Positions 1 through 59,605 of a stretch of DNA of 59,605 bases are shown in pieces. A program made the translations under genes and the position numbers. This DNA comes from a bacterium (GTDB lineage Bacteria > Zixibacteria > MSB-5A5 > WJJR01): the NCBI GenBank assembly GCA_035559435.1, contig DATMBC010000024.1, forward strand, positions 1-59,605, in the 5' to 3' direction. The notes under the pieces were generated by a model. The model made no database searches. It saw nothing but the letters and a program-made list of their open reading frames with translations, and was not told the origin of the DNA. Numbering within the stretch: the stretch's first letter is position 1; every line of letters begins with the position of its first letter.

Positions 1-1
1 G

Positions 2-1057
2 GCGGCGGCCGCCGCCCAGGTGACGCTGGCCGAACTGCCCGATGTCGTCGCCGCCGCCGATGTGCTCAGTCTGCACCTGCCCTTGACCGAAAAGACGCGC
101 AACCTGATCGATGCGCCGATGATCGCGCGCCTCAAGCCCAGCGCGCTGGTGGTCAACGCTGCGCGCGGTGGGATCATCGACGAAACGGCGCTGGCCCGGG
201 CGCTGGATGAGGGACGTCTGGCCGGCTGCGCGTTGGATGTGTACGAAAAGGAGCCGCCCGAGGACCGTTGGTTCGCCGGGCGCGAGAATGTGGTGGTCAC
301 GCCGCATCTGGGCGCCTCGACCGCCGAAAGCCAGACCAAGGTTGCCGTCGAAATCGCGCGAGCGGTGCGGCAGGCGCTGGTCGAGGGCGTCTATGTCAAC
401 GCCATCAATCTGCCGGTGACCGATCCCTCCGATCTTCCGCGGCTTCTCCCCTACCTCAAACTGGCGGAGAAGACCGGCCGCCTGTTGCGTATGCTGGGCA
501 GCGGCGCCTGCGACGCCATGACGCTGGAGTTGGGTTCGCAGACTCAATCGGAGTCGCGCCTGATCACCGCGGCGGCGGTGAAGGGATTCCTCGCGCCGCA
601 GACCGACACGCCGATCACGATGGTCAACGCGATGACGATCGCCGCCGAGCGGCACCTGAAGGTGGCGGTGAGCGATCAATCGGCCGATCCGGCGCGCGCC
701 AATCAGATCGCCCTCGAGGCGCGGGTCGGCGGCATACTGCACCGGGTGGTGGGGGTGGTCGAAAACGGCGCGAGTCTGCGGCTGCGCCAGATCGACGAAT
801 TCCCGCTGGACATCGCCCCCGAAGGCCGTGTGCTCATCTTCACCAACGAGGACCGTCCGGGGGTGATCGGCGCGGTGGGGGCGCTTTTGGGGCGCGCCAA
901 CGTGAACATTGCCTCGTGGAACCTGGGACGGCGTCAGCGGGGCGGCACCGCGCTGGGGATTGTTGCGGTCGATGATCCGGTGCCGCAGGCGGTGCTTGAT
1001 GAACTGGGCCGTCTGCCGCATCTCGGAAATGTCGTGCAGGTGGATTGGGGGGAATGA
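2..1057 (+). CDS. serA: D-3-phosphoglycerate dehydrogenase, 5' truncated by window edge
   Basis: Partial gene: the frame is open from the first bases and the N-terminal part lies outside the window. The product oxidises 3-phosphoglycerate with NAD in the first step of serine synthesis in the cytosol. What is visible is the second half of the nucleotide-binding/catalytic domain (VNAARGGIIDE, then LDVYEKEPP and TPHLGAST with the catalytic His), an intervening allosteric substrate-binding-like domain, and a C-terminal ACT domain (about the last 75 residues, beginning RVLIFTNEDRPGVIGAVG), which usually senses serine. The ASB-plus-ACT layout is that of the long bacterial SerA type. Its stop overlaps the next gene's ATG (ATGA), so translation is probably coupled. 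Confidence 0.95.
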   Translation, partial: AAAAAQVTLAELPDVVAAADVLSLHLPLTEKTRNLIDAPMIARLKPSALVVNAARGGIIDETALARALDEGRLAGCALDVYEKEPPEDRWFAGRENVVVTPHLGASTAESQTKVAVEIARAVRQALVEGVYVNAINLPVTDPSDLPRLLPYLKLAEKTGRLLRMLGSGACDAMTLELGSQTQSESRLITAAAVKGFLAPQTDTPITMVNAMTIAAERHLKVAVSDQSADPARANQIALEARVGGILHRVVGVVENGASLRLRQIDEFPLDIAPEGRVLIFTNEDRPGVIGAVGALLGRANVNIASWNLGRRQRGGTALGIVAVDDPVPQAVLDELGRLPHLGNVVQVDWGE

Positions 1058-1590
1058 CCATGAGCAACAATCGCACCCTGCTGCCCTTTGCCGGCTATCC
1101 GCCGCGCATCGGACGTTATCTCACGCAGATGGAGGATGTCCGACGGCAATTGAAGAAGTATGTCGAAGGATTGACGCCGGAACAGTTGGCCTGGCATCCC
1201 AATGACAAAGTCGAGTCGATCGGCACATTGCTTCTGCACATCGCCGCGGTCGAATGTTCCTGGATCGGCGAGGACATCATGCGCCGTCCGATGGACGACG
1301 AATGGAAGATCGCCTTTCCGATCCGTTTCGGCATTCCGCAGGTCTCGGGCCAGCCGCTGGAGTACTTTCTCAATACGCTGGATGCCATCCGGGAACAGAC
1401 CAAGGCCGACTTGAAGACGCTGGAGGACGAGGATCTGGATCGCTTGATCTCGCCCTTGGATCCCGGCGATCCGTCGAACACAGCGCAGTTTACGATTGAG
1501 TGGATTCTTTACCACGTGGTCGACCACGAGGCGCATCACAAGGGGCAGATCGCCGCGATGAAGCGCCTGCTGCCCGTTCCGATTCCATGA
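1054..1590 (+). CDS. DinB/YfiT-fold protein (DUF664-like)
   Basis: 178-residue four-helix-bundle protein of the DinB superfamily. The family usually binds a divalent metal with three His residues; candidate ligands here are H in LLLHIAAVE and the C-terminal pair HVVDHEAHHKGQI, typical of the family's HxxxH-type end motif. Members act as metal-dependent transferases for small thiols (bacillithiol, mycothiol) or have unknown roles, so no substrate can be given. The ATG at 1054 overlaps the serA stop and has a G-rich ribosome site just before it; a second ATG lies two codons in. Two further DinB-fold genes occur at 21328 and 21982. Confidence 0.85.
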   Translation: MTMSNNRTLLPFAGYPPRIGRYLTQMEDVRRQLKKYVEGLTPEQLAWHPNDKVESIGTLLLHIAAVECSWIGEDIMRRPMDDEWKIAFPIRFGIPQVSGQPLEYFLNTLDAIREQTKADLKTLEDEDLDRLISPLDPGDPSNTAQFTIEWILYHVVDHEAHHKGQIAAMKRLLPVPIP

Positions 1591-2399
1591 GCGACGATAT
1601 CCTGTCCAACCCGGTGGTGCGTTCGTTGCGGGCGCACCGCTCGATCCGCCGATTCACCGCCGAGCCGGTGAGCGACGAGACGCTCAACGCGCTGATCGAG
1701 ACCGCCCAGCGTTCCTCGACCTCCTCAAACCTGCAATGCTACTCGGTGATTGTCGTGCGCGATCCGGAGCGAAAGCGCCGCATCGCGCTCTTGTGCGGCA
1801 ACCAGCAGCAGATCATCGACGCGCCGGTCTTTCTGGCGCACTGCGCCGATCTGAACCGCGCGCGGCTGGTCTGCGAGCAGGCGGGGTACCGTTTCGAGGC
1901 GAAGTTTGTCGAACTGCTGCTGTTGTCGGTGATCGACGTCACCATTTTTGCGCAGACCCTGCTGTCGGCGGCCGAGGGCATCGGGCTGGGCGGCTGTTAC
2001 ATCGGCGCGGCGCGTAATCATCCCTTCGAGTTGGCCGAGGTTCTCGGATTGCCGCCGCTGGTGTTTGCGGTCTTCGGCATGACGCTGGGCCATCCCGATC
2101 CGGCGCATCAGCCGCCGTTGCGCCCGCGTCTGCCGCTGGCCGGCGTCATCCATCACGAAACCTACGACGATGCGCGCTGGACAGAGGCGCATCGCGCGTA
2201 CGACAGAGCGATGCGCGAGACGGGCATCTACAAGGGACGCCAGATCGACCTGAGCAAACGTCTCCCCGGCTGGTCGCGCGTCATCGATGACGCGGACTAT
2301 GGTTGGATCGAGCATTCGGCGCGGCGCTGGATCGATCCGGCGGGGTTCCGTGCCGACATCCGCCCGTTCCTCGACCGTCAGGGGTTCGGGTTCGACTGA
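1587..2399 (+). CDS. NfsA-like nitroreductase family oxidoreductase
   Basis: 270-residue FMN-dependent NAD(P)H oxidoreductase of the nitroreductase superfamily, resembling NfsA/FRP types. Seen: the N-terminal FMN-phosphate motif RAHRSIRRFTAEPV, the RSSTSSNLQ segment contacting FMN, and the mid-protein GLGGCYIGAARN loop. Such enzymes reduce nitroaromatics, quinones or flavins; the physiological substrate cannot be told from sequence. The ATG at 1587 overlaps the previous stop by the ATGA arrangement, and a longer upstream reading of the frame is not needed because it would lie inside the DinB gene. It is cotranscribed with serA-dinB by spacing. Confidence 0.88.
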   Translation: MSDDILSNPVVRSLRAHRSIRRFTAEPVSDETLNALIETAQRSSTSSNLQCYSVIVVRDPERKRRIALLCGNQQQIIDAPVFLAHCADLNRARLVCEQAGYRFEAKFVELLLLSVIDVTIFAQTLLSAAEGIGLGGCYIGAARNHPFELAEVLGLPPLVFAVFGMTLGHPDPAHQPPLRPRLPLAGVIHHETYDDARWTEAHRAYDRAMRETGIYKGRQIDLSKRLPGWSRVIDDADYGWIEHSARRWIDPAGFRADIRPFLDRQGFGFD

Positions 2400-2400
2400 G

Positions 2401-2760
2401 ATGGCGAAGGTGACCGTCGCGGGGGATACCGTTCGCATCCGACTGGAGTCGCCGGAGGATATCTGGTTCTGGGAGCGGCGGTTCAACGTCTTCGACTTTC
2501 TCGAGATATTCCCACCGGAGGCAATCACCGAACCGGTGCCGGAGACGCATGTTCCGCCGCCGGCCGAAGCGCAATTGACCTTTGAGACGGATGCGGGATT
2601 CAGTTTTCAAACCGACATCGTGCGGGGCGGATTCTACCTGCGCAATCAGACCCAGGGAACGCGTCGCTGGATGGCGGCGGCCAACCCCCAGCCGGGGGAG
2701 GACATCCAGATCGAGCGCCGCGGTCCGTTGCAGTATTACCTGAGCCGCGTCGGCGGCTAA
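2401..2760 (+). CDS. conserved-looking small protein of unknown function
   Basis: 119 residues, starting one base after the upstream stop. I do not recognise the family. The sequence is acidic in the centre with a proline-rich stretch (PPEAITEPVPETHVPPP), and alternates predicted beta strands (KVTVAGDTVRIRLES; QLTFETDAGFSFQT; LQYYLSRV), so it is likely a small beta-barrel-like soluble protein. No signal peptide or membrane segment. The tight packing between the nitroreductase and the phosphodiesterase supports it as a real gene. Confidence 0.7.
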   Translation: MAKVTVAGDTVRIRLESPEDIWFWERRFNVFDFLEIFPPEAITEPVPETHVPPPAEAQLTFETDAGFSFQTDIVRGGFYLRNQTQGTRRWMAAANPQPGEDIQIERRGPLQYYLSRVGG

Positions 2761-2765
2761 ACGCC

Positions 2766-3482
2766 ATGCAGATTATCGCCCACCGCGGGAATTCATCGGT
2801 CTGCCACGAGAACACAATGGCGGCGTTCGAGCGCGCGGTCGCCGACGGCGCCGATGGCATCGAGTTCGACCTGCGGCTGACCGCCGACCGCCAGTGGGTG
2901 ATCCACCATGATGCGGAGCTGGAACTGGACGGGAAGCGTCAGGCAATCTCCGCGCTGCCGCTGCACGAGACGCTGCGCGCCCGGGTCGGTCCCCAGCGCG
3001 AGCCGATCCCGCGCCTCGACGACTTTCTGCTCTGGGCGCGTGAAACGCGCATCCCGCTGGTCTTCGACATCAAGGACCGCGACGGAATCAGGGAATTGGT
3101 GGAGACCATTGAACGCGCCGGCATCGAGAACCCGGCGATCTACTCCTCCTTTCATCGCTCGGTGTTGAAGGCGCTCGAACTGGCGCGTCCCGACTGGCCG
3201 CGAGGGCTGATCGTCGGCGATCCGCGCTCGGCGCTGGCGCGGCAGTTCCTCACCGGCTCGCTCATCCGCTGGGCGCGGCGGCACCGGCTGACATCGCTGC
3301 ATCTGGATGAACACTGGGTGGTGCCATCGACGCTGGCGAAGATGCGCGAGGCCGGGCTGCGCCTGGCGATCTGGACGGTCGATGATCCGCTGCGGATGAC
3401 ACTGCTGGCGGCGCTGGAAATCGACGCGCTCATCACCAACCGGCCCGACTTGGCGCGTATAACACTGCGTGGAAACTCGTAG
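2766..3482 (+). CDS. glycerophosphodiester phosphodiesterase family protein
   Basis: 238 residues, a TIM-barrel GDPD. The family hydrolyses glycerophosphodiesters to glycerol 3-phosphate and an alcohol. Diagnostic features: IIAHRGNSS with the catalytic HR, ENTMAAFERAVADGADGIEFDLRLTAD split by the metal-binding ExD, and VIHHDAELE with the second catalytic His. No signal peptide, so the cytosolic UgpQ-like form is likely. At 238 aa it is of normal length. The stop lies 14 bases inside the next gene. Confidence 0.93.
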   Translation: MQIIAHRGNSSVCHENTMAAFERAVADGADGIEFDLRLTADRQWVIHHDAELELDGKRQAISALPLHETLRARVGPQREPIPRLDDFLLWARETRIPLVFDIKDRDGIRELVETIERAGIENPAIYSSFHRSVLKALELARPDWPRGLIVGDPRSALARQFLTGSLIRWARRHRLTSLHLDEHWVVPSTLAKMREAGLRLAIWTVDDPLRMTLLAALEIDALITNRPDLARITLRGNS

Positions 3483-4329
3483 CCCATTCTGGTCGCGGAT
3501 TATCTGGACAGCGCTCATCGGCGGCGGCCTTGCCACTGCGGCCCTGGCGTCGGAGTATGCGGGCCTGGCGCGAAGCGCCGGACCTTCCGGCGGCATCGTC
3601 GAGCGCTTTGCGCCGCCGGACGGGTATGCCCGTGTCCCTCTGGCGGCGGATTCCTACAAGGAGTGGCTGCGGCAGCTTCCGCTTCTGCCCGACACCACAC
3701 CCGCCCGCGACTGGACAGGGCGGCTGGTGTTCGCTCCGACTGAGATCGGCGGCGTGCTCGATTGGCGGCTTTTGGGCGCCGAGGAGCAATGTGCCGACAT
3801 CGTGATGCGGTTGTTGGCCGAGTTCGCATGGGTAGTCGATCCCTCCTCGATTCCTTCCTTTCGAAGTCTTTCGGGGCAGGAGATGACCTGGGCGCGGTGG
3901 TTGTCGGGACGGTATGGAACCAACACGGCGCAGACCGCCATCGTGCACACTTCCGGGGCGCGTCGCGAGCCCGGCCGCCGCGAACTGGACGCCTACCTGC
4001 GCTTTGTCATGACATACGCCAACACCGCATCGCTGGCGCGCGACTGGCCGGAGGTCGCGCCTGCCGATCTGGCGATCGGCGATGTGGTCATTCAGCCGCA
4101 CTGCACCGGGCAGGGCATGGGGCATTTGTCGGTCGTGGTCGATGCCTGTCGCGACACGGATGGCCATCAACTCTACCTGTTTGTCGATGGATTTACCCCG
4201 GCCCGCGATCCGGTCGTGCGTCAACGGCTCGCGGGTGATCGGTCGTCGGCGTGGATGACGCTCGCCGAATACCTGCAATTGCAGAGCGTCTTCGGCCCCG
4301 GCTTCTGCCACCGTCCCCCCGCACAGTAA
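3469..4329 (+). CDS. DUF4846 domain protein, secreted or membrane-anchored
   Basis: 286 residues from a GTG that overlaps the phosphodiesterase gene. An N-terminal hydrophobic segment (about residues 10-27, IIWTALIGGGLATAALAS) looks like a signal peptide or anchor. The rest matches my memory of DUF4846: WLRQLPLLPD, EEQCADIVMRLLAEF, RWLSGRYGTNT, an YLRFVMTYANTASL stretch, and a C-terminal GDVVIQPHCTGQGMGHLSVVVD with a conserved H near GHLS and SSAWMTL. The fold is thought to be papain/NlpC-like, but enzymatic function is not established. No good Shine-Dalgarno precedes the GTG, so the start is uncertain. Confidence 0.72.
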   Translation: METRSPFWSRIIWTALIGGGLATAALASEYAGLARSAGPSGGIVERFAPPDGYARVPLAADSYKEWLRQLPLLPDTTPARDWTGRLVFAPTEIGGVLDWRLLGAEEQCADIVMRLLAEFAWVVDPSSIPSFRSLSGQEMTWARWLSGRYGTNTAQTAIVHTSGARREPGRRELDAYLRFVMTYANTASLARDWPEVAPADLAIGDVVIQPHCTGQGMGHLSVVVDACRDTDGHQLYLFVDGFTPARDPVVRQRLAGDRSSAWMTLAEYLQLQSVFGPGFCHRPPAQ

Positions 4330-4440
4330 GCGAATTAATTCCATCTGGACACCGGCGCGGCTGAAACCCATACTGCACTGGGCCGTATTCAGGCTGTCAT
4401 GCCGATGCCCTGTTGCCATTCCACAATCCAAGGAGTTCCA

Positions 4441-7074
4441 ATGATCAGACGTCGATCGGCCCCGGGCCGCAACGTTGCGGGGTGTGCCATCCTGGCGGCC
4501 ATCTTGTTGCTGCCGCATCAGGTCCTCGCCGATGCCCGCCTCCCCCGTCAGGTGGTTCCCACCGAACAAGCGATCACGCTGGCGCTGGATGCCGACAAAC
4601 CGGACTACCGCGGCGCCACGACGATTACGTTGGCCGTGACGGAACTATCCGCGACGATCCAGTTTCATTCCAACGGACTGTCGCTGGGCCAACTCGAACT
4701 CGTGCAGAACGGCCGCACCATTCCGACCACAATCGATCCGGGCGAATGGGAGATTGTGACGGTCAGGGCCGCGTCGCCTTTGTCCGTCGGTACGGCGACG
4801 CTGCGGATGGATTTCACCAACACCTACGACACCACCGCTGTCAGTCTGTACCGCACCGTGGTCGACGGCCAGGGGTACTGCTTCACGCAGATGGAGGCGG
4901 ACGAGGCCCGCGATGCCTTTCCCTGCTGGGACGAGCCGGGCTTCAAGATTCCCTATCAGTTGACTATCAGCGTGCCCGAGGGGCATACCGCGGTCACCAA
5001 CATGCCGCTGGAGGAGGAGTCGATCGACAACGGCTGGCGCGTCATGCGGTTCAAGAAGAGCCCGCCCATGCCCTCCTACCTTCTGGCGATCGCCACCGGC
5101 CCGCTGGAATTCACGCCGATTCCGGGAATGTCGACCCCCGGCAACATTGTCTGCATCAAGGGACGCTCCCACCTGGTGGAGCACGCCCTCCGAACCACGC
5201 CGCCGCTTCTGGCGGCGCTGGAGCGTTACTTCGGCAGCCCGTACCCCTATGACAAACTCGACCTGATCGCGGTGCCGGAATTCTGGCCGGGCGGGATGGA
5301 AAATCCCGGAGCGATCACCTTCGCCGAGGGCATTCTGCTCCTGGACCCGAAGAACGCCAGCGTCGGGCAGAAGCGCTCGCAGGCGGCGGTCATCGCGCAT
5401 GAGCTCGCGCACATGTGGTTTGGCGACCTGGTCACGATGGAATGGTGGGATGACCTCTGGCTCAATGAATCGTTCGCGTCCTGGATGGGCAGCAAGGTCA
5501 CGCACGAGGTCTTTCCCGAGTACGGCATGGAAGTCGGGGCGGTGCGCGCGGCATCGGGGGCGATGATCACCGACGCGCGTCCTTCGACGCGCGCCATCCG
5601 TCAGCCGGTGGCGGCCACCGACAATTTGCTGCAGTCGGCCGACGAACTGGCCTACAGCAAGGGCGAGGCGGTCCTCGGGATGTTCGAGGCATGGCTGGGC
5701 CCCGAGGTGTTCCGTCGCGGGGTCATTGATTATATCAGCCAGAACGCCTGGAAGAACGCCACGGCGCAGGATCTCTGGGCGGCGCTGACGGCGGCATCGC
5801 AGCGCGACTTTGCCGCAACGATGGCGACCTTCGTCGACCAGCCGGGCGTCCCGGTGGTGGCGGCGGAGTTGACCATGGACGGCAAGGTGCGGCTCTCGCA
5901 GCGGCGTTTCTCCAGCTTCGGCCATGAGGTCGGCGGCGAGCTCTGGGCGATCCCCGTGCAATTGAAGTACGCCGACCGGGCCGGCACCAAGTCGCAGTCG
6001 TTCCTGCTCGATGCGCCCGAGGCCACCTTGTCGCTGGAGTCCGATGGCCCGCCGCAGTGGGTGATGCCAAACGCCGGATCAGCGGGGTACTACCGCTGGA
6101 CGGTGCCGCCGCAGATGCTGGCGGCGCTGGCCGAGCAGGGCACTCAGTGGCTGTCGGTGACAGAGCGGGTGGGACTCATCGGCAACGTCAGCGCGCTGTT
6201 GGATGCCGGGATCATCTCCGGCGATGATTACCTGCGCACGCTCAATCATTTTGCCGATGACCCCAATCCCCAGGTGATCTCGACATTGCTCGCGGGGTTG
6301 GATAAGGTGAAGAATGCCTTTGTGACTGAGGATTTGCAGGACGAATTCGCGCTCTATGTCCGCCGGACGCTGGGTCCGGCGTTGGAGCGCTTCGGGATGA
6401 CGTCGCGGGCGGGCGAGGACGAAGAGGTGACGCGGTTCCGTCCGCAGTTGATCGGCTGGCTGGGCGAGGAAGGACGCGACCCGGCGGTGCTGGCTTACGC
6501 CGATTCGTTGGCGCAGACCTACCTGCGCGATCCGGCCGCGGTCGATCCCGCGTTTGCGGGCACGGCGATGGCGCTTACGGCGCAGCATGGCGACCGTGCG
6601 TTGTTCGACGAGTGCCGACGGCGCTTCGAATCGGCGCAGATTCCCCAGCAGCGGTCGCTGTTCTTGAACACGCTGGGTCATTTCCGCGACCCCGCCCTGG
6701 TGGAGGAGGCGCTGCGGTACACCTTGGAGGGCCCATTGCGTCCGAATGAGTTCTTCAACATTCCCTTTGCCGTGCGGTCCCATCCGGCCCATGAGCAGAA
6801 GGTGATGGACTGGACGATCGCCAATTACGAGTCCATCACCGCCAAATTGCCGCCGCTGATCGTTCCGTTTCTGCCCTACATCGCCGAGGGGTGCTCGCGG
6901 GACCGTCTCGCCGCGGCCCGGACCTTTTTTTCGGACCCGTCACGAATCATGGCCGGCACCGAAGAAAGTCTTGCCAAAATCACCGATCAGGTGAATGATT
7001 GTGCCGGCTTGCGGGAGCGCGAGGGGGCAAAGGTATCGGCCTACCTCAAGCAGTTCGTCGCGGCCCACGACTGA
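4441..7074 (+). CDS. secreted M1 family metalloaminopeptidase
   Basis: 877-residue zinc aminopeptidase (gluzincin). The chosen ATG follows AAGGAG by seven bases and gives a signal peptide ending near QVLADA. Domains: N-terminal beta saddle (about 35-220), catalytic thermolysin-like domain with GGMENPG (about 284-290) that binds the substrate amino terminus, and the zinc motif HELAHMWFG at 320-328 with the third ligand Glu343 in WLNESFASW. A long C-terminal helical ERAP1-like domain follows. Expected role is removal of N-terminal residues from peptides in the periplasm or outside the cell. A terminator hairpin follows about 30 bases after the stop. Confidence 0.95.
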   Translation: MIRRRSAPGRNVAGCAILAAILLLPHQVLADARLPRQVVPTEQAITLALDADKPDYRGATTITLAVTELSATIQFHSNGLSLGQLELVQNGRTIPTTIDPGEWEIVTVRAASPLSVGTATLRMDFTNTYDTTAVSLYRTVVDGQGYCFTQMEADEARDAFPCWDEPGFKIPYQLTISVPEGHTAVTNMPLEEESIDNGWRVMRFKKSPPMPSYLLAIATGPLEFTPIPGMSTPGNIVCIKGRSHLVEHALRTTPPLLAALERYFGSPYPYDKLDLIAVPEFWPGGMENPGAITFAEGILLLDPKNASVGQKRSQAAVIAHELAHMWFGDLVTMEWWDDLWLNESFASWMGSKVTHEVFPEYGMEVGAVRAASGAMITDARPSTRAIRQPVAATDNLLQSADELAYSKGEAVLGMFEAWLGPEVFRRGVIDYISQNAWKNATAQDLWAALTAASQRDFAATMATFVDQPGVPVVAAELTMDGKVRLSQRRFSSFGHEVGGELWAIPVQLKYADRAGTKSQSFLLDAPEATLSLESDGPPQWVMPNAGSAGYYRWTVPPQMLAALAEQGTQWLSVTERVGLIGNVSALLDAGIISGDDYLRTLNHFADDPNPQVISTLLAGLDKVKNAFVTEDLQDEFALYVRRTLGPALERFGMTSRAGEDEEVTRFRPQLIGWLGEEGRDPAVLAYADSLAQTYLRDPAAVDPAFAGTAMALTAQHGDRALFDECRRRFESAQIPQQRSLFLNTLGHFRDPALVEEALRYTLEGPLRPNEFFNIPFAVRSHPAHEQKVMDWTIANYESITAKLPPLIVPFLPYIAEGCSRDRLAAARTFFSDPSRIMAGTEESLAKITDQVNDCAGLREREGAKVSAYLKQFVAAHD

Positions 7075-7105
7075 CGCACTATCGAGAGGGGGCTCTCTTG
7101 CGAGG

Positions 7106-7131
7106 CGGCGGGGATTTCATCCCCGCCGTTT
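7106..7131 (+). terminator. intrinsic terminator after the M1 peptidase gene
   Basis: Perfect 10-bp stem (CGGCGGGGAT / ATCCCCGCCG) with a three-base loop, followed by a short weak T stretch (TTTCCATT). It lies between converging genes, so it may also slow the opposing kinase transcript, although no T run exists on that side. Confidence 0.7.
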
Positions 7132-7134
7132 CCA

Positions 7135-10047
7135 TTAGGACCGGAGCTTCATCAGCCGCGCCCGCGCGTCGGCGATTTCGACGAGGTCGGGGTCGGCTTT
7201 GTGCCACAGACCGAGAAACTTCTCATACTCCTCGGCGGCCTTTTGACTCCATCCGGAGCGTTCGTAGGCCTGAGCCAGATAGTAGTGAATGAGCGTGCTG
7301 CCAATTGGGTTGAAGATTCGCTCTTCGTCGAAGCTACGCAAACGTTGCTCGAGGACTCCGACGGCGCGATCCAACTGGCCATTCTGGAGATAGGCGCGTC
7401 CGAGCATGAGCGCATAGTCGAAGGGGTCCGAAATGCTGTCGGCCCGAGCCAGGTGCGAAGCGGCCGCCGCATAGTTCCCCTGCCAGAACTCGAGAACGCC
7501 CTGCGCGAACGCCAGCGCGGCCGAGTCCTCCAGGGGCCGCCCCTTCACCGCGGCTTGCAATTGTTCCAGCGACGACCGCGCGCCGTCGAAGTCGCCGGCC
7601 TGGGCGCGAATCTCCACCACCCAGTCGAGGGCGGCATTGGCTTCGGCCGGTTGCTGCTGCCGGATCATCCGGTGCAACTCCTCAGCGCCGCGAAGCGCCT
7701 TCTCGAAGTTCCGGCGCTGCTGGTCGATCGCAATGCGAATGACCAGCTTCTCACGGTAGGCCGCCCCCTCATACTGGTCCATTTCATCGGCGGCCATCCC
7801 CTGCCGGGCGATTTCGTCGGCGCGGTCAAAGTCCCCCTGGCGCAGCGGCGATAGCGCCATCCCGGCGCGTCCAAAGGATCGCCGTTCCACATTGGGCAAC
7901 GCGATGGCGGTCTGAAACAGAGAGTCGGCCTCGACGAACCGTCCGAGTTGCACCAGCAAAGCCCCCAGCTTGTCCAGCGTCGGGAAGTCGGGCTTGATCT
8001 GCAGCGCTCTTCGGTATGAGGCGATGGCCTGTTCGGTCTGGCCCGCGCGCGCATAGAGATCGCCCCGAGTGTCATACGGGTTGGCTTCATCGGGCGCCAG
8101 GGCGATGTACTGGTTGATGGCTTTCAGTGAGTTCTCAATGTCGCCCACGTCCTGGTAGCCGTAGGCCAGCAGGTTATAGGCATTCTTGTCAGAGGGATCG
8201 ATCGCCACGATGCGGAGGAAATCCTGCAGGGCCTTTCGGTATTCGCGCAGGCGGAACCGATAGATGTAGCCGCGGGAAAACAGCGCGTCCTTGTCATTGG
8301 GATCCCGCGCGATGATCTCTCCGAGGTCGTTCAACGCCGTCGCGATATCGCCGTTCGTTTCGGCGTACTTGGCCCGAATCATGCGGGCGTCCCGCCAGCC
8401 GGCGCGGTCGATGTGGCGCATGCCCTGTTCCAGCCAGCCGGCGCGGCGGTCAAACACATCGGTCAGACTGAGATAGAAGTAGGCGATGGCCAGCGTGGAA
8501 TCGTACTCGAGCGCCTTCTTGAGACTGGCGGCCGCTTCGGCGTGGTAGAGTTTGCGCGAGTAATCGATGCCTTCGAGGAGATGGCGGTACGCGTCGGCCG
8601 AGCGCGAGGTCATCTCGGCCACCGGCCGGTCGGGCTCCGCGCTCGCCTGCGCGGGCAACGACAGATCGGAGCGCACCGCGCTGCTGAGCCGGTCGACCAC
8701 CGCGAAGATATCTTCCCCCTCGGCGCCGGTGATCTTCTGGCTGGAGACGACCTCACCGCGCGCCACCTCGGAAATCTGGGAGGCAATCACCAGGCGCGGG
8801 GAGGATTGATAGATTTCGCCGGTGAGGATGTACCTGACGCCGGCCTTGCGGGCGATCTCGGTGGCGGTGTTCTGGTCGATGCGTGTCTCGCCCTCGTGAC
8901 CCAATTGCTTCAACAGGTCGTAGAGGCGTTGGCGGCTGACCACCTTGATGTATTGCGATTCGGACAGGTCGGTGATCAGAAGCCCGGTGGTCATCTGTGC
9001 GATCCTGTCGGTGTCGGCGGGATCGGCAACGTTGTCGAAATACATAATCGCCAGCGAGTTCTCGGAGGCGTTGGCCGGCTGGCCGGCGCCGACATCGAAT
9101 TTGAAGGGCTTGAGCACGAAGAACAGGAGCGCGACGACCGCGACCGCCGAAGCGGCGAAAACGTACCGGAGGTAACTGCGTCGGGGCGGCGTGGCCATCG
9201 TGCGCGACAGCATCGACGGCTGTGAGCCTTCGATCTCCCGGCGGATGCGTTTCAGTTCCGCCAGCATGTCGGTGGCGGTCTGGTACCGCGTGCCGGGGTC
9301 CTTTTCCAGCGCGCGGGCCACAACCTGCTCCAGGCCCGGATGCAGTCCGGACTTGAAGCGCGCCAGCGGTTCCGGGATGTCGTTGATGATCGCGTAGGTG
9401 ATCGCCGCGTCGTGCTCGCCGGCGAAGGGACGCCGTCCCGCCAGCAGTTCATAGAGCATCACGCCGAGCGCGAACAGATCAGAGCGGGGGTCGACCGACC
9501 GTCCCTGGATCTGCTCGGGCGACATGTAGGCGGCGGTGCCGACGGTTGTGCCTTCCTTGGTCAGTTGGCCGGCGCCGCGCCAGGTCGCCAGCCCGAAGTC
9601 GGTGATCTTCACCTGCCCCTTGGCGGTGATCAGGATGTTGGCCGGCTTGATGTCGCGATGAACGATTCCCTGCTCGTGCGCCGCCGACAGCCCGTCGCAG
9701 ACATGCAACGCGATGCGGATGATCTGCTCAACGGGGATCGGCTCGCGCGCGTCGATCAGGTCCTTGAGGGAGCGGCCATCGACGTACTCCATGACAATGA
9801 AGTCGCGTCCCTCGGCCGATTCGACGGCGTAGATCGTGAGGATGTTCTTATGATTGAGTTTGGAGGCGGCCCGCGCTTCGCGCAGCAATCGTTCGCGCGC
9901 CTGCGGATCGGACTGCAGTTGCGCCGGGAGGAACTTCAGCGCCACCTGGCGGTCGAGTTTGGTGTCGGTGGCGAGAAACACCTCGCCCATCCCGCCCTCG
10001 CCGAGCTTGGCCGTGATCTGGTAGTGCGCGATGGTCTGGCCAGTCAT
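7135..10047 (-). CDS. membrane-anchored Ser/Thr protein kinase with TPR sensor region
   Basis: 970 residues. Residues about 9-270 are a complete Hanks-type (PknB-like) kinase: glycine loop GEGGMGEV (16-23), Lys38, HRDIKPAN (130-137), DFG (150-152) and SPEQ in place of APE. A transmembrane helix follows (about 293-312). The C-terminal side, predicted periplasmic, begins with a FlgO/TolB-N-like domain (LAIMYFDNV, VRYILTGEIYQ) and then at least eight TPR-like repeats to the end. This layout is common in Acidobacteria, Gemmatimonadetes and similar phyla and suggests extracytoplasmic protein-protein sensing coupled to phosphorylation. Substrates unknown. It is the last gene of the minus-strand run that starts at pdxS. 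Confidence 0.93.
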   Translation of the reverse strand: MTGQTIAHYQITAKLGEGGMGEVFLATDTKLDRQVALKFLPAQLQSDPQARERLLREARAASKLNHKNILTIYAVESAEGRDFIVMEYVDGRSLKDLIDAREPIPVEQIIRIALHVCDGLSAAHEQGIVHRDIKPANILITAKGQVKITDFGLATWRGAGQLTKEGTTVGTAAYMSPEQIQGRSVDPRSDLFALGVMLYELLAGRRPFAGEHDAAITYAIINDIPEPLARFKSGLHPGLEQVVARALEKDPGTRYQTATDMLAELKRIRREIEGSQPSMLSRTMATPPRRSYLRYVFAASAVAVVALLFFVLKPFKFDVGAGQPANASENSLAIMYFDNVADPADTDRIAQMTTGLLITDLSESQYIKVVSRQRLYDLLKQLGHEGETRIDQNTATEIARKAGVRYILTGEIYQSSPRLVIASQISEVARGEVVSSQKITGAEGEDIFAVVDRLSSAVRSDLSLPAQASAEPDRPVAEMTSRSADAYRHLLEGIDYSRKLYHAEAAASLKKALEYDSTLAIAYFYLSLTDVFDRRAGWLEQGMRHIDRAGWRDARMIRAKYAETNGDIATALNDLGEIIARDPNDKDALFSRGYIYRFRLREYRKALQDFLRIVAIDPSDKNAYNLLAYGYQDVGDIENSLKAINQYIALAPDEANPYDTRGDLYARAGQTEQAIASYRRALQIKPDFPTLDKLGALLVQLGRFVEADSLFQTAIALPNVERRSFGRAGMALSPLRQGDFDRADEIARQGMAADEMDQYEGAAYREKLVIRIAIDQQRRNFEKALRGAEELHRMIRQQQPAEANAALDWVVEIRAQAGDFDGARSSLEQLQAAVKGRPLEDSAALAFAQGVLEFWQGNYAAAASHLARADSISDPFDYALMLGRAYLQNGQLDRAVGVLEQRLRSFDEERIFNPIGSTLIHYYLAQAYERSGWSQKAAEEYEKFLGLWHKADPDLVEIADARARLMKLRS

Positions 10048-10111
10048 AGGATTGCGATGAAACCAAGCATCCTGCCCAAGTTACTCCGTTCAGGCCGGAC
10101 CTGAAAGCCCG

Positions 10112-10131
10112 AAGCCCGTCGAGGCGGGCTT
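10112..10131 (-). terminator. GC hairpin between ccmF and the kinase gene
   Basis: AAGCCCG / CGGGCTT stem with a six-base loop, in the 107-base gap. On the minus strand it is followed by CGGGCTTTC and not a proper U tract, so it may be a weak or partial terminator or an mRNA-end stabiliser. Confidence 0.4.
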
Positions 10132-10154
10132 TGGGCAAGGAAATGTTCAGCTTC

Positions 10155-12404
10155 TCAGGTCGTGCTGACGCCTTCGGGACGCCGCGTCGACGGGGAGTCG
10201 GCCGCCGCCTGGGCGGCCGCGGGGTGGCGCTCGGATTGGAACTCGTCGATTTGCCCGGCGCGTTTGCGCAGCGCCAGTAGGCCGCCCAAAACCATCAGGG
10301 TGGTGCCCGCCCAGAAGAGATTGATCAGCGGTTTTTCCGAGATTTCAATCCAGAAGACCGGCTTGGCGGCGCTGGGGTTGTCGCGGTCGGAGACCTGCAC
10401 TTCGACCGCGCCGGTGTTGGCATCGATGCGCCCCACCGCCAGCGTAAAACGGCCATCGGCCGACGACGCCGGCACATCGCGCATCCCTTCGGGCGTGCTT
10501 TCGACCGTCGGAGTGATCGTGTCGATGCGCATGTCGCCGGTGAGCAGGAAGGCGCACCCGACGCTGCCCACGTTGCCTTCGCCATGGCCACCCATCTCGA
10601 AGCCGAGGAAGGTGATCTCGAAGCCGGCCAGGGTCTGGGTTTTGCCTTTGGTGAGAACCACCGTCTCGCCCGGCGTCCCGCCGACTTCATCGACCGGCGA
10701 GATGTAGAGGTCCTTGTTCCAGAACTTCTTCACCGCCGGCTTGCGCATCGTGCCCTTGCCATAGGGCAATTCGAACTGGCGCGGCGACATGCGATAGGCC
10801 GTGTTCGATCCGGCGCGTTCGACGAGGACATGGTACGGCGTCTCGTTCTGCGCGTGATCCTTGCCCTCATAGGTCATGAGCCACCCGAACTTCTCGACGG
10901 TCTCGCCCAGCGGCAGGGGGACCTGCTCCTTGCGTTCGTAGGCGCTGGAGACCGCCGCGCCGACAATGAGCACCGCCAGACCGACGTGCGCGAGATAGGC
11001 GCCGGGCACGCGACGGCTCTTGCGGAAGCGATCGGCCAGCACCCAGACATTGGACGCCGTGGCGAAGGCCCCGAGGACCAGCAGGCAGATGTAGAGCACC
11101 TCATGGACCCCGGCGAGAATCGCCACCGCGCCGACCAGCATGGCGAACGTAAACGGAATCGCCGCCTGCGGGGAAATGAACGGCTTGGTCGGTTTGATCC
11201 AGCGCATGAACGGGAAGATGGACAGCGCCAAAAGCAGGATGAGCGCAATCGGCGTGGTCGCCAGGAAGTAGTAGCGCAGGGTGACGTTCGAGGGCGGTCC
11301 ACCCAGACGAGTCCAAAGCGGCGTGGACATGCCCACCAAGACCAACACGCCCGCCACCAGCAGTGACAGCACGCCGACCGAAATCAGGAAATCGACCGTC
11401 CCCATCGAGCTGTAGGCGATTGTGGCGCGGACCTTGTTGTAGCGCCAGAAAAGGACGCCGAAGCCGAGCAACGTAAAGAGGGCCAGCGAGGCGACCAGGT
11501 ACGAATTGATGCCCAGGTCGAGGAACGAGTGCACGGAGAAATCGCCGAGCACGCCCGAGCGGGTCAGGAACGAGCCGAACAGAACGGAGACGAAGGGCAG
11601 AATGGAGAACAGGTAGGCCGAACGCGCGAGAGCGTTTTTCTTCTTGAATGTCACCAGCGCATGCGCGCCGCCGGTGGCGAAGATCCAGGGGATGAGCGAA
11701 GAGTTTTCCACCGGATCCCATGCCCAGTACCCGCCCCAGCCGAGCACCTTGTAGGCCCAATACCCGCCCATGACCAACGCGGTGCCCAGGGTGCACCAGG
11801 TGCCCAGGAGCCAGACCCACGCGTGGCCGGCCCACAGCTTGTATTCCTGCCGCACCCAGCCGGCGATCGCCAGGGCGAAGGGAAATATCGAGAGCGCAAA
11901 GCCGAGGAACATCACCGGCGGGTGGATGGTCATCCAGAAATCCTGCAGGAGCGGATTGAGTCCGGCCCCTTCCATCGGCGCCTCGGCGGTGGCCTCAAAC
12001 GGGCTGCGTTTGAGCAGGATCAACAGCACGGAAAAGATGAAGAGGTTGATCACCGCCATTGAGAAACGCTCAAACCGTCCGGCGGTGCGGATCAGGATCA
12101 ACGCCAGAAGACTGATGTAGAAAATCCAAAGCAGCAGGGTCCCCTCCTGCCCGCCCCAGAGGGTGGCGATCAGGTAGTAGAGCGGCAGGTCGGAGGAGGA
12201 GTAATTGCGGACATAGACAAAGTCGAATCGATGCAAAAGGATCAGCGTCAAAAGCAGGCCAAGCGAGACCGAAATCAACAGAGTGACGCCGCGGAAACTC
12301 CAGCGGGCCTGACGGAGCCACTGGTCGCCGCGCAGGTACATGACCAGCGAGGCAATCACACCCGCGGTCGCCAGCCAGATCAGTGATTTTCCGAGAGTTT
12401 CCAC
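10155..12404 (-). CDS. ccmF: cytochrome c biogenesis heme lyase subunit CcmF
   Basis: 749 residues from a GTG preceded by GAAAGGGG. An upstream extension of the frame would sit inside ispG and is rejected. Multi-span membrane protein with the tryptophan-rich heme-handling motif WGGYWAWDPVENSS, preceded by the conserved WGGQEGTLL and followed by many hydrophobic helices and a large periplasmic C-terminal domain, ending with a last helix near LINLFWAGTTLMVLGG. In system I maturation CcmF works with CcmH to attach heme from CcmE to apocytochromes c. No other ccm gene is in the window. Confidence 0.95.
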   Translation of the reverse strand: METLGKSLIWLATAGVIASLVMYLRGDQWLRQARWSFRGVTLLISVSLGLLLTLILLHRFDFVYVRNYSSSDLPLYYLIATLWGGQEGTLLLWIFYISLLALILIRTAGRFERFSMAVINLFIFSVLLILLKRSPFEATAEAPMEGAGLNPLLQDFWMTIHPPVMFLGFALSIFPFALAIAGWVRQEYKLWAGHAWVWLLGTWCTLGTALVMGGYWAYKVLGWGGYWAWDPVENSSLIPWIFATGGAHALVTFKKKNALARSAYLFSILPFVSVLFGSFLTRSGVLGDFSVHSFLDLGINSYLVASLALFTLLGFGVLFWRYNKVRATIAYSSMGTVDFLISVGVLSLLVAGVLVLVGMSTPLWTRLGGPPSNVTLRYYFLATTPIALILLLALSIFPFMRWIKPTKPFISPQAAIPFTFAMLVGAVAILAGVHEVLYICLLVLGAFATASNVWVLADRFRKSRRVPGAYLAHVGLAVLIVGAAVSSAYERKEQVPLPLGETVEKFGWLMTYEGKDHAQNETPYHVLVERAGSNTAYRMSPRQFELPYGKGTMRKPAVKKFWNKDLYISPVDEVGGTPGETVVLTKGKTQTLAGFEITFLGFEMGGHGEGNVGSVGCAFLLTGDMRIDTITPTVESTPEGMRDVPASSADGRFTLAVGRIDANTGAVEVQVSDRDNPSAAKPVFWIEISEKPLINLFWAGTTLMVLGGLLALRKRAGQIDEFQSERHPAAAQAAADSPSTRRPEGVSTT

Positions 12405-12432
12405 TGTGCCCCTTTCGTAGAAGGCCAGTCGC

Positions 12433-13590
12433 CTAGGATACCGGGACCGCGAGCGTCTGTACGTGCTCGCCGTCCAATAAGACCCGTGTGAGCGCCGCCT
12501 TGGCCGCTTCGCGATCGGTGAAGCGTTCGACAATCTCGCCGTGGCGGGTCAGCAGGTAGACACCCTTGCCGCCGAAGATGCCCCAGTCGGCGTCGCGGGC
12601 TTCGCCGGGGCCGTTGACCACGCACCCCATCACCGCAACTTTGACCGGGGACGTCACCCGTTTGAGAGTCTGCTGCACTTCCTCCACCAGCGACATGAGA
12701 TCGATTTCGATGCGGCCGCAGGAGGGACAGGAGACCAACTCCGGTCCGCGACGTCGCAGGCCCAGCGCCTGCAGGATGCCGTAACAGGCCTCCATCTCCT
12801 CGGCTTTCGGGCCGGTGAGCGAGACACGGATTGTGTCGCCGATCCCCTCGGCCAACAGCGTGCCCAGCGCCACCGCCGATTTCAGCGATCCGGTCTTCAC
12901 CGGACCCGCCTCGGTCACGCCAAGATGGAGGGGATAGTCGCAGCGTTGCGCGACCAGACGGTAGGCGTGGATCGCCTCGCCGGGATTGGAGGACTTCAGC
13001 GAGAGAATGATGTCGTGGAAGTCGTGCTCGGCGAGGATTGCGACGTTGCGCAGCACCGATTCGACCAGAGATTCGGGGTTGTTGCCGCCGTACTTGTCGA
13101 GCAGGTCCTTTTCGATCGAGCCCTGGTTGACGCCGACGCGGATCGGCAGGCCATGGTCTTTGGCGCACCGGACAACCTCGGCGATCTTCTGGCGCCCGCC
13201 GATGTTGCCGGGGTTGATGCGCAGCTTGTCGGCGCCGCGCTGCGCGGCCAGAATCGCCAGCCGCCAGTCGAAGTGAATGTCGGCGACCAAGGGGATGTGG
13301 ATCTGCGGCCGAATCTTCGCGATGGCCTCGCCGGCTTCCTCATCGGGGACGGCGACGCGCACGATCTCACAGCCGGCCGCCTCCATCTCAAGGATCTGCG
13401 CCACGGTCGCCGCGACATCGCGCGTGTCGGTGTCGCACATCGACTGCACCGCGATCGGCGCATCGCCGCCGACCGGCACGCCCCCGACCATCACCCGGCG
13501 AGTGCGGTGGCGGGGTTGCACGCCCCACATTGGCGCCGGCGGGGCGCTCGCAGCGGCATCGGACACGATCGGCAGTTCTTTGATGGGCAT
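12433..13590 (-). CDS. ispG: 4-hydroxy-3-methylbut-2-enyl-diphosphate synthase
   Basis: 385 residues. The enzyme makes HMBPP from MEcPP in the MEP isoprenoid pathway using a 4Fe-4S cluster. Cluster ligands are visible as CPSCGR and CVVNGPGEA (Cys, Cys, Cys and the Glu of PGEA). The TIM-barrel N-terminal part starts with RRVMVGGVPVGGDAPIAVQSMCDTDTRD. Length matches the short bacterial type without the plant/chlamydial insert. The ATG shares one base with the lipA stop, so translational coupling is probable; a longer upstream frame would overlap lipA and is not needed. Confidence 0.97.
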   Translation of the reverse strand: MPIKELPIVSDAAASAPPAPMWGVQPRHRTRRVMVGGVPVGGDAPIAVQSMCDTDTRDVAATVAQILEMEAAGCEIVRVAVPDEEAGEAIAKIRPQIHIPLVADIHFDWRLAILAAQRGADKLRINPGNIGGRQKIAEVVRCAKDHGLPIRVGVNQGSIEKDLLDKYGGNNPESLVESVLRNVAILAEHDFHDIILSLKSSNPGEAIHAYRLVAQRCDYPLHLGVTEAGPVKTGSLKSAVALGTLLAEGIGDTIRVSLTGPKAEEMEACYGILQALGLRRRGPELVSCPSCGRIEIDLMSLVEEVQQTLKRVTSPVKVAVMGCVVNGPGEARDADWGIFGGKGVYLLTRHGEIVERFTDREAAKAALTRVLLDGEHVQTLAVPVS

Positions 13591-14498
13591 CAGGCAGACC
13601 CCATTCGCGCTTCCATCTTCTGCACCTGGTCGAAGGCATGATACGAGGACCGCACCAACGGCCCGGCCTCCACATGGGAAAAGCCGATTTCGTCTTCGCC
13701 GTAGCGCTTCAATTCTTCGTACTCCCACGGCTCGTAGTACCGCGCCACCGGGAGATGTTCGGCCGACGGCGACAGGTATTGACCGATGGTCAGAATCTGG
13801 CATCCGGCCGCCACGATTTGGCGCATGACATCGTGGAGTTCAGCGGTGGTTTCGCCCAGACCGACCATGATTCCTGACTTGACTATCGGCGGCGAGAGAC
13901 GCGAAGCTGAGCGCTTTAATATCTCGAGTGAACGATCCAGTTGCGCGCGCGGACGGACGGTCGGGTAGAGGCGCGGCACGGTCTCGACGTTGTGGTTGAG
14001 CACATCGGGGCCGGCGGTCAGAACGGTCTCGAGCGCGTCGAAGTTGCCGTCGAAATCGGGAACAAGCACCTCGATGCGCACCTTCGGATCACGCTCGCGC
14101 AGAATACGGATGGTCTCCGCATAGACCCAGGAGCCGCCATCGGGCAGGTCGTCGCGATTGACCGAGGTGATCACCACCTGGCGCAGCCCCATCTGCGCCA
14201 CCCCCTCAGCAAGACGCCGCGGCTCATCGAGGTCGTAGCCCAGGGGCTTCCCCTTGATGACATCGCAGAAACGACACCCGCGGGTGCAGATGTTGCCCAG
14301 GATCATGAAGGTGGCGGTCCCATGCGAGAAACATTCGCGAATGTTGGGGCAGTTGGCCTCTTCGCAGACCGAATGCAGACGGTTCTCGCGCAGGGCGCCC
14401 TTGACCTTGATATACTCCGGCGTGAACACCGCACGGGTCTTCAGCCACGCCGGCTTGGGCGCGCCGTGCGAGACCGTTGGGGCAAGTGGAAGGGTCAT
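13590..14498 (-). CDS. lipA: lipoyl synthase
   Basis: 302-residue radical SAM enzyme that inserts two sulfurs into octanoyl groups on lipoyl domains. Both clusters are present: the auxiliary cluster motif CEEANCPNIREC (C-x4-C-x5-C), the SAM cluster CTRGCRFC, and the C-terminal RSSYHA serine that ligates the auxiliary cluster. No lipB or lplA is nearby. The lipoamide-dependent partner lpdA lies 8 kb away. Located between pdxT and ispG on the same strand. Confidence 0.97.
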   Translation of the reverse strand: MTLPLAPTVSHGAPKPAWLKTRAVFTPEYIKVKGALRENRLHSVCEEANCPNIRECFSHGTATFMILGNICTRGCRFCDVIKGKPLGYDLDEPRRLAEGVAQMGLRQVVITSVNRDDLPDGGSWVYAETIRILRERDPKVRIEVLVPDFDGNFDALETVLTAGPDVLNHNVETVPRLYPTVRPRAQLDRSLEILKRSASRLSPPIVKSGIMVGLGETTAELHDVMRQIVAAGCQILTIGQYLSPSAEHLPVARYYEPWEYEELKRYGEDEIGFSHVEAGPLVRSSYHAFDQVQKMEARMGSA

Positions 14499-14584
14499 CG
14501 GAAATAGAGTACGGAAATTGTGGCATTAGCGCGAAGGAATTCGGCGGCACGGAGGGGCCCTCGAACCGCTTCGCGTCGTTGCGG

Positions 14585-15271
14585 TTAGCGCCGCGCCAGC
14601 GCCGGCGCGGCCACCCGGTTCAGAAAATACGAATGCACCGCGGCGCTCTCGGTCATCTCCGGATGAAAGGTCAAAGCCAGGATGTTTCCCTGCCGCACCA
14701 GGGTCGGTTCATCGCCGAGCCGACCGAGCACTTCCACACGCGGGCCGATGCGGGCGATACGGGGCGCGCGGATAAAGACCATCTCCAGCGGCCGCGCGGC
14801 GCCATCGATATCGACCTCCCCCGTCTGGCGGAAGGAGTGAAATTGGCTGCCGTAGGCGTTGCGGTCGCTGTCGATGTCGATCAGATCGAGCGTGTCCTCA
14901 TCGGGGCGGCCGTGGATGATTGCATGCCCCAGCAGGATCAACCCGGCGCATGTGCCCATGATCGCATGCAAGCGGGCGAATTCGGGTATCGCGTCCCAGA
15001 GCCCACCCAGTTTGAGCAGTTTGCGCATCGTCGTTGATTCACCGCCGGGCATGATCAGGCAGTGCACCTGGCGGAGTTGTTCCACGGTGCGCACTTCGAC
15101 GGCGGTGAAGCCCAACGCGCTGATCATCTGGCGGTGCCGGGCGTAGTCGCCCTGCACGGCGAGCACCCCGACACGCAGCGCGAGCGGATCGGCGGCGGCC
15201 AGTTCCGTCGGGTGCGCCGCGGCCCTGGCGGCGGCGTCGACGGCACGATCGGTGGCGGTCAGTGGATTCAC
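14585..15271 (-). CDS. pdxT: pyridoxal 5'-phosphate synthase glutaminase subunit PdxT
   Basis: 228 residues from a GTG with a GGGGCAGGA-like ribosome site. Class I glutamine amidotransferase that feeds ammonia to PdxS. Seen: GVLAVQGDYARH, MPGGESTT, the nucleophile in MGTCAGLILL and the catalytic His/Glu in FHPEM. About 30 residues precede the usual start of the fold, an Ala-rich tail that may be real or may mean that translation begins further in. It lies 18 bases after pdxS. Confidence 0.95.
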   Translation of the reverse strand: MNPLTATDRAVDAAARAAAHPTELAAADPLALRVGVLAVQGDYARHRQMISALGFTAVEVRTVEQLRQVHCLIMPGGESTTMRKLLKLGGLWDAIPEFARLHAIMGTCAGLILLGHAIIHGRPDEDTLDLIDIDSDRNAYGSQFHSFRQTGEVDIDGAARPLEMVFIRAPRIARIGPRVEVLGRLGDEPTLVRQGNILALTFHPEMTESAAVHSYFLNRVAAPALARR

Positions 15272-15289
15272 GCGTCCTGCCCCGTTCCT

Positions 15290-16168
15290 CTACCGCACCT
15301 GCAGGAGCTGCTCCTCGGGGATCGAGGAGATTTCCAGGCCCCGCATCGCTTCGCCCAATCCGCGGGAAACCTCGGCCAGCTTGCGGGGATCGTTGTAGTG
15401 CGTGACGGCCAGCACGATGGCGCGGGCGCGCGGCGCGGGATCATCGGACTTGAAGATCCCCGAGCCGACAAAGACCGACTCGGCGCCCAACTGCATCATC
15501 AACGCGGCGTCGGCGGGTGTCGCCACGCCGCCGGCGGCGAAATTCGGCACGGGGAGTTTGCCGTGCTCGGCAACCCAGCAAACAAGGTCGTAGGGCGCTC
15601 CGAGTTTTTTGGCCTCGACCATCAGCTCTTCCTTGGGCAACACGGTCAGACGGCGAATGCCGTCCTGCACGGCGCGCATGTGACGGACCGCCTCGACGAT
15701 ATTGCCGGTGCCGGCTTCGCCCTTGGTGCGCAGCATCGCCGCGCCCTCGCCGATGCGCCGCAACGCCTCGCCCAGATCGCGGCAACCGCAGACAAAGGGG
15801 ATCTTGAAGAGGTCCTTGTTGACATGGAAGGCCTCGTCGGCCGGGGTGAGAACCTCGGACTCGTCGATGAAGTCGACTTCGAGGGCCTCGAGAATCTGCG
15901 CCTCGACAAAGTGGCCGATCCGGCATTTGGCCATGACCGGGATCGAGACGGCTTCCTTGATCTCGATGATCTTGGTGGGGTCGGCCATGCGGGCCACACC
16001 GCCCTGGGCGCGGATATCGGCGGGGACACGTTCGAGGGCCATGACCGCCACCGCGCCGGCCTCCTCGGCAATCCGTGCCTGCTGGGCGTTGGTGACATCC
16101 ATGATGACCCCGCCTTTGAGCATCTCGGCCAGTCCGATTTTGATTTTGCGTTTGTCCTCAGCGTTCAT
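15290..16168 (-). CDS. pdxS: pyridoxal 5'-phosphate synthase lyase subunit PdxS
   Basis: 292 residues, a TIM barrel that condenses ribose 5-phosphate, glyceraldehyde 3-phosphate and ammonia into PLP; normal family length. Seen: [20 protein letters not shown], the catalytic-Lys region [12 protein letters not shown], and [30 protein letters not shown] around the second Lys/phosphate site (split here for reading). The ATG at 16168 follows AAGGAG by eight bases, so the upstream extension of the frame is rejected. First gene of the run pdxS-pdxT-lipA-ispG-ccmF. Confidence 0.97.
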
Positions 16169-16249
16169 TGAATGCTCCTTAGTCCACCAATGCGGCCCGG
16201 ATGCCCGGGCTGCGTGTCGGGACAGGACCACTGTCCAGTCCAAACAACC

Positions 16250-16278
16250 AATTTAGCCCGAAAGTGCCCGAAAATCAA
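16250..16278 (-). promoter_or_regulatory. candidate sigma-70 promoter for pdxS
   Basis: On the minus strand TTGATT, a 17-base spacer and TAAATT. Between it and pdxS lies the inverted repeat GGACAG-N5-CTGTCC (16220-16236), a possible operator. The plus-strand lipoprotein gene must use the same 139-base divergent region. Confidence 0.4.
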
Positions 16279-16307
16279 CGAGTTCGCCGCCGCAATGGAG
16301 GTCCGCC

Positions 16308-17228
16308 ATGACCATGATACGCAAATTTGACCGATTCGGATCAATCACGGTGGCGGCGATGTTTCTCGTTACCCTGATGGTCCTTAGCGGCTGCGAGAAG
16401 GAAAAAACCAAGACTGCCGCAGTCGACTCCACAGCGGCAGCCCCGCCCAAACCAGCGCCGCGTCCGATTGTCATTCTCTGTTCCTACTCGCCGATCGGCG
16501 CCGAACTGAAGCAGAAAACCGTGCCGCAGTCGGATACGGTCTGGGCGGGACGCGAGATTTTCCTGGTGACCGCCAAGAGCGGACCGGTTGTCCTGGCCAA
16601 CAGCGGCGTGGGGATGGCCAACGCCGCGGCCACCACGCAGTTTCTCATCGACCGCTATCGTCCGTCCGGCATCGTTTTTTGCGGCATTGCCTCCGCCATC
16701 AACCCGGCGCATCAGATCGGCGATCTGGTCATCCCGGAAAGTTACATCACCTTCGATCACGGCTACTGGGGGGAGCAGGGGTTTCTGACCGACTCGGTGA
16801 CAGTGGGCTTTGCCGACTCGGCCGGCTTCGACCGGATGCTGGAGATCCCGGTCGATCGCGGCTACTATGATCGGCTGGGCGAGGCGGCCAACGCCGCGGC
16901 GTTTCGATTGCGCGCGGTCGGACGGCGTCTGCCGGAAATCCACCGCGGCGGCATCGGCATTTCCGGAAGCGCCTTTCTCGACCACAAGGCCAAACGCGAG
17001 CAACTGTTCAAGCAACTGAAGGCGCAGATCACCGATACCGAATCGGCGGCGGTGGTGCAGACCGCTTACGCCGCGGGCGTGCCGGTGGCGGTGTTGCGCG
17101 CCTGCGCCGCGCCGGCCGGCGAATCGACCTCGCCACAGGCCCAGGCGCGGCTTGTGGACTTCTTCGCGGTGGCCGCGCACAACGTCGCGCTGGTGATCGA
17201 GCAGTTCCTGACGCCGTCGGAAGAGTAG
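16308..17228 (+). CDS. lipoprotein with MTA/SAH nucleosidase-like (PNP_UDP_1) domain
   Basis: 306 residues starting at an ATG after GGAGGT. The first 30 residues form a lipoprotein signal with lipobox LSGC. The remainder is the nucleoside phosphorylase/nucleosidase fold: ANSGVGMANAAATTQFLIDRY, GIASAINPAHQIGDLVIPES and DTESAAVVQTAYAAGVPVAVLRA. Compared with E. coli MTAN, the ribose-binding Glu (DMEA there, DTES here) is kept, but the catalytic Asp in RAISD is replaced (RACAA). The protein would sit outside the cytoplasm, unlike normal MTAN. It may be a binding protein or a changed enzyme. The next gene converges four bases away. Confidence 0.82.
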   Translation: MTMIRKFDRFGSITVAAMFLVTLMVLSGCEKEKTKTAAVDSTAAAPPKPAPRPIVILCSYSPIGAELKQKTVPQSDTVWAGREIFLVTAKSGPVVLANSGVGMANAAATTQFLIDRYRPSGIVFCGIASAINPAHQIGDLVIPESYITFDHGYWGEQGFLTDSVTVGFADSAGFDRMLEIPVDRGYYDRLGEAANAAAFRLRAVGRRLPEIHRGGIGISGSAFLDHKAKREQLFKQLKAQITDTESAAVVQTAYAAGVPVAVLRACAAPAGESTSPQAQARLVDFFAVAAHNVALVIEQFLTPSEE

Positions 17229-17232
17229 GCAA

Positions 17233-18624
17233 TCAGACCGTCGAGTTGTGCAGGCGGCCCCGCGCCAGGGAAATGAAGACGCCGGCAAGGCAGGCGACGG
17301 CGAAGATCGTGAAGGCGGTGCGCAACGCGGTCAGGAAGGCCTCCTGGTTCTCCGCCGTGATCCGGGCATGGCCGACGAAGACCGAGAAGATCATCGTTGC
17401 CACCCCCATGCTGAGCGTCTGCCCGATCAGACGCATGGTCCCCACCAGCGCCGCCGCGACCCCATATGAACGCCGCTCGACCGAGCCCATGATCGCGTTG
17501 GTGTTGGGCGATGAAAACAGGCCGAAGCCGATGCCGAGAAGGGCCAGCGCGATCACCACGTAAGCCGTGGACGTTCCCTTCCCCAGAAAGATCAGCATCA
17601 CCAGCCCGATCACGGTGAAGAGCATGCCAAGCGAGGCGACCACCCGCGGCTCGATCCGGTCGGAACGGCGACCGGCAAACGGCGAGAGGATCGCCATCAG
17701 GATCGGCTGCGCCAGCAAGATCGCGCCGGCGTGCTGGGCATTCAAGCCGAGCACATACTGCAGATACAGACTGAGGAAGAAGCCGACGGCGAAGGTCGCG
17801 CTGTAGTTGAGCAGCGCGGCGAGGTTGGAGAACGCGAAGACGATGTTATCGCGGAACAACCCAACGTCGAGAATGGGGAAGGCACAGCGCTGCTCCCAGA
17901 GGACAAAGGCGATCAACGCCACGACCGCCACCGCCAGCAACGCGGCGCCATGGACGCCCGGCAGCGAGGCCATGCCGTAGGTGAGGCAGATCATCGCGGA
18001 CGCATAGATGCCCGACCCGATCCAGTCGAACCGGTCGCCGCGGGCGCCGGCGAATTCCTGTGTAAGTTTCCAGCGCGTGAGCGCAACCAGCGCGACCCCC
18101 AACACGGCATTGAGCCAGAAAATGCTGCGCCAGCCGAGGTTGTGGGTGAGCACGCCGCCGACCACCGGTCCCAGCGACAACCCGACGTAGACCGCCGCCA
18201 CCGTGAAGCCGAGGGCTGCTCCGCGTTCACCAGCGGGAAAAACCGAGGTCACCACCGCCACGCCGGTGCCGAAGATCATCGCCCCGCCGACGCCCTGGAC
18301 CAGCCGCGCGACGATCAGCAGCGCGCCGTTGACCGCCAACGCCGACATGACCGACGAAACCGCAAACAGTGTCTGTCCGAGGAGGAAGATGCGCCGACGA
18401 CCGTGGATGTCGGCCAGTCTCCCGAACGGCAGCAGGCAGACCACCGCCGAGAGGAGGTAGGAGGTCGAAATCCAGCTGAGAAAGATCGCATCCAGCGCGA
18501 AATCGCGCCCGATGGTCGGCAAGGCGACGTTGACCGCCGAGCCCATGAACGGAGTCACAAACGAGGCCAGCACCGCAACCGCCAGAACCGCGCGCCGCGT
18601 GGACTGATCGACCGGGGCATTCAT
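17233..18624 (-). CDS. MFS drug:H+ antiporter, DHA2-type (14 TMS)
   Basis: 463 residues from ATG 18624; a TTG three codons upstream is an alternative and neither has a clear ribosome site. Hydrophobic throughout with about 14 predicted helices. Motifs: MGSAVNVALPTIGRDF in helix 1, LADIHGRRRIFLLG as motif A between helices 2 and 3, RLVQGVGGAMIFGTG as motif B and GPVVGGVLTH as the antiporter motif C. Expected to export hydrophobic drugs or metabolites using the proton gradient; substrate unknown. It follows msrBA on the same strand but a terminator hairpin lies between them. Confidence 0.9.
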   Translation of the reverse strand: MNAPVDQSTRRAVLAVAVLASFVTPFMGSAVNVALPTIGRDFALDAIFLSWISTSYLLSAVVCLLPFGRLADIHGRRRIFLLGQTLFAVSSVMSALAVNGALLIVARLVQGVGGAMIFGTGVAVVTSVFPAGERGAALGFTVAAVYVGLSLGPVVGGVLTHNLGWRSIFWLNAVLGVALVALTRWKLTQEFAGARGDRFDWIGSGIYASAMICLTYGMASLPGVHGAALLAVAVVALIAFVLWEQRCAFPILDVGLFRDNIVFAFSNLAALLNYSATFAVGFFLSLYLQYVLGLNAQHAGAILLAQPILMAILSPFAGRRSDRIEPRVVASLGMLFTVIGLVMLIFLGKGTSTAYVVIALALLGIGFGLFSSPNTNAIMGSVERRSYGVAAALVGTMRLIGQTLSMGVATMIFSVFVGHARITAENQEAFLTALRTAFTIFAVACLAGVFISLARGRLHNSTV

Positions 18625-18689
18625 CGCCGGCAAAGATCGAATGCGCCACCAAAGCGCTCAAGCCGTATCCCGATGGGAACGTCAGAATC

Positions 18690-18717
18690 AAACAAGGCGG
18701 ATCGAAGACGATCCGCC
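18690..18717 (-). terminator. intrinsic terminator after msrBA
   Basis: Perfect nine-base stem GGCGGATCG / CGATCCGCC with a four-base loop, followed on the minus strand by TTGTTTG. Placed 25-50 bases after the msrBA stop. Confidence 0.7.
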
Positions 18718-18741
18718 CTGCGGAAATTCGGGACCAAGCGG

Positions 18742-19722
18742 TCAGAAGCGCCTGGTGTAGATGTGGCAGTATGGCGTCTTGCCGGTTTTGACGTAGTAGT
18801 CCTGGTGATAATCCTCGGCCTCCCAGAATTCGCGCGCCGGGGAGAGCTTGGTGGCGACCTTGTAGCCCTTGTCCTTGAGGACGCCGATGAGTTTCTCGGT
18901 GGTCGCTTTCTGGGCCTCATCGAGATAGAAAACTTCGGAACGGTACTGGTCGCCGATGTCCGGCCCCTGACGGTCCACCTGAGTGGGGTCATGGATTTCA
19001 AAGAACAGCTTGGCGAGCGTCTCGAATGAGGTCTTGGCGGGATCGAAGACCACTTCGACCGCTTCGGCGTGGCCGGTGCCATGGTCGCAGACTTCGCCAT
19101 AGGTCGGGTTCGGTGTGTGACCGCCCATGTAGCCGACGCGGGTGGAAAGCACGCCCGGCGCCTGCTGCAGCAGGTATTCGGTCCCCCAGAAGCAACCGCC
19201 GGCGAAGTAGGCCTTCTCGGTCTTCACTTCGGCGGTCGCCGACGCGGGAATAAACTTCAGCGAGATCGAGTTGACGCAGTGCCGCGTGTCCTTGGGCGTG
19301 AAGCCCTCGCCTTCGAAGACGTGGCCGAGATGGCCGCCGCAACGGGCGCAGGTGATCTCGGTGCGCAGGCCATCGGCGTCGACGGTGCGTTTGACCGCGC
19401 CGGGAATCTCATCATCGAAACTGGGCCAGCCGCAGCCGGAATCGAACTTGTCGGCGGAGCGGTAAAGCGGGGCATCGCACTGCCTGCACACATAGGTGCC
19501 CGTTTCCTTGTGCTTGTAGAATTCGCCGGTGAAGGGCATCTCGGTGCCCTTGTTGACGATCACGCGCCGCTCCTCGGCGGTGAGGGGATTGAGCTTCACA
19601 CCAGTCTCCTTGCCGGCCGTCGGTTCGACGGCCCGCATATCGGGTGAGGAAACAAACGCCTTGAACAAGACGACCAGGATGGCGATCAAGCCGACCGTCA
19701 GCCCAATTCTGCGTGTTGCCAT
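18742..19722 (-). CDS. msrBA: membrane-anchored MsrB-MsrA fusion, methionine sulfoxide reductase
   Basis: 326 residues. An N-terminal hydrophobic anchor (about 6-23) is followed by an MsrB domain (about 44-160) with zinc cysteines C79/C82 and C125/C128 and catalytic C149 in RHCVNS, and then an MsrA domain (about 168-326) with the nucleophile C177 in GGCFWG. It repairs both R and S epimers of oxidised methionine; the anchor implies action on periplasmic proteins. The B-then-A order is the reverse of the more common MsrA-MsrB fusions. Confidence 0.95.
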
Positions 19723-19812
19723 GCCGCCTGCCTCCGCGCCGCGGGGATACCGCCCGGCGCACCCCTCAGAACCGCGGCAAAATCGGACGTGTTCCGGGCA
19801 AATTCGGCTGTC

Positions 19813-20760
19813 TCATGGCACCCGGCCGAGCGTCTTCATCCGCCGGAGGCGCTCGGGTTCATCACGCGAAAGCCAGGGATCGTTGTGCAGCAATTCATAG
19901 GCGCGGGCAAAGTGCGGACGCGCCTCATCCTCGCGTCCCAGCGCCAGCAGGCATTCGCCCAATTCCTCGTCAATGAACCCATCCGGGTCGTCGCCGGCGG
20001 CGACGGTTTCGCGCTCGAGTTGCTGCTGGAGGGCAAAGGCGGTGTCGGCCTGACCCAGCAGGCGCCGTGTCTTGGCCACACACCAGCGGGCAAATCGCGT
20101 CTCGACCGGCTGCTTCTGTTCGACGCGTGCGTCGACCGCCTTTTCGAAGACGACGAGCGCGGAATCGTAGTCGCCGCGTCCGAAATAATCCCAGCCAATG
20201 TTGTTGTAAAGCGATGCGCGCCAGCGCCGCGCTTTCGGATCGGCGGAGTGTTCCGCCAGCGCCAGCGCCTTCTGATTCCAGGTCATGACCTCCGGGGCAG
20301 GCGCGGCGATCGCCGCCATGTGCGCAGCATCGACGGCGTGGCCGTCCAGCCCGGCCGCGCGCGCCCGCTCCCAGGCCTCCACAAAAAGCGGGAGCGCTTT
20401 CTCCTTCTCCTTGGCCGAATTGAATGTGCGTCCCCGCTCCAACAGACAGCGAACATGCACCCGTTCCCAGGATGCGCTGTCGAGTGCGCGGGCGGTCTTT
20501 GCCTCCACCTCATCGAGCAGGGCGTGCGCCTCGGCAAATTTCTGCTGGAGCGAGAGGGTGCGCGCAATCTGGGTTTGCAGTTCGGCGAGATAGACGGAAT
20601 CGCCGGACTGCTCCGCCGCCGGCAACAGCGCGCGGAACTGCGTCTCGGTCTCGGCGGGTTTGGAGTAGTCCCAGAGCGAATCAAAGTCCGGCAAGGCGGC
20701 GGCAGAAGACATGGCGATGACAACCCCACAAATGGCAAGCAGTGACTTGGCAATGCGCAT
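19813..20760 (-). CDS. secreted TPR-repeat protein
   Basis: 315 residues from ATG 20760 (an in-frame ATG four codons earlier is equally possible). A signal peptide (KSLLAICGVVIAMSSAAAL) precedes helical repeats with TPR character, for example YNNIGWDYFGRGDYDSALVVFEK split over two helices and LGECLLALGREDEARPHFARAY. Likely a periplasmic scaffold; no enzymatic motif. Its upstream side (20773 onward) is a repeat-rich intergenic region. Confidence 0.8.
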   Translation of the reverse strand: MRIAKSLLAICGVVIAMSSAAALPDFDSLWDYSKPAETETQFRALLPAAEQSGDSVYLAELQTQIARTLSLQQKFAEAHALLDEVEAKTARALDSASWERVHVRCLLERGRTFNSAKEKEKALPLFVEAWERARAAGLDGHAVDAAHMAAIAAPAPEVMTWNQKALALAEHSADPKARRWRASLYNNIGWDYFGRGDYDSALVVFEKAVDARVEQKQPVETRFARWCVAKTRRLLGQADTAFALQQQLERETVAAGDDPDGFIDEELGECLLALGREDEARPHFARAYELLHNDPWLSRDEPERLRRMKTLGRVP

Positions 20761-20824
20761 CGTCCGGAACATAGCGGCAGAATTGGGCCGGATTCAAGGC
20801 GCAAGAATGCATGCAAGCCGACGG

Positions 20825-20880
20825 CCCTCACCCGTCCCGCCGCAGCGCGACGGGACGACCTCTCCCTCTAAGGGAGAGGT
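20825..20880. repeat. intergenic CCCTCACCC...ACCTCTCCCT palindromic repeat
   Basis: Begins CCCTCACCCG, contains GTCCCG...CGGGAC and ends in a perfect ten-base hairpin ACCTCTCCCT-CTA-AGGGAGAGGT. Related sequences recur inverted at 21079 and 21236. Confidence 0.7.
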
Positions 20881-20885
20881 GAACC

Positions 20886-21043
20886 AGCAGGTTGCTGAAA
20901 AACCCGGAATCTCGCATTGTCACCCTGAGCGGAGCGAAGGGTTTGCTTTTCTGGCACATAGGTGATAGCAACAGATGCGTCGCTTCGCTCAGCATGACAT
21001 TTGCCACTTCTTACGTCGGAACTGACTTTTTAGCAACCTGCTA
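20886..21043. repeat. nested inverted-repeat element (about 158 bp)
   Basis: Outer arms: CAGGTTGCTGAAAAA near 20888-20902 matching TTTTTAGCAACCTG at 21027-21040, nearly perfect inverse. Inner arms: GTCACCCTGAGCGGAGCGAAG from 20919 against TCGCTTCGCTCAGCATGAC ending 20999. No open reading frame inside. A diverged copy of the inner part lies in opposite orientation at 57251-57329, so this is a dispersed, probably MITE/REP-like, non-coding element. Confidence 0.75.
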
Positions 21044-21078
21044 GAGACCGTGTCTGGCTGCCTCAGTCAAGTATCGCT

Positions 21079-21125
21079 GGGAGAGGTCGATTCGCAGTCC
21101 GAAGGCCGAAGAATCGGGTGAGGGC
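21079..21125. repeat. intergenic repeat copy A (CGATTCGCAG...TCGGGTGAGGG)
   Basis: Near-identical to 21236-21282; both contain GTCGATTCGCAG, GGCCGAAGAATCGGGTGAGGG. The GATTC...GAATC within it is self-complementary (GATTCGCAGTCCGAAGGCCGAAGAATC overall is imperfectly palindromic). It reads as the inverse of the CCCTCACCC end at 20825. Confidence 0.7.
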
Positions 21126-21221
21126 CTGACCAACGCCAAAATCAAGCACAAGAAGCCCGCAGGAAGGCGTCCTCCGCTCCAACGATACGCGACTGTGACC
21201 ATCACCCACAGACAAGAGTTC

Positions 21222-21282
21222 ACCTCTCCCGTAGAGGGAGCGGTCGATTCGCAGGCCGAAGGCCGAAGAATCGGGTGAGGGC
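21222..21282. repeat. intergenic repeat copy B
   Basis: Starts with an imperfect hairpin ACCTCTCCC-N5-GGGAGCGGT and continues with the copy-A sequence with one or two substitutions. Together with 20825-21125 it fills the 560-base gap between the TPR gene and the DinB gene; no gene seen there. Confidence 0.7.
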
Positions 21283-21327
21283 GGATCAATGCCAATTCGC
21301 CCATCAGCGCCCCACACAGCGTCGTCG

Positions 21328-21915
21328 TCAGGCGGGTTGCCGATTTCGATCGCGGTACAGGTGCCGCAGCAACAGAATCTGGCCGCCATGGTGGGGGCCA
21401 TGCAGGTGGATGTGGTGCATCACCCAGCGGGGTGTGTAGATCCGGTAGGTGCCATCCCAGACCAGCTCGCGAATGTCCTGGCCCATCTCCTCGTCGGTGA
21501 TCTTCGCGGTGGCATCGCGCCAGTAGGCGCGGGCGCGGTTGAGGCGGCCGACGAAAAAGGCGAGGTCCTTGCCCCTCTGATATTCCGGCGGGCCATCCCC
21601 GTGCTGGAACCCGTTGCCATCATCGGGAAAACCGAGCTCCTCGATGCGCCTGATGAACTCATCGAGATTGGTTGCCTGATAACCCTCGAATCCACGCAGC
21701 GCCCAGCCGACTTCGGACCCCGCCAGATGAGCCAGCAGCATGCCGATGGAGTTCATCCTCGGCGCCGGCTGCCATTCCAGTTCCTCCGGGGTGATGTCGG
21801 CGATGGCATCCAGCAGACGTTTGGTCTGGTCTTCCATCTGGGCAAAGAACGATCCGGCCTCTTTGGACTTGAACCCCGGCGTCGGGGTGAGCGGCGGACG
21901 GGTGATGTCGGGCAT
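21328..21915 (-). CDS. DinB-family protein
   Basis: 195 residues from the ATG at 21915, which follows GAGAGG; the frame's longer upstream reading lacks a ribosome site. DinB fold with likely metal-binding His residues in LLAHLAGSEVGW and at the end MHHIHLHGPHHGGQI. Near the N-terminus FFAQMEDQTKRLLDAIADI is the first long helix. Role unknown; possibly thiol or detoxification chemistry. Adjacent to another DinB gene upstream on the same strand (67-base gap). Confidence 0.82.
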   Translation of the reverse strand: MPDITRPPLTPTPGFKSKEAGSFFAQMEDQTKRLLDAIADITPEELEWQPAPRMNSIGMLLAHLAGSEVGWALRGFEGYQATNLDEFIRRIEELGFPDDGNGFQHGDGPPEYQRGKDLAFFVGRLNRARAYWRDATAKITDEEMGQDIRELVWDGTYRIYTPRWVMHHIHLHGPHHGGQILLLRHLYRDRNRQPA

Positions 21916-21981
21916 TCGGAAACCTCTCGCTATAGCGTGCCGATGTAGGGTGGGTGCGATCTTTGCAACCACCGCTTTAAC

Positions 21982-22482
21982 TCAACGGGCAAAGGGATTC
22001 TCGTCGGCGCTGGGCCCATAGATGGGCGGAACCGCCACATCCAGCAGACGAAGATACACGCTCAGCACGCCGCGGTGATGAATCCAATGGTTCATGAGCA
22101 GTCCGCGAATCAGCGCGACGCGGGGCATCGTCAGCATCGGTTTGCCCTCGCGCAGGAAACTCCACATGCCCATGGCGAGATCGTCATCGATGCGGCCAAG
22201 GTTCTCGACCGCCGCGGCCAGGCCCTGATCGTGTCGCTGCAGCACTTCGGCGCGATTGGCCGATTCCACGCGCTTGAAATTGACCACATCAAACGAGTCC
22301 GCCAACGCCGCTTCCGAAAAGAATCCGGGAATGGTCGCCACATGATGCGCCAGCTTCCCCAGCGGCATCGATTTCTCATGCGGTTTCCAGTCCCAGTGCT
22401 CATCGGGCAGACGCTCAAGCACGCGACGGGTGGTCTTCGCTTCCTGCTGCAATTCGGCGATGATGCCGTTCATGATGGCCAT
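21982..22482 (-). CDS. DinB-family protein
   Basis: 166 residues, ATG after AGGAGA. Opens with IIAELQQEAKTTRRVLERLP (first DinB helix), has LAHHVATIPGFF and ends in NHWIHHRGVLSVYLRLL, which give the three-His arrangement of the family. Distinct from the other two DinB proteins of the window, so not a recent duplication. Ends with a YGPSADENPFA tail seen in this subfamily. Confidence 0.85.
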   Translation of the reverse strand: MAIMNGIIAELQQEAKTTRRVLERLPDEHWDWKPHEKSMPLGKLAHHVATIPGFFSEAALADSFDVVNFKRVESANRAEVLQRHDQGLAAAVENLGRIDDDLAMGMWSFLREGKPMLTMPRVALIRGLLMNHWIHHRGVLSVYLRLLDVAVPPIYGPSADENPFAR

Positions 22483-22909
22483 GTTCGAAGTCTCCTATTC
22501 CGTCGCGCGCCAGAGCGAGCAACCACGGCTGGCAGCACCCAACCTACGACTGCTGACCAGGGTCATGGACACCCGGCCGGTCCAAGCAGGGTCGCAGGAG
22601 TAGCGGCGCGGATGCAGTGCCATGAAGAATCTCGCGCGACACGACGCGGTAATGTATCACTTTGTGAGAACGTGAGCAGGATTGATACCCCAGAGCTTGC
22701 CGTGAGTCAGATCATTTGCATGTCAACGATTCCCACCGCAAGCGGTGGGGCACCCGGCTCCGAAAGTCTACGCTTTGAATTTGAATAATACGGAGCGGGC
22801 GGGTCAATCATTTCTTCGGGCGCGGACTGGTTGATAGCAGAGATCTGGATCGAGAGAGTCCTATGCAAGCCCTGACCGAGGTCAGGGCCACCTGTGGCTT
22901 TTGATACCC
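22483..22909. other. 427-base non-coding gap with hairpins
   Basis: Between lpdA and the DinB pair, both on the minus strand. No convincing gene. Contains the palindromes CCCACCGC-AA-GCGGTGGG (22732-22749), CCCTGACC-GA-GGTCAGGG (22870-22887) and GCCAC-CT-GTGGC plus TTTT (22887-22902). The last two lie at the lpdA 3' end and may act in transcript ending, though the T run is on the plus strand. Confidence 0.5.
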
Positions 22910-24328
22910 TCACTTCGCCACATGCACTGCCGCGCCGTGGACGTCCGCCGCCGCTTCCATGGTCGCTTCGCTGAAGGTCGGGTGGACATGGATGGTGGCG
23001 GCGAGGTCTTCGGGGGTGGCATCCATTTCGATGGCCAGCGCCGCCTCGGCGATCAGGTCGCCGGCGGTCGGCGCGACGATGTGCACGCCGAGGATGCGGT
23101 CGGTCTTCCTGTCGGCGACGATCTTGACCAGCCCCTCGTTGGTGGTGGTGGCCACCGAGCGTCCGAGGACCGACACCGGGAACTTGCCGACGGCCACATC
23201 ATGCCCGGCCTTCTTCGCCTCTTCCTCGCTGAGTCCGACGGTGGCGATTTCGGGATGGGTGAAGACCGTGCCCGGCAGCGCACGGTAGTCCATCGCGACG
23301 TTGTGTCCGGCGATGTTTTCGGCGGCGATGTGCCCCTCGCGCGAGGCCTTGTGGGCCAGCAGTTTCTTGCCGACGATGTCGCCGATGGCGTAGATGTTGC
23401 GGGCGCTGGTGCGCATGGTCTCATCGACAATAATGAAGCCCTTCTGATCGAGTTTGACCCCCGCCTTTTCGAGGCCGAGGTTCTCGGAATTGGGGCGCAG
23501 GCCGATCGAGACCAGCACCTTGTCGGCGACGAGGGTGTCCCCCTGCTTGCCGGCGGCGCCGGCATCGGCTGACTCCAATGCCAGATTCCAGCGGCCATCC
23601 TTGCCCTTTTGCGCCGAGGCGACTTTGGTTGCGGTCAATGCCTTGATGCCCGCCTTGCGCATGATGTCGGCGGCCGCCTTGGTCAGGTCGGCATCGAAGC
23701 CGGGCAGGAGGGTCGGCATCATCTCAACCACGGTGACCTGCGAACCGAAGGCGGCATAGACTTCGGCCATTTCGAGCCCGATCGCGCCGCCGCCGATGAC
23801 CACAAAGTCCCTGGGCGGGCCATCGATCTCCAACGCCTCGACATAGGTGAGGATGCTCTGGCCATCGGGTTTCAGGTGCGGCAGTTCGATCGGACGCGCC
23901 CCGGTGGCAATGATGAAGTTCTTCGCCTTGATGGCGCGTGTGCCGCCATCCTTCAGCTTGACGCTGACTTCGTTGGCGTTCACAAAGACGGCCTCGCCGC
24001 CCACCCAGTCGACGCCGTTTTTCTTCAAGAGAAGTTCGACCCCACCGACCAATCGTCCAATGACCCGGTCCTTCTTGGCGCGCAGCTGGGCAAAATCGAC
24101 TTTGATGTCGCCGTTGATGGTGATGCCGTAGTCCTTGGCATGCTTGAGCGTGTGCATGATCCCGGCGCCATGAAGCAGCGCCTTCGACGGTATGCAGCCC
24201 CAGTTGGTGCAGATGCCGCCGGCCTTGGCACGCTCGATCACGCAGGTCTTCAGCTTCAGTTGCGCGGCGCGGATGGCGGCCACATACCCGCCCGGCCCGG
24301 CGCCAATGACACAGACATCGTAATCCAT
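22910..24328 (-). CDS. lpdA: dihydrolipoamide dehydrogenase (E3)
   Basis: 472-residue flavoprotein that reoxidises dihydrolipoamide in 2-oxoacid dehydrogenase complexes or the glycine cleavage system, passing electrons to NAD. FAD motif GAGPGGYVAA (9-18), redox disulfide C40/C45 in GGICTNWGCIPSK, NAD site VIGGGAIGLEMA, second FAD contact YAIGDIVG, and the C-terminal catalytic HPTFSEA. The ATG follows AAGGA. No E1/E2 genes are nearby; the lipoate it needs can be made by LipA at 13590. Confidence 0.97.
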   Translation of the reverse strand: MDYDVCVIGAGPGGYVAAIRAAQLKLKTCVIERAKAGGICTNWGCIPSKALLHGAGIMHTLKHAKDYGITINGDIKVDFAQLRAKKDRVIGRLVGGVELLLKKNGVDWVGGEAVFVNANEVSVKLKDGGTRAIKAKNFIIATGARPIELPHLKPDGQSILTYVEALEIDGPPRDFVVIGGGAIGLEMAEVYAAFGSQVTVVEMMPTLLPGFDADLTKAAADIMRKAGIKALTATKVASAQKGKDGRWNLALESADAGAAGKQGDTLVADKVLVSIGLRPNSENLGLEKAGVKLDQKGFIIVDETMRTSARNIYAIGDIVGKKLLAHKASREGHIAAENIAGHNVAMDYRALPGTVFTHPEIATVGLSEEEAKKAGHDVAVGKFPVSVLGRSVATTTNEGLVKIVADRKTDRILGVHIVAPTAGDLIAEAALAIEMDATPEDLAATIHVHPTFSEATMEAAADVHGAAVHVAK

Positions 24329-24429
24329 TGCGAAGTCCTTTCGGTCCCAGGTGACAAAGCCAGGAACGGAAAGAACGGGGCGGAATTGTGCTTGTCAAGG
24401 CGGCGGGGAAGCGGAACAAGCGGATGCGT

Positions 24430-24459
24430 TTGACTCAGGACGAAAATGATGCGTATAAT
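24430..24459 (+). promoter_or_regulatory. strong sigma-70 promoter for tRNA-Lys
   Basis: TTGACT, 18-base spacer, then a perfect TATAAT. Expected transcription start is within a few bases of the tRNA 5' end at 24470, typical for stable RNA promoters. Confidence 0.85.
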
Positions 24460-24469
24460 TCCGGCGCCT

Positions 24470-24541
24470 GGGGGTGTAGCTCAGTGGTAGAGCATCTGCC
24501 TTTTAAGCAGGTGGTCGCAGGTTCGATCCCTGCCACCCTCA
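24470..24541 (+). tRNA. tRNA-Lys (anticodon TTT)
   Basis: 72 nucleotides with all arms: acceptor GGGGGTG with CACCCTC (one G-T pair), D arm GCTC-AGTGGTA-GAGC, anticodon stem TCTGC/GCAGG with loop CTTTTAA (anticodon 24502-24504), T arm GCAGG-TTCGATC-CCTGC, discriminator A. The CCA end is not encoded. It decodes AAA/AAG. Confidence 0.97.
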
Positions 24542-24701
24542 CTTCGGACGATCTTCTCCACGTTGCGCGACCTGAATCCCTGCCACAAGTAGGCCTTGAC
24601 AAAGCGGAGTGATTTACTCTGCTTTACGGCAGCGCCAGGCGTGGCGTCGCCGGCGCGGCGCCAATCGCGCGATCACTCACAAGCGTCAAGCTGCAAGGGG
24701 G

Positions 24702-25076
24702 ATGTCGTGCAGGAACGCTTTTCCGTGGTGGGCACCGTGGTTGACCTTTGTGGTACTCTTCGATGCCAGGGTCAACGCGCAGGCGCCCAGCGCCGGACGC
24801 CAACAGGTCTGCCGCGAGATTGAAGCACCCCTGGGAATTCTCCTGTCGTTCATGAAGCCCCTCCCCGACAACTCGCTGCGCGTGGGATGGGAGACATTGA
24901 AGGCGGTGCAGATGGCGCCGAGAGCGATCCCGAACAAATACGCCAAGTCCACAGCGGGCGGGAGCGCCTGCATCAACGGGTATCAGTCGGATTACGACCA
25001 GTTCTGCAAGGACGTCGATCAGATCCGCGCGCATGTGCGCGCCCAATCAGGTTCAGCGCAAACCAACTGCAAGTAG
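24702..25076 (+). CDS. small secreted protein of unknown function
   Basis: 124 residues from an ATG after AAGGGG. The first 27 residues resemble a signal peptide with cleavage after ARVNA. The mature part has four Cys (QVCREI, SACINGY, QFCKDV, TNCK), which could form two disulfides. No family recognised. It is bounded by tRNA-Lys upstream and a very strong terminator downstream, which supports a separate transcription unit. Confidence 0.6.
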   Translation: MSCRNAFPWWAPWLTFVVLFDARVNAQAPSAGRQQVCREIEAPLGILLSFMKPLPDNSLRVGWETLKAVQMAPRAIPNKYAKSTAGGSACINGYQSDYDQFCKDVDQIRAHVRAQSGSAQTNCK

Positions 25077-25099
25077 GCCCCATTACCAGCGCCCCGGCG

Positions 25100-25129
25100 A
25101 AAAGGGCCCTCCGTTGCGAGGGCCCTTTT
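25100..25129. terminator. bidirectional intrinsic terminator
   Basis: Twelve-base perfect stem AAAAGGGCCCTC / GAGGGCCCTTTT with a six-base loop. A-rich on the left and T-rich on the right arm, so it can serve the secreted-protein gene and the converging NmrA gene. Confidence 0.85.
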
Positions 25130-25140
25130 CCATGACGCGC

Positions 25141-26007
25141 TCACTGACTGGTCCAAGCCTTCGCGGTCTCTTTGGCGTAATCCTCAAACCGGATCAGCGG
25201 GCGTCCGAGAATCTTGGTCAGACGCTCGATGTCCTGCGGCGTGCCCTTCAGGCCGTGCTCCTGGAAATACTCGTACATCATGCGCCAGTCGAAGACCAGC
25301 CAGTCGGGGACCCACTGGCGGAACATCACTTCCCAGGCGTCCATGTCATGACCGATGTAGCGGATCGGCTTGCCCAGAAGCCGGGTCCAGAGCTCGGCGG
25401 TCGCCGGCCCCGTCCACACCTCGGGCCCGACGAGATTGAGCATTTGGCCGTTCAGACGGCCGGTGGTCAGCGCGATGACGGCCACGGCGGAGATGTCGCG
25501 CACATCGACGCGATGGAGGCCAACGTCGCCAAGCGGCTGCGGGTAGACTCCATAATCGAGGATGGCCGACTTGAACCACTGTTCGTTCTGATGGAAGTTG
25601 TTTGGCCGCAGGATCGTCCATTCCATGCCGGAGGTCTTGACGACATTCTCGATGGGCACCTTGGCGCCGAAGTGGGGCAGATACTGGGCGCTGTCGGCTT
25701 CCTGCACCGACATGTAAACGAACCGACGGACGCCGCAGAGGCGCGCGCCATTGACTGCCATCAACCCCTCATGGGTCTCGGTCTGCGAGGAGGGATTGAG
25801 CATGAAGACGGTGTCGTAACCCTTGAAAACGCTGCGCACAAACGCCTGATCGAGGGTGCTGCCTTTGTGGACATGGACGTTGGGGTGGATGGACTGCGCC
25901 TTGGCCTCATCCCGCGTGACAAGGGCGACTTCGACGCCCGCCGCCTGCAGATCGCGCACCACCTGTTTGCCCACCGTGCCGGTACCGCCAATGACCAGAA
26001 CTTTCAT
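25141..26007 (-). CDS. NmrA-like NAD(P)-binding protein
   Basis: 288 residues of the atypical short-chain dehydrogenase type. Dinucleotide motif MKVLVIGGTGTVGKQVV at the start, VTRDEAKA for cofactor specificity, then FMLNPSSQTE, RRFVYMSVQEAD and RPNNFHQN. Resembles NmrA/YtfG-type NAD(P)H:quinone oxidoreductases or sensors; the Tyr-xxx-Lys catalytic pair of classical SDRs is not evident, as usual for NmrA types. ATG at 26007 follows AAGGAGAGG, which settles the start against the much longer open frame. Confidence 0.87.
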   Translation of the reverse strand: MKVLVIGGTGTVGKQVVRDLQAAGVEVALVTRDEAKAQSIHPNVHVHKGSTLDQAFVRSVFKGYDTVFMLNPSSQTETHEGLMAVNGARLCGVRRFVYMSVQEADSAQYLPHFGAKVPIENVVKTSGMEWTILRPNNFHQNEQWFKSAILDYGVYPQPLGDVGLHRVDVRDISAVAVIALTTGRLNGQMLNLVGPEVWTGPATAELWTRLLGKPIRYIGHDMDAWEVMFRQWVPDWLVFDWRMMYEYFQEHGLKGTPQDIERLTKILGRPLIRFEDYAKETAKAWTSQ

Positions 26008-26099
26008 TCGTCGTCCTCTCCTTGATTGGTCATAAGGTCTGCCTGCACCAAACCCGACTGCGTCCGGTTTTGTTCGCACGTACCACAAAAAAGGGGATA

Positions 26100-26127
26100 A
26101 AAAAAGGCGACGCAAGTCGGCGCCGCC
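26100..26127 (-). terminator. intrinsic terminator after the secreted YQGRL protein gene
   Basis: On the minus strand GGCGGCGC-CGACTT-GCGTCGCC (eight pairs with one G-T) followed by six T. Twenty bases after the stop codon. Confidence 0.8.
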
Positions 26128-26147
26128 TGAAACTGCGGGGGCCCGCG

Positions 26148-27173
26148 CTACTGGGCCAGGTTCTCGATGTTGCCGTAGGCGGTGGGGAAATAGACGGCGT
26201 TTAAGTTGATGTTCTCCACCCGCGGAAACGGGTTGCCGGTCACCGCATCGCCCAACAGGTAGACTTTGGTGGCGCCGGCGTTGACCTGCAGGACCCGGGT
26301 GACATTGAAGTTGTTCACATAGGCGCCGGAGGGCAGCGATGAGACCACGGAGAACTTGGCGGAGTTCCCGCTGCTGTGGGTGGTGCGTGAGGTCGAAAGC
26401 GAGACGGTGGCGGCGCAATTGCCCGAGCCGAGGGTGTGGTCGCGGATGAAATACCCGCTGGCCATGACCAGAATCCATCCGGCCTTGGGGACAATGACGG
26501 TCACCGAATCAACCTGCGTGAGCGTCGAAGACAAAAGCACGGAGGTTGTATAGGCGTGGGCGATGCCCGGCTCATCGATCAGGCGGGTGGCCCCGATCGA
26601 CTCGACTTCGATCTCGCTGGAGTCGATGGCCCCCTGCGGCAGACGGCTTTCCGCCAGCGTGCCGATGGACAGCTCGGAAGCATCAATGGTCTTGTCGTGG
26701 TGGGCATCGGCGACGGCGGCATGGGCGGCGATGGCTGCCAGAATTTCGGCCGATTCCTCCACCTGCGCCGCATCGAACCCGCCCACCTGGTCGGCGTTGC
26801 GAGCGCGCCAGGCATAGGGCACCACTGACAGGAGCGAGCGCGGCAGCACCGGGTCGGACCCGGACGGCTGAATCTCGAGATAGGTGCTGTCGGCATAGAA
26901 GACCGACTGCGGAATCGTGTCCTGCGCACCCAGCATCACGGAGAAGACTCCGTCGACGGTAGCCACCGTCTGAGTCTCCTGCCAGAGCAATGCCCCGCCG
27001 GCGGCGGCATCATAAAGACGGAAGGTGACACTGTAATTGCCGTCGGCCAGCGGCACGCCGTTGGCATCGTCGAGACGTCCCTGATAGTTCATCAGGTTGG
27101 GAAACAGAGCGTGGGCCTGCGTCGCAACGAGGCAGAAGACAGCAAGGGCGGCGAGTTTGAGCGATTTCGTCAT
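26148..27173 (-). CDS. secreted surface-type protein of unknown function
   Basis: 341 residues with a signal peptide ending THAL-like (VATQAHAL). The mature N-terminus has NYQGRLDDANGVPLADG and VTFRLYDAAAGGALLW, a beta domain found at the start of many secreted proteins in environmental bacteria, often joined to tail-fibre-like domains. The centre has a segment rich in A/E/S/I (about 145-200) and the C-terminus is a beta-rich domain. No enzymatic motif recognised. It is divergent from the SRPBCC gene. Confidence 0.75.
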   Translation of the reverse strand: MTKSLKLAALAVFCLVATQAHALFPNLMNYQGRLDDANGVPLADGNYSVTFRLYDAAAGGALLWQETQTVATVDGVFSVMLGAQDTIPQSVFYADSTYLEIQPSGSDPVLPRSLLSVVPYAWRARNADQVGGFDAAQVEESAEILAAIAAHAAVADAHHDKTIDASELSIGTLAESRLPQGAIDSSEIEVESIGATRLIDEPGIAHAYTTSVLLSSTLTQVDSVTVIVPKAGWILVMASGYFIRDHTLGSGNCAATVSLSTSRTTHSSGNSAKFSVVSSLPSGAYVNNFNVTRVLQVNAGATKVYLLGDAVTGNPFPRVENINLNAVYFPTAYGNIENLAQ

Positions 27174-27283
27174 TGGGGCGACTCCGGGTTGGGCGGGCAC
27201 TATTGCAGCGACCGGCACTCCGTTATACGCCGCAACCCACCAGACGGTGGGGCGTTCCATCGCGGGCGCATCCGCCTAACCTC

Positions 27284-27312
27284 TTGACTGTTATCGGCAT
27301 TTCCGATACGAT
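27284..27312 (+). promoter_or_regulatory. candidate sigma-70 promoter for the SRPBCC gene
   Basis: TTGACT, 17-base spacer, TACGAT; about 30 bases upstream of the gene start at 27344 with its GGGAGGG ribosome site. Confidence 0.5.
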
Positions 27313-27343
27313 CCTGACCCATCGACGGGTACCGGGAGGGATA

Positions 27344-27907
27344 ATGGCCAAGGGCAAGCAACATGATTGGACGCAATTCGAACTGGGAATCTTCATCAAG
27401 GCCCGTCCGGATGAGATCTTCACACTGCTGAGCACCGCCAGCGGGCTGAGCAAGTGGTTCCTGCGAAATGCCGAGTTTGCGCCATCAGCCGGGCCGCCAC
27501 CCAAAGCGGGAAAAGTGAAGCTTCCCCCTTTCCCGACCGATGAGTCCCGCGCCGAGAACGAGGCCTGCCGTGCCAAGGATCGGTACTTGTGGGAGTGGTA
27601 TTACGACGGCGGGTTGAGCGGCGAGGGGTGGATCCTCGAGGTGCGTCCGCCGACCCGAATCCGTTTCACCTTCGGCGACCGGATGGAGGTGGAGATCGCC
27701 ATCCGCAAACAGGGCCCCTGGTGCGAGGTAAACCTGCGGCAGTGGGGCATCCCCGACACGCCACATGGCCGCTGGGAGATGCACATGGGGTGCCGTGTCG
27801 CCTGGGCCTTCTTCCTCACCAATCTAAAGTCCGTGGCCGAAGGCGGACCGGACCTGCGCGAAGTCGACCGGGCGCGCACGCGGCAGCTTCACCTGGTGAA
27901 CATCTGA
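27344..27907 (+). CDS. SRPBCC/AHSA1-like protein
   Basis: 187 residues. Opens like the Bet v1/START fold (FELGIFIKARPDEIFTLLSTASGLSKWFL), followed by a loop insert rich in P and K, WEWYYDGG, and a C-terminal amphipathic helix (AWAFFLTNLKSVAEGGPDL). These proteins bind hydrophobic ligands or stimulate Hsp90; the ligand is unknown. ATG follows GGGAGGG. Monocistronic by its own candidate promoter. Confidence 0.85.
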   Translation: MAKGKQHDWTQFELGIFIKARPDEIFTLLSTASGLSKWFLRNAEFAPSAGPPPKAGKVKLPPFPTDESRAENEACRAKDRYLWEWYYDGGLSGEGWILEVRPPTRIRFTFGDRMEVEIAIRKQGPWCEVNLRQWGIPDTPHGRWEMHMGCRVAWAFFLTNLKSVAEGGPDLREVDRARTRQLHLVNI

Positions 27908-27925
27908 GCCGCACGAAACTTGTGG

Positions 27926-27954
27926 TTTACCACCCCAGGCAGAAACCGTATCAT
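27926..27954 (+). promoter_or_regulatory. candidate promoter for the FKBP lipoprotein gene
   Basis: TTTACC, 17-base spacer, TATCAT, about 70 bases upstream of the start codon at 28023. Confidence 0.35.
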
Positions 27955-28022
27955 GGCCCCCGCCACAGGGGCGAATCGGGGCATTGCTCCAGGATGCAAG
28001 ATTCCAGCGGGAGGGTCGATAC

Positions 28023-28637
28023 ATGCGATTCAAGGCAGTCTTGATGTTGGCGGCATTTGTGTTGATCTCCGGATGCGGCAACAAGTCGATGGATGGCGAT
28101 GGTGACGGTGTACCCGACAGCAAGGACAAGTGCCCGAATTCGCCGCCGGGGTGCCAGGTGGACGCCAACGGCTGCGAACAGCCGGGGGAAGCAGCCCAGC
28201 GGCAGGAGACCAGGAGCGGGGAGGCGATGCAGCCCCCGCCGACGCCCGTTGACACCCCGATCCCTCAGGTGACGGGCGACACCGTGACCACTCCCTCGGG
28301 GCTGAAGTACATTGATATGAAGGTGGGTGACGGCGAACTGCCCCAGGCCGGCGACCTGGTGCAGGCGCATTACACCGGATGGCTGACCGACGGGAAGAAG
28401 TTCGACTCTTCCCGCGACCGTGGCCAGGCGTTCATGTTCCCGCTGGGCATGGGCCGGGTCATCAAGGGGTGGGATGAGGGCATCGCCTCCATGAGGGTGG
28501 GGGGACGCCGTCTGCTCATCATCCCGCCGACGCTGGGGTATGGCGCAACCGGCGCCGCCGCCGTGATTCCGCCCAATGCGACGTTGATCTTTGATGTCGA
28601 ACTCCTGGGCGTGCAGAAACCTGCATCAGGCCAATAG
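28023..28637 (+). CDS. lipoprotein FKBP-type peptidyl-prolyl isomerase with Ca-binding repeat
   Basis: 204 residues. Lipobox LISGC (residues 14-18) gives outer or inner membrane anchoring. Residues about 22-50 are a thrombospondin type 3-like calcium repeat (DGDGDGVPDSKDKCPNSPPG) of the kind found in OmpA-like proteins. After a Pro/Thr linker the FKBP domain runs from about 88 to the end: SGLKYIDMKVGDGE, VQAHYTGWL, FDSS, VIKGWDEGIASM, and IPPNATLIFDVELL. It should catalyse proline isomerisation of exported proteins. A strong terminator follows. Confidence 0.92.
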   Translation: MRFKAVLMLAAFVLISGCGNKSMDGDGDGVPDSKDKCPNSPPGCQVDANGCEQPGEAAQRQETRSGEAMQPPPTPVDTPIPQVTGDTVTTPSGLKYIDMKVGDGELPQAGDLVQAHYTGWLTDGKKFDSSRDRGQAFMFPLGMGRVIKGWDEGIASMRVGGRRLLIIPPTLGYGATGAAAVIPPNATLIFDVELLGVQKPASGQ

Positions 28638-28661
28638 GCCGGAGAACCGGGTCGAATAATG

Positions 28662-28693
28662 CCGCCCCGCGCCGGTTGGCGCGGGGCGGTTTG
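28662..28693 (+). terminator. intrinsic terminator after the FKBP gene
   Basis: Twelve-base perfect stem CCGCCCCGCGCC / GGCGCGGGGCGG with a GGTT loop, then TTTG. Confidence 0.75.
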
Positions 28694-28758
28694 TATGTTA
28701 TCTTTGTATCAACTTGCATGATGCGGATACCCCCAAGAGGAGATTGGCAGGACAATTG

Positions 28759-30204
28759 ATGAAACACTCCCTGCGGATGATCACCATGACGATTGTCGCG
28801 ATCGCGCTGACGGTTGCCGGCTGCAGCGACGACGACAACGGATCGGACAACTTTGGCCGTGTCGATGGAACGGTCTACCTGCCTTCATCGCTGTCGGCGT
28901 CGTTGCAGCCGGCGGAGGGTGTGACGGTGCGTCTGTCGGGCGGGGATTACCTCGAGACGGTGACCACCGGCGCCGATGGACGGTTTGGTTTCGATGATGT
29001 GCCGGTGCGGACGATGACGCTGGCATTGACGCCGGGCACCTGCCTGGCCGACACTCAGTTGACGGTGACCGTGGTCAAGAACGACACCCTGACCAGGGAT
29101 GTGACGCTGCGCGTCGACGCCGGCGGCGACTGCATCCCCCTGCCCTACGCCGGCGCGGCGCGCATGGAGATTGACGAGGCGTCCAACCGCGGCGTCCTCC
29201 TCTATGACACGGCGGTGCGTCCCAGGCCGGCCCTAGCCGTCATCGATCTGGCGACCGGCGCGGTCGGCGCCGTCGAGTTTGCCGATCTGGCCAATGTCTA
29301 CGACCTCGCGTTTGTCACAGGCGATGTGGTGGTTTTCAATTGTTTCAAAACGGGCGATGGCTACTACCTGCGGTTCTGGAATATCGCCACCATGGCGGAG
29401 CACCGCAGCGACATCTACTACTCGAGCGAGCCCGTGCAGGTCGGGGGGCATCTGGCGGTGGCGCCGGGCGGTGGCGACGTGTTTGTGTCGCATCAGACCC
29501 GTCCGGGGCTGTTCAGCTTCGACGGGCAAGTGTATTGCCTGAACGTCGAGAGCGGCGATTTTACCGACGCCGACAACTGGGCGCTGGATGGACGATTCGG
29601 CTTCGACAGCAGTCTGGTCGGCGCGTCGGTGAACTGGCCTTACGGGCTGGCCATCGATCCGGCCACGTCGGAATTGCTGGTGGCCAATTACAACGACACA
29701 GTGATCGTGGCCATTGACCTGAACTATTGGGGGACGTTCGACCGGACCGCCAACCTGACCGCGCCGATTCCGGGAGTGCGCAAGATCGCAATGAGCACCG
29801 GCCAGGCGGGGTACCGTCCGCTGCTCTGGGCATTCCGCGGCGAGCGCGGGGTGGCGGCCAGCCCGTCGTTCGGGATGCTCGGGTACCAGTCGGGCGCCAG
29901 TTCGTTTTCCGGCTCGTTGGTGGAGCCGAGTCTGACGCTGACTTCAGGAAACCATCACCTGGCCATCAATGATGCCCGCGGCACCTGGTACACCTTGGTC
30001 TCTGATCCGTCCCGTCCACAATCGTCGCGCGAGTCGGTCGAGGAGCGTTCGCTTCAGACCTTGGCCAGGATTCGGCATTTCGGGACACGATTCATCGAAA
30101 CCCCGGCTCTGGACCCGCGCGCGTTTGCCGTCAATTCACAGACTGGCAGACTGTACGTGGCCTACACAAACAAAGCCATTCTCGAGATTTTCCCGCTGGA
30201 TTAA
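28759..30204 (+). CDS. lipoprotein with carboxypeptidase-regulatory-like domain and beta-propeller-like region
   Basis: 481 residues. Lipobox TVAGC near residue 20. Residues about 34-115 look like a CarboxypepD_reg/PEGA-type beta sandwich (VDGTVYLPSSL, ADGRFGFDDVPV). The rest has YncE-like propeller strands (LAVIDLATGAV, LAVAPGGGDVFVSH, YGLAIDPATSELLVAN). Likely a surface binding protein; no enzymatic residues seen. The ATG at 28759 is preceded by GGCAGGAC at suitable distance. Confidence 0.75.
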   Translation: MKHSLRMITMTIVAIALTVAGCSDDDNGSDNFGRVDGTVYLPSSLSASLQPAEGVTVRLSGGDYLETVTTGADGRFGFDDVPVRTMTLALTPGTCLADTQLTVTVVKNDTLTRDVTLRVDAGGDCIPLPYAGAARMEIDEASNRGVLLYDTAVRPRPALAVIDLATGAVGAVEFADLANVYDLAFVTGDVVVFNCFKTGDGYYLRFWNIATMAEHRSDIYYSSEPVQVGGHLAVAPGGGDVFVSHQTRPGLFSFDGQVYCLNVESGDFTDADNWALDGRFGFDSSLVGASVNWPYGLAIDPATSELLVANYNDTVIVAIDLNYWGTFDRTANLTAPIPGVRKIAMSTGQAGYRPLLWAFRGERGVAASPSFGMLGYQSGASSFSGSLVEPSLTLTSGNHHLAINDARGTWYTLVSDPSRPQSSRESVEERSLQTLARIRHFGTRFIETPALDPRAFAVNSQTGRLYVAYTNKAILEIFPLD

Positions 30205-30255
30205 GGCAGCGTCGACGGGAGCAATAGCAGGGCGCGGCACGGAGGGGCCGGCGGT

Positions 30256-30900
30256 TCAGGACCGCAGTCTCCGAATGGTTTCGGCATAATTCTTCGTCCC
30301 AAACAGGCCGGAGCCGACCACCAGGACATCGGCGCCGGCGTCGACGACCGTCCGGCAGGTGGTCAGATTGACGCCGCCGTCGACCTCCAGAAGGCACTTA
30401 TGCCCCCCGGCATCGATCGCGGATCGGAGGGCGGCGATCCGTGCGGTGGAGCTCTCGATGTACTTCTGGCCGCCGAACCCCGGAAACACCGACATGATGA
30501 GAATCAGGTCGACCTCCCCCAGGTAGGGGGTGACCCGCTCCAGGGGGGTGTCGGGGTTGAGCGTGAGCCCGACGCCGATGCCCTTGTCGCGCAGGCGGGC
30601 AATCAACGGTTTGGGGTCGGGGACCGCCTCAATGTGGAAAGTGATCGAATGGGCCCCATTTGCAATGAAGGCATCGGCATAGCGCCCCGGGTCGGAGAGC
30701 ATCAGGTGGACATCGAGGAAGGTGTCGGTGACCCGGTGGAAGGCGCCGGCAATGTCGGGACCAAAGGAGATATTGGGCACAAAATGACCGTCCATAATAT
30801 CGAGATGCAGCCAGTCGGCCCCGGCGGCGACCACGGCGCGGGTGTCTTCGGCCAGACGTGTCCAGTCGCAGGCCAGCACGGATGCGGCGATTTTCACCAT
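30256..30900 (-). CDS. rpe: ribulose-phosphate 3-epimerase
   Basis: 214-residue TIM barrel that interconverts ribulose 5-phosphate and xylulose 5-phosphate in the pentose phosphate pathway. Signature parts: ASVLACDW, HLDIMDGHFVPN with the metal His/Asp, DVHLML, the MSVFPGFGGQ loop, and LEVDGGVN with the second catalytic Asp. Normal length. Converges with the preceding lipoprotein gene and is divergent from the SWIB gene. Confidence 0.97.
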   Translation of the reverse strand: MVKIAASVLACDWTRLAEDTRAVVAAGADWLHLDIMDGHFVPNISFGPDIAGAFHRVTDTFLDVHLMLSDPGRYADAFIANGAHSITFHIEAVPDPKPLIARLRDKGIGVGLTLNPDTPLERVTPYLGEVDLILIMSVFPGFGGQKYIESSTARIAALRSAIDAGGHKCLLEVDGGVNLTTCRTVVDAGADVLVVGSGLFGTKNYAETIRRLRS

Positions 30901-31276
30901 CGAGGTACCCCCTGTCGCAGGGCTAATCTGGGATTTTCCCGGGGGAATTGCCAGTCCGAAGCGGGCGATCCGGGGTGACCATGGGGGCGGATCGCCCGTC
31001 GGCGGGGGGTACCCCCAAGGCGTCCCGCCGATCCGGGGGCGACGGTCTCCTATGAAAAAATCGCGTTCTCATAGGGGAAAATGCGATTTTCTGCTTGCGC
31101 ACCCTCGGAGTCTGCTTCATGGTACACGCGAATTCAGAGGGAAACGCCTCTGGAGAGCGAGGGATTTCAGAGGGAAAGAAGCGGTCGGCAACGCAGGGAC
31201 GAGAGTCGATCGCATCGCAAATATCAAGCGTGTTCCCGTTGTCAGCGTTCAAACCACCACTCACACGGAGGCAGGT
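30901..31276. promoter_or_regulatory. 376-base divergent intergenic region (rpe / SWIB gene)
   Basis: Contains GC palindromes around 30990-31045, the inverted repeat AAAATCGC-N18-GCGATTTT (31057-31090) and a direct repeat TTCAGAGGGAAA near 31134 and 31170. No convincing gene. Long for this genome, suggesting a regulated promoter or leader for the SWIB gene, but I cannot place a good -35/-10 pair. Confidence 0.45.
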
Positions 31277-31639
31277 ATGCCAATGAAGAAGGCCAAGAAG
31301 GCGGCGAAGAAGACGAAGAAGACCGCCAAGAAAGCGGCCCCGCGCAAGAAGACGGCGAAGAAGGCGGCCCCGAAAAAGAAAACCGCCCGCAAGCCGAATG
31401 CGGCATTCATGAAGCCGATGCAGCCATCGGAGGCCCTCGGCGCCGTGATCGGCATGAAGCCGATGCCGCGCACCGAGGTCACCAAGAAGCTGTGGGCCTA
31501 CATCAAGAAGAACGGCCTGCAGGATGCCAAGAAGCGCACGATGATCAACGCCGACTCGGCGCTGCGCACCATCTTCGGCGGCCGTTCGCAGGTCTCGATG
31601 TTTGAGATGACCAAACTGGTCTCCAAGCATCTGAAGTAG
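31277..31639 (+). CDS. SWIB/MDM2 domain protein with histone H1-like tail
   Basis: 120 residues from an ATG after GGAGGCAGG. The first 45 residues are almost all K, A, P and T (KKAKKAAKKTKK-type repeats), as in H1-like nucleoid proteins. The C-terminal 75 residues are a SWIB domain (LGAVIGMKPMPRTEVTKKLW, AYIKKNGLQD, MINADSALRTIFG, ISMFEMTKLVSKHL-like end). Bacterial SWIB proteins of this form are known from Chlamydia and many environmental phyla and are thought to bind DNA. Followed by a strong terminator, so monocistronic. Confidence 0.93.
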   Translation: MPMKKAKKAAKKTKKTAKKAAPRKKTAKKAAPKKKTARKPNAAFMKPMQPSEALGAVIGMKPMPRTEVTKKLWAYIKKNGLQDAKKRTMINADSALRTIFGGRSQVSMFEMTKLVSKHLK

Positions 31640-31660
31640 TCCGCCGCGCACCGCGAGTGA

Positions 31661-31695
31661 AGCCCCGGATTCCGCACGGAATCCGGGGCTTTTTT
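31661..31695 (+). terminator. intrinsic terminator after the SWIB gene
   Basis: Thirteen-base perfect stem AGCCCCGGATTCC / GGAATCCGGGGCT with loop GCAC, followed by TTTTTC. Confidence 0.92.
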
Positions 31696-31756
31696 CAATC
31701 CGCACGCCCGCCGTCGGCCTCCGCCTCCCGTATAAATTAAGAAGGGAGGACCTCCG

Positions 31757-32974
31757 ATGGGAGATTTCTACCAAGGCGGCGTGATCGCCACGTTTCACCG
31801 GCTGGGCGTGACCGACCTGCCCCGCATGGAGCGCGAGCTGGAGTCCATCACCCGACAACGCGGGGTCACGCTGGTGCTCCCGTCGCTGTTCTCCGAACTG
31901 TCGCAGCCGGCCCTGCGCAACATCGTCGAGGAATTGAAAGGGGCGCGGTACCTGCGGGAAATTGTCGTATCTCTCGGACCGTGCTCCGCCGAGGAGTACC
32001 GCCACGCGCGCGAGTACTTCTCGGTCCTGCCTCAGAAGACCACCGTGATGTGGTTCCACGGTCCTCGCCTGCAGGCGCTGATCGACCTCATCGCCGCCGC
32101 CGGGCTGCCGCCGGGACCGGACGGCAAGGGCAAGCAGGCCTGGCTGGCCTACGGCTACATCATCGCCGAGGGAAACAGCGATGTGATCGCCCTGCATGAC
32201 TGCGACATCACCACCTACACCCGCGAGCTGTTGGCGCGGCTCATCTATCCGGTCGTCTCGCTGCAGCTGGACTTCGAGTTTTGCAAAGGATACTACGCGC
32301 GGGTGACCAACCGGATGCACGGGCGGGTGACGCGGCTGTTCGTCACGCCGCTACTGCGCGCGTTGACGATCATGGTGGGGCCGCGCCCCAGCCTCGAGTA
32401 CTTCGACAGTTTTCGTTATCCCCTGGCCGGGGAGTTTTCGATGATGACCAACCTGGCGCGGTTGGCGCGGATTCCATCGGACTGGGGGCTGGAGATCGGC
32501 ATGCTGTCCGAGATCTACCGCAACTGCTCGCGCAAACGCATCTGTCAGGCCGAGCTCTGCGAGAATTACGACCACAAACACCAGGAGCTTTCCCTGGAGG
32601 ATGCCGGCGGAGGCCTGCACAAGATGGCGGTGGACATCGCCTGCTGCCTGTTTGCCACGCTGGCGACCGAGGATGTCATCTATTCGAAGGGCTTTTTCAA
32701 CTCGCTGCGGGCCACCTATCGCCGCATCGCGCAGGATATGACGGTGCGTTATCACGGCGACGCCATGATCAATGGATTGGAGTATGACCGGCACACGGAG
32801 GGGCAGTCGGTCGAGATGTTCACCGACGCGATTCGTCAGGCGGGTGAGCTGATGGAAGACGATCCCCTCGGGGCGCCGCAGATACCCAACTGGAACCGGG
32901 TCTTTGCGGCGCTGCCCGATTTCGGCGACCGGTTGCTGGCGGCGGTCGCGGAGGACAACGCGGGCAGACCATGA
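31757..32974 (+). CDS. GT81-like glycosyltransferase (glucosyl-3-phosphoglycerate synthase-like)
   Basis: 405 residues, GT-A fold. Motifs match GpgS/GT81: nucleotide-sugar metal motif DCD (148-150) in IALHDCDITTY, FCKGYYARV, HGRVTRLFVTPLLRAL, YPLAGEFSM and GLEIGMLSEIYRN. GpgS adds glucose (or mannose in MpgS) to 3-phosphoglycerate for the compatible solute glucosylglycerate or as primer for methylglucose polysaccharide. Acceptor and donor cannot be decided here, and no GpgP-type phosphatase is adjacent. ATG follows GGGAGGACC. Overlaps the next glycosyltransferase by four bases. Confidence 0.8.
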   Translation: MGDFYQGGVIATFHRLGVTDLPRMERELESITRQRGVTLVLPSLFSELSQPALRNIVEELKGARYLREIVVSLGPCSAEEYRHAREYFSVLPQKTTVMWFHGPRLQALIDLIAAAGLPPGPDGKGKQAWLAYGYIIAEGNSDVIALHDCDITTYTRELLARLIYPVVSLQLDFEFCKGYYARVTNRMHGRVTRLFVTPLLRALTIMVGPRPSLEYFDSFRYPLAGEFSMMTNLARLARIPSDWGLEIGMLSEIYRNCSRKRICQAELCENYDHKHQELSLEDAGGGLHKMAVDIACCLFATLATEDVIYSKGFFNSLRATYRRIAQDMTVRYHGDAMINGLEYDRHTEGQSVEMFTDAIRQAGELMEDDPLGAPQIPNWNRVFAALPDFGDRLLAAVAEDNAGRP

Positions 32975-34233
32975 CCAAATACGACACCTCGCTGCGTCCC
33001 TGGCTGGTGCGCCGGCTGGAGCAGATCGACCGCGCCGACATCGTTGCCGGCATCCCCTGCTACAACAATCAAGAGACCATCGGTCACGTGGTGCGAATGG
33101 TCTCTTCGGGGTTGCACGAGCATTTCCCCGACAAGCGGTCGGTGATCATCATCTCCGACGGAGGATCAACGGACGACTCGCGCGAACTGGCACGCGAGGC
33201 GGCCAGTCTGCCCTGGCAGGAGCGGATCGTGACCATCTACCGGGGGCTGCCCGGCAAGGGATCGGCGCTGCGCACCATCTTCGAAGCGGCCGACCGTCTG
33301 GACGCGGCCGCCTGTATGGTGGTGGATTCCGATTTGCGCTCCATCAGCAACGACTGGGTGCCGCGACTTCTGACGCCGGTGATTGGTCATGGCTACGACT
33401 TTGTGGCGCCGATCTACACGCGGTACAAGTACGACGGCACGATCACCAACAACGTCGTCTACAGCCTCACGCGGGCGCTCTACGGGTGGCGGATCCGTCA
33501 GCCCATCGGCGGCGACTTCGCCTTTTCCGGGCCGCTGGCCCGCTACTACATGCGGCAGGATGTCTGGGACACCGACGTGGCCCGTTTCGGCATCGACATC
33601 TGGATGACCACCAGCGCGCTGGTGACGGGGTTTCGTGTCTGCCAGGCACGGCTGGGCGTCAAAGTCCATGACGCCAAGGATCCGGCCGCGGCGCTCGGGC
33701 CGATGTTCCGCCAGGTGATCTACACGCTCTTTGCCCTGATGGAACAGAACGAGATGTTCTGGAAGACAGTCCGCGGCTCGGAGCCGACCGAGATCTTCGG
33801 GCAGGCGGGCGGGCAGGAACCGGAGCCGATTGAAGTCAATCACGCCGCGCTCTGCCGCGCCTTCCGCGAGGGACTCGACAAGTTCGGGGTCCTCTGGCAG
33901 CAGGTCTTCCGCGCGCACACATTCGAGTCGATCCGCCGCTGGGCGCAGCGGGAGGATGCCGACTTCCGCATCGAGATCGCCGAATGGGTGGAAGTGCTCT
34001 ACGAATTGGCGGTCGTCTTCCATCAGTGGCCGGCCAATCGCTACAAGCTCCTCGAGATCGCCACCCCGCTTTACAACGCCCGCGTGGCATCGTTCATCAA
34101 CGAGACCCGCGATTTGACCTCGGAGGCGGCGGAGCAGGTTGTGGAGGCGCAGGCGGAGGCATTTGAGAGTGGCAAGGACCGTCTGCTGGAACTCTGGGGG
34201 AGCGCCGCGCGGCCGCAACCGATCCTGACGTAG
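32971..34233 (+). CDS. GT2/GT81-like glycosyltransferase
   Basis: 420 residues; ATGA overlap with the previous gene. N-terminal GT-A domain: IVAGIPCYNNQETI, ISDGGSTDDS, LPGKGSALR and the DSD metal motif (119-121). The PIGGDFAFSG segment corresponds in place to PLAGEFSM of the upstream protein, so the two are distant paralogs. The C-terminal 130 residues are helical and unlike classic GT2. Probably acts with the upstream enzyme in one product pathway, e.g. glycosylglycerate or a glycolipid; this is inference from coupling. Confidence 0.8.
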   Translation: MTKYDTSLRPWLVRRLEQIDRADIVAGIPCYNNQETIGHVVRMVSSGLHEHFPDKRSVIIISDGGSTDDSRELAREAASLPWQERIVTIYRGLPGKGSALRTIFEAADRLDAAACMVVDSDLRSISNDWVPRLLTPVIGHGYDFVAPIYTRYKYDGTITNNVVYSLTRALYGWRIRQPIGGDFAFSGPLARYYMRQDVWDTDVARFGIDIWMTTSALVTGFRVCQARLGVKVHDAKDPAAALGPMFRQVIYTLFALMEQNEMFWKTVRGSEPTEIFGQAGGQEPEPIEVNHAALCRAFREGLDKFGVLWQQVFRAHTFESIRRWAQREDADFRIEIAEWVEVLYELAVVFHQWPANRYKLLEIATPLYNARVASFINETRDLTSEAAEQVVEAQAEAFESGKDRLLELWGSAARPQPILT

Positions 34234-34247
34234 CGCCCCAACGGAAA

Positions 34248-34269
34248 ACGGGGCGCCGAGGCGCCCCGT
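34248..34269. terminator. GC hairpin between converging genes
   Basis: ACGGGGCGCC / GGCGCCCCGT, ten-base perfect inverse with a two-base centre, fourteen bases after the glycosyltransferase stop. No T tract; may work in both directions. Confidence 0.5.
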
Positions 34270-34293
34270 CCGCCGAACCTCTGCGCCGCCAGA

Positions 34294-34722
34294 TCAGACA
34301 AGCTTGGCTTTGAGGGTGATTTCCGGGACCGCGGCCAACGCCTTGGAAATCGGGCATCCTTTCTTGGCGCCCTCGGCGGTCTCGAGAAATTTGTTCTGAT
34401 CAATGCCGGGGACTTGGGCCACACAATCCAGATCAATCCGGACGATTCCCATTCCGTCGCCCAGCTTGTCCAAATGGACGGTGGCAGTCGTCTTAATGCT
34501 GGTGGCCTTGAAGCCGGCGCGCTCCAGGGCGCCCGAAAGGGCCATGGAGAAACAGCCGGAGTGGGCGGCGGCGATCAGCTCTTCGGGGTTGGTGCCCTTC
34601 CCCGACTCAAAGCGCGAGGCGAAGGTATAGGGCCCTTCGTAGGCGCCACTGGTCATCTTCATGATCCCGTGGCCCTCCTTCAACGTTCCTTTCCATTCCG
34701 CGGACGCGGCACGAGCTGGCAT
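34294..34722 (-). CDS. OsmC-family peroxiredoxin
   Basis: 142 residues from the ATG after GGAGGGA. Thiol peroxidase that reduces organic hydroperoxides in the cytosol. Peroxidatic C57 in HSGCFSMAL and resolving C123 in KKGCPISKAL; start of the fold ASAEWKGTLKEGHG. The motif form fits OsmC better than OhrA. Upstream on the same strand is the PAP2 gene with a 115-base gap, so it may have its own promoter. Confidence 0.95.
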   Translation of the reverse strand: MPARAASAEWKGTLKEGHGIMKMTSGAYEGPYTFASRFESGKGTNPEELIAAAHSGCFSMALSGALERAGFKATSIKTTATVHLDKLGDGMGIVRIDLDCVAQVPGIDQNKFLETAEGAKKGCPISKALAAVPEITLKAKLV

Positions 34723-34837
34723 GCGAATCTCCCTCCGTGATAGACAACGTCGACCGGGCCGATCCTCTGCCTGAGGATACGTTCCACCGGTGGTTGGAAT
34801 GTAGACAATCGCCGGGGATTGAGGCAATCGGGTCAAG

Positions 34838-35578
34838 TCAGAATTTCAACCTCAACCCGACCCTGGTGGGGCCGGCGACCACATGCAACCCGGCCTCTTC
34901 CCTGCGCGGCCTGGGGGTGACCAATTGGCCCACGGCAATCCCCAACGCCGCCCCGGCAACGACATCGGAGAGGTAGTGGCGGTCATCCTCCATGCGAGCC
35001 ACTCCAGCGAAGGCCGCCAGACCGAACGCGGGAATGCCGATCTTCCAGCCATGCCGCCGGGCGAGGATGGTGGAGATAGTGAAGGCGCCGGACGTATGGC
35101 CGGAAGGAAATGAGCGGGTGTCGGAGCCATCGGGGCGCGACCGGCCGACGGCTGATTTGAGGGAAGCAACCAACAGGGCATCCAAGACAAGACCCTTGAT
35201 CATTGTGCGGCCGCTTTGGCGTAATTCCGGTTTGCCGGTCACGACGCCCAGTCCCCACGTCGCCAACGACAAGCCCACCAGTTGGGCTCCATCACCATAA
35301 GTGTCGCCGACATCGACCCCGCCGAATTCCAGCCAGTTCTGTGAGGTCATGTCATGGCGGGCCCGCGAATCGAAGTGGGTCGCCAGCCGTGTGAGCGCCA
35401 CGCCGGCAACAATCGTACGGGTCAGTTCGGAACGCCAGACGCGCTTGGCCCAGGAGGCGCCGCGGGTCTCAGACGTATGCACTGAGAGGGCCGAGAAGGA
35501 CTCAGGGGTCTGTCCGAATGATTCGAGCGGGACAATCAATATTGCGATCAGGCAACAGCAGGATAGCCGGCGGCGCAT
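34838..35578 (-). CDS. PAP2-family phosphatase, secreted or membrane-associated
   Basis: 246 residues with a signal peptide (cleavage near SFGQ). The acid-phosphatase motifs are all present: KSAVGRSRP, SFPSGHTSG and RMEDDRHYLSDV. Family members dephosphorylate phosphatidic acid, undecaprenyl pyrophosphate or similar lipids at the periplasmic face. Only weakly hydrophobic helices follow the signal, so it may be a soluble periplasmic or outer-membrane associated PAP2. Confidence 0.92.
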   Translation of the reverse strand: MRRRLSCCCLIAILIVPLESFGQTPESFSALSVHTSETRGASWAKRVWRSELTRTIVAGVALTRLATHFDSRARHDMTSQNWLEFGGVDVGDTYGDGAQLVGLSLATWGLGVVTGKPELRQSGRTMIKGLVLDALLVASLKSAVGRSRPDGSDTRSFPSGHTSGAFTISTILARRHGWKIGIPAFGLAAFAGVARMEDDRHYLSDVVAGAALGIAVGQLVTPRPRREEAGLHVVAGPTRVGLRLKF

Positions 35579-35741
35579 TTACCCATCCTTGATTTGGTGT
35601 CGACTGGCAAAGATGCCAAGGCTCAATCAGAACGCGCGTATGTGTCGCCGGCCTCCGATGCGCATTTCAGCAGATGATGTCAGTGGTTAAACGAAGATTC
35701 GGTCCCGTAAGTTCCAGTTGATTTTGACTCTGATTTCCGGC

Positions 35742-36503
35742 TCACGGGCACACGGGGAGGGCCGCCCCCCGGAAGACATAGCCGACCATGGCCACCACAT
35801 CGACCACGTCGACCGCCCCGCTGCAGTCCAGATCGGCCGGGGATGAGCCGCAGGCGGTTGGACAACTGCCGCGAAAGGCGCAACCCACTGCCTGCACGAC
35901 ATCGATGACATCCAGCGCGCCGGAATAATCCAGATCGCCGGGCAATGGGTCGGTCAGGGTCAATGTACCCCGGGTGGCGGACACCGGCAAAATGAGGTTG
36001 CCCTGGGGGTCGGAGAATTCGGCGAGCCCTTCGATTTCGAGGTGAGCGACCGTTCCGGAAATCGTGTCGGCGTTGCAGGGGACACGGGCGCGCACAAAGA
36101 CGAGGGTCTCACCCAGGGTCAGCGATGGGATCGGACCGGGTTGACCGTTGAGATTGAGATCGGCAATCGAGGTAATGCGCGCGCTCTGCGGGGAGTAGGT
36201 GATCTCCTCGAAGTATTCCCACCCCGAGGTCAGTGTTCCGGCCGAGTCGGACACGGTTCCGGCGTCAAAAACCAGAAGCCCCGGCCGGTCGAAGGCGAAG
36301 AGGACGGAATAGCCGGCGATCGGGTGGGTGTAGTTGGCGATCCAGAGCGGGATGGACACGGTCTGACCCAAATAGATGGGACGGTCTTGGAAGGCGATGA
36401 AGATGGTGGTGTCCTGCCCAAACACGCATTCCGGCTTTACGGCAAGCGCGATCACCAAGCAGGACAACAGGATGACAAAAACTCTTCGGGTTTGTGACAG
36501 CAT
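35742..36503 (-). CDS. secreted protein with C-terminal dockerin-like repeat pair
   Basis: 253 residues; signal peptide ending CVFGQ. The middle 150 residues are beta-rich and may be cohesin- or Ig-like (TVSIPLWIANYTHP, LTLGETLVFVRARV). The end has two 24-residue calcium-loop repeats, GDLDYSGALDVIDVV and ADLDCSGAVDVVDVV, each followed by an FRG motif, as in dockerin type I. This form is very common in secreted proteins of Zixibacteria and related lineages, where it is not tied to cellulosomes. The four extra Cys around CPTACGSS may form disulfides. Confidence 0.85.
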   Translation of the reverse strand: MLSQTRRVFVILLSCLVIALAVKPECVFGQDTTIFIAFQDRPIYLGQTVSIPLWIANYTHPIAGYSVLFAFDRPGLLVFDAGTVSDSAGTLTSGWEYFEEITYSPQSARITSIADLNLNGQPGPIPSLTLGETLVFVRARVPCNADTISGTVAHLEIEGLAEFSDPQGNLILPVSATRGTLTLTDPLPGDLDYSGALDVIDVVQAVGCAFRGSCPTACGSSPADLDCSGAVDVVDVVAMVGYVFRGAALPVCP

Positions 36504-36666
36504 AGTGTGTGGACAACTCCAGAGGACCAGAACAGCAACCGGGGTAAGTATATGCACGACCACGAGATTTGTCAAATGGGCCAAACCTTCTCGTCCGCAC
36601 GGTCACACCGGGCAAGACTCTTTGACATTCATGGCGTTACAACTACCCCAAAGGGGCTGAAACGGC

Positions 36667-36697
36667 TTGACTATCTGCGGGGAAAGTGGGTAAGAAT
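36667..36697 (+). promoter_or_regulatory. candidate promoter for the Rrf2 gene
   Basis: TTGACT, 18-base spacer, TAAGAA(T). Lies in the 233-base divergent region between the dockerin-like gene and the Rrf2 gene. Confidence 0.45.
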
Positions 36698-36700
36698 CAG

Positions 36701-36724
36701 CCGCCCATGAAGCCCGATGGGCGG
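36701..36724 (+). promoter_or_regulatory. leader hairpin overlapping the Rrf2 ribosome binding site
   Basis: CCGCCCAT-N8-ATGGGCGG, eight perfect pairs. The right arm ends on the first two bases of the Shine-Dalgarno GGAGGT (36723-36728), so folding would compete with ribosome binding. Confidence 0.55.
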
Positions 36725-36736
36725 AGGTGGACTGCC

Positions 36737-37171
36737 ATGTTCAATGTCACGCGTAAAGTGGAGTATGCCCTCATCGGCATCGCTCACATTGCCTCGCAGC
36801 CGCCCGGCACGATCGTGACAGTTCGCGAGGTCGCCGAGCAGTATCGGATTCCCGGTAAGTTGCTGGCCAAGATCTTCCACGAGTTGAAAAGCGCTCAGCT
36901 TCTGCGTTCGCATCAGGGAAAAAACGGGGGCTACTCGATGGCCCGCGTTCCGGCCGAGGTCAGCCTCGCGCAGGTGATTGACGTGATCGAGGGGCAGTCG
37001 GATGTCGTAATTTGTTTCGACAGTGAGGGATACAGATGCCCGCAGTATGACAATTGCAACATCATCCATCCGATGGAGCAATTGAATGTGAAGTTGCGCA
37101 GTTTTCTGGAGTCTGTCAGCCTGCGGGATTTTGTCGCCAACAAATCGCAGGCGTGGGCGTCAGTGAGTTGA
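36737..37171 (+). CDS. Rrf2-family transcriptional regulator, probably Fe-S binding
   Basis: 144 residues from the ATG after GGAGGTGG. Winged-helix domain with MFNVTRKVEYALIGIAHIA, the recognition helix region IPGKLLAKIFHELKSAQLL, and the wing KNGGYSMAR. Three cysteines, C93, C101 and C107 (C-x7-C-x5-C), stand where IscR/NsrR/RsrR cluster ligands lie. Such regulators sense Fe-S status, NO or redox. The position before a ferredoxin and the nuo locus suggests control of respiratory Fe-S genes. Confidence 0.92.
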   Translation: MFNVTRKVEYALIGIAHIASQPPGTIVTVREVAEQYRIPGKLLAKIFHELKSAQLLRSHQGKNGGYSMARVPAEVSLAQVIDVIEGQSDVVICFDSEGYRCPQYDNCNIIHPMEQLNVKLRSFLESVSLRDFVANKSQAWASVS

Positions 37172-37285
37172 CGTGATCGGATCGCGCCGGACGGCAATTT
37201 TGCTTGCCTGCGGACGTGATCGACTGTATACCGAAACGCGGCACCGGTCTTTGGCGACCGGCGGCCGCAGGAGGAGCCGATCGAC

Positions 37286-37546
37286 ATGACGTACGTTATC
37301 TGCGAGCCGTGCATCGGGACAAAAGACACCGCGTGTGTCGAAGCCTGTCCGGTGGACTGCATCCATCCGACCAAGGAAGAGCCAGAATTCGAGGAATCGG
37401 AACTGCTGTTTATCGACCCGGCCGAATGCATCGATTGCGGCGCCTGCGTGCCGGCCTGCCCGGTCGAGGCGATATTCGAAGAGAGCGAAGTGCCCGAGAA
37501 GTGGGCGGAGTTCACGGCCCGCAACGCCGAGTACTATCAGAAGTAG
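37286..37546 (+). CDS. FdxA-type ferredoxin (3Fe-4S/4Fe-4S or 2x4Fe-4S)
   Basis: 86 residues; ATG after AGGAGCC. First cluster motif [20 protein letters not shown] resembles the seven-iron FdxA class, second is [12 protein letters not shown] followed by VEAIF. The acidic C-terminal helix ([19 protein letters not shown]) is typical of this class. Small soluble electron carrier; possible donor or acceptor to the complex I encoded downstream. Spaced 114 bases from the Rrf2 gene, with GACGTGATCG repeated at 37170 and 37213 in between. Confidence 0.95.
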
Positions 37547-37604
37547 CCGCGGGGCGCCCGGTCGAATGACCCGATCGGGCCGCCTCGATCCACGGAAGAG
37601 GATG

Positions 37605-37631
37605 AGAACGGCTTCGGCCGTTCTTATTTTT
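37605..37631 (+). terminator. terminator or attenuator hairpin before nuoA
   Basis: Perfect stem AGAACGGC / GCCGTTCT with a UUCG loop followed by TATTTTT. The nuoA ribosome site GGAGGA starts only three bases later (37634), so there is no room for a promoter between; nuo transcription must read through it or be governed by it. Confidence 0.8.
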
Positions 37632-37646
37632 GCGGAGGATTGAGAA

Positions 37647-38000
37647 ATTAATCACTATTGGCCGATTCTCGTCTTCGCCTCGTTCATCGGATTGATCGTG
37701 GCGGTGATGTACTTCCTGGGCGAGTGGCTCGGTCCGCGGGTGCGGACCAGCGTCAAGCAGGAGCCGTTTGAGTGCGGCGAAAGTCCGTTCGACACGCCGG
37801 GGCGGCCGTTCAGCGTCAAGTTCTACCTCATTGCGATCCTGTTTGTGATCTTTGATATCGACTTGGCCTTCCTGTTTCCCTGGGCGGTGGTCTTCCGCGA
37901 TGTCGGCCTGCTGGCCTTTTACTCGATGCTGGTGTTTATCGGGATCCTGGCCTGGGCGTTGTGGTACATCTGGAAGAAAGGAGCCTTCCAGTGGGATTGA
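37647..38000 (+). CDS. nuoA: NADH-quinone oxidoreductase subunit A, likely ATT start
   Basis: 117 residues when read from ATT at 37647. Three-helix membrane subunit near the quinone site. An in-frame TGA at 37641 bars any longer start; the next usual start (TTG 37692) would cut the first helix (YWPILVFASFIGLIVAVMYF) in half. The ATT has GGAGG eight bases upstream, and the N-terminus would read MNHYWPILVF, as expected for NuoA. Conserved loop: QEPFECGESPFD with the Cys of the switch region and the Glu/Asp helix FVIFDIDLAFLFPW. Alternatively the T is a sequencing error for ATG. First of the nuo genes. Confidence 0.9.
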   Translation: MNHYWPILVFASFIGLIVAVMYFLGEWLGPRVRTSVKQEPFECGESPFDTPGRPFSVKFYLIAILFVIFDIDLAFLFPWAVVFRDVGLLAFYSMLVFIGILAWALWYIWKKGAFQWD

Positions 38001-38491
38001 ACGCTGATCAGGGCGGATTCATCACGTCGCGACTTTCGGACGGCATTGCCTGGGCGCGGAAGTGGTCGCTGTTCCCTTACCCGTTTGTGACCGCCTGTTG
38101 CGGGATGGAGTACATGTCGGTGTCGTCGGCGCACTACGATCTGGATCGGTTCGGCGCCGCCTGGCCGCGCTTTTCGCCGCGTCAGGCCGACATGCTCCTG
38201 GTCGTGGGCACCATCTCGCACAAAATGGCGCCGGTGCTGAAGAAGGTTTACGAACAGATGTGCGAGCCGAAGTGGGTGGTGGCCTTCGGCGTGTGCACCT
38301 GCACCGGCGGATTTTACGACAATTACGCCACGGTGCAGGGCATCGACCGCATCATCCCCGTGGACTGCTACATTCCCGGCTGCCCACCGCGCCCGGAAGC
38401 GGTGCTGGACGCGCTGATGAAGCTGCAGGCGAAGATCCAGGCCTCGCGGCACCCGCTGGCCGGCTCCGTCGTTGAGCGACCCCGGAACTAG
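37991..38491 (+). CDS. nuoB: NADH-quinone oxidoreductase subunit B, copy 1
   Basis: 166 residues from GTG 37991, ten bases inside nuoA, with AAGGAG upstream. Carries cluster N2: ACC in FVTACCGMEYM, the third Cys in FGVCTCTGG and the fourth in PGCPPRPEA. The GMEYM and CTCTGG forms differ from the standard AIEMM and CATCGG of copy 2 at 46095. N2 passes electrons to quinone at the NuoB-NuoD interface. Confidence 0.95.
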   Translation: MGLNADQGGFITSRLSDGIAWARKWSLFPYPFVTACCGMEYMSVSSAHYDLDRFGAAWPRFSPRQADMLLVVGTISHKMAPVLKKVYEQMCEPKWVVAFGVCTCTGGFYDNYATVQGIDRIIPVDCYIPGCPPRPEAVLDALMKLQAKIQASRHPLAGSVVERPRN

Positions 38492-38496
38492 ATCCC

Positions 38497-39039
38497 ATGA
38501 CCGACGTCACGCTTACCGAACACCCGGCCCTGGTCAGACTGCGCGCGCAGTTTGGCGACGCCGTGCTGGAGACCCACGCCCACCGCGGCGACCACACCGC
38601 CGTTGTCGCCCCGGAGCGCTATCACGACGTGATGCGCTTCCTGCATGACGACCCGGAATGCGATTACGATTTTCTGACCGATCTGACCGCCTGGGACCGG
38701 CTGCGGATGGAGCTCGCGCCGCGCTTTGAAGTCGTGGTGCATCTCTACTCGACGTCGCGCAACGATCGATTGCGGATCAAGACCCGTCCGACCGACGACG
38801 AGGCCCCCGCGGTCGATTCAATCGTCGATATTTACCGCGCCGCCAACTGGCCGGAGCGCGAAGTCTGGGACATGTTCGGCATCCGGTTCCACGGGCACCC
38901 GAATCTGAAGCGGATCCTGATGTACGAGGAATTCGTCGGGCATCCGCTGCGCAAGGATTACCCCGTCAACAAGAGGCAACCGTTGGTGGAGGAGCGTCCG
39001 ATTCCGGACGATCGTCCGTCGACCCTGTTTTACACATGA
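38497..39039 (+). CDS. nuoC: NADH-quinone oxidoreductase subunit C, copy 1
   Basis: 180 residues. Hydrophilic subunit of the quinone module. Signature: YRAANWPEREVWDMFGIRF, GHPNLKRILMYEEFVGHPLRKDYP (two stretches). Five bases after nuoB and overlapping nuoD by ATGA. Separate from NuoD and not fused as in E. coli. Confidence 0.95.
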   Translation: MTDVTLTEHPALVRLRAQFGDAVLETHAHRGDHTAVVAPERYHDVMRFLHDDPECDYDFLTDLTAWDRLRMELAPRFEVVVHLYSTSRNDRLRIKTRPTDDEAPAVDSIVDIYRAANWPEREVWDMFGIRFHGHPNLKRILMYEEFVGHPLRKDYPVNKRQPLVEERPIPDDRPSTLFYT

Positions 39040-40415
39040 GCGACGTTGTGACCACGCCTCCCGCCGCGGCGCCGGAAACGGCGCCGGAATCGGCCCTGAC
39101 CACCCGCGACATGCTCCTGAACATGGGGCCGTCGCATCCGGCCATGCACGGGGTCATCCGGATTCTGGCCTCGCTGGACGGCGAGAAGGTCATCCACTCG
39201 GACATCGAGATCGGCTACCTGCACCGCGGGTTTGAGAAGGATTCCGAGGTGGTCGGCTGGGGCCAGGTGTTCCCCTACACCGACCGTCTCAACTATGTCT
39301 CCCCCCTCATCAACAATGTCTGCTACGCCATGGGGGTTGAGAAGCTGCTCGATCTGCAGACCACTGAACGCTGCCAGTACATTCGCGTCATAATCTCCGA
39401 AATTTCGCGGATCACCGACCACCTGACCTGCATCGCCGCCTCCTCGATGGAACTGGGGGCGATGACGGGGTTCATCTACCTGATGAAGGCGCGTGAGTAT
39501 CTCTACGAGCTGGTTGAGGAGCTGACCGGCGCGCGGCTGACCGTATCGTATGTGAAGGTGGGCGGGGTCAAAGCCGACCTGCCGGACGGTTGGCTGGAGC
39601 GGCTGGAAAAGGCGCTCGACTTGGCCGTGCTGGAGATCAAGGAGGTTGATCGGCTTTTGACCCGCAACCGCATCTTTATCGACCGGGTCAAAGATGTGGG
39701 CATAATCTCCGCGGAGGAGGCGTGGTCGCTGGGCTTCACGGGTCCGGTGCTGCGTTCGACGGGGCGGGCGCGCGACCTGCGCAAAGACGAGCCCTACCTG
39801 GTTTACGACCGGCTGGATTTCGATGTCCCGGTCGGCGCGGTGGGGGACAATTACGACCGCTACCTGGTGCGTATGGAAGAGATGCACCAGTCGATCCGGA
39901 TCATCCGCCAGTGTATTAAGCAGATTCCCGATGGACCGGTGCGGGTCGACCTGACCGGACGGCCGCTGTCCGGCGCCGAGATGGTGGACTCAGCCAAGAT
40001 GGGGATGACCGCCGATCTCTTGCTGCGGACGGTGCGTCCCGACCCGACCCTCGACGGCGCCGATCGGCTGCATGCCCGGCGGGTGAACGTCAACGACAAG
40101 TCGGTGGTGCTGCCGCCGAAGGAAGACACCTACAGCAACATCGAGGGCCTGATGAACCACTTCATGCTGATCATGGAGGGGGAGGGCCTCAAGCCGCCGC
40201 CGGGAGAAATCTATATCGCCAACGAAGCGGCGAACGGTGAGCTGGGATTCTACATGGTCTCTGACGGCTCCGGGCGGGCCTACCGGGTGCATTGTCGCCC
40301 GCCCTGCTACTACCTGATGCAGGGTCTGGACCGTATGATTGAAGGCGGCATGATCGCCGATGTGATCGCCACCTTCGGAACCATCAACATGATCGCCGGC
40401 GAATTGGACCGGTAA
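39036..40415 (+). CDS. nuoD: NADH-quinone oxidoreductase subunit D, copy 1
   Basis: 459 residues, 50 longer than copy 2, partly from a Pro/Ala/Glu N-terminal tail and a C-terminal insert (around DPTLDGADRLHARRVNVND). The quinone-pocket loop reads GPSHPAMHGV where most NuoD have HPSTHG; the Tyr of DRLNY is kept although the usual Asp before it is Asn. Ends with IAGELDR. No NiFe-ligand Cys pairs, so not a hydrogenase subunit. Confidence 0.95.
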   Translation: MSDVVTTPPAAAPETAPESALTTRDMLLNMGPSHPAMHGVIRILASLDGEKVIHSDIEIGYLHRGFEKDSEVVGWGQVFPYTDRLNYVSPLINNVCYAMGVEKLLDLQTTERCQYIRVIISEISRITDHLTCIAASSMELGAMTGFIYLMKAREYLYELVEELTGARLTVSYVKVGGVKADLPDGWLERLEKALDLAVLEIKEVDRLLTRNRIFIDRVKDVGIISAEEAWSLGFTGPVLRSTGRARDLRKDEPYLVYDRLDFDVPVGAVGDNYDRYLVRMEEMHQSIRIIRQCIKQIPDGPVRVDLTGRPLSGAEMVDSAKMGMTADLLLRTVRPDPTLDGADRLHARRVNVNDKSVVLPPKEDTYSNIEGLMNHFMLIMEGEGLKPPPGEIYIANEAANGELGFYMVSDGSGRAYRVHCRPPCYYLMQGLDRMIEGGMIADVIATFGTINMIAGELDR

Positions 40416-40432
40416 CCGAACCCAAGCAGCGC

Positions 40433-40969
40433 ATGTCACAGACGACCGGAACACACGATCTGAGCACGATCGATTATGGGATGCAGGACCATCCGGGCCC
40501 GGTGGCCTGGAGCGAGGCGGCGCGTCGGGAGATCGACGCGATCTTTGCCAAGTATCCGGACAAGAGCTCGGCGACGCTGCCGATCTTGTGGTTGGCGGTG
40601 CGCGAGTTCGGCTGGATCTCCTACCAGGTGGAGATGATTGTCGCCGAGGTGCTCGAACGGCCGCTCAACGAGATCCACCAGGTGGTGACGTTCTACACGA
40701 TGTACCCGCGTCGTCCGTTGGGCAGACATCACATACAACTGTGCCGCAACATATCCTGTTGGTTGTCCGGCGCGGTCGACTTGCGGGAGCACATCAAGCA
40801 GATTTTGGGGATCGAGGTGGGCGAGACGACGCCCGACGGCCGCTTTACGCTCTCCGAGGTCGAATGCCTGGCCTATTGCGAGTGCGCCCCGGCCATGCGA
40901 TTTGACGATACGTACATCGGCAACCTGACCAAAGATTCGGTCGCCCGGATCATCCGGGAGAACTCCTGA
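40433..40969 (+). CDS. nuoE: NADH-quinone oxidoreductase subunit E
   Basis: 178 residues of the thioredoxin-like 2Fe-2S family. Cluster N1a ligands: CRNISC and CLAYC, the latter in EVECLAYCECAPAM. N-terminal helical part VREFGWISYQVEMIVAEVL and IHQVVTFYTMYP are typical. Part of the NADH-input module with NuoF and NuoG. Four bases separate it from nuoF. Confidence 0.95.
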   Translation: MSQTTGTHDLSTIDYGMQDHPGPVAWSEAARREIDAIFAKYPDKSSATLPILWLAVREFGWISYQVEMIVAEVLERPLNEIHQVVTFYTMYPRRPLGRHHIQLCRNISCWLSGAVDLREHIKQILGIEVGETTPDGRFTLSEVECLAYCECAPAMRFDDTYIGNLTKDSVARIIRENS

Positions 40970-40973
40970 GACG

Positions 40974-42278
<1,305 letters not shown>

Positions 42279-42323
42279 GACGGCACAGGGGACGTGAACA
42301 AGCAACCAAGGGCAAGGGCGAGT

Positions 42324-42644
42324 ATGGCGGAAACGACGGCAAAGGCCAAAGAGAAGAAACGACCCAAATTGATGGCGGTCATCGTCGAGGAAGGTTGCAC
42401 CGGCTGCGAGGTCTGCATCGACTTCTGCCCGGTGCCCAACTGCATCGTGCCGATTCCGGGGCCCGATCCGCGCAATCCGAAGTTTGCGCAGACGGTGCGC
42501 GTGGTCGATGATCTGTGCATCGGCTGCCGTCTCTGCGAGAAAAACTGCCCGTGGGAAACCATCGACATGGTGCCGATCGAGGAGTACGACCGGCAGTACG
42601 TCAAGTACGAGGGGCTGGGCACCCCTGCCAATTACAACGCGTAA
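42324..42644 (+). CDS. 2x4Fe-4S ferredoxin-like protein inside the nuo operon
   Basis: 106 residues from ATG 42324; a GTG ten codons earlier (42294) is the other option. Two cluster motifs, CTGCEVCIDFCPVPNC and CIGCRLCEKNCP, joined by a proline-rich loop. The lysine-rich N-terminus and C-terminal KYEGLGTPANYNA tail are unlike NuoI. Not a standard complex I subunit. Its place between nuoF and nuoG suggests an accessory electron-transfer subunit. Confidence 0.9.
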   Translation: MAETTAKAKEKKRPKLMAVIVEEGCTGCEVCIDFCPVPNCIVPIPGPDPRNPKFAQTVRVVDDLCIGCRLCEKNCPWETIDMVPIEEYDRQYVKYEGLGTPANYNA

Positions 42645-42656
42645 GACCGACGCCGT

Positions 42657-44270
42657 ATGCCGAAAATTACCATCGACGGGCGTGAGATCGAAGTCGCCGC
42701 CGGCTCCACCATCATCCAGGCGGCCGAGAAGCTCGGCATCTTCATCCCGCACTATTGCTACCATCCGGGGCTGCCGATTGCCGGCTCCTGCCGCATGTGC
42801 TTAGTCGAGGTGGAGAAGGCGCCGAAGCTGCAGATCGCCTGCTACACGTTCGTGACCGACGGGATGGTGGTGCACACCACCACCGAGCCGGTCAAGACCG
42901 CGCGGCAGGCGATCCTCGAGTTCCTGCTGGCCAATCACCCGCTGGACTGCCCGGTTTGCGACCAGGCGGGCGAGTGCAAATTACAGGAATTCTATATGCA
43001 GTTTGGCCGCTATGATTCGACCTTCCTGGAAGACAAACTGAAAAAGCACAAGGCGATTCCGGTCGGGCCGCATATCATTCTCGACTCGGAGCGTTGCATT
43101 CTCTGTTCCCGTTGTACTCGTTTTGTCGACGAGATTACACACACGCACGAGTTGAGCATCTTCAACCGCGGGCACTGGGCCGAACTGCTGCCAACCGAGG
43201 GCAAGGTCGTCGACAATCCCTACTCCGGCTGCCTGGCGGATGTCTGCCCGGTCGGCGCCCTGACGGATCGGGATTTCCGCTTCAAGGTCCGGGTGTGGTA
43301 CCTCTCGAAGACCAACTCGGTCTGCCACGGGTGCGCGCGCGGTTGCTCCATCGAGATTCACACCAACCGCCGCCGCACGCATCATAACGACGGCAAGCTG
43401 ATCGCGCGCTACAAGCCGCGCCCGAACCTGGACGTGAACGGCTACTGGATGTGCGACGCCGGGCGGTACTCGTACAAGGCCATCGAAGCCGACGACCGTC
43501 TGCGCGAGCCGCTGGTGGCGGGCATGCCGGCCACCTGGACGGCGGCGCTGGCGTCGGCCGATGAGGCGATCAACCGCACGGTGGCGGCGCACGGCGCCGG
43601 CGCGGTCGGGATTATTGCGCCGCCCACACTCTCCAACGAGGAATACTGGGCGGTCAAGCGGCTCTTCCGTGATGGCATCAAAGCCGAAAAACTCGCGCAC
43701 CGCTGTCCCCCTGACCCGCGGGGCGTGGAAGACAACCTGCTGCGCAAAGCCGACCTGTACCCCAACTCCTTCGGGGCCGAACGCATCCTGGGCTCGGCGG
43801 TGACGTCGGATGCGGTCCTGGAGGCCGCGGCCAAGGGCACAGTGAAACTGTTGATTGTGATCGGCGGAGAGTTTGTCATGGGCCCGCACGAGGCGGGATT
43901 CGCGGCCTTGGCCGGCAAGCTGGACGGGTTGATCGCGATTCGGACCCATCGCTCGATGGTTACCGATCGCGCCGGCATCGCGCTGCCGATGTCGACTTTC
44001 GCCGAAACCGACGGCACGGTGACGAATTTCGCCGGGCATGTGCAGCGCTACTGGGCGGCGATCGAGCCGGTCGGACAGTCGCGCCCGTTGCTGGAGATCC
44101 TCGCCGAGTTGGGGGCGCGTCTGGAAATCGCCGCCGCCCCGCGCGTCGCCGAAGCCTGCTTCAATGAACTGGCGGCGCAGAACGACTACTTCCACGGGCT
44201 CACATACAAGGCGCTGGGCCGCACCGGCCTGAATCCGTCGGCCCGAAAGGACGCCGTGCCGGCCGCGTAG
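42657..44270 (+). CDS. nuoG: NADH-quinone oxidoreductase subunit G, short form
   Basis: 537 residues, much shorter than the about 900 of E. coli. N-terminal 2Fe-2S domain (HYCYHPGLPIAGSCRMC plus a later Cys), His-Cys3 cluster motif HPLDCPVCDQAGEC, the CILCSRC motif of N4 with CPVGAL, and a further CHGCARGC...WMCD set that fits cluster N7. The C-terminal molybdopterin-oxidoreductase-like part is reduced (to about 260 residues) and should not bind molybdenum. Confidence 0.95.
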   Translation: MPKITIDGREIEVAAGSTIIQAAEKLGIFIPHYCYHPGLPIAGSCRMCLVEVEKAPKLQIACYTFVTDGMVVHTTTEPVKTARQAILEFLLANHPLDCPVCDQAGECKLQEFYMQFGRYDSTFLEDKLKKHKAIPVGPHIILDSERCILCSRCTRFVDEITHTHELSIFNRGHWAELLPTEGKVVDNPYSGCLADVCPVGALTDRDFRFKVRVWYLSKTNSVCHGCARGCSIEIHTNRRRTHHNDGKLIARYKPRPNLDVNGYWMCDAGRYSYKAIEADDRLREPLVAGMPATWTAALASADEAINRTVAAHGAGAVGIIAPPTLSNEEYWAVKRLFRDGIKAEKLAHRCPPDPRGVEDNLLRKADLYPNSFGAERILGSAVTSDAVLEAAAKGTVKLLIVIGGEFVMGPHEAGFAALAGKLDGLIAIRTHRSMVTDRAGIALPMSTFAETDGTVTNFAGHVQRYWAAIEPVGQSRPLLEILAELGARLEIAAAPRVAEACFNELAAQNDYFHGLTYKALGRTGLNPSARKDAVPAA

Positions 44271-44288
44271 CGGGATGGACCCTACCTC

Positions 44289-45377
44289 ATGCTGACCACA
44301 GTGACCATCAGTGCCGCCATCGCCACCACGGTCTTCATCGTGATGTTCGTGCTGACGCTGGCCGGGATTCTGACCTGGGTGGAACGCAAGCAGTCGGCGA
44401 TCATGCAGGACCGTATCGGCGCCAACCGCGCCAGGATCCTCGGGTTGCGGCTGTGGGGCTTGTTCCACATCATCGCCGACGCGGTCAAGATGTTCACCAA
44501 GGAAGATTTCATCCCGAACACGAAACACCGATTCCTGTTTTCGCTGGCGCCGGTTTTGTCACTATTCTTCGCGCTACTCACCTTCGCGGTCATCCCCTTC
44601 GGGCATCAGATCACCATCGCGGGATATTTGATTCCGCTGCAGGTCGCCAGTGTCAACGTGGGCATCCTGTTCATCTTCGCGATGATGTCGGTGGCGGTGT
44701 ACGGCGTGGTGCTGGCGGGCTGGTCATCGAACAACAACTACGCGCTGCTCGGCGGCATCCGCGCCTCGGCGCAGATGATCTCTTACGAAATCACCATCGG
44801 CCTGACGCTGGTCGGGATCATCATGATCTTTCAGACGTTGTCGCTGATGGAAATCGTCAAGGCGCAGGGGCGGCTGCTGTTCGGCGTTCTGCCGGCGTGG
44901 GGGATCTTCTACCAGCCGGTCGGGTTCCTGCTGTTCATGATCGCTGGGATCGCCGAGAACAAGCGGATCCCGTTCGACATTCCCGAGGGCGAATCGGAGA
45001 TCATCGGCTTTTTCCTCGAGTACTCGTCGATGAAGTTCGGCATGTTCATGTTCGCCGATTTCATCGAGACGGTGCTGATCGCGTCGCTTCTGACCACCTT
45101 CTTCTTCGGCGGCTGGCAGGTGCCGTATCTGGCCGATACCGGGTTCGTTTTCCCGTGGGGCGGGCGGTGGGACCTGAATGTGTGGCTGGTCGAAGGGATG
45201 CGGGTGATCTCGTTTATCGTGAAGGTCTGCCTGTTCTGTTGGCTGTTGATGCTGATCCGCTGGACGCTGCCGCGGTTCCGTTTTGACCAGTTGATGAACC
45301 TCGGCTGGAAGGTCCTGTTGCCGCTGTCTCTGGCCAACACGATCGTGACCGCGGCGATCGTTCTGTGGCTGGATTGA
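44289..45377 (+). CDS. nuoH: NADH-quinone oxidoreductase subunit H
   Basis: 362 residues, eight predicted transmembrane helices. Motifs of the quinone chamber and E-channel: TWVERKQSAIMQDRIGANRA, LFHIIADAVKMFTKED, the loop GIAENKRIPFDIPEGESEIIGF (two stretches), and WTLPRFRFDQLMNLGWKVLLP. Membrane anchor for the peripheral arm. Only one copy in the window, so it would have to serve both sets unless another exists elsewhere. Confidence 0.97.
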   Translation: MLTTVTISAAIATTVFIVMFVLTLAGILTWVERKQSAIMQDRIGANRARILGLRLWGLFHIIADAVKMFTKEDFIPNTKHRFLFSLAPVLSLFFALLTFAVIPFGHQITIAGYLIPLQVASVNVGILFIFAMMSVAVYGVVLAGWSSNNNYALLGGIRASAQMISYEITIGLTLVGIIMIFQTLSLMEIVKAQGRLLFGVLPAWGIFYQPVGFLLFMIAGIAENKRIPFDIPEGESEIIGFFLEYSSMKFGMFMFADFIETVLIASLLTTFFFGGWQVPYLADTGFVFPWGGRWDLNVWLVEGMRVISFIVKVCLFCWLLMLIRWTLPRFRFDQLMNLGWKVLLPLSLANTIVTAAIVLWLD

Positions 45378-45425
45378 GAAAGGCCGAATCCCGCCGGCGG
45401 CTTTGCCGGTAGAACTTTGAGAGTG

Positions 45426-46016
45426 ATGACGACACGCACGGTCCATGTGGTGAATGTCTCGGCGCGACGCCGCGCGTTGAATTTCTGGGAGCGGATCTAT
45501 CTGCCGGAGGTGTTGCGCGGGCTGTGGGTCACCGGCCGGCATTTTTGCGTCAACATGTGGCGGCATACGTTGCGGGCGATCGGCATCAAGAGCGTGCCGC
45601 CCGGCGCGGTGACCTATCAGTACCCGGACGAGCGCCGTCCGGCGGCCGAGCGTCTGCGCAGTCTGCACCGGCTGACGCAACGCCCCGATGGCACGCCGCG
45701 GTGCGTGGCGTGCATGATGTGCGAAACAGTCTGCCCGGCGTTTTGCATCAAGATCGTGGCGGAAGAAGTCTCCGACCCGAATATCGAGAAACGGCCCAAG
45801 TCGTTTGATATCGACATCGGCCGCTGTGTCTTTTGCGGGTACTGCGTGGAGGCCTGCCCTGAAGATGCCATCCGCATGGACACGGGCATTACCGAGTTGG
45901 GTTCGTATTCGCGGCGGTCGATGGTCCTGGACATTGACACACTCCTGTCGTTGAAACCGGCTGCGCAGAACCAGGGCAAACCGGTTGATTTCTTGCAGAA
46001 ACGTCTTGTATCATAA
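45426..46016 (+). CDS. nuoI: NADH-quinone oxidoreductase subunit I, copy 1
   Basis: 196 residues from ATG 45426 (TTG 45417 and GTG 45423 in frame are alternatives). N6a/N6b motifs CVACMMCETVCPAFC and CVFCGYCVEACP followed by EDAIRMD. N-terminal amphipathic helix region RHFCVNMWRHTLRA lies on the membrane. In most bacteria nuoJ follows here; instead a hairpin and a second nuoB follow. Confidence 0.95.
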   Translation: MTTRTVHVVNVSARRRALNFWERIYLPEVLRGLWVTGRHFCVNMWRHTLRAIGIKSVPPGAVTYQYPDERRPAAERLRSLHRLTQRPDGTPRCVACMMCETVCPAFCIKIVAEEVSDPNIEKRPKSFDIDIGRCVFCGYCVEACPEDAIRMDTGITELGSYSRRSMVLDIDTLLSLKPAAQNQGKPVDFLQKRLVS

Positions 46017-46021
46017 CGATT

Positions 46022-46048
46022 TCCGGTTCCGGCAATGACCGGACCGGA
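46022..46048 (+). promoter_or_regulatory. GC hairpin between the two nuo sets
   Basis: TCCGGTTCCGG-N6-CCGGACCGGA, ten pairs with a one-base bulge. No T tract, so probably an mRNA processing or stability element; a second promoter in the 78-base gap was looked for and not found. Confidence 0.45.
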
Positions 46049-46094
46049 TGCACCGTACCAAGACAGGACATAACCGACCGAAAGGGTTGCGAGT

Positions 46095-46652
46095 ATGGGC
46101 CTGACCGAAACCGAGAAAAAAGTCGTACAGAAGGCGCAGGAAACCCTGTCCCTGGAGGGACGTCACGGTAACAACGTGATCGTGACCTCGGTGGACAGTC
46201 TGTTTGCCTGGGCGCGGAAGTCGTCGGTGTGGCCGATGACCTTCGGCCTGGCCTGCTGCGCGATCGAGATGATGGCCACGGCGGCATCGCGGTATGACAT
46301 CGACCGCTTCGGCATGGGCGTGATGCGCGCCTCGCCGCGCCAGAGCGACCTCATGATTGTGGCCGGCACGGTGACGATGAAGATGGCGCTGCGCGTCAAG
46401 CGGCTCTACGAGCAGATGCCGGAGCCGAAGTATGTGCTCTCGATGGGCTCCTGCGCGACCTGCGGCGGGCCCTATTGGAAACACGGCTACCATGTTCTGA
46501 AGGGCGTCGATCAGATCGTTCCGGTGGATGTCTACGTGGCCGGCTGTCCGCCCCGTCCGGAGGCGCTGCTGGAGGGCTTGATTCTCCTGCAGGAAAAGAT
46601 CAAGCGAGAGGACCTGATCGGCAAGAAGCTCGCCCCGGTCATGTCGGCGTAG
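46095..46652 (+). CDS. nuoB: NADH-quinone oxidoreductase subunit B, copy 2
   Basis: 185 residues with an AAAGGG site upstream. Canonical Nuo[26 protein letters not shown] and [11 protein letters not shown] give all four N2 ligands. It is closer to the mainstream NuoB than copy 1 and has an N-terminal helical extension of about 25 residues. First gene of the second set. Confidence 0.95.
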
Positions 46653-46667
46653 CGGGAGACGGCATCT

Positions 46668-47243
46668 ATGACAACCCAGGAAATACACGCGAAATTGCAG
46701 GGCGTCTTCGGCGACAAGATCGGGCCGCTGGTCGAGGGAGTCGATCCCTCGTGCGTGGTGGCCACCGACGCGATCGCCGACGTTTGCCGCTATCTGGCCA
46801 CGCAGCCGGGGTTGGAATTGACCTCGCTCATGTGCCTGTCGGCCACCGACGACAAGACCAACCTGGGCGTGGTGTACAATTTGTACTCGATGGCGCACCG
46901 ACACAGGATCACCCTGAAGGTCGAACTGACCGACCGCGAGAACCCGCGTGTCCCGACGGTGTCGGACGTGTTCGGGACCGCCAACTGGCATGAGCGCGAG
47001 GCCTACGACATGATGGGGATCGTCTTTGAGGGGCATCCCGATCTGCGGCGGATCCTGTGCCCGGACGATTGGGAGGGGTGGCCCCTGCGCAAGGACTACA
47101 AGGTGCAGGAGTACTACCGCGGTTTGAAGGTGCCGTATCCGGAAGGAAAGGATCACGACCGCGGGCATTGGGTCTTCAAGGAAGTGCCGGATGCCAAGTC
47201 CAGGCCGGCCGAAGTGCGGAACCCGGATTTGAGCGGGATCTAA
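46668..47243 (+). CDS. nuoC: NADH-quinone oxidoreductase subunit C, copy 2
   Basis: 191 residues. GTANWHEREAYDMMGIVFEGHP, RRILCPDDWEGWPLRKDY (two stretches) and a C-terminal tail VQEYYRGLKVPYPEG. This tail is of the type I associate with FCB-group and 11-subunit complexes; copy 1 lacks it. Spaced 15 bases from nuoB2. Confidence 0.95.
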   Translation: MTTQEIHAKLQGVFGDKIGPLVEGVDPSCVVATDAIADVCRYLATQPGLELTSLMCLSATDDKTNLGVVYNLYSMAHRHRITLKVELTDRENPRVPTVSDVFGTANWHEREAYDMMGIVFEGHPDLRRILCPDDWEGWPLRKDYKVQEYYRGLKVPYPEGKDHDRGHWVFKEVPDAKSRPAEVRNPDLSGI

Positions 47244-47260
47244 CGAGAGGCGGGGTGTCG

Positions 47261-47767
47261 ATGTCAGCCGTAGCCTATCACCTGAAGGGTTTCTGGTCGC
47301 TGATCGTCGGGTTGAAACTGACCTGGCAGCATCTGTGGAAGAAACCGGTGACGTTGCAGTATCCCGACGAGACCTGGGATCTGCCGCTGGGCGCCAAGGG
47401 GCAGTTGTTCAACCGCATCGAGGATTGCATTGGCTGCCTGCAGTGCGCGCGCGTCTGCCCGGTCGACTGCATCGCGATCGAGACCGCCAAGGCGGGCAAA
47501 GACGAGGATCTGGGTACCACGTCGGACGGGCAGAAGAAGAAGCTGCATGTCCTGCGCTTCGACATCGACTTTGCCAAGTGTTGCTATTGCGCCCTGTGCA
47601 CCGTGCCCTGTCCGACCGAGTGCCTGTACATGACCAAGGAGTATGAGAATTCGGTCTACAACCGGGACAACCTGATCTACCACTATGCTACCTACAGCCC
47701 GGAAGAAGTCGAGCGGATTCGCGCGTCGGTCGACGGCAAGACGCTCACAGTTGGTATTCATCCCTGA
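47261..47767 (+). CDS. nuoI: NADH-quinone oxidoreductase subunit I, copy 2
   Basis: 168 residues from the ATG after GAGAGGCGGGG. Cluster motifs CIGCLQCARVCPVDC and CCYCALCTVPCPTEC. Followed by LYMTKEYENSVYNRDNLIYH, a conserved NuoI tail also seen in non-NADH complexes. N-terminus carries the membrane-lying helix SLIVGLKLTWQHLW. Only distantly similar to copy 1. Confidence 0.95.
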   Translation: MSAVAYHLKGFWSLIVGLKLTWQHLWKKPVTLQYPDETWDLPLGAKGQLFNRIEDCIGCLQCARVCPVDCIAIETAKAGKDEDLGTTSDGQKKKLHVLRFDIDFAKCCYCALCTVPCPTECLYMTKEYENSVYNRDNLIYHYATYSPEEVERIRASVDGKTLTVGIHP

Positions 47768-47791
47768 TGATTGTAACCTGAGGAATTCATC

Positions 47792-48358
47792 ATGGCGAGA
47801 GCGACCAGCATGATATGGAAAGGCCTGGCGTTGGCCGTCGCGGCGGCCGTGGCGGTGTCGTGCGGCGGCGGAACTGATTCGGGGTCACCGACCGCGAATC
47901 CTTCCTCCTCCGAGTTGCTCGACCGCTCCTACGGCTATCTGATCCGCGGCGACGCGGACTTCGCGCGTTTTGCGCCCAACTACGCGAACCTGCGTCCGTT
48001 CACGCGCGACACCGCCCTGGTGGTGGAATCGAGATCGGAGCGGGAGAAGGCGGGAAGCCCGGCGTCGGATTACCTCGAGTACTTCTATGTACGTGTCAAC
48101 CGGCCGATGACGGTCCGGATGATTGTGGCGGATTCATCGGGGCAGGGGCTGATTTCCTTCGAATTTCCCAATCTGCCCAACGGCGAATACACCATCGGCA
48201 GCAAGGGGTGGCCCAAGCCGCAGGTCGACATGGTCAAGGGCAACCCGTATGTGTACGTTTATTTCGTCGGCGACCAGCGGTTCCGGTCGCGCTACAAACT
48301 GGGTCTGGACGCGAAGTATCACCTGACCTACATGCCGCAGCCGGCGCTGCCGGGCTAA
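47792..48358 (+). CDS. lipoprotein of unknown function within the second nuo set
   Basis: 188 residues. Lipobox AVSC near residue 24 followed by a G/S/T/P-rich linker; mature part (about 45-188) is beta-rich (FYVRVNRPMTVRMIVADSSG, LISFEFPNLPNGEYTIGS in two stretches, YKLGLDAKYHLTYMP). No family recognised. Placed 24 bases after nuoI2 and 27 before nuoD2, so co-transcribed. It would face the periplasm, the opposite side from the peripheral arm, and might assist membrane-subunit assembly; this is speculation. Confidence 0.8.
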   Translation: MARATSMIWKGLALAVAAAVAVSCGGGTDSGSPTANPSSSELLDRSYGYLIRGDADFARFAPNYANLRPFTRDTALVVESRSEREKAGSPASDYLEYFYVRVNRPMTVRMIVADSSGQGLISFEFPNLPNGEYTIGSKGWPKPQVDMVKGNPYVYVYFVGDQRFRSRYKLGLDAKYHLTYMPQPALPG

Positions 48359-48385
48359 ACGACCCGAGAAACCAGGCGGTTTTGC

Positions 48386-49615
48386 ATGCACGACATTTTT
48401 GCCCCGCAGTCGACATCACGCTACGAGTGGGATGACGATGATCTGCTGTTCAACGTGGCCGGCGAGCCGATAGAGTCGAAGTATTCCGGCGCCTACCTGA
48501 CCGACCGTTACAGCATCAACATGGGCCCCCAGCACCCGTCGACGCACGGCGTGCTGCGGCTGCAGTTGGAGATGGACGGCGAAGTGGTGCTGAGCATCAA
48601 ACCACACATCGGCTACCTGCACCGCTGTTTCGAGAAGCACGCCGAGAATCTCCCCTACGCCGAAGTGGTGCCGTTCTGCGACCGGATGGACTACATCGCC
48701 GCCATGTCGCAGGACATGGGCTATGCCGTGGCGGTCGAGCGGCTGATGGGCCTGAAGGTGCCGGAGCGGGTCGAATACATCCGCGTCATCACCTGCGAAT
48801 TGCAACGCATCGCAAGCCACCTGGTGGCGCTGGGCACCTACGGCCTCGACATGGGGGCGTTCACGCCGTTTCTCTGGGCCTTCCGCGATCGGGAGATGAT
48901 CCTCGATCTGTTCGAGTGGCTGACGGGCGCGCGCATGCTGTACAATTACATCTGGGTCGGCGGGCTGGCACGCGATCTGCCCGAGGGGTGGACCGACAAG
49001 TGCCGGCAGTTCCTGCGCTACTTCGAGCCGAAGCTGAAGGACTTCAACGATCTTCTGTCCTACAATCACATCTTCATCAATCGCACCTGCAACGTCGGCA
49101 TCCTGCCCAAGGACATCGCGATCTCCTATGGCGTCACTGGACCGAACCTGCGCGGTTCGGGTGTCGATTGGGATCTGCGCCGCGATGATCCGTATTCAAT
49201 CTACGACCGTTTCGACTGGAAGGTGATTGTTGGCACCGGGCAGTTCGGCCCGATTGGCTCCTGCTGGGATCGCTACATGGTCCGCGTGTATGAGATGGCC
49301 GAGTCGGTCAAGATCTGCCACCAGGCGCTGGACAACCTGCCCGAAGGGGATGTCCACGAGACACTGCCGAAGAGAGTGCGTCCGCCCAAGGGCGACGCCT
49401 ATGTGCGCACCGAAACGCCGCGCGGCGAACTGGGCTATTACATCATCTCCAACGGCACCGAAATCCCGCTGCGCTGCAAAGTGCGTTCCCCCTGCTTCAC
49501 CGCGGTGTCGGCGCTCGATGCGATCCTGAAGGCCTCGGAGAAGCCGATGCTGATCGCCGATGTGGTGGCGACCCTGGGTTCCATCGACATCGTGCTGGGC
49601 GAGATCGACCGGTAG
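48386..49615 (+). CDS. nuoD: NADH-quinone oxidoreductase subunit D, copy 2
   Basis: 409 residues, normal length. Quinone-site loop GPQHPSTHGV and the Tyr in DRMDY are canonical. The HRCFEKHAENLPYAEVVPF stretch is of the form I remember from Bacteroidetes/Chlorobi NuoD. Ends IVLGEIDR. No CxxC NiFe-ligand pairs at either end, so it is a complex I and not a hydrogenase subunit. Last gene of the cluster; a terminator follows. Confidence 0.95.
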   Translation: MHDIFAPQSTSRYEWDDDDLLFNVAGEPIESKYSGAYLTDRYSINMGPQHPSTHGVLRLQLEMDGEVVLSIKPHIGYLHRCFEKHAENLPYAEVVPFCDRMDYIAAMSQDMGYAVAVERLMGLKVPERVEYIRVITCELQRIASHLVALGTYGLDMGAFTPFLWAFRDREMILDLFEWLTGARMLYNYIWVGGLARDLPEGWTDKCRQFLRYFEPKLKDFNDLLSYNHIFINRTCNVGILPKDIAISYGVTGPNLRGSGVDWDLRRDDPYSIYDRFDWKVIVGTGQFGPIGSCWDRYMVRVYEMAESVKICHQALDNLPEGDVHETLPKRVRPPKGDAYVRTETPRGELGYYIISNGTEIPLRCKVRSPCFTAVSALDAILKASEKPMLIADVVATLGSIDIVLGEIDR

Positions 49616-49639
49616 ACGAGTCATTTATTGGAATGCGCG

Positions 49640-49675
49640 ACGGCCCCGGAGCAAGGATCCGGGGCCGTTGTCATT
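49640..49675 (+). terminator. intrinsic terminator after nuoD2
   Basis: Ten-base perfect stem ACGGCCCCGG / CCGGGGCCGT with a nine-base loop, then TGTCATTT. Confidence 0.75.
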
Positions 49676-49783
49676 TGTCGGGCGGAATCCGTCCGACGGA
49701 TCCTCTGGGCGTTCCCATGTCCTAAGGCCCCCACAGGTGGCTTTAGAGCCGCCCCTACGAGCGATGGATGTTCGATGAAGAGC

Positions 49784-49802
49784 AGGCGGGCAAGGCCCGC
49801 CT
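49784..49802. repeat. hairpin at the glmS 3' end
   Basis: AGGCGGGC-AAG-GCCCGCCT, reaching the glmS stop codon. Weak as terminator on the minus strand (no T run). The gap 49676-49783 also holds CCACAGGTGGCTTT and GCCGCCCCTACGA, motifs similar to those near 22887 and 57403. Confidence 0.45.
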
Positions 49803-51627
49803 ACTCCACCGTCACGCTCTTGGCGAGGTTGCGCGGTTGATCGACGTCGCAGCCGCGCAGGACCGCCATATGGTAGGCAAGCAATTGCAGCGGGATGATC
49901 GACAGAAGCGGAGTCAGGCATTCGAGCGTTTCCGGCACATAGAAGACATGGTCGACTTCGCGGCGGATGCGGTTGTCGCCCTCGGTGGCGATGGCGATCA
50001 CCGTGCCGCGACGCGCCTTCACCTGCTGGATGTTGTTGATGACCTTGTCATAGACCGAATCGCGCATCGCCAGCACCACCACCGGCATGCGCTCGTCGAT
50101 GAGCGCGATCGGGCCATGTTTCATTTCGGCGGCGGGATATCCCTCGGCGTGGATGTAGGAAATTTCCTTCAGCTTCAACGCGCCTTCCAGCGCCACCGGG
50201 AAGTTGTAGCCGCGTCCGAGATAGAGGGCGTTGTCCTTCTTGAAGTAGTCGAGCGCCAGGCCGCGGATCTCCTCCTCGCGGTCGAGGATCGACTGGATCT
50301 GCGCCGGGATCTTCTCCAGCGCCTGGATCATCTTCATGCCGCGTTCAGCCGACATCTCGCGCTGGCGGCCCAAGAGGAGCGCGATCAGGGCCAGCACCGT
50401 GACTTGCGAGGTGAAGGCCTTGGTCGAGGCGACGCCGATTTCGGGACCGGCGTGGATGTAGACGCCGCCGTTGGATTCGCGGGCAATGGTGGAGCCGACG
50501 ACATTGACGATCCCCAGCGCGGTCGCCCCCTTGTGCTGGGCCTCGCGCATGGCGGCCAGCGTGTCGATGGTCTCGCCCGATTGCGAGATGACAAAGACCG
50601 CGGTGTTGGGCCGGATGATCGGCGAACGGTAGCGGAACTCGGAGGCGTATTCGACCTCGACCGGGATGCGCGCCAGATCCTCGATCATGTACTCGCCGAT
50701 CAGCGCCGCATGCCACGAGGTCCCGCAGGCGGTGAAGATGATCCGGTCGATGCGTCCCAGTTCATCGAGGTGCTTTTTGATGCCGTTGAGTCGGGCGGTG
50801 GCGTCCTCGTAATTGAGACGGCCGCGGAGGGCGTTGCGCACGGTGGTCGGCTGCTCGTGGATTTCCTTCTGCATGAAGTGCGCGTAGCCGCTCTTTTCGA
50901 TCTCATCGAGCGTCCATTCGATCTCCTGGATTTCGCGCGAGACCTGCGTGCGGTCGATCTTGGTGATTTCGAACCCGTCGCGGGTGACGGTGGCCAGATC
51001 GAGGTCATCAAGATAGACCACTTCCTTGGTGTGACGGATCAGCGCCGCGGCATCGGAGGCGACGAAGTTCTCCCCCTTGCCGTGTCCGAGGATGAGCGGC
51101 GAGCCATGACGCGCCGCGACAATCAGGTCGGGGTTTTTGGTGCAGGCGACGGCGATGCCATAGGTGCCTTCGACCTGCAACAGGGCCGTGCGAGTGGCCT
51201 CGACCAGGTCGCCCTCGTAGTGATGGGCGATCAATTCGGTCAGGACCTCGGTGTCGGTTTCGGTGCGGAAGATGTGCCCCTGCCGCGAGAGCCACTCCTT
51301 GAGGGTGGCGTAGTTCTCGATGATGCCGTTGTGGACCACCGCGATGGTGCCGGTGGAGTCGATGTGCGGGTGCGCGTTGTGGTCCAGCGGCTCGCCGTGC
51401 GTGGCCCAGCGGGTGTGCGCGATGCCCCAGTCGCCGGGATAGACCCGATCCTTGATGTGCTCTTCGAGCCGGGCGATCTTGCCGGCGTACTTTTCGGCCA
51501 GAATCCCCTTTTCGCTCATGATCGCAAACCCGGCGGAATCATACCCGCGGTACTCCATCCGCTTGAGCCCCTCGATCAGGATGGGGAGGGCTTCCTGCTT
51601 GCCGACATAGCCGATGATTCCGCACAT
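49801..51627 (-). CDS. glmS: glutamine--fructose-6-phosphate aminotransferase (isomerizing)
   Basis: 608 residues, standard length. Makes glucosamine 6-phosphate for cell-wall and LPS precursors. N-terminal glutaminase with Cys2 (MCGIIGYVG), HTRWATHG and HNGIIENY; two SIS domains with ACGTSWHA, SQSGETIDT and the C-terminal LRGCDVDQPRNLAKSVTVE. It lies 63 bases after glmM on the same strand, so the two probably form an operon. No glmS ribozyme-like leader is seen. Confidence 0.97.
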   Translation of the reverse strand: MCGIIGYVGKQEALPILIEGLKRMEYRGYDSAGFAIMSEKGILAEKYAGKIARLEEHIKDRVYPGDWGIAHTRWATHGEPLDHNAHPHIDSTGTIAVVHNGIIENYATLKEWLSRQGHIFRTETDTEVLTELIAHHYEGDLVEATRTALLQVEGTYGIAVACTKNPDLIVAARHGSPLILGHGKGENFVASDAAALIRHTKEVVYLDDLDLATVTRDGFEITKIDRTQVSREIQEIEWTLDEIEKSGYAHFMQKEIHEQPTTVRNALRGRLNYEDATARLNGIKKHLDELGRIDRIIFTACGTSWHAALIGEYMIEDLARIPVEVEYASEFRYRSPIIRPNTAVFVISQSGETIDTLAAMREAQHKGATALGIVNVVGSTIARESNGGVYIHAGPEIGVASTKAFTSQVTVLALIALLLGRQREMSAERGMKMIQALEKIPAQIQSILDREEEIRGLALDYFKKDNALYLGRGYNFPVALEGALKLKEISYIHAEGYPAAEMKHGPIALIDERMPVVVLAMRDSVYDKVINNIQQVKARRGTVIAIATEGDNRIRREVDHVFYVPETLECLTPLLSIIPLQLLAYHMAVLRGCDVDQPRNLAKSVTVE

Positions 51628-51690
51628 GCGATCGGTCTCCGGAGGTGAGGTCGGTTACCCTTCCGCGGAAGGGGCGTCCACTGATGCGTA

Positions 51691-53031
51691 TTACTTCAAA
51701 CCCAGACTGGCGATGGCTTCCGCCAGCAACGCCTTGGCGCGCGCCGGGGTGCGCGCCTCTGCGGTTATACGCACAATCGGCTCGGTGTTGGAACCCCGCG
51801 CCAGCATCCATCCGTCGGGGAAGCCGACTTTGAGGCCATCCCGGTCGTCATAGTGTTCTTTTATGTACCGGCGTCGCATTCGTTCGATACGCGCGGGCCA
51901 GTCGGCGGGTTTCGGAAAGGTTTTCCTGGCGAAGGCCGACGGGGGCATGCGGGCATCGATGGCGGCGATCGAATCACGGCTGTGCGCCAAGAGCGAGAGG
52001 ACCAGCGCCATGCCCAGAAGCGCGTCACGGCCGGGATGCAACCGCGGCAGGACCACGCCGCCGTTGCCCTCGCCGCCGATGACCGCGCGGCGTTTGCGCA
52101 TCATCTCGGCGACGTTGATCTCCCCCACTTTCGAGGTGTACCCGTCGACGCCAAACCCGGAAGCCACCTCCATCACCGCCTGCGAGGTCGACAAATTGGT
52201 CACGACCGGGCCCGGCGCGCGCGACAGCACCCAGTAGACCGCCAACACGAGGGTGCGTTCCTCGCCGAGCGGACGGCCGTTCTCATCCACAATCGCCAGA
52301 CGGTCGGAATCGGGGTCGACCGCGAAGCCGATCCGCGCCCGCGTGCGCCGGACCATCTGGCCGAGGGCGCGCAGATTTTTGGGCACCGGCTCGGTCCCGC
52401 GCGGGAAACGGGACTCAGGACGGCAGTGCAACGGCACCACACGGCAGCCCATCGCTTGCAGCAGCGCCGGACCATAGCGGTAGGCGGCGCCGCCGCCGGC
52501 ATCGAAGACCACCTTGGGACGGGCGCGGCGAACGGCCTTCAGATCGACCACGTCGAGTCTGAGGATCTTGTCGATGTGGACCCGGATCATCTCATCGGAG
52601 ACGGCGCAGGTGCCGATGCGACGCCAGGTCTTCCAAGCCGGCGTGCCGGAATCGGCGAATCGGTAGATTCGCGCGAGGAATTCGGGCGGCAGGACTCGCT
52701 TGGCGGAGCCGAGGAATTTCAGCGCGTTCCACTCAATGGGGTTGTGCGAGGCGGTGATCGCCAGTCCCGCGCGCGCCCGAAAATGCGTGACTGCCAGCGG
52801 CACGGTCGGGGTCGGCGCCACGCCGATATCGATCACATCACAACCGACGGACATCAGCCCGGCGATGGCGGCATCGCGGATCATCGGCCCGGTGGGACGT
52901 GTGTCGCGCGAGACGACCACGCGCCCCCCCTTCAGCAGCGTGCCGAAGGCGGCGGCATGGCGGAGCACGACCTCGGGTGTCAAGTCGGTCCCGACAATTC
53001 CCCGAATCCCTGAGACTGAGCGCAGCAGCAT
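51691..53031 (-). CDS. glmM: phosphoglucosamine mutase
   Basis: 446 residues of the alpha-D-phosphohexomutase family. Phosphoserine loop TASHNP (93-98, Ser95), metal loop DPDSDR, sugar-recognition loop GEGNGG and phosphate-binding RGSNTEP are all present. The order next to glmS supports conversion of glucosamine 6-phosphate to 1-phosphate over a phosphomannomutase role, although GEGNGG sequence alone would allow PMM/PGM. Confidence 0.93.
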   Translation of the reverse strand: MLLRSVSGIRGIVGTDLTPEVVLRHAAAFGTLLKGGRVVVSRDTRPTGPMIRDAAIAGLMSVGCDVIDIGVAPTPTVPLAVTHFRARAGLAITASHNPIEWNALKFLGSAKRVLPPEFLARIYRFADSGTPAWKTWRRIGTCAVSDEMIRVHIDKILRLDVVDLKAVRRARPKVVFDAGGGAAYRYGPALLQAMGCRVVPLHCRPESRFPRGTEPVPKNLRALGQMVRRTRARIGFAVDPDSDRLAIVDENGRPLGEERTLVLAVYWVLSRAPGPVVTNLSTSQAVMEVASGFGVDGYTSKVGEINVAEMMRKRRAVIGGEGNGGVVLPRLHPGRDALLGMALVLSLLAHSRDSIAAIDARMPPSAFARKTFPKPADWPARIERMRRRYIKEHYDDRDGLKVGFPDGWMLARGSNTEPIVRITAEARTPARAKALLAEAIASLGLK

Positions 53032-53041
53032 GTCTGGTTGT

Positions 53042-53101
53042 CCGGCTTTCTCCCCTTGGGGGAAGGCAAGTTAACACTCCGGAGAGTGGGAGGAAAGCCG
53101 G
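53042..53101. repeat. 60-bp palindromic element between glmM and the M23 gene
   Basis: Outer arms CCGGCTTTC and GAAAGCCGG enclose the hairpin TCCCC-TT-GGGGGA and CTCCGGAG. It fills much of the 145-base divergent promoter region, so it may be an operator or a REP-like repeat. Confidence 0.55.
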
Positions 53102-53176
53102 GGGTTGGGCCCGGCGGCGAAAGTCGCTGTCCCGTCCGGGCTTCGCGTGTATACTGTGGCGACCACGGAGGATCCG

Positions 53177-54019
53177 ATGCCGCGTCCGCGCATCAACATT
53201 ATGATCATGACCCAGGGCGAGCCCGATGCGCCGGTGCGCTCCTATTCCCTGCCCTGGTATGCGCCGCGCGCGGCGATCATCATCGGCGCGGCGGTTGTCC
53301 TGCTGCTGCTTGTGACCAGCGTTCTGTTCCTTTACTACTTCAGCGAATCGCGGGAGGTGGTCGCGCTGCGCGGGCAAATGGATTCGACCCGAGTGGCCGT
53401 TGAGAAGATTGACGCCCTGCGTCAGGAATTGATCTATCACCGCGAGTTCACTCAGAGGATCGCGGGACTGCTGGGGATCTCCGTGCCCAATTTCGCCGAT
53501 TCGGTGGATCAGTTGGCACGGCGTCCGTCGGCGCTGGCGGGTTTAACCGACTCGGGCGCGACGATGGAGTTTGAAGACCTCGGGGATTCCTTCGAACCGG
53601 TGGGAGTCCTGGTCAGCGCCTGTCCGCCCGATCCCAACAACCGTCCGCGCGGGCTACCGCTGTCCGGGCGGATGTCGCGCGGGTTCGCCCCGCGGCAGAG
53701 CAACCCCTCGCTGCGGCACAACGGCATCGATTTGGCGGCGCGCGAAGGCACGCCGGTCCTGGTCACTGCCGACGGCACCGTCGAGTTTGCCGGCGAGCAC
53801 GAGAGTTTCGGGTTGCTGATCGTTGTCGATCACGGCAACGGCTTCAAGACCAGTTACGGCCACAATTCGCTGCTTTTGGTGCGCGAAGGCGAGAAGGTCG
53901 CGCGCGGCGACCGGATTGCTTTTTCGGGAAACACCGGCATCTCCACCGCGCCGCATCTGCACTACGAGATCACCGAGAACGGCGAGGCGGTCGATCCGGC
54001 CGGGTTTCTGGGGCAATAG
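53177..54019 (+). CDS. M23-family peptidase (LytM-type), membrane-anchored
   Basis: 280 residues from the ATG after GGAGGAT. One transmembrane helix (about 33-55), a short coiled-coil (about 60-90), then a LytM domain: NPSLRHNGIDLAAREGTPV with the metal His/Asp, and HLHYEITENG with the HxH. Both ligand motifs are complete, so the protein may cleave peptidoglycan crosslinks or act as an activator. The coiled-coil-LytM layout resembles EnvC/NlpD-like or MepM-like proteins of the inner membrane. Confidence 0.92.
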   Translation: MPRPRINIMIMTQGEPDAPVRSYSLPWYAPRAAIIIGAAVVLLLLVTSVLFLYYFSESREVVALRGQMDSTRVAVEKIDALRQELIYHREFTQRIAGLLGISVPNFADSVDQLARRPSALAGLTDSGATMEFEDLGDSFEPVGVLVSACPPDPNNRPRGLPLSGRMSRGFAPRQSNPSLRHNGIDLAAREGTPVLVTADGTVEFAGEHESFGLLIVVDHGNGFKTSYGHNSLLLVREGEKVARGDRIAFSGNTGISTAPHLHYEITENGEAVDPAGFLGQ

Positions 54020-54044
54020 TCAGCATGACTTGCGAGCGACAAAA

Positions 54045-54075
54045 AAAGCCCCCGGTCCGCAGGACCGGGGGCTTT
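54045..54075. terminator. bidirectional intrinsic terminator
   Basis: Fourteen-base perfect stem AAAGCCCCCGGTCC / GGACCGGGGGCTTT with a GCA loop; preceded by a run of seven A, so it is best for the minus-strand Cys-rich gene and usable for the M23 gene. Confidence 0.9.
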
Positions 54076-54100
54076 GGCGTTCAAATCGGAGAAGTCGGAA

Positions 54101-55021
54101 TTACTTGGTGCCGCCGGTGCTGACAGTGACGGCGGTGGCCGGCTTGGTCTCTTCGGCCTTGGCGGTGTTGGCCGAGCCCTTGGAGGCGCAGCAGCCGCTG
54201 CCGGAGGCCGAGGCCTTGGTGGCGCTGGCGCAACCGGAGGCGCTGGCGGTGATGAACTTCACTTCGCCGGCGGCTTCCGCCTTGGCGGCGGCGACTTCGG
54301 CTTCAGCGCGGGTCAGGCCCGAGGCGACCTTGGCATCGATCCACGCTTCACGCGTGTAATCGGAGCCGGTGATCACGTTGGCCTGGGTGGCCTTGGCGGC
54401 CTGGCACTTCTCGTAGCAAGCCTCCGCCTCGGCGCGGGTCATTCCCTTTTCGGCCATGCACTTGGCGATGCAGGCTTCCTTGTCACCGCAGGACTTGCCT
54501 TCGGTGGCATTGGCAAACGACGCGGTGGCCTTTTCCGACGAGCAACCCGAAGCGCTGGCGGTGGTCGCCGAGGCCTTCGAGGCGCAAGAGGCGGCGCAAC
54601 CGGAGGCGCTGGCAGTCTGAGCCGAGGCCTTGGAAGCGCAACCCGACGCGCTGGCAGTCTGGACCGAAGCCGAACCGGTGTGGCAGGCGCCGGAAGCGAC
54701 CATCGCGGTGTAGACCTTCTCGGCCTCGTCACGGCTCAGGTTCTTCTCGGCCATGATCGCCTTGACGCACTCTTCCTTCGAGCAGGTCTTGTTCTCGCTC
54801 GCGGTGGCCGACGCGGCCTTCACGTTCGAGGACTTATCGGCATCGCAGGCCTTGTTGGAGGAGCAGCCCGGACCGGCATAGGCCGTGGTGGTGGAAAACA
54901 ACGAGCTGATGAGGCAGCCGTTGCCGCTACAGGTCATGCCGCTGAAATGCGCGGCGCTGCCCACGAGCGCGAACACGGCAACGAGAGCAACCGCGGTCTT
55001 GTGGTTTTTCAGGAACGTCAT
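54101..55021 (-). CDS. secreted Cys-rich, ASASGC-repeat protein of unknown function
   Basis: 306 residues from the ATG after GGGAGGAAG. Signal peptide-like start (VALVAVFALVGSAAHFSG). About nineteen Cys. Three features repeat: four copies of TASASGC; low-complexity K/A/S/T linkers; and three helix-turn-helix units with [LM][ST]R[DA]EAE, each headed by Cys pairs (CSKEECVKAIMAEK, CGDKEACIAKCMAEK, and a Cys-free third copy). No known domain recognised. The Cys pattern points to metal binding or disulfide-linked surface material. Divergent from a metal-transporter-like gene 252 bases away. Confidence 0.8.
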   Translation of the reverse strand: MTFLKNHKTAVALVAVFALVGSAAHFSGMTCSGNGCLISSLFSTTTAYAGPGCSSNKACDADKSSNVKAASATASENKTCSKEECVKAIMAEKNLSRDEAEKVYTAMVASGACHTGSASVQTASASGCASKASAQTASASGCAASCASKASATTASASGCSSEKATASFANATEGKSCGDKEACIAKCMAEKGMTRAEAEACYEKCQAAKATQANVITGSDYTREAWIDAKVASGLTRAEAEVAAAKAEAAGEVKFITASASGCASATKASASGSGCCASKGSANTAKAEETKPATAVTVSTGGTK

Positions 55022-55162
55022 TCGAGCTTCCTCCCTTGGTTTATTCGCATACCTGTCTTTAATTTCGACTGTATCAGACAAAAACTGTAGACCATCAGCG
55101 GGTCCTGCACTATTACAACGGGCTTTGCCAGTTTGATCCCGAAAATCGACCTATCCGGGCCG

Positions 55163-55190
55163 ATTTTAGCTGGCAAAACGACATGCTCAA
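55163..55190 (-). promoter_or_regulatory. candidate promoter for the Cys-rich gene
   Basis: Minus strand TTGAGC, 16-base spacer, TAAAAT. The -10 region overlaps the right arm of AAAATCG-N12-CGATTTT (55142-55167), a possible operator. The divergent region is clearly more AT-rich than the rest of the window. Confidence 0.45.
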
Positions 55191-55273
55191 CTTAAATATA
55201 CCCCGCCTTAAGTCAATACATTTTCGTAACCCGTTAACCGACAGCGCCCTGGCGTTGCCGACCGGGACCTTTC

Positions 55274-55987
55274 ATGAACGGACAACTCAAAGTTCTTCTG
55301 GGCACAGACACCACCCTTGGCTTTATCCACACGCTTCTGGGGCCGGATCACTACCTGCCGTTTGTGGCACTTGCCAAGACAAAGGGGTGGTCGGCGCGTA
55401 AGACTATGGTCATCACGATCTTATGCGGACTCGGACATGTTTTGGGCTCAATTGTGCTCGGAATGCTCGGCGTCGGGCTGGGCTGGGCGTTGGGATCGAT
55501 CGAAAGATTCGAGGCGTGGCACGGGGAGTGGGCGGCTTGGGCACTGATTGGTTTCGGGCTTGTCTACCTCGCCTGGGGGGTGCGTCAGGGAATACATAAC
55601 CACCCGCACACTCATCGCCATGTCCACCCGGATGGGACGATCCATAGCCATGTGCATGGATATCAGAGCGCGCGCGCCCATGTTCATGAAGGCGCATCCG
55701 GCGCGCCGGTGATGCCCTGGATCCTCTTCATCATTTTTGTGTTGGGACCCTGTGAGCCGCTGAGCCCGGTTCTCATGGCGCCGGCGGCCGCTCACCGTTG
55801 GGGCGGCGTGGTCCTGGTGGCCGCGGTCTTCGGCGCGGTGATCATTGCCACCATGTGCGCGATGGCATGGGCGATTCTGTATGGACTGGGGCTTTTGCGC
55901 GTGCAACAGTTGTCGCGCTGGGCGCATGCGCTGGCGGGGTTTTCGCTGTTTGCCTGCGGCGGCGCCATCCAATGGCTGGGCTTGTGA
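55274..55987 (+). CDS. NicO/UreH-like metal transport membrane protein
   Basis: 237 residues, about six helices. GFIHTLLGPDHYLPFVALAK carries the H-x4-DH-type motif of nickel/cobalt transporters, GLGHVLGSIVLGMLG follows in helix 2. Between helices 3 and 4 is a very His-rich loop (about 107-142; HNHPHTHRHVHPDG, HSHVHG, HVHEG), as in metal efflux proteins such as RcnA. LGPCEPLSPVLMAP in helix 4 is typical of the UreH/SafE-like branch. The metal and direction are unknown; Cys might also be the cargo as in DsbD-like relatives. Confidence 0.78.
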   Translation: MNGQLKVLLGTDTTLGFIHTLLGPDHYLPFVALAKTKGWSARKTMVITILCGLGHVLGSIVLGMLGVGLGWALGSIERFEAWHGEWAAWALIGFGLVYLAWGVRQGIHNHPHTHRHVHPDGTIHSHVHGYQSARAHVHEGASGAPVMPWILFIIFVLGPCEPLSPVLMAPAAAHRWGGVVLVAAVFGAVIIATMCAMAWAILYGLGLLRVQQLSRWAHALAGFSLFACGGAIQWLGL

Positions 55988-56102
55988 CGCCCATGGTGAA
56001 AGGAGGACGATGACGCCTCGAACCGTTTGCGGCTTGATCCGAAGATAGTGTGTTGGCATCCGGGATTCTTGTTTGTCACCGTTTACCATTAGGAGTGATG
56101 GC

Positions 56103-57209
56103 ATGGCCAAGATCATGTTGTTCATCGATGGCACCTGGCTGTACTCGAACATGCCCCGTCTGGCCGAGAATTACCTCCGTCCTGATTTTCATATCGACTT
56201 CGGCAAGCTCCCGCGGGTGCTTTCCGCCGAACTGGCGGCGCACATGGGGGGCGACGACGACATCCGTCTGGATGTGGTGCGCACTTACCTGTTCGGCAGC
56301 TACGCCGACAACTACGATCTGCGCGACGAAGACGCGGTCCAGCGGCGGTTGGACTTCTTTGCGATGCTCAAAGAGGACTTCCACTACGAGGTCGAGACGT
56401 TTCCGATCAATTTTCGCGGGCGGCGTCTGCGCGGCATCGACCGCGGCGCCGAGGACACCTTCGAACCGAAGGAGAAGTGCGTCGACATCGCCATGGCCAC
56501 AACGATGGTCCACCTCGCATCGATGCCGGGCGGGTACGACATCGCCATCGGCGTGCTCGGCGACGAGGACTTCCGTCCGGCGTTGCAACTGATCCGCCGC
56601 CTGGGCAAACGGGTGGCGATCGCCTCGATCAAGTCCAGTTGCAGTCCGGCGCTCTCCGACCCGCGCGACGAGGCGCGGGTGAAGGATTTCGACATTATCT
56701 GGCTGGATGATCTGCGCGACAAATTGGAACTGCGCTACGAGCCCCACCTGCTGGAGTGCGAGTCGCCCATCCACAAGGGGGACCGCAAGGTCTGGACCAC
56801 CTTCTATCCCCGCCGCGGCAGGCGGTTCTACTGCGATGCCTGCCGCGCCGAATTCGCCCGTCAAAAGGAAGAGCAGCGCGACCTGGTCAGCTCGGGGGTG
56901 GAAAACGGCGACGCGGCGGAAGTCGAGGCCGACATGCCACTGCCGGCGATTGGCGCCACGCTCACCGGACGGGTAGCGCGGCGGTTCCCGGAGAAGGGGT
57001 ATGGTTTCCTGCAGGGCTCCGACGGACGCTCGTACTTCTTTCACATCACCGACATCACCGCCGGGCTGGACTTCAACGCGCTGGAGGAGGGCTGGCAATT
57101 GGACTTCGACGTCAAACGCCATCCCTCGGAGGACAAGGCCGGCGCGGCGGCCAATGTGCGGCCGCATGTGGAGGCGGGCGCGGAGTCGGAACCAAGGATC
57201 GTGATATAG
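56103..57209 (+). CDS. NYN-domain (LabA/DUF88-like) protein with C-terminal cold-shock-like domain
   Basis: 368 residues from the ATG after AGGAG. N-terminal PIN-like NYN domain (1-220): MLFIDGTWLYSN with first catalytic Asp, KEKCVDIAMATTMVHLA and GVLGDEDFRPALQLIRRLGK with further acidic residues. A small CDAC element (FYCDACRAEF, about 240) follows. The C-terminal 70 residues (from about 284) are an OB fold with RNP-like motifs GYGFLQG and SYFFHITDI. The combination suggests an RNA-binding ribonuclease. Confidence 0.88.
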   Translation: MAKIMLFIDGTWLYSNMPRLAENYLRPDFHIDFGKLPRVLSAELAAHMGGDDDIRLDVVRTYLFGSYADNYDLRDEDAVQRRLDFFAMLKEDFHYEVETFPINFRGRRLRGIDRGAEDTFEPKEKCVDIAMATTMVHLASMPGGYDIAIGVLGDEDFRPALQLIRRLGKRVAIASIKSSCSPALSDPRDEARVKDFDIIWLDDLRDKLELRYEPHLLECESPIHKGDRKVWTTFYPRRGRRFYCDACRAEFARQKEEQRDLVSSGVENGDAAEVEADMPLPAIGATLTGRVARRFPEKGYGFLQGSDGRSYFFHITDITAGLDFNALEEGWQLDFDVKRHPSEDKAGAAANVRPHVEAGAESEPRIVI

Positions 57210-57250
57210 TGAGACGGCAGGAGAAGTTGGTGTGGGCTTTACCAATCTCA

Positions 57251-57329
57251 GTCATGCTGAGCGAAGTGAAGCATCTGCTGTTGTGGCATGGGCGGCGAAA
57301 AGCAGACCCTTCGCTGCGCTCAGGGTGAC
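57251..57329. repeat. dispersed palindromic element, inverted copy
   Basis: GTCATGCTGAGCGAAGTGAAG at the left and CTTCGCTGCGCTCAGGGTGAC at the right are inverse to each other and match the inner part of 20919-20999 in opposite orientation, including the AGCAGA / TCTGC and GCATCTG sections between the arms. Confidence 0.7.
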
Positions 57330-57389
57330 AGGGTTGTGCCGGGGCGACGGTTCGGCGGGAGGCCCCCCTCCAGGTGTGAGGGCGGGGGC

Positions 57390-57410
57390 GGGCGAACACG
57401 AGGTTCGCCC
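57390..57410. repeat. hairpin repeat GGGCGAAC-N5-GTTCGCCC
   Basis: Perfect eight-base stem followed by CTACGGGG. Located in the 284-base gap between the NYN gene and the SpoIIE gene, which has no gene of its own. Confidence 0.6.
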
Positions 57411-57493
57411 CTACGGGGACTCGAGATTCCGAATCCGCAGAAGCGGCTCTTGAGCCGCGTCGCCACACACGGATCGGCCACGTGAAGAGCTGA

Positions 57494-58621
57494 TCACTCA
57501 ACGCGGATCAGGAGCAACGTCTGGTCGTCGTCCTGGGGGCCGTGGGCGCGGACCGCCCGCAGGATGGTGGCAAAGATGTCGCTGAGCGGACGGGTGGCGT
57601 TCTCGCGGATCAGCGCCTCGATGCGGGGCTGGCCGAACTGCTCGCCGGCGGCGTTTTCGACCTCGAGGAAGCCATCGGTGAGCAGCACGAAGATATCCCC
57701 CGAGGCGAAGGGAACCGCGCTGGTGGTGTGGCGCAGATTGGCGAGGATGCCGGTCGGCGGATAGTTGCTCTCCAGTTCGGTGATCTGCCCATTCGCCCGA
57801 TGGAAGTGCAGAATCGACGGATGCCCCGCCAAGAGGAAGCGGGCGGTGTCGGTGCCGTCGAATTGCAGGCAGGCGACGGTGACGAACATGTCCATTTCCT
57901 TGACCTGCATCACCACGCGATTGAGATCATCCATCAGGCCATCGAGCGAGTCATCGGACAAAAGGCGCATCCGGGCCGCGCTTTTGATCATCGCCATCAG
58001 CACCCCGGCGCGCACACCGTGACCGGAGACATCGGCGACGAAGGCGCCGACGCGTCCCTCCTTCTCCACCACATCCAACAGATCGCCGCCGACCTCGCTG
58101 GAGGAATCGGAGCGGCCATAGCACTGCAGACGGCCGATGCGCCGGTCGATGGGCGGCACCAGACGGGCATGGATCTGCTGGGCCAGACGGATTTCGGTCT
58201 GGAGGCGCATGGTCCGGGCGCCTTCGGTGCTGATAAAGGAGATGAAGAGCACATACCCCGCGACGAGCGCGGCAATCGTGATGAGCGCCAGGGGCCCATC
58301 GAATGAGTCATGCGGGACCATGCCGGGCAGAAAGTGGAACCAGCTCCGGAGCAGCGGCGGGGCCAGGAACGAAAACGGGATCACCACTGCGATGAACTTG
58401 CGATTGAGCGTGAAGGAGTAGGCCCAGCCGACGGCGACGATGCCGCTGAACACAAACCAGGTGACGACGCCGTACCAGGGCACGGGGCGTTCCATCGCCA
58501 TGCAGTAAATCGAGCCCATCGCGCCGAAGATGCAGAAGATCGCCAGGTAAATCCGCAGCCGCGACCCGAGCGACAGCGAACCGAAGAACTCATCGGCGAT
58601 GCGGGATTTGGGTGCGCTCAT
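57494..58621 (-). CDS. membrane-bound PP2C-type (SpoIIE) serine phosphatase
   Basis: 375 residues. N-terminal membrane region with about four helices (22-130), a short helical linker (TMRLQTEIRLAQQIHARLVPP in two parts, the usual connector before SpoIIE domains), then the phosphatase domain: SSEVGGDLLDVV, FVADVSGHGVRAGVLMAM, LLTDGFLE and DDDQTLLLI with metal-binding Asp residues. Usually dephosphorylates anti-anti-sigma factors of the STAS type; no partner gene is adjacent. Confidence 0.93.
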   Translation of the reverse strand: MSAPKSRIADEFFGSLSLGSRLRIYLAIFCIFGAMGSIYCMAMERPVPWYGVVTWFVFSGIVAVGWAYSFTLNRKFIAVVIPFSFLAPPLLRSWFHFLPGMVPHDSFDGPLALITIAALVAGYVLFISFISTEGARTMRLQTEIRLAQQIHARLVPPIDRRIGRLQCYGRSDSSSEVGGDLLDVVEKEGRVGAFVADVSGHGVRAGVLMAMIKSAARMRLLSDDSLDGLMDDLNRVVMQVKEMDMFVTVACLQFDGTDTARFLLAGHPSILHFHRANGQITELESNYPPTGILANLRHTTSAVPFASGDIFVLLTDGFLEVENAAGEQFGQPRIEALIRENATRPLSDIFATILRAVRAHGPQDDDQTLLLIRVE

Positions 58622-58744
58622 CGTGAGAAAAATGAGATAAGGAGTCCGGATTGTTGCCTGCCATATACGAGGTTAAACGCCGCGGGTTGCCCGATCAAGC
58701 CCTGATTCGCACAAGGCCTTGGGGAGCAACTCGTTAAATAGCGG

Positions 58745-58773
58745 TTGAATCGGCTGGGGGCATCGCTTATCCT
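58745..58773 (+). promoter_or_regulatory. candidate promoter for the MutL/GlmL-like gene
   Basis: TTGAAT, 17-base spacer, TATCCT, about 80 bases upstream of the start codon at 58851. Confidence 0.35.
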
Positions 58774-58850
58774 CGCCAGTTCCCGCCGTTGCCGGGCGGA
58801 TGTGTTGTCTGTGTCGAATTGCGGGCGGGACGAATTGCACCGAGGAACCG

Positions 58851-59605
58851 ATGACCGAGAAGAAACTCGACCCCAACAAGATCAACGTCATTCTGGCCAC
58901 CGACTGCGGCTCCACCACCACCAAGGCAATCCTGATTGAGAATCGCGGCGGCGAGTACCGCCTGATTGTGCGCGGCGAAGCGCCGACGACCGTCGAGGCG
59001 CCATTTGAGGATGTCACCATGGGTGTCCTCAACGCGGTCGGCGAGGTCGAGGAACTGTCGGGGCGCAAGCTGCTCGACCCGAGTGGCCGCATCATCACCC
59101 CGGCCAACGGGAATGTCGGGACGGACATTTTCATCTCGACCTCCTCGGCCGGCGGCGGATTGCAGATGATGGTGGCGGGGGTGGTGCGGTCGATGACGGC
59201 CGAGTCGGCCGAGCGCGCGGCGCTGGGCGCCGGGTCGATCGTGATGGATGTGATCGCCTCCAACGACAAACGTCTGCCCCACGAGCAGATCGAGCGCATC
59301 CGCCGGCTGCGTCCGGACATGATCCTCCTGTCGGGGGGCATCGACGGCGGCACGACCACGCACGTGGTCGAGATCGCCGAGTTGATCGCGGCCGCCGATC
59401 CGCGGCCGCGTCTGGGCACCGGTTACAAACTGCCGGTCATCTTCGCCGGCAACAAGGATGCCATCGAGGCGGTGCGCCGCACGCTGCAGGAGAAGACCGA
59501 TCTGTCGATCGTCGATAACCTCCGTCCGGTGCTGGAGCGCGAAAACCTTCTGCCGGCGCGCGAGAAGATTCACGATCTGTTCATGGAACATGTGATGGCG
59601 CAGGC
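58851..59605 (+). CDS. MutL/GlmL family protein, 3' end outside window
   Basis: Partial: the frame stays open for 251 codons from an ATG after GAGGA to the window end. ASKHA-type ATPase start ILATDCGSTTTKAILIEN (phosphate-binding loop), VGTDIFISTSSAGGGLQMM, AAGSIVMDVIASND-like stretch and ILLSGGIDGGTTTHVVEIAEL. This matches the glutamate mutase accessory (GlmL/MutL) family, which in B12-dependent mutase operons is thought to repair or activate the mutase; many copies stand alone. Whether a mutase gene follows cannot be seen. Confidence 0.85.
   Translation, partial: MTEKKLDPNKINVILATDCGSTTTKAILIENRGGEYRLIVRGEAPTTVEAPFEDVTMGVLNAVGEVEELSGRKLLDPSGRIITPANGNVGTDIFISTSSAGGGLQMMVAGVVRSMTAESAERAALGAGSIVMDVIASNDKRLPHEQIERIRRLRPDMILLSGGIDGGTTTHVVEIAELIAAADPRPRLGTGYKLPVIFAGNKDAIEAVRRTLQEKTDLSIVDNLRPVLERENLLPAREKIHDLFMEHVMAQ

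Follow-up and report, generated by a model that had tools for sequence, protein, structure and literature searches.

A putatively exported, cysteine-rich protein with three predicted α-hairpin repeats, from a family found so far in one bacterial order

The α-hairpinins are defined by the cysteine pattern CX3C-Xn-CX3C together with two antiparallel helices, and in the solved members the first cysteine is bonded to the fourth and the second to the third (PMC7191063). The four cysteines are C10, C14, C27, and C31 in Luffin P1, where the bonds are Cys10-Cys31 and Cys14-Cys27, C11, C15, C28, and C32 in BWI-2c, and C7, C11, C25, and C29 in EcAMP1 (PMC7191063). A twin-CX3C helical hairpin is also found in the small Tims (Tim9/Tim10; zf-Tim10_DDP, PF02953), which are eukaryotic, contain one hairpin per protein, and depend on Mia40. 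Cysteine-rich helices with CXXXC motifs occur as well in Csp1, which is exported, and Csp3 (both DUF326); a Csp is a four-helix bundle with cysteines along its whole core, and in Csp3 a CXXXC motif within one helix binds Cu(I) (PMC5171941).

The gene described here lies in a window of 59,605 nucleotides, the whole stretch of DNA that was analyzed. It occupies 54101..55021 on the minus strand, from an ATG at 55021 to a stop at 54101, exactly where the initial annotation had located it, and encodes a protein of 306 amino acids (P0001), 19 of which are cysteines. An antisense open reading frame for 338 amino acids (54074-55090, plus strand) was rejected because the homology, Shine-Dalgarno sequence, promoter-like site, and terminator are all on the minus strand. 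The Shine-Dalgarno sequence GGGAGG with its ATG spans 55019..55037, a sigma70-like promoter candidate, TTGACT-N16-TAAGTT, lies at 55189..55216 (a consensus match only), and a strong intrinsic terminator directly follows the stop (54040..54075); it has a T run and a 14-bp stem, the hairpin lying at 54045-54075. The same promoter layout precedes the genes of relatives (TTGACA-N16-TAAGTT in G005 and TTGACA-N16-TAAATT in G003), and terminator-like hairpins directly follow the stop in G001, G003, G004, and G005. The gene is a single-gene unit, and its control signals suggest that it is probably well expressed. Apart from a chance snoRNA match (E 0.86), searches of the window at E values up to 1 found no Rfam RNA or riboswitch upstream, and none of relevance was found near the relatives' genes.

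Relatives were sought among 132 genomes of the phylum; searching by class and by phylum covered this same set. Confident matches to a profile of the hairpin unit occur in 7 of the 132, that of P0001 included, and these belong to two families of a single order. Five of the six other genomes were reached by BLAST (G001, G003 with two genes, G004, G005, and G008), and the hairpin profile added G007; the close genomes G002 and G006 gave no match. Among named genome contigs, one relative turned up, in MAG WY4.bin59, apparently the same as that of G005, and no relatives were found on plasmids. Unit-profile matches in G046, G016, G034, and further genomes (E 7e-4 to 0.01) extend over 14 to 24 positions of the profile, and we regarded them as chance fragments. 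By sequence comparison, this is a previously unnamed family found so far in one bacterial order, within a searched set in which phyla beyond the 132 genomes were covered weakly. Group II intron RNA domains lie close to the G005 homolog (L004, 572-856, minus strand). In G007, the homolog adjoins a gene for a second exported cysteine-rich protein (L050, 5196-5789, plus strand), which has repeated CCxxGxxALAAGxxLPxCCL motifs, matches neither Pfam nor the hairpin profile, and is essentially confined to that genome.

P0001 itself matched nothing in Pfam, NCBIfam, or the PDB sequences, and we found nothing in the literature on such a protein. Matches to Cytidylate_kin2, UBA, and Toxin_2 were below cut-offs or not significant. 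The initial view that no known domain is apparent has therefore survived these searches as well as Foldseek, and no clear match to a known metallochaperone or S-layer family emerged (DUF326 reached E 0.5 at best; Pfam and NCBIfam gave no S-layer or anchor domain). The N-terminal region (amino acids 1-49; 54875..55021, minus strand), conserved in G001, G003, and G005, has a basic n-region, a hydrophobic stretch at approximately amino acids 10-28, a cysteine-containing segment, and then AYAGPGC, where the putative cut site would fall between AYA and GPGC. We infer from this N-terminus that P0001 is exported. It is the one feature that favors the earlier description of the protein as secreted; for the further description as a surface protein there was no such sign, no anchor or sorting signal being seen in P0001.

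The body of the protein contains three helical units, all encoded on the minus strand. Unit 1 (amino acids 76-114; 54680..54796) carries C80, C85, and C113 and has predicted helices at 82-93 and 97-109. Unit 2 (174-212; 54386..54502; helices 181-192 and 196-217) has the twin motif CX3C-X13-CX3C, formed by C184, C188, C202, and C206. Unit 3 (218-254; 54260..54370; helices 224-233 and 238-250) lacks cysteine and is nonetheless predicted to share the fold of the others. A hairpin profile built without this genome's units scored the three at 32.0, 56.0, and 29.6 bits, while the best of 5000 shuffles of P0001 reached 3.3 bits; judged by sequence, the units are homologous to one another and to those of the relatives. 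The internal duplication proposed in the initial annotation is thus confirmed, the profile search that it recommended having recovered all three units along with relatives in the order, and its two units with paired cysteines are correct in substance (C184/C188 with C202/C206 in unit 2; C80/C85 with C113 in unit 1).

Structure prediction, also proposed at the outset, gave three hairpins on a disordered chain. The AlphaFold model of the full chain (mean pLDDT 46.6) has exactly three helix-turn-helices, at a pLDDT of ~70 to 81, and is nearly all disordered elsewhere, with linkers below 50; a model of units 2 and 3 alone agrees with it (mean pLDDT 70.9), the underlying alignments being very shallow in all cases (2 to 4 sequences, and for the full chain just the window's protein and a relative from a related locus). 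Foldseek returned no match below 0.001 for either model. We are fairly certain of this structure, whereas what we say of function is a guess.

Cysteines are also present in the linkers. Four exact copies of TASASGC, as originally reported, lie at amino acids 122-128 (54638..54658), 136-142 (54596..54616), 154-160 (54542..54562), and 258-264 (54230..54250), again on the minus strand; the last is followed by a near copy, KASASGS, at amino acid 269 and by a conserved GCC motif (C277, C278). When the mature part of P0001 was shuffled 2000 times at constant composition, no heptamer occurred more than twice. Linker length and repeat number differ among relatives.

The cysteines of the hairpins follow a register that we counted over 22 aligned units from 8 proteins. 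Cysteine is present at position 10 in 20 units, at position 14 in 11, and at position 27 in 8; position 31 is cysteine in 11 units and histidine in 4. All 8 units with Cys27 also have Cys14, which is found in just 3 of the 14 units lacking Cys27 (Fisher p=0.001, the units not being phylogenetically independent). Both units without Cys10 lack Cys31 too, seven units retain the outer pair alone, and several units with a cysteine at position 5 have another at 36 or 37. The complete pattern is CX3C-X12/13-CX3C. The sums of the paired positions are nearly equal (14+27=41, 10+31=41, and 5+36/37=41-42), as expected for positions that face each other in an antiparallel hairpin. The co-occurrence of Cys14 and Cys27 fits the Cys1-Cys4 and Cys2-Cys3 bonds of the α-hairpinins.

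We therefore favor, at a probability of roughly 45%, a reading in which P0001 is a stand-alone structural protein, exported and probably well expressed, whose three short α-hairpins sit on a disordered chain rich in Ala, Ser, Thr, and Lys. By analogy with the α-hairpinins, facing cysteines (14-27, 10-31, and 5-36/37) of the cysteine-bearing hairpins would most likely form cross-hairpin disulfides, leaving the extra linker cysteines (TASASGC, AGPGC, and GCC) to crosslink copies of the protein into an envelope or extracellular matrix or, alternatively, to bind a soft metal. The X12 and X13 spacings, which equal those of solved α-hairpinins, support this reading, and disulfides are also suggested by the gain and loss of cysteines in pairs, the outer pair alone persisting in seven units. 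DSBA, Thioredoxin_4, DsbB, and VKOR were not recognizable in any of the nine genomes of the order (G000 to G008) by searches that do match in control genomes, and thioredoxin controls matched in all nine; this weakens the disulfide reading but leaves it standing. COX1-type oxidases are present in seven of the nine genomes, P0001's own among them; oxidation of the thiols by oxygen, or by some other thioredoxin-like protein, is therefore conceivable.

The divergent upstream neighbor of the gene (55274-55987, plus strand) encodes a His-rich multi-pass permease of 237 amino acids with the motifs HTLLGPDHYLPF and GPCEPL, another copy of which lies at L019 7064-7768. No Pfam family scored above its cut-off against the permease; the G001 copy is weakly DsbD_2-like (E 0.014, below the cut-off), and the G004 copy contains an in-frame TGA. 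In family f2, the gene instead has an EamA transporter as its downstream neighbor. A plus-strand gene at 56103-57209 encodes a protein with NYN and cold-shock domains, and a similar gene lies 3' of the permease in G001. An M23 peptidase gene is near the P0001-family gene in both G000 and G004, as are genes that we take, from their sequences, to be phosphosugar-mutase-like and glmS-like; none of these three says anything about the function of P0001.

The initial annotation had offered metal sequestration or disulfide crosslinking, and this was the right pair of rivals. We rate metal binding below the disulfides and consider it somewhat unlikely: reduced cysteines (and histidines) of the hairpins and the GC/GCC linkers would bind a soft metal such as Cu(I) or Zn in the manner of a Csp or metallothionein. 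The cysteine content, the missing oxidation enzymes, and the Csp3 precedent for Cu(I) on a single-helix CXXXC (PMC5171941) all favor it. So do the histidines at position 31, a swap of the metal-ligand type, which complete C-C-C-H sets in two G007 units and occur in two further units. Yet many units have only two cysteines or none, and units with the outer pair alone are easier to reconcile with a disulfide than with a metal site of four ligands. The permease, suggestive as a His-rich neighbor, adjoins the gene in G000, G001, and G004 but lies apart in the other four genomes with both (G003, G005, G007, and G008), and it is present in 40 of the 132 genomes, mostly without the P0001 family; shared synteny can explain the pairing, and we rejected a functional link. 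The lack of a nearby riboswitch and of a meaningful DUF326 match further weakens the case for metal.

The variable linkers and the absence of a match in G002 and G006 would suit a fast-drifting, low-complexity exported protein with only a bulk role, such as filler or adhesive, but two families of the order have conserved the hairpins with their cysteine register, and within the family the promoter layout and the terminator are conserved too, making this improbable. Longer precursors give rise to some plant α-hairpinins, and three homologous hairpins with matching spacing, separated by disordered linkers, could likewise be cut out as separate peptides. This we regard as very improbable, given that no dedicated protease, exporter, or modification gene was seen to adjoin the gene repeatedly in relatives, that the linkers showed no conserved cut site of the dibasic or GG type, and that the hairpins of one protein differ, one having no cysteine. 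The cysteine ladder leaves us leaning toward a mostly disordered exported chain with disulfide-pinned hairpins.

P0001 cannot be filed as an α-hairpinin, a small Tim, or a Csp, because it has no sequence or fold match to any of them: no α-hairpinin was matched among PDB sequences or by Foldseek below 0.001, zf-Tim10_DDP reached at best E 0.037, in two of 19 units and at noise level, with no match for full proteins, and DUF326 reached its E of 0.5 in one unit. A faint ECV..GM[ST]RxxA resemblance to the first two UBA helices (USP5 UBA, E 0.07, not significant) lacks the third helix, and an exported bacterial protein is not expected to bind ubiquitin. The Csps share cysteine-rich CXXXC helices with P0001, whose model, from a very shallow alignment, predicts separate two-helix hairpins and disordered linkers. 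The small Tims share the twin-CX3C hairpin and a non-cytosolic compartment and differ in the eukaryotic and Mia40-dependent character described above. It is doubtful that a bacterial family independently reached the hairpin of the plant hairpinins and small Tims as a repeated exported module oxidized without Dsb or VKOR; if true, this would bring the twin-CX3C hairpin into bacteria in repeated form, in organisms seemingly lacking the standard disulfide machinery, and would offer a compact test case for the maturation of exported multi-cysteine hairpins without DsbA or VKOR. Otherwise, P0001 would be a test case for a metal binder of a new kind, exported and thiol-based. The plant α-hairpinins (Luffin P1, BWI-2c, EcAMP1, and VhTI) likewise pair antiparallel helices with a CX3C on each and X12 or X13 between; unit 2 and units of several relatives have this motif, with helices predicted, while units 1 and 3 lack its full cysteine set, and several units of the family have one cysteine pair or none. 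In our best reading, this one bacterial protein would work in the manner of an α-hairpinin, with the module repeated three times along a disordered chain whose linkers bear cysteines of their own.
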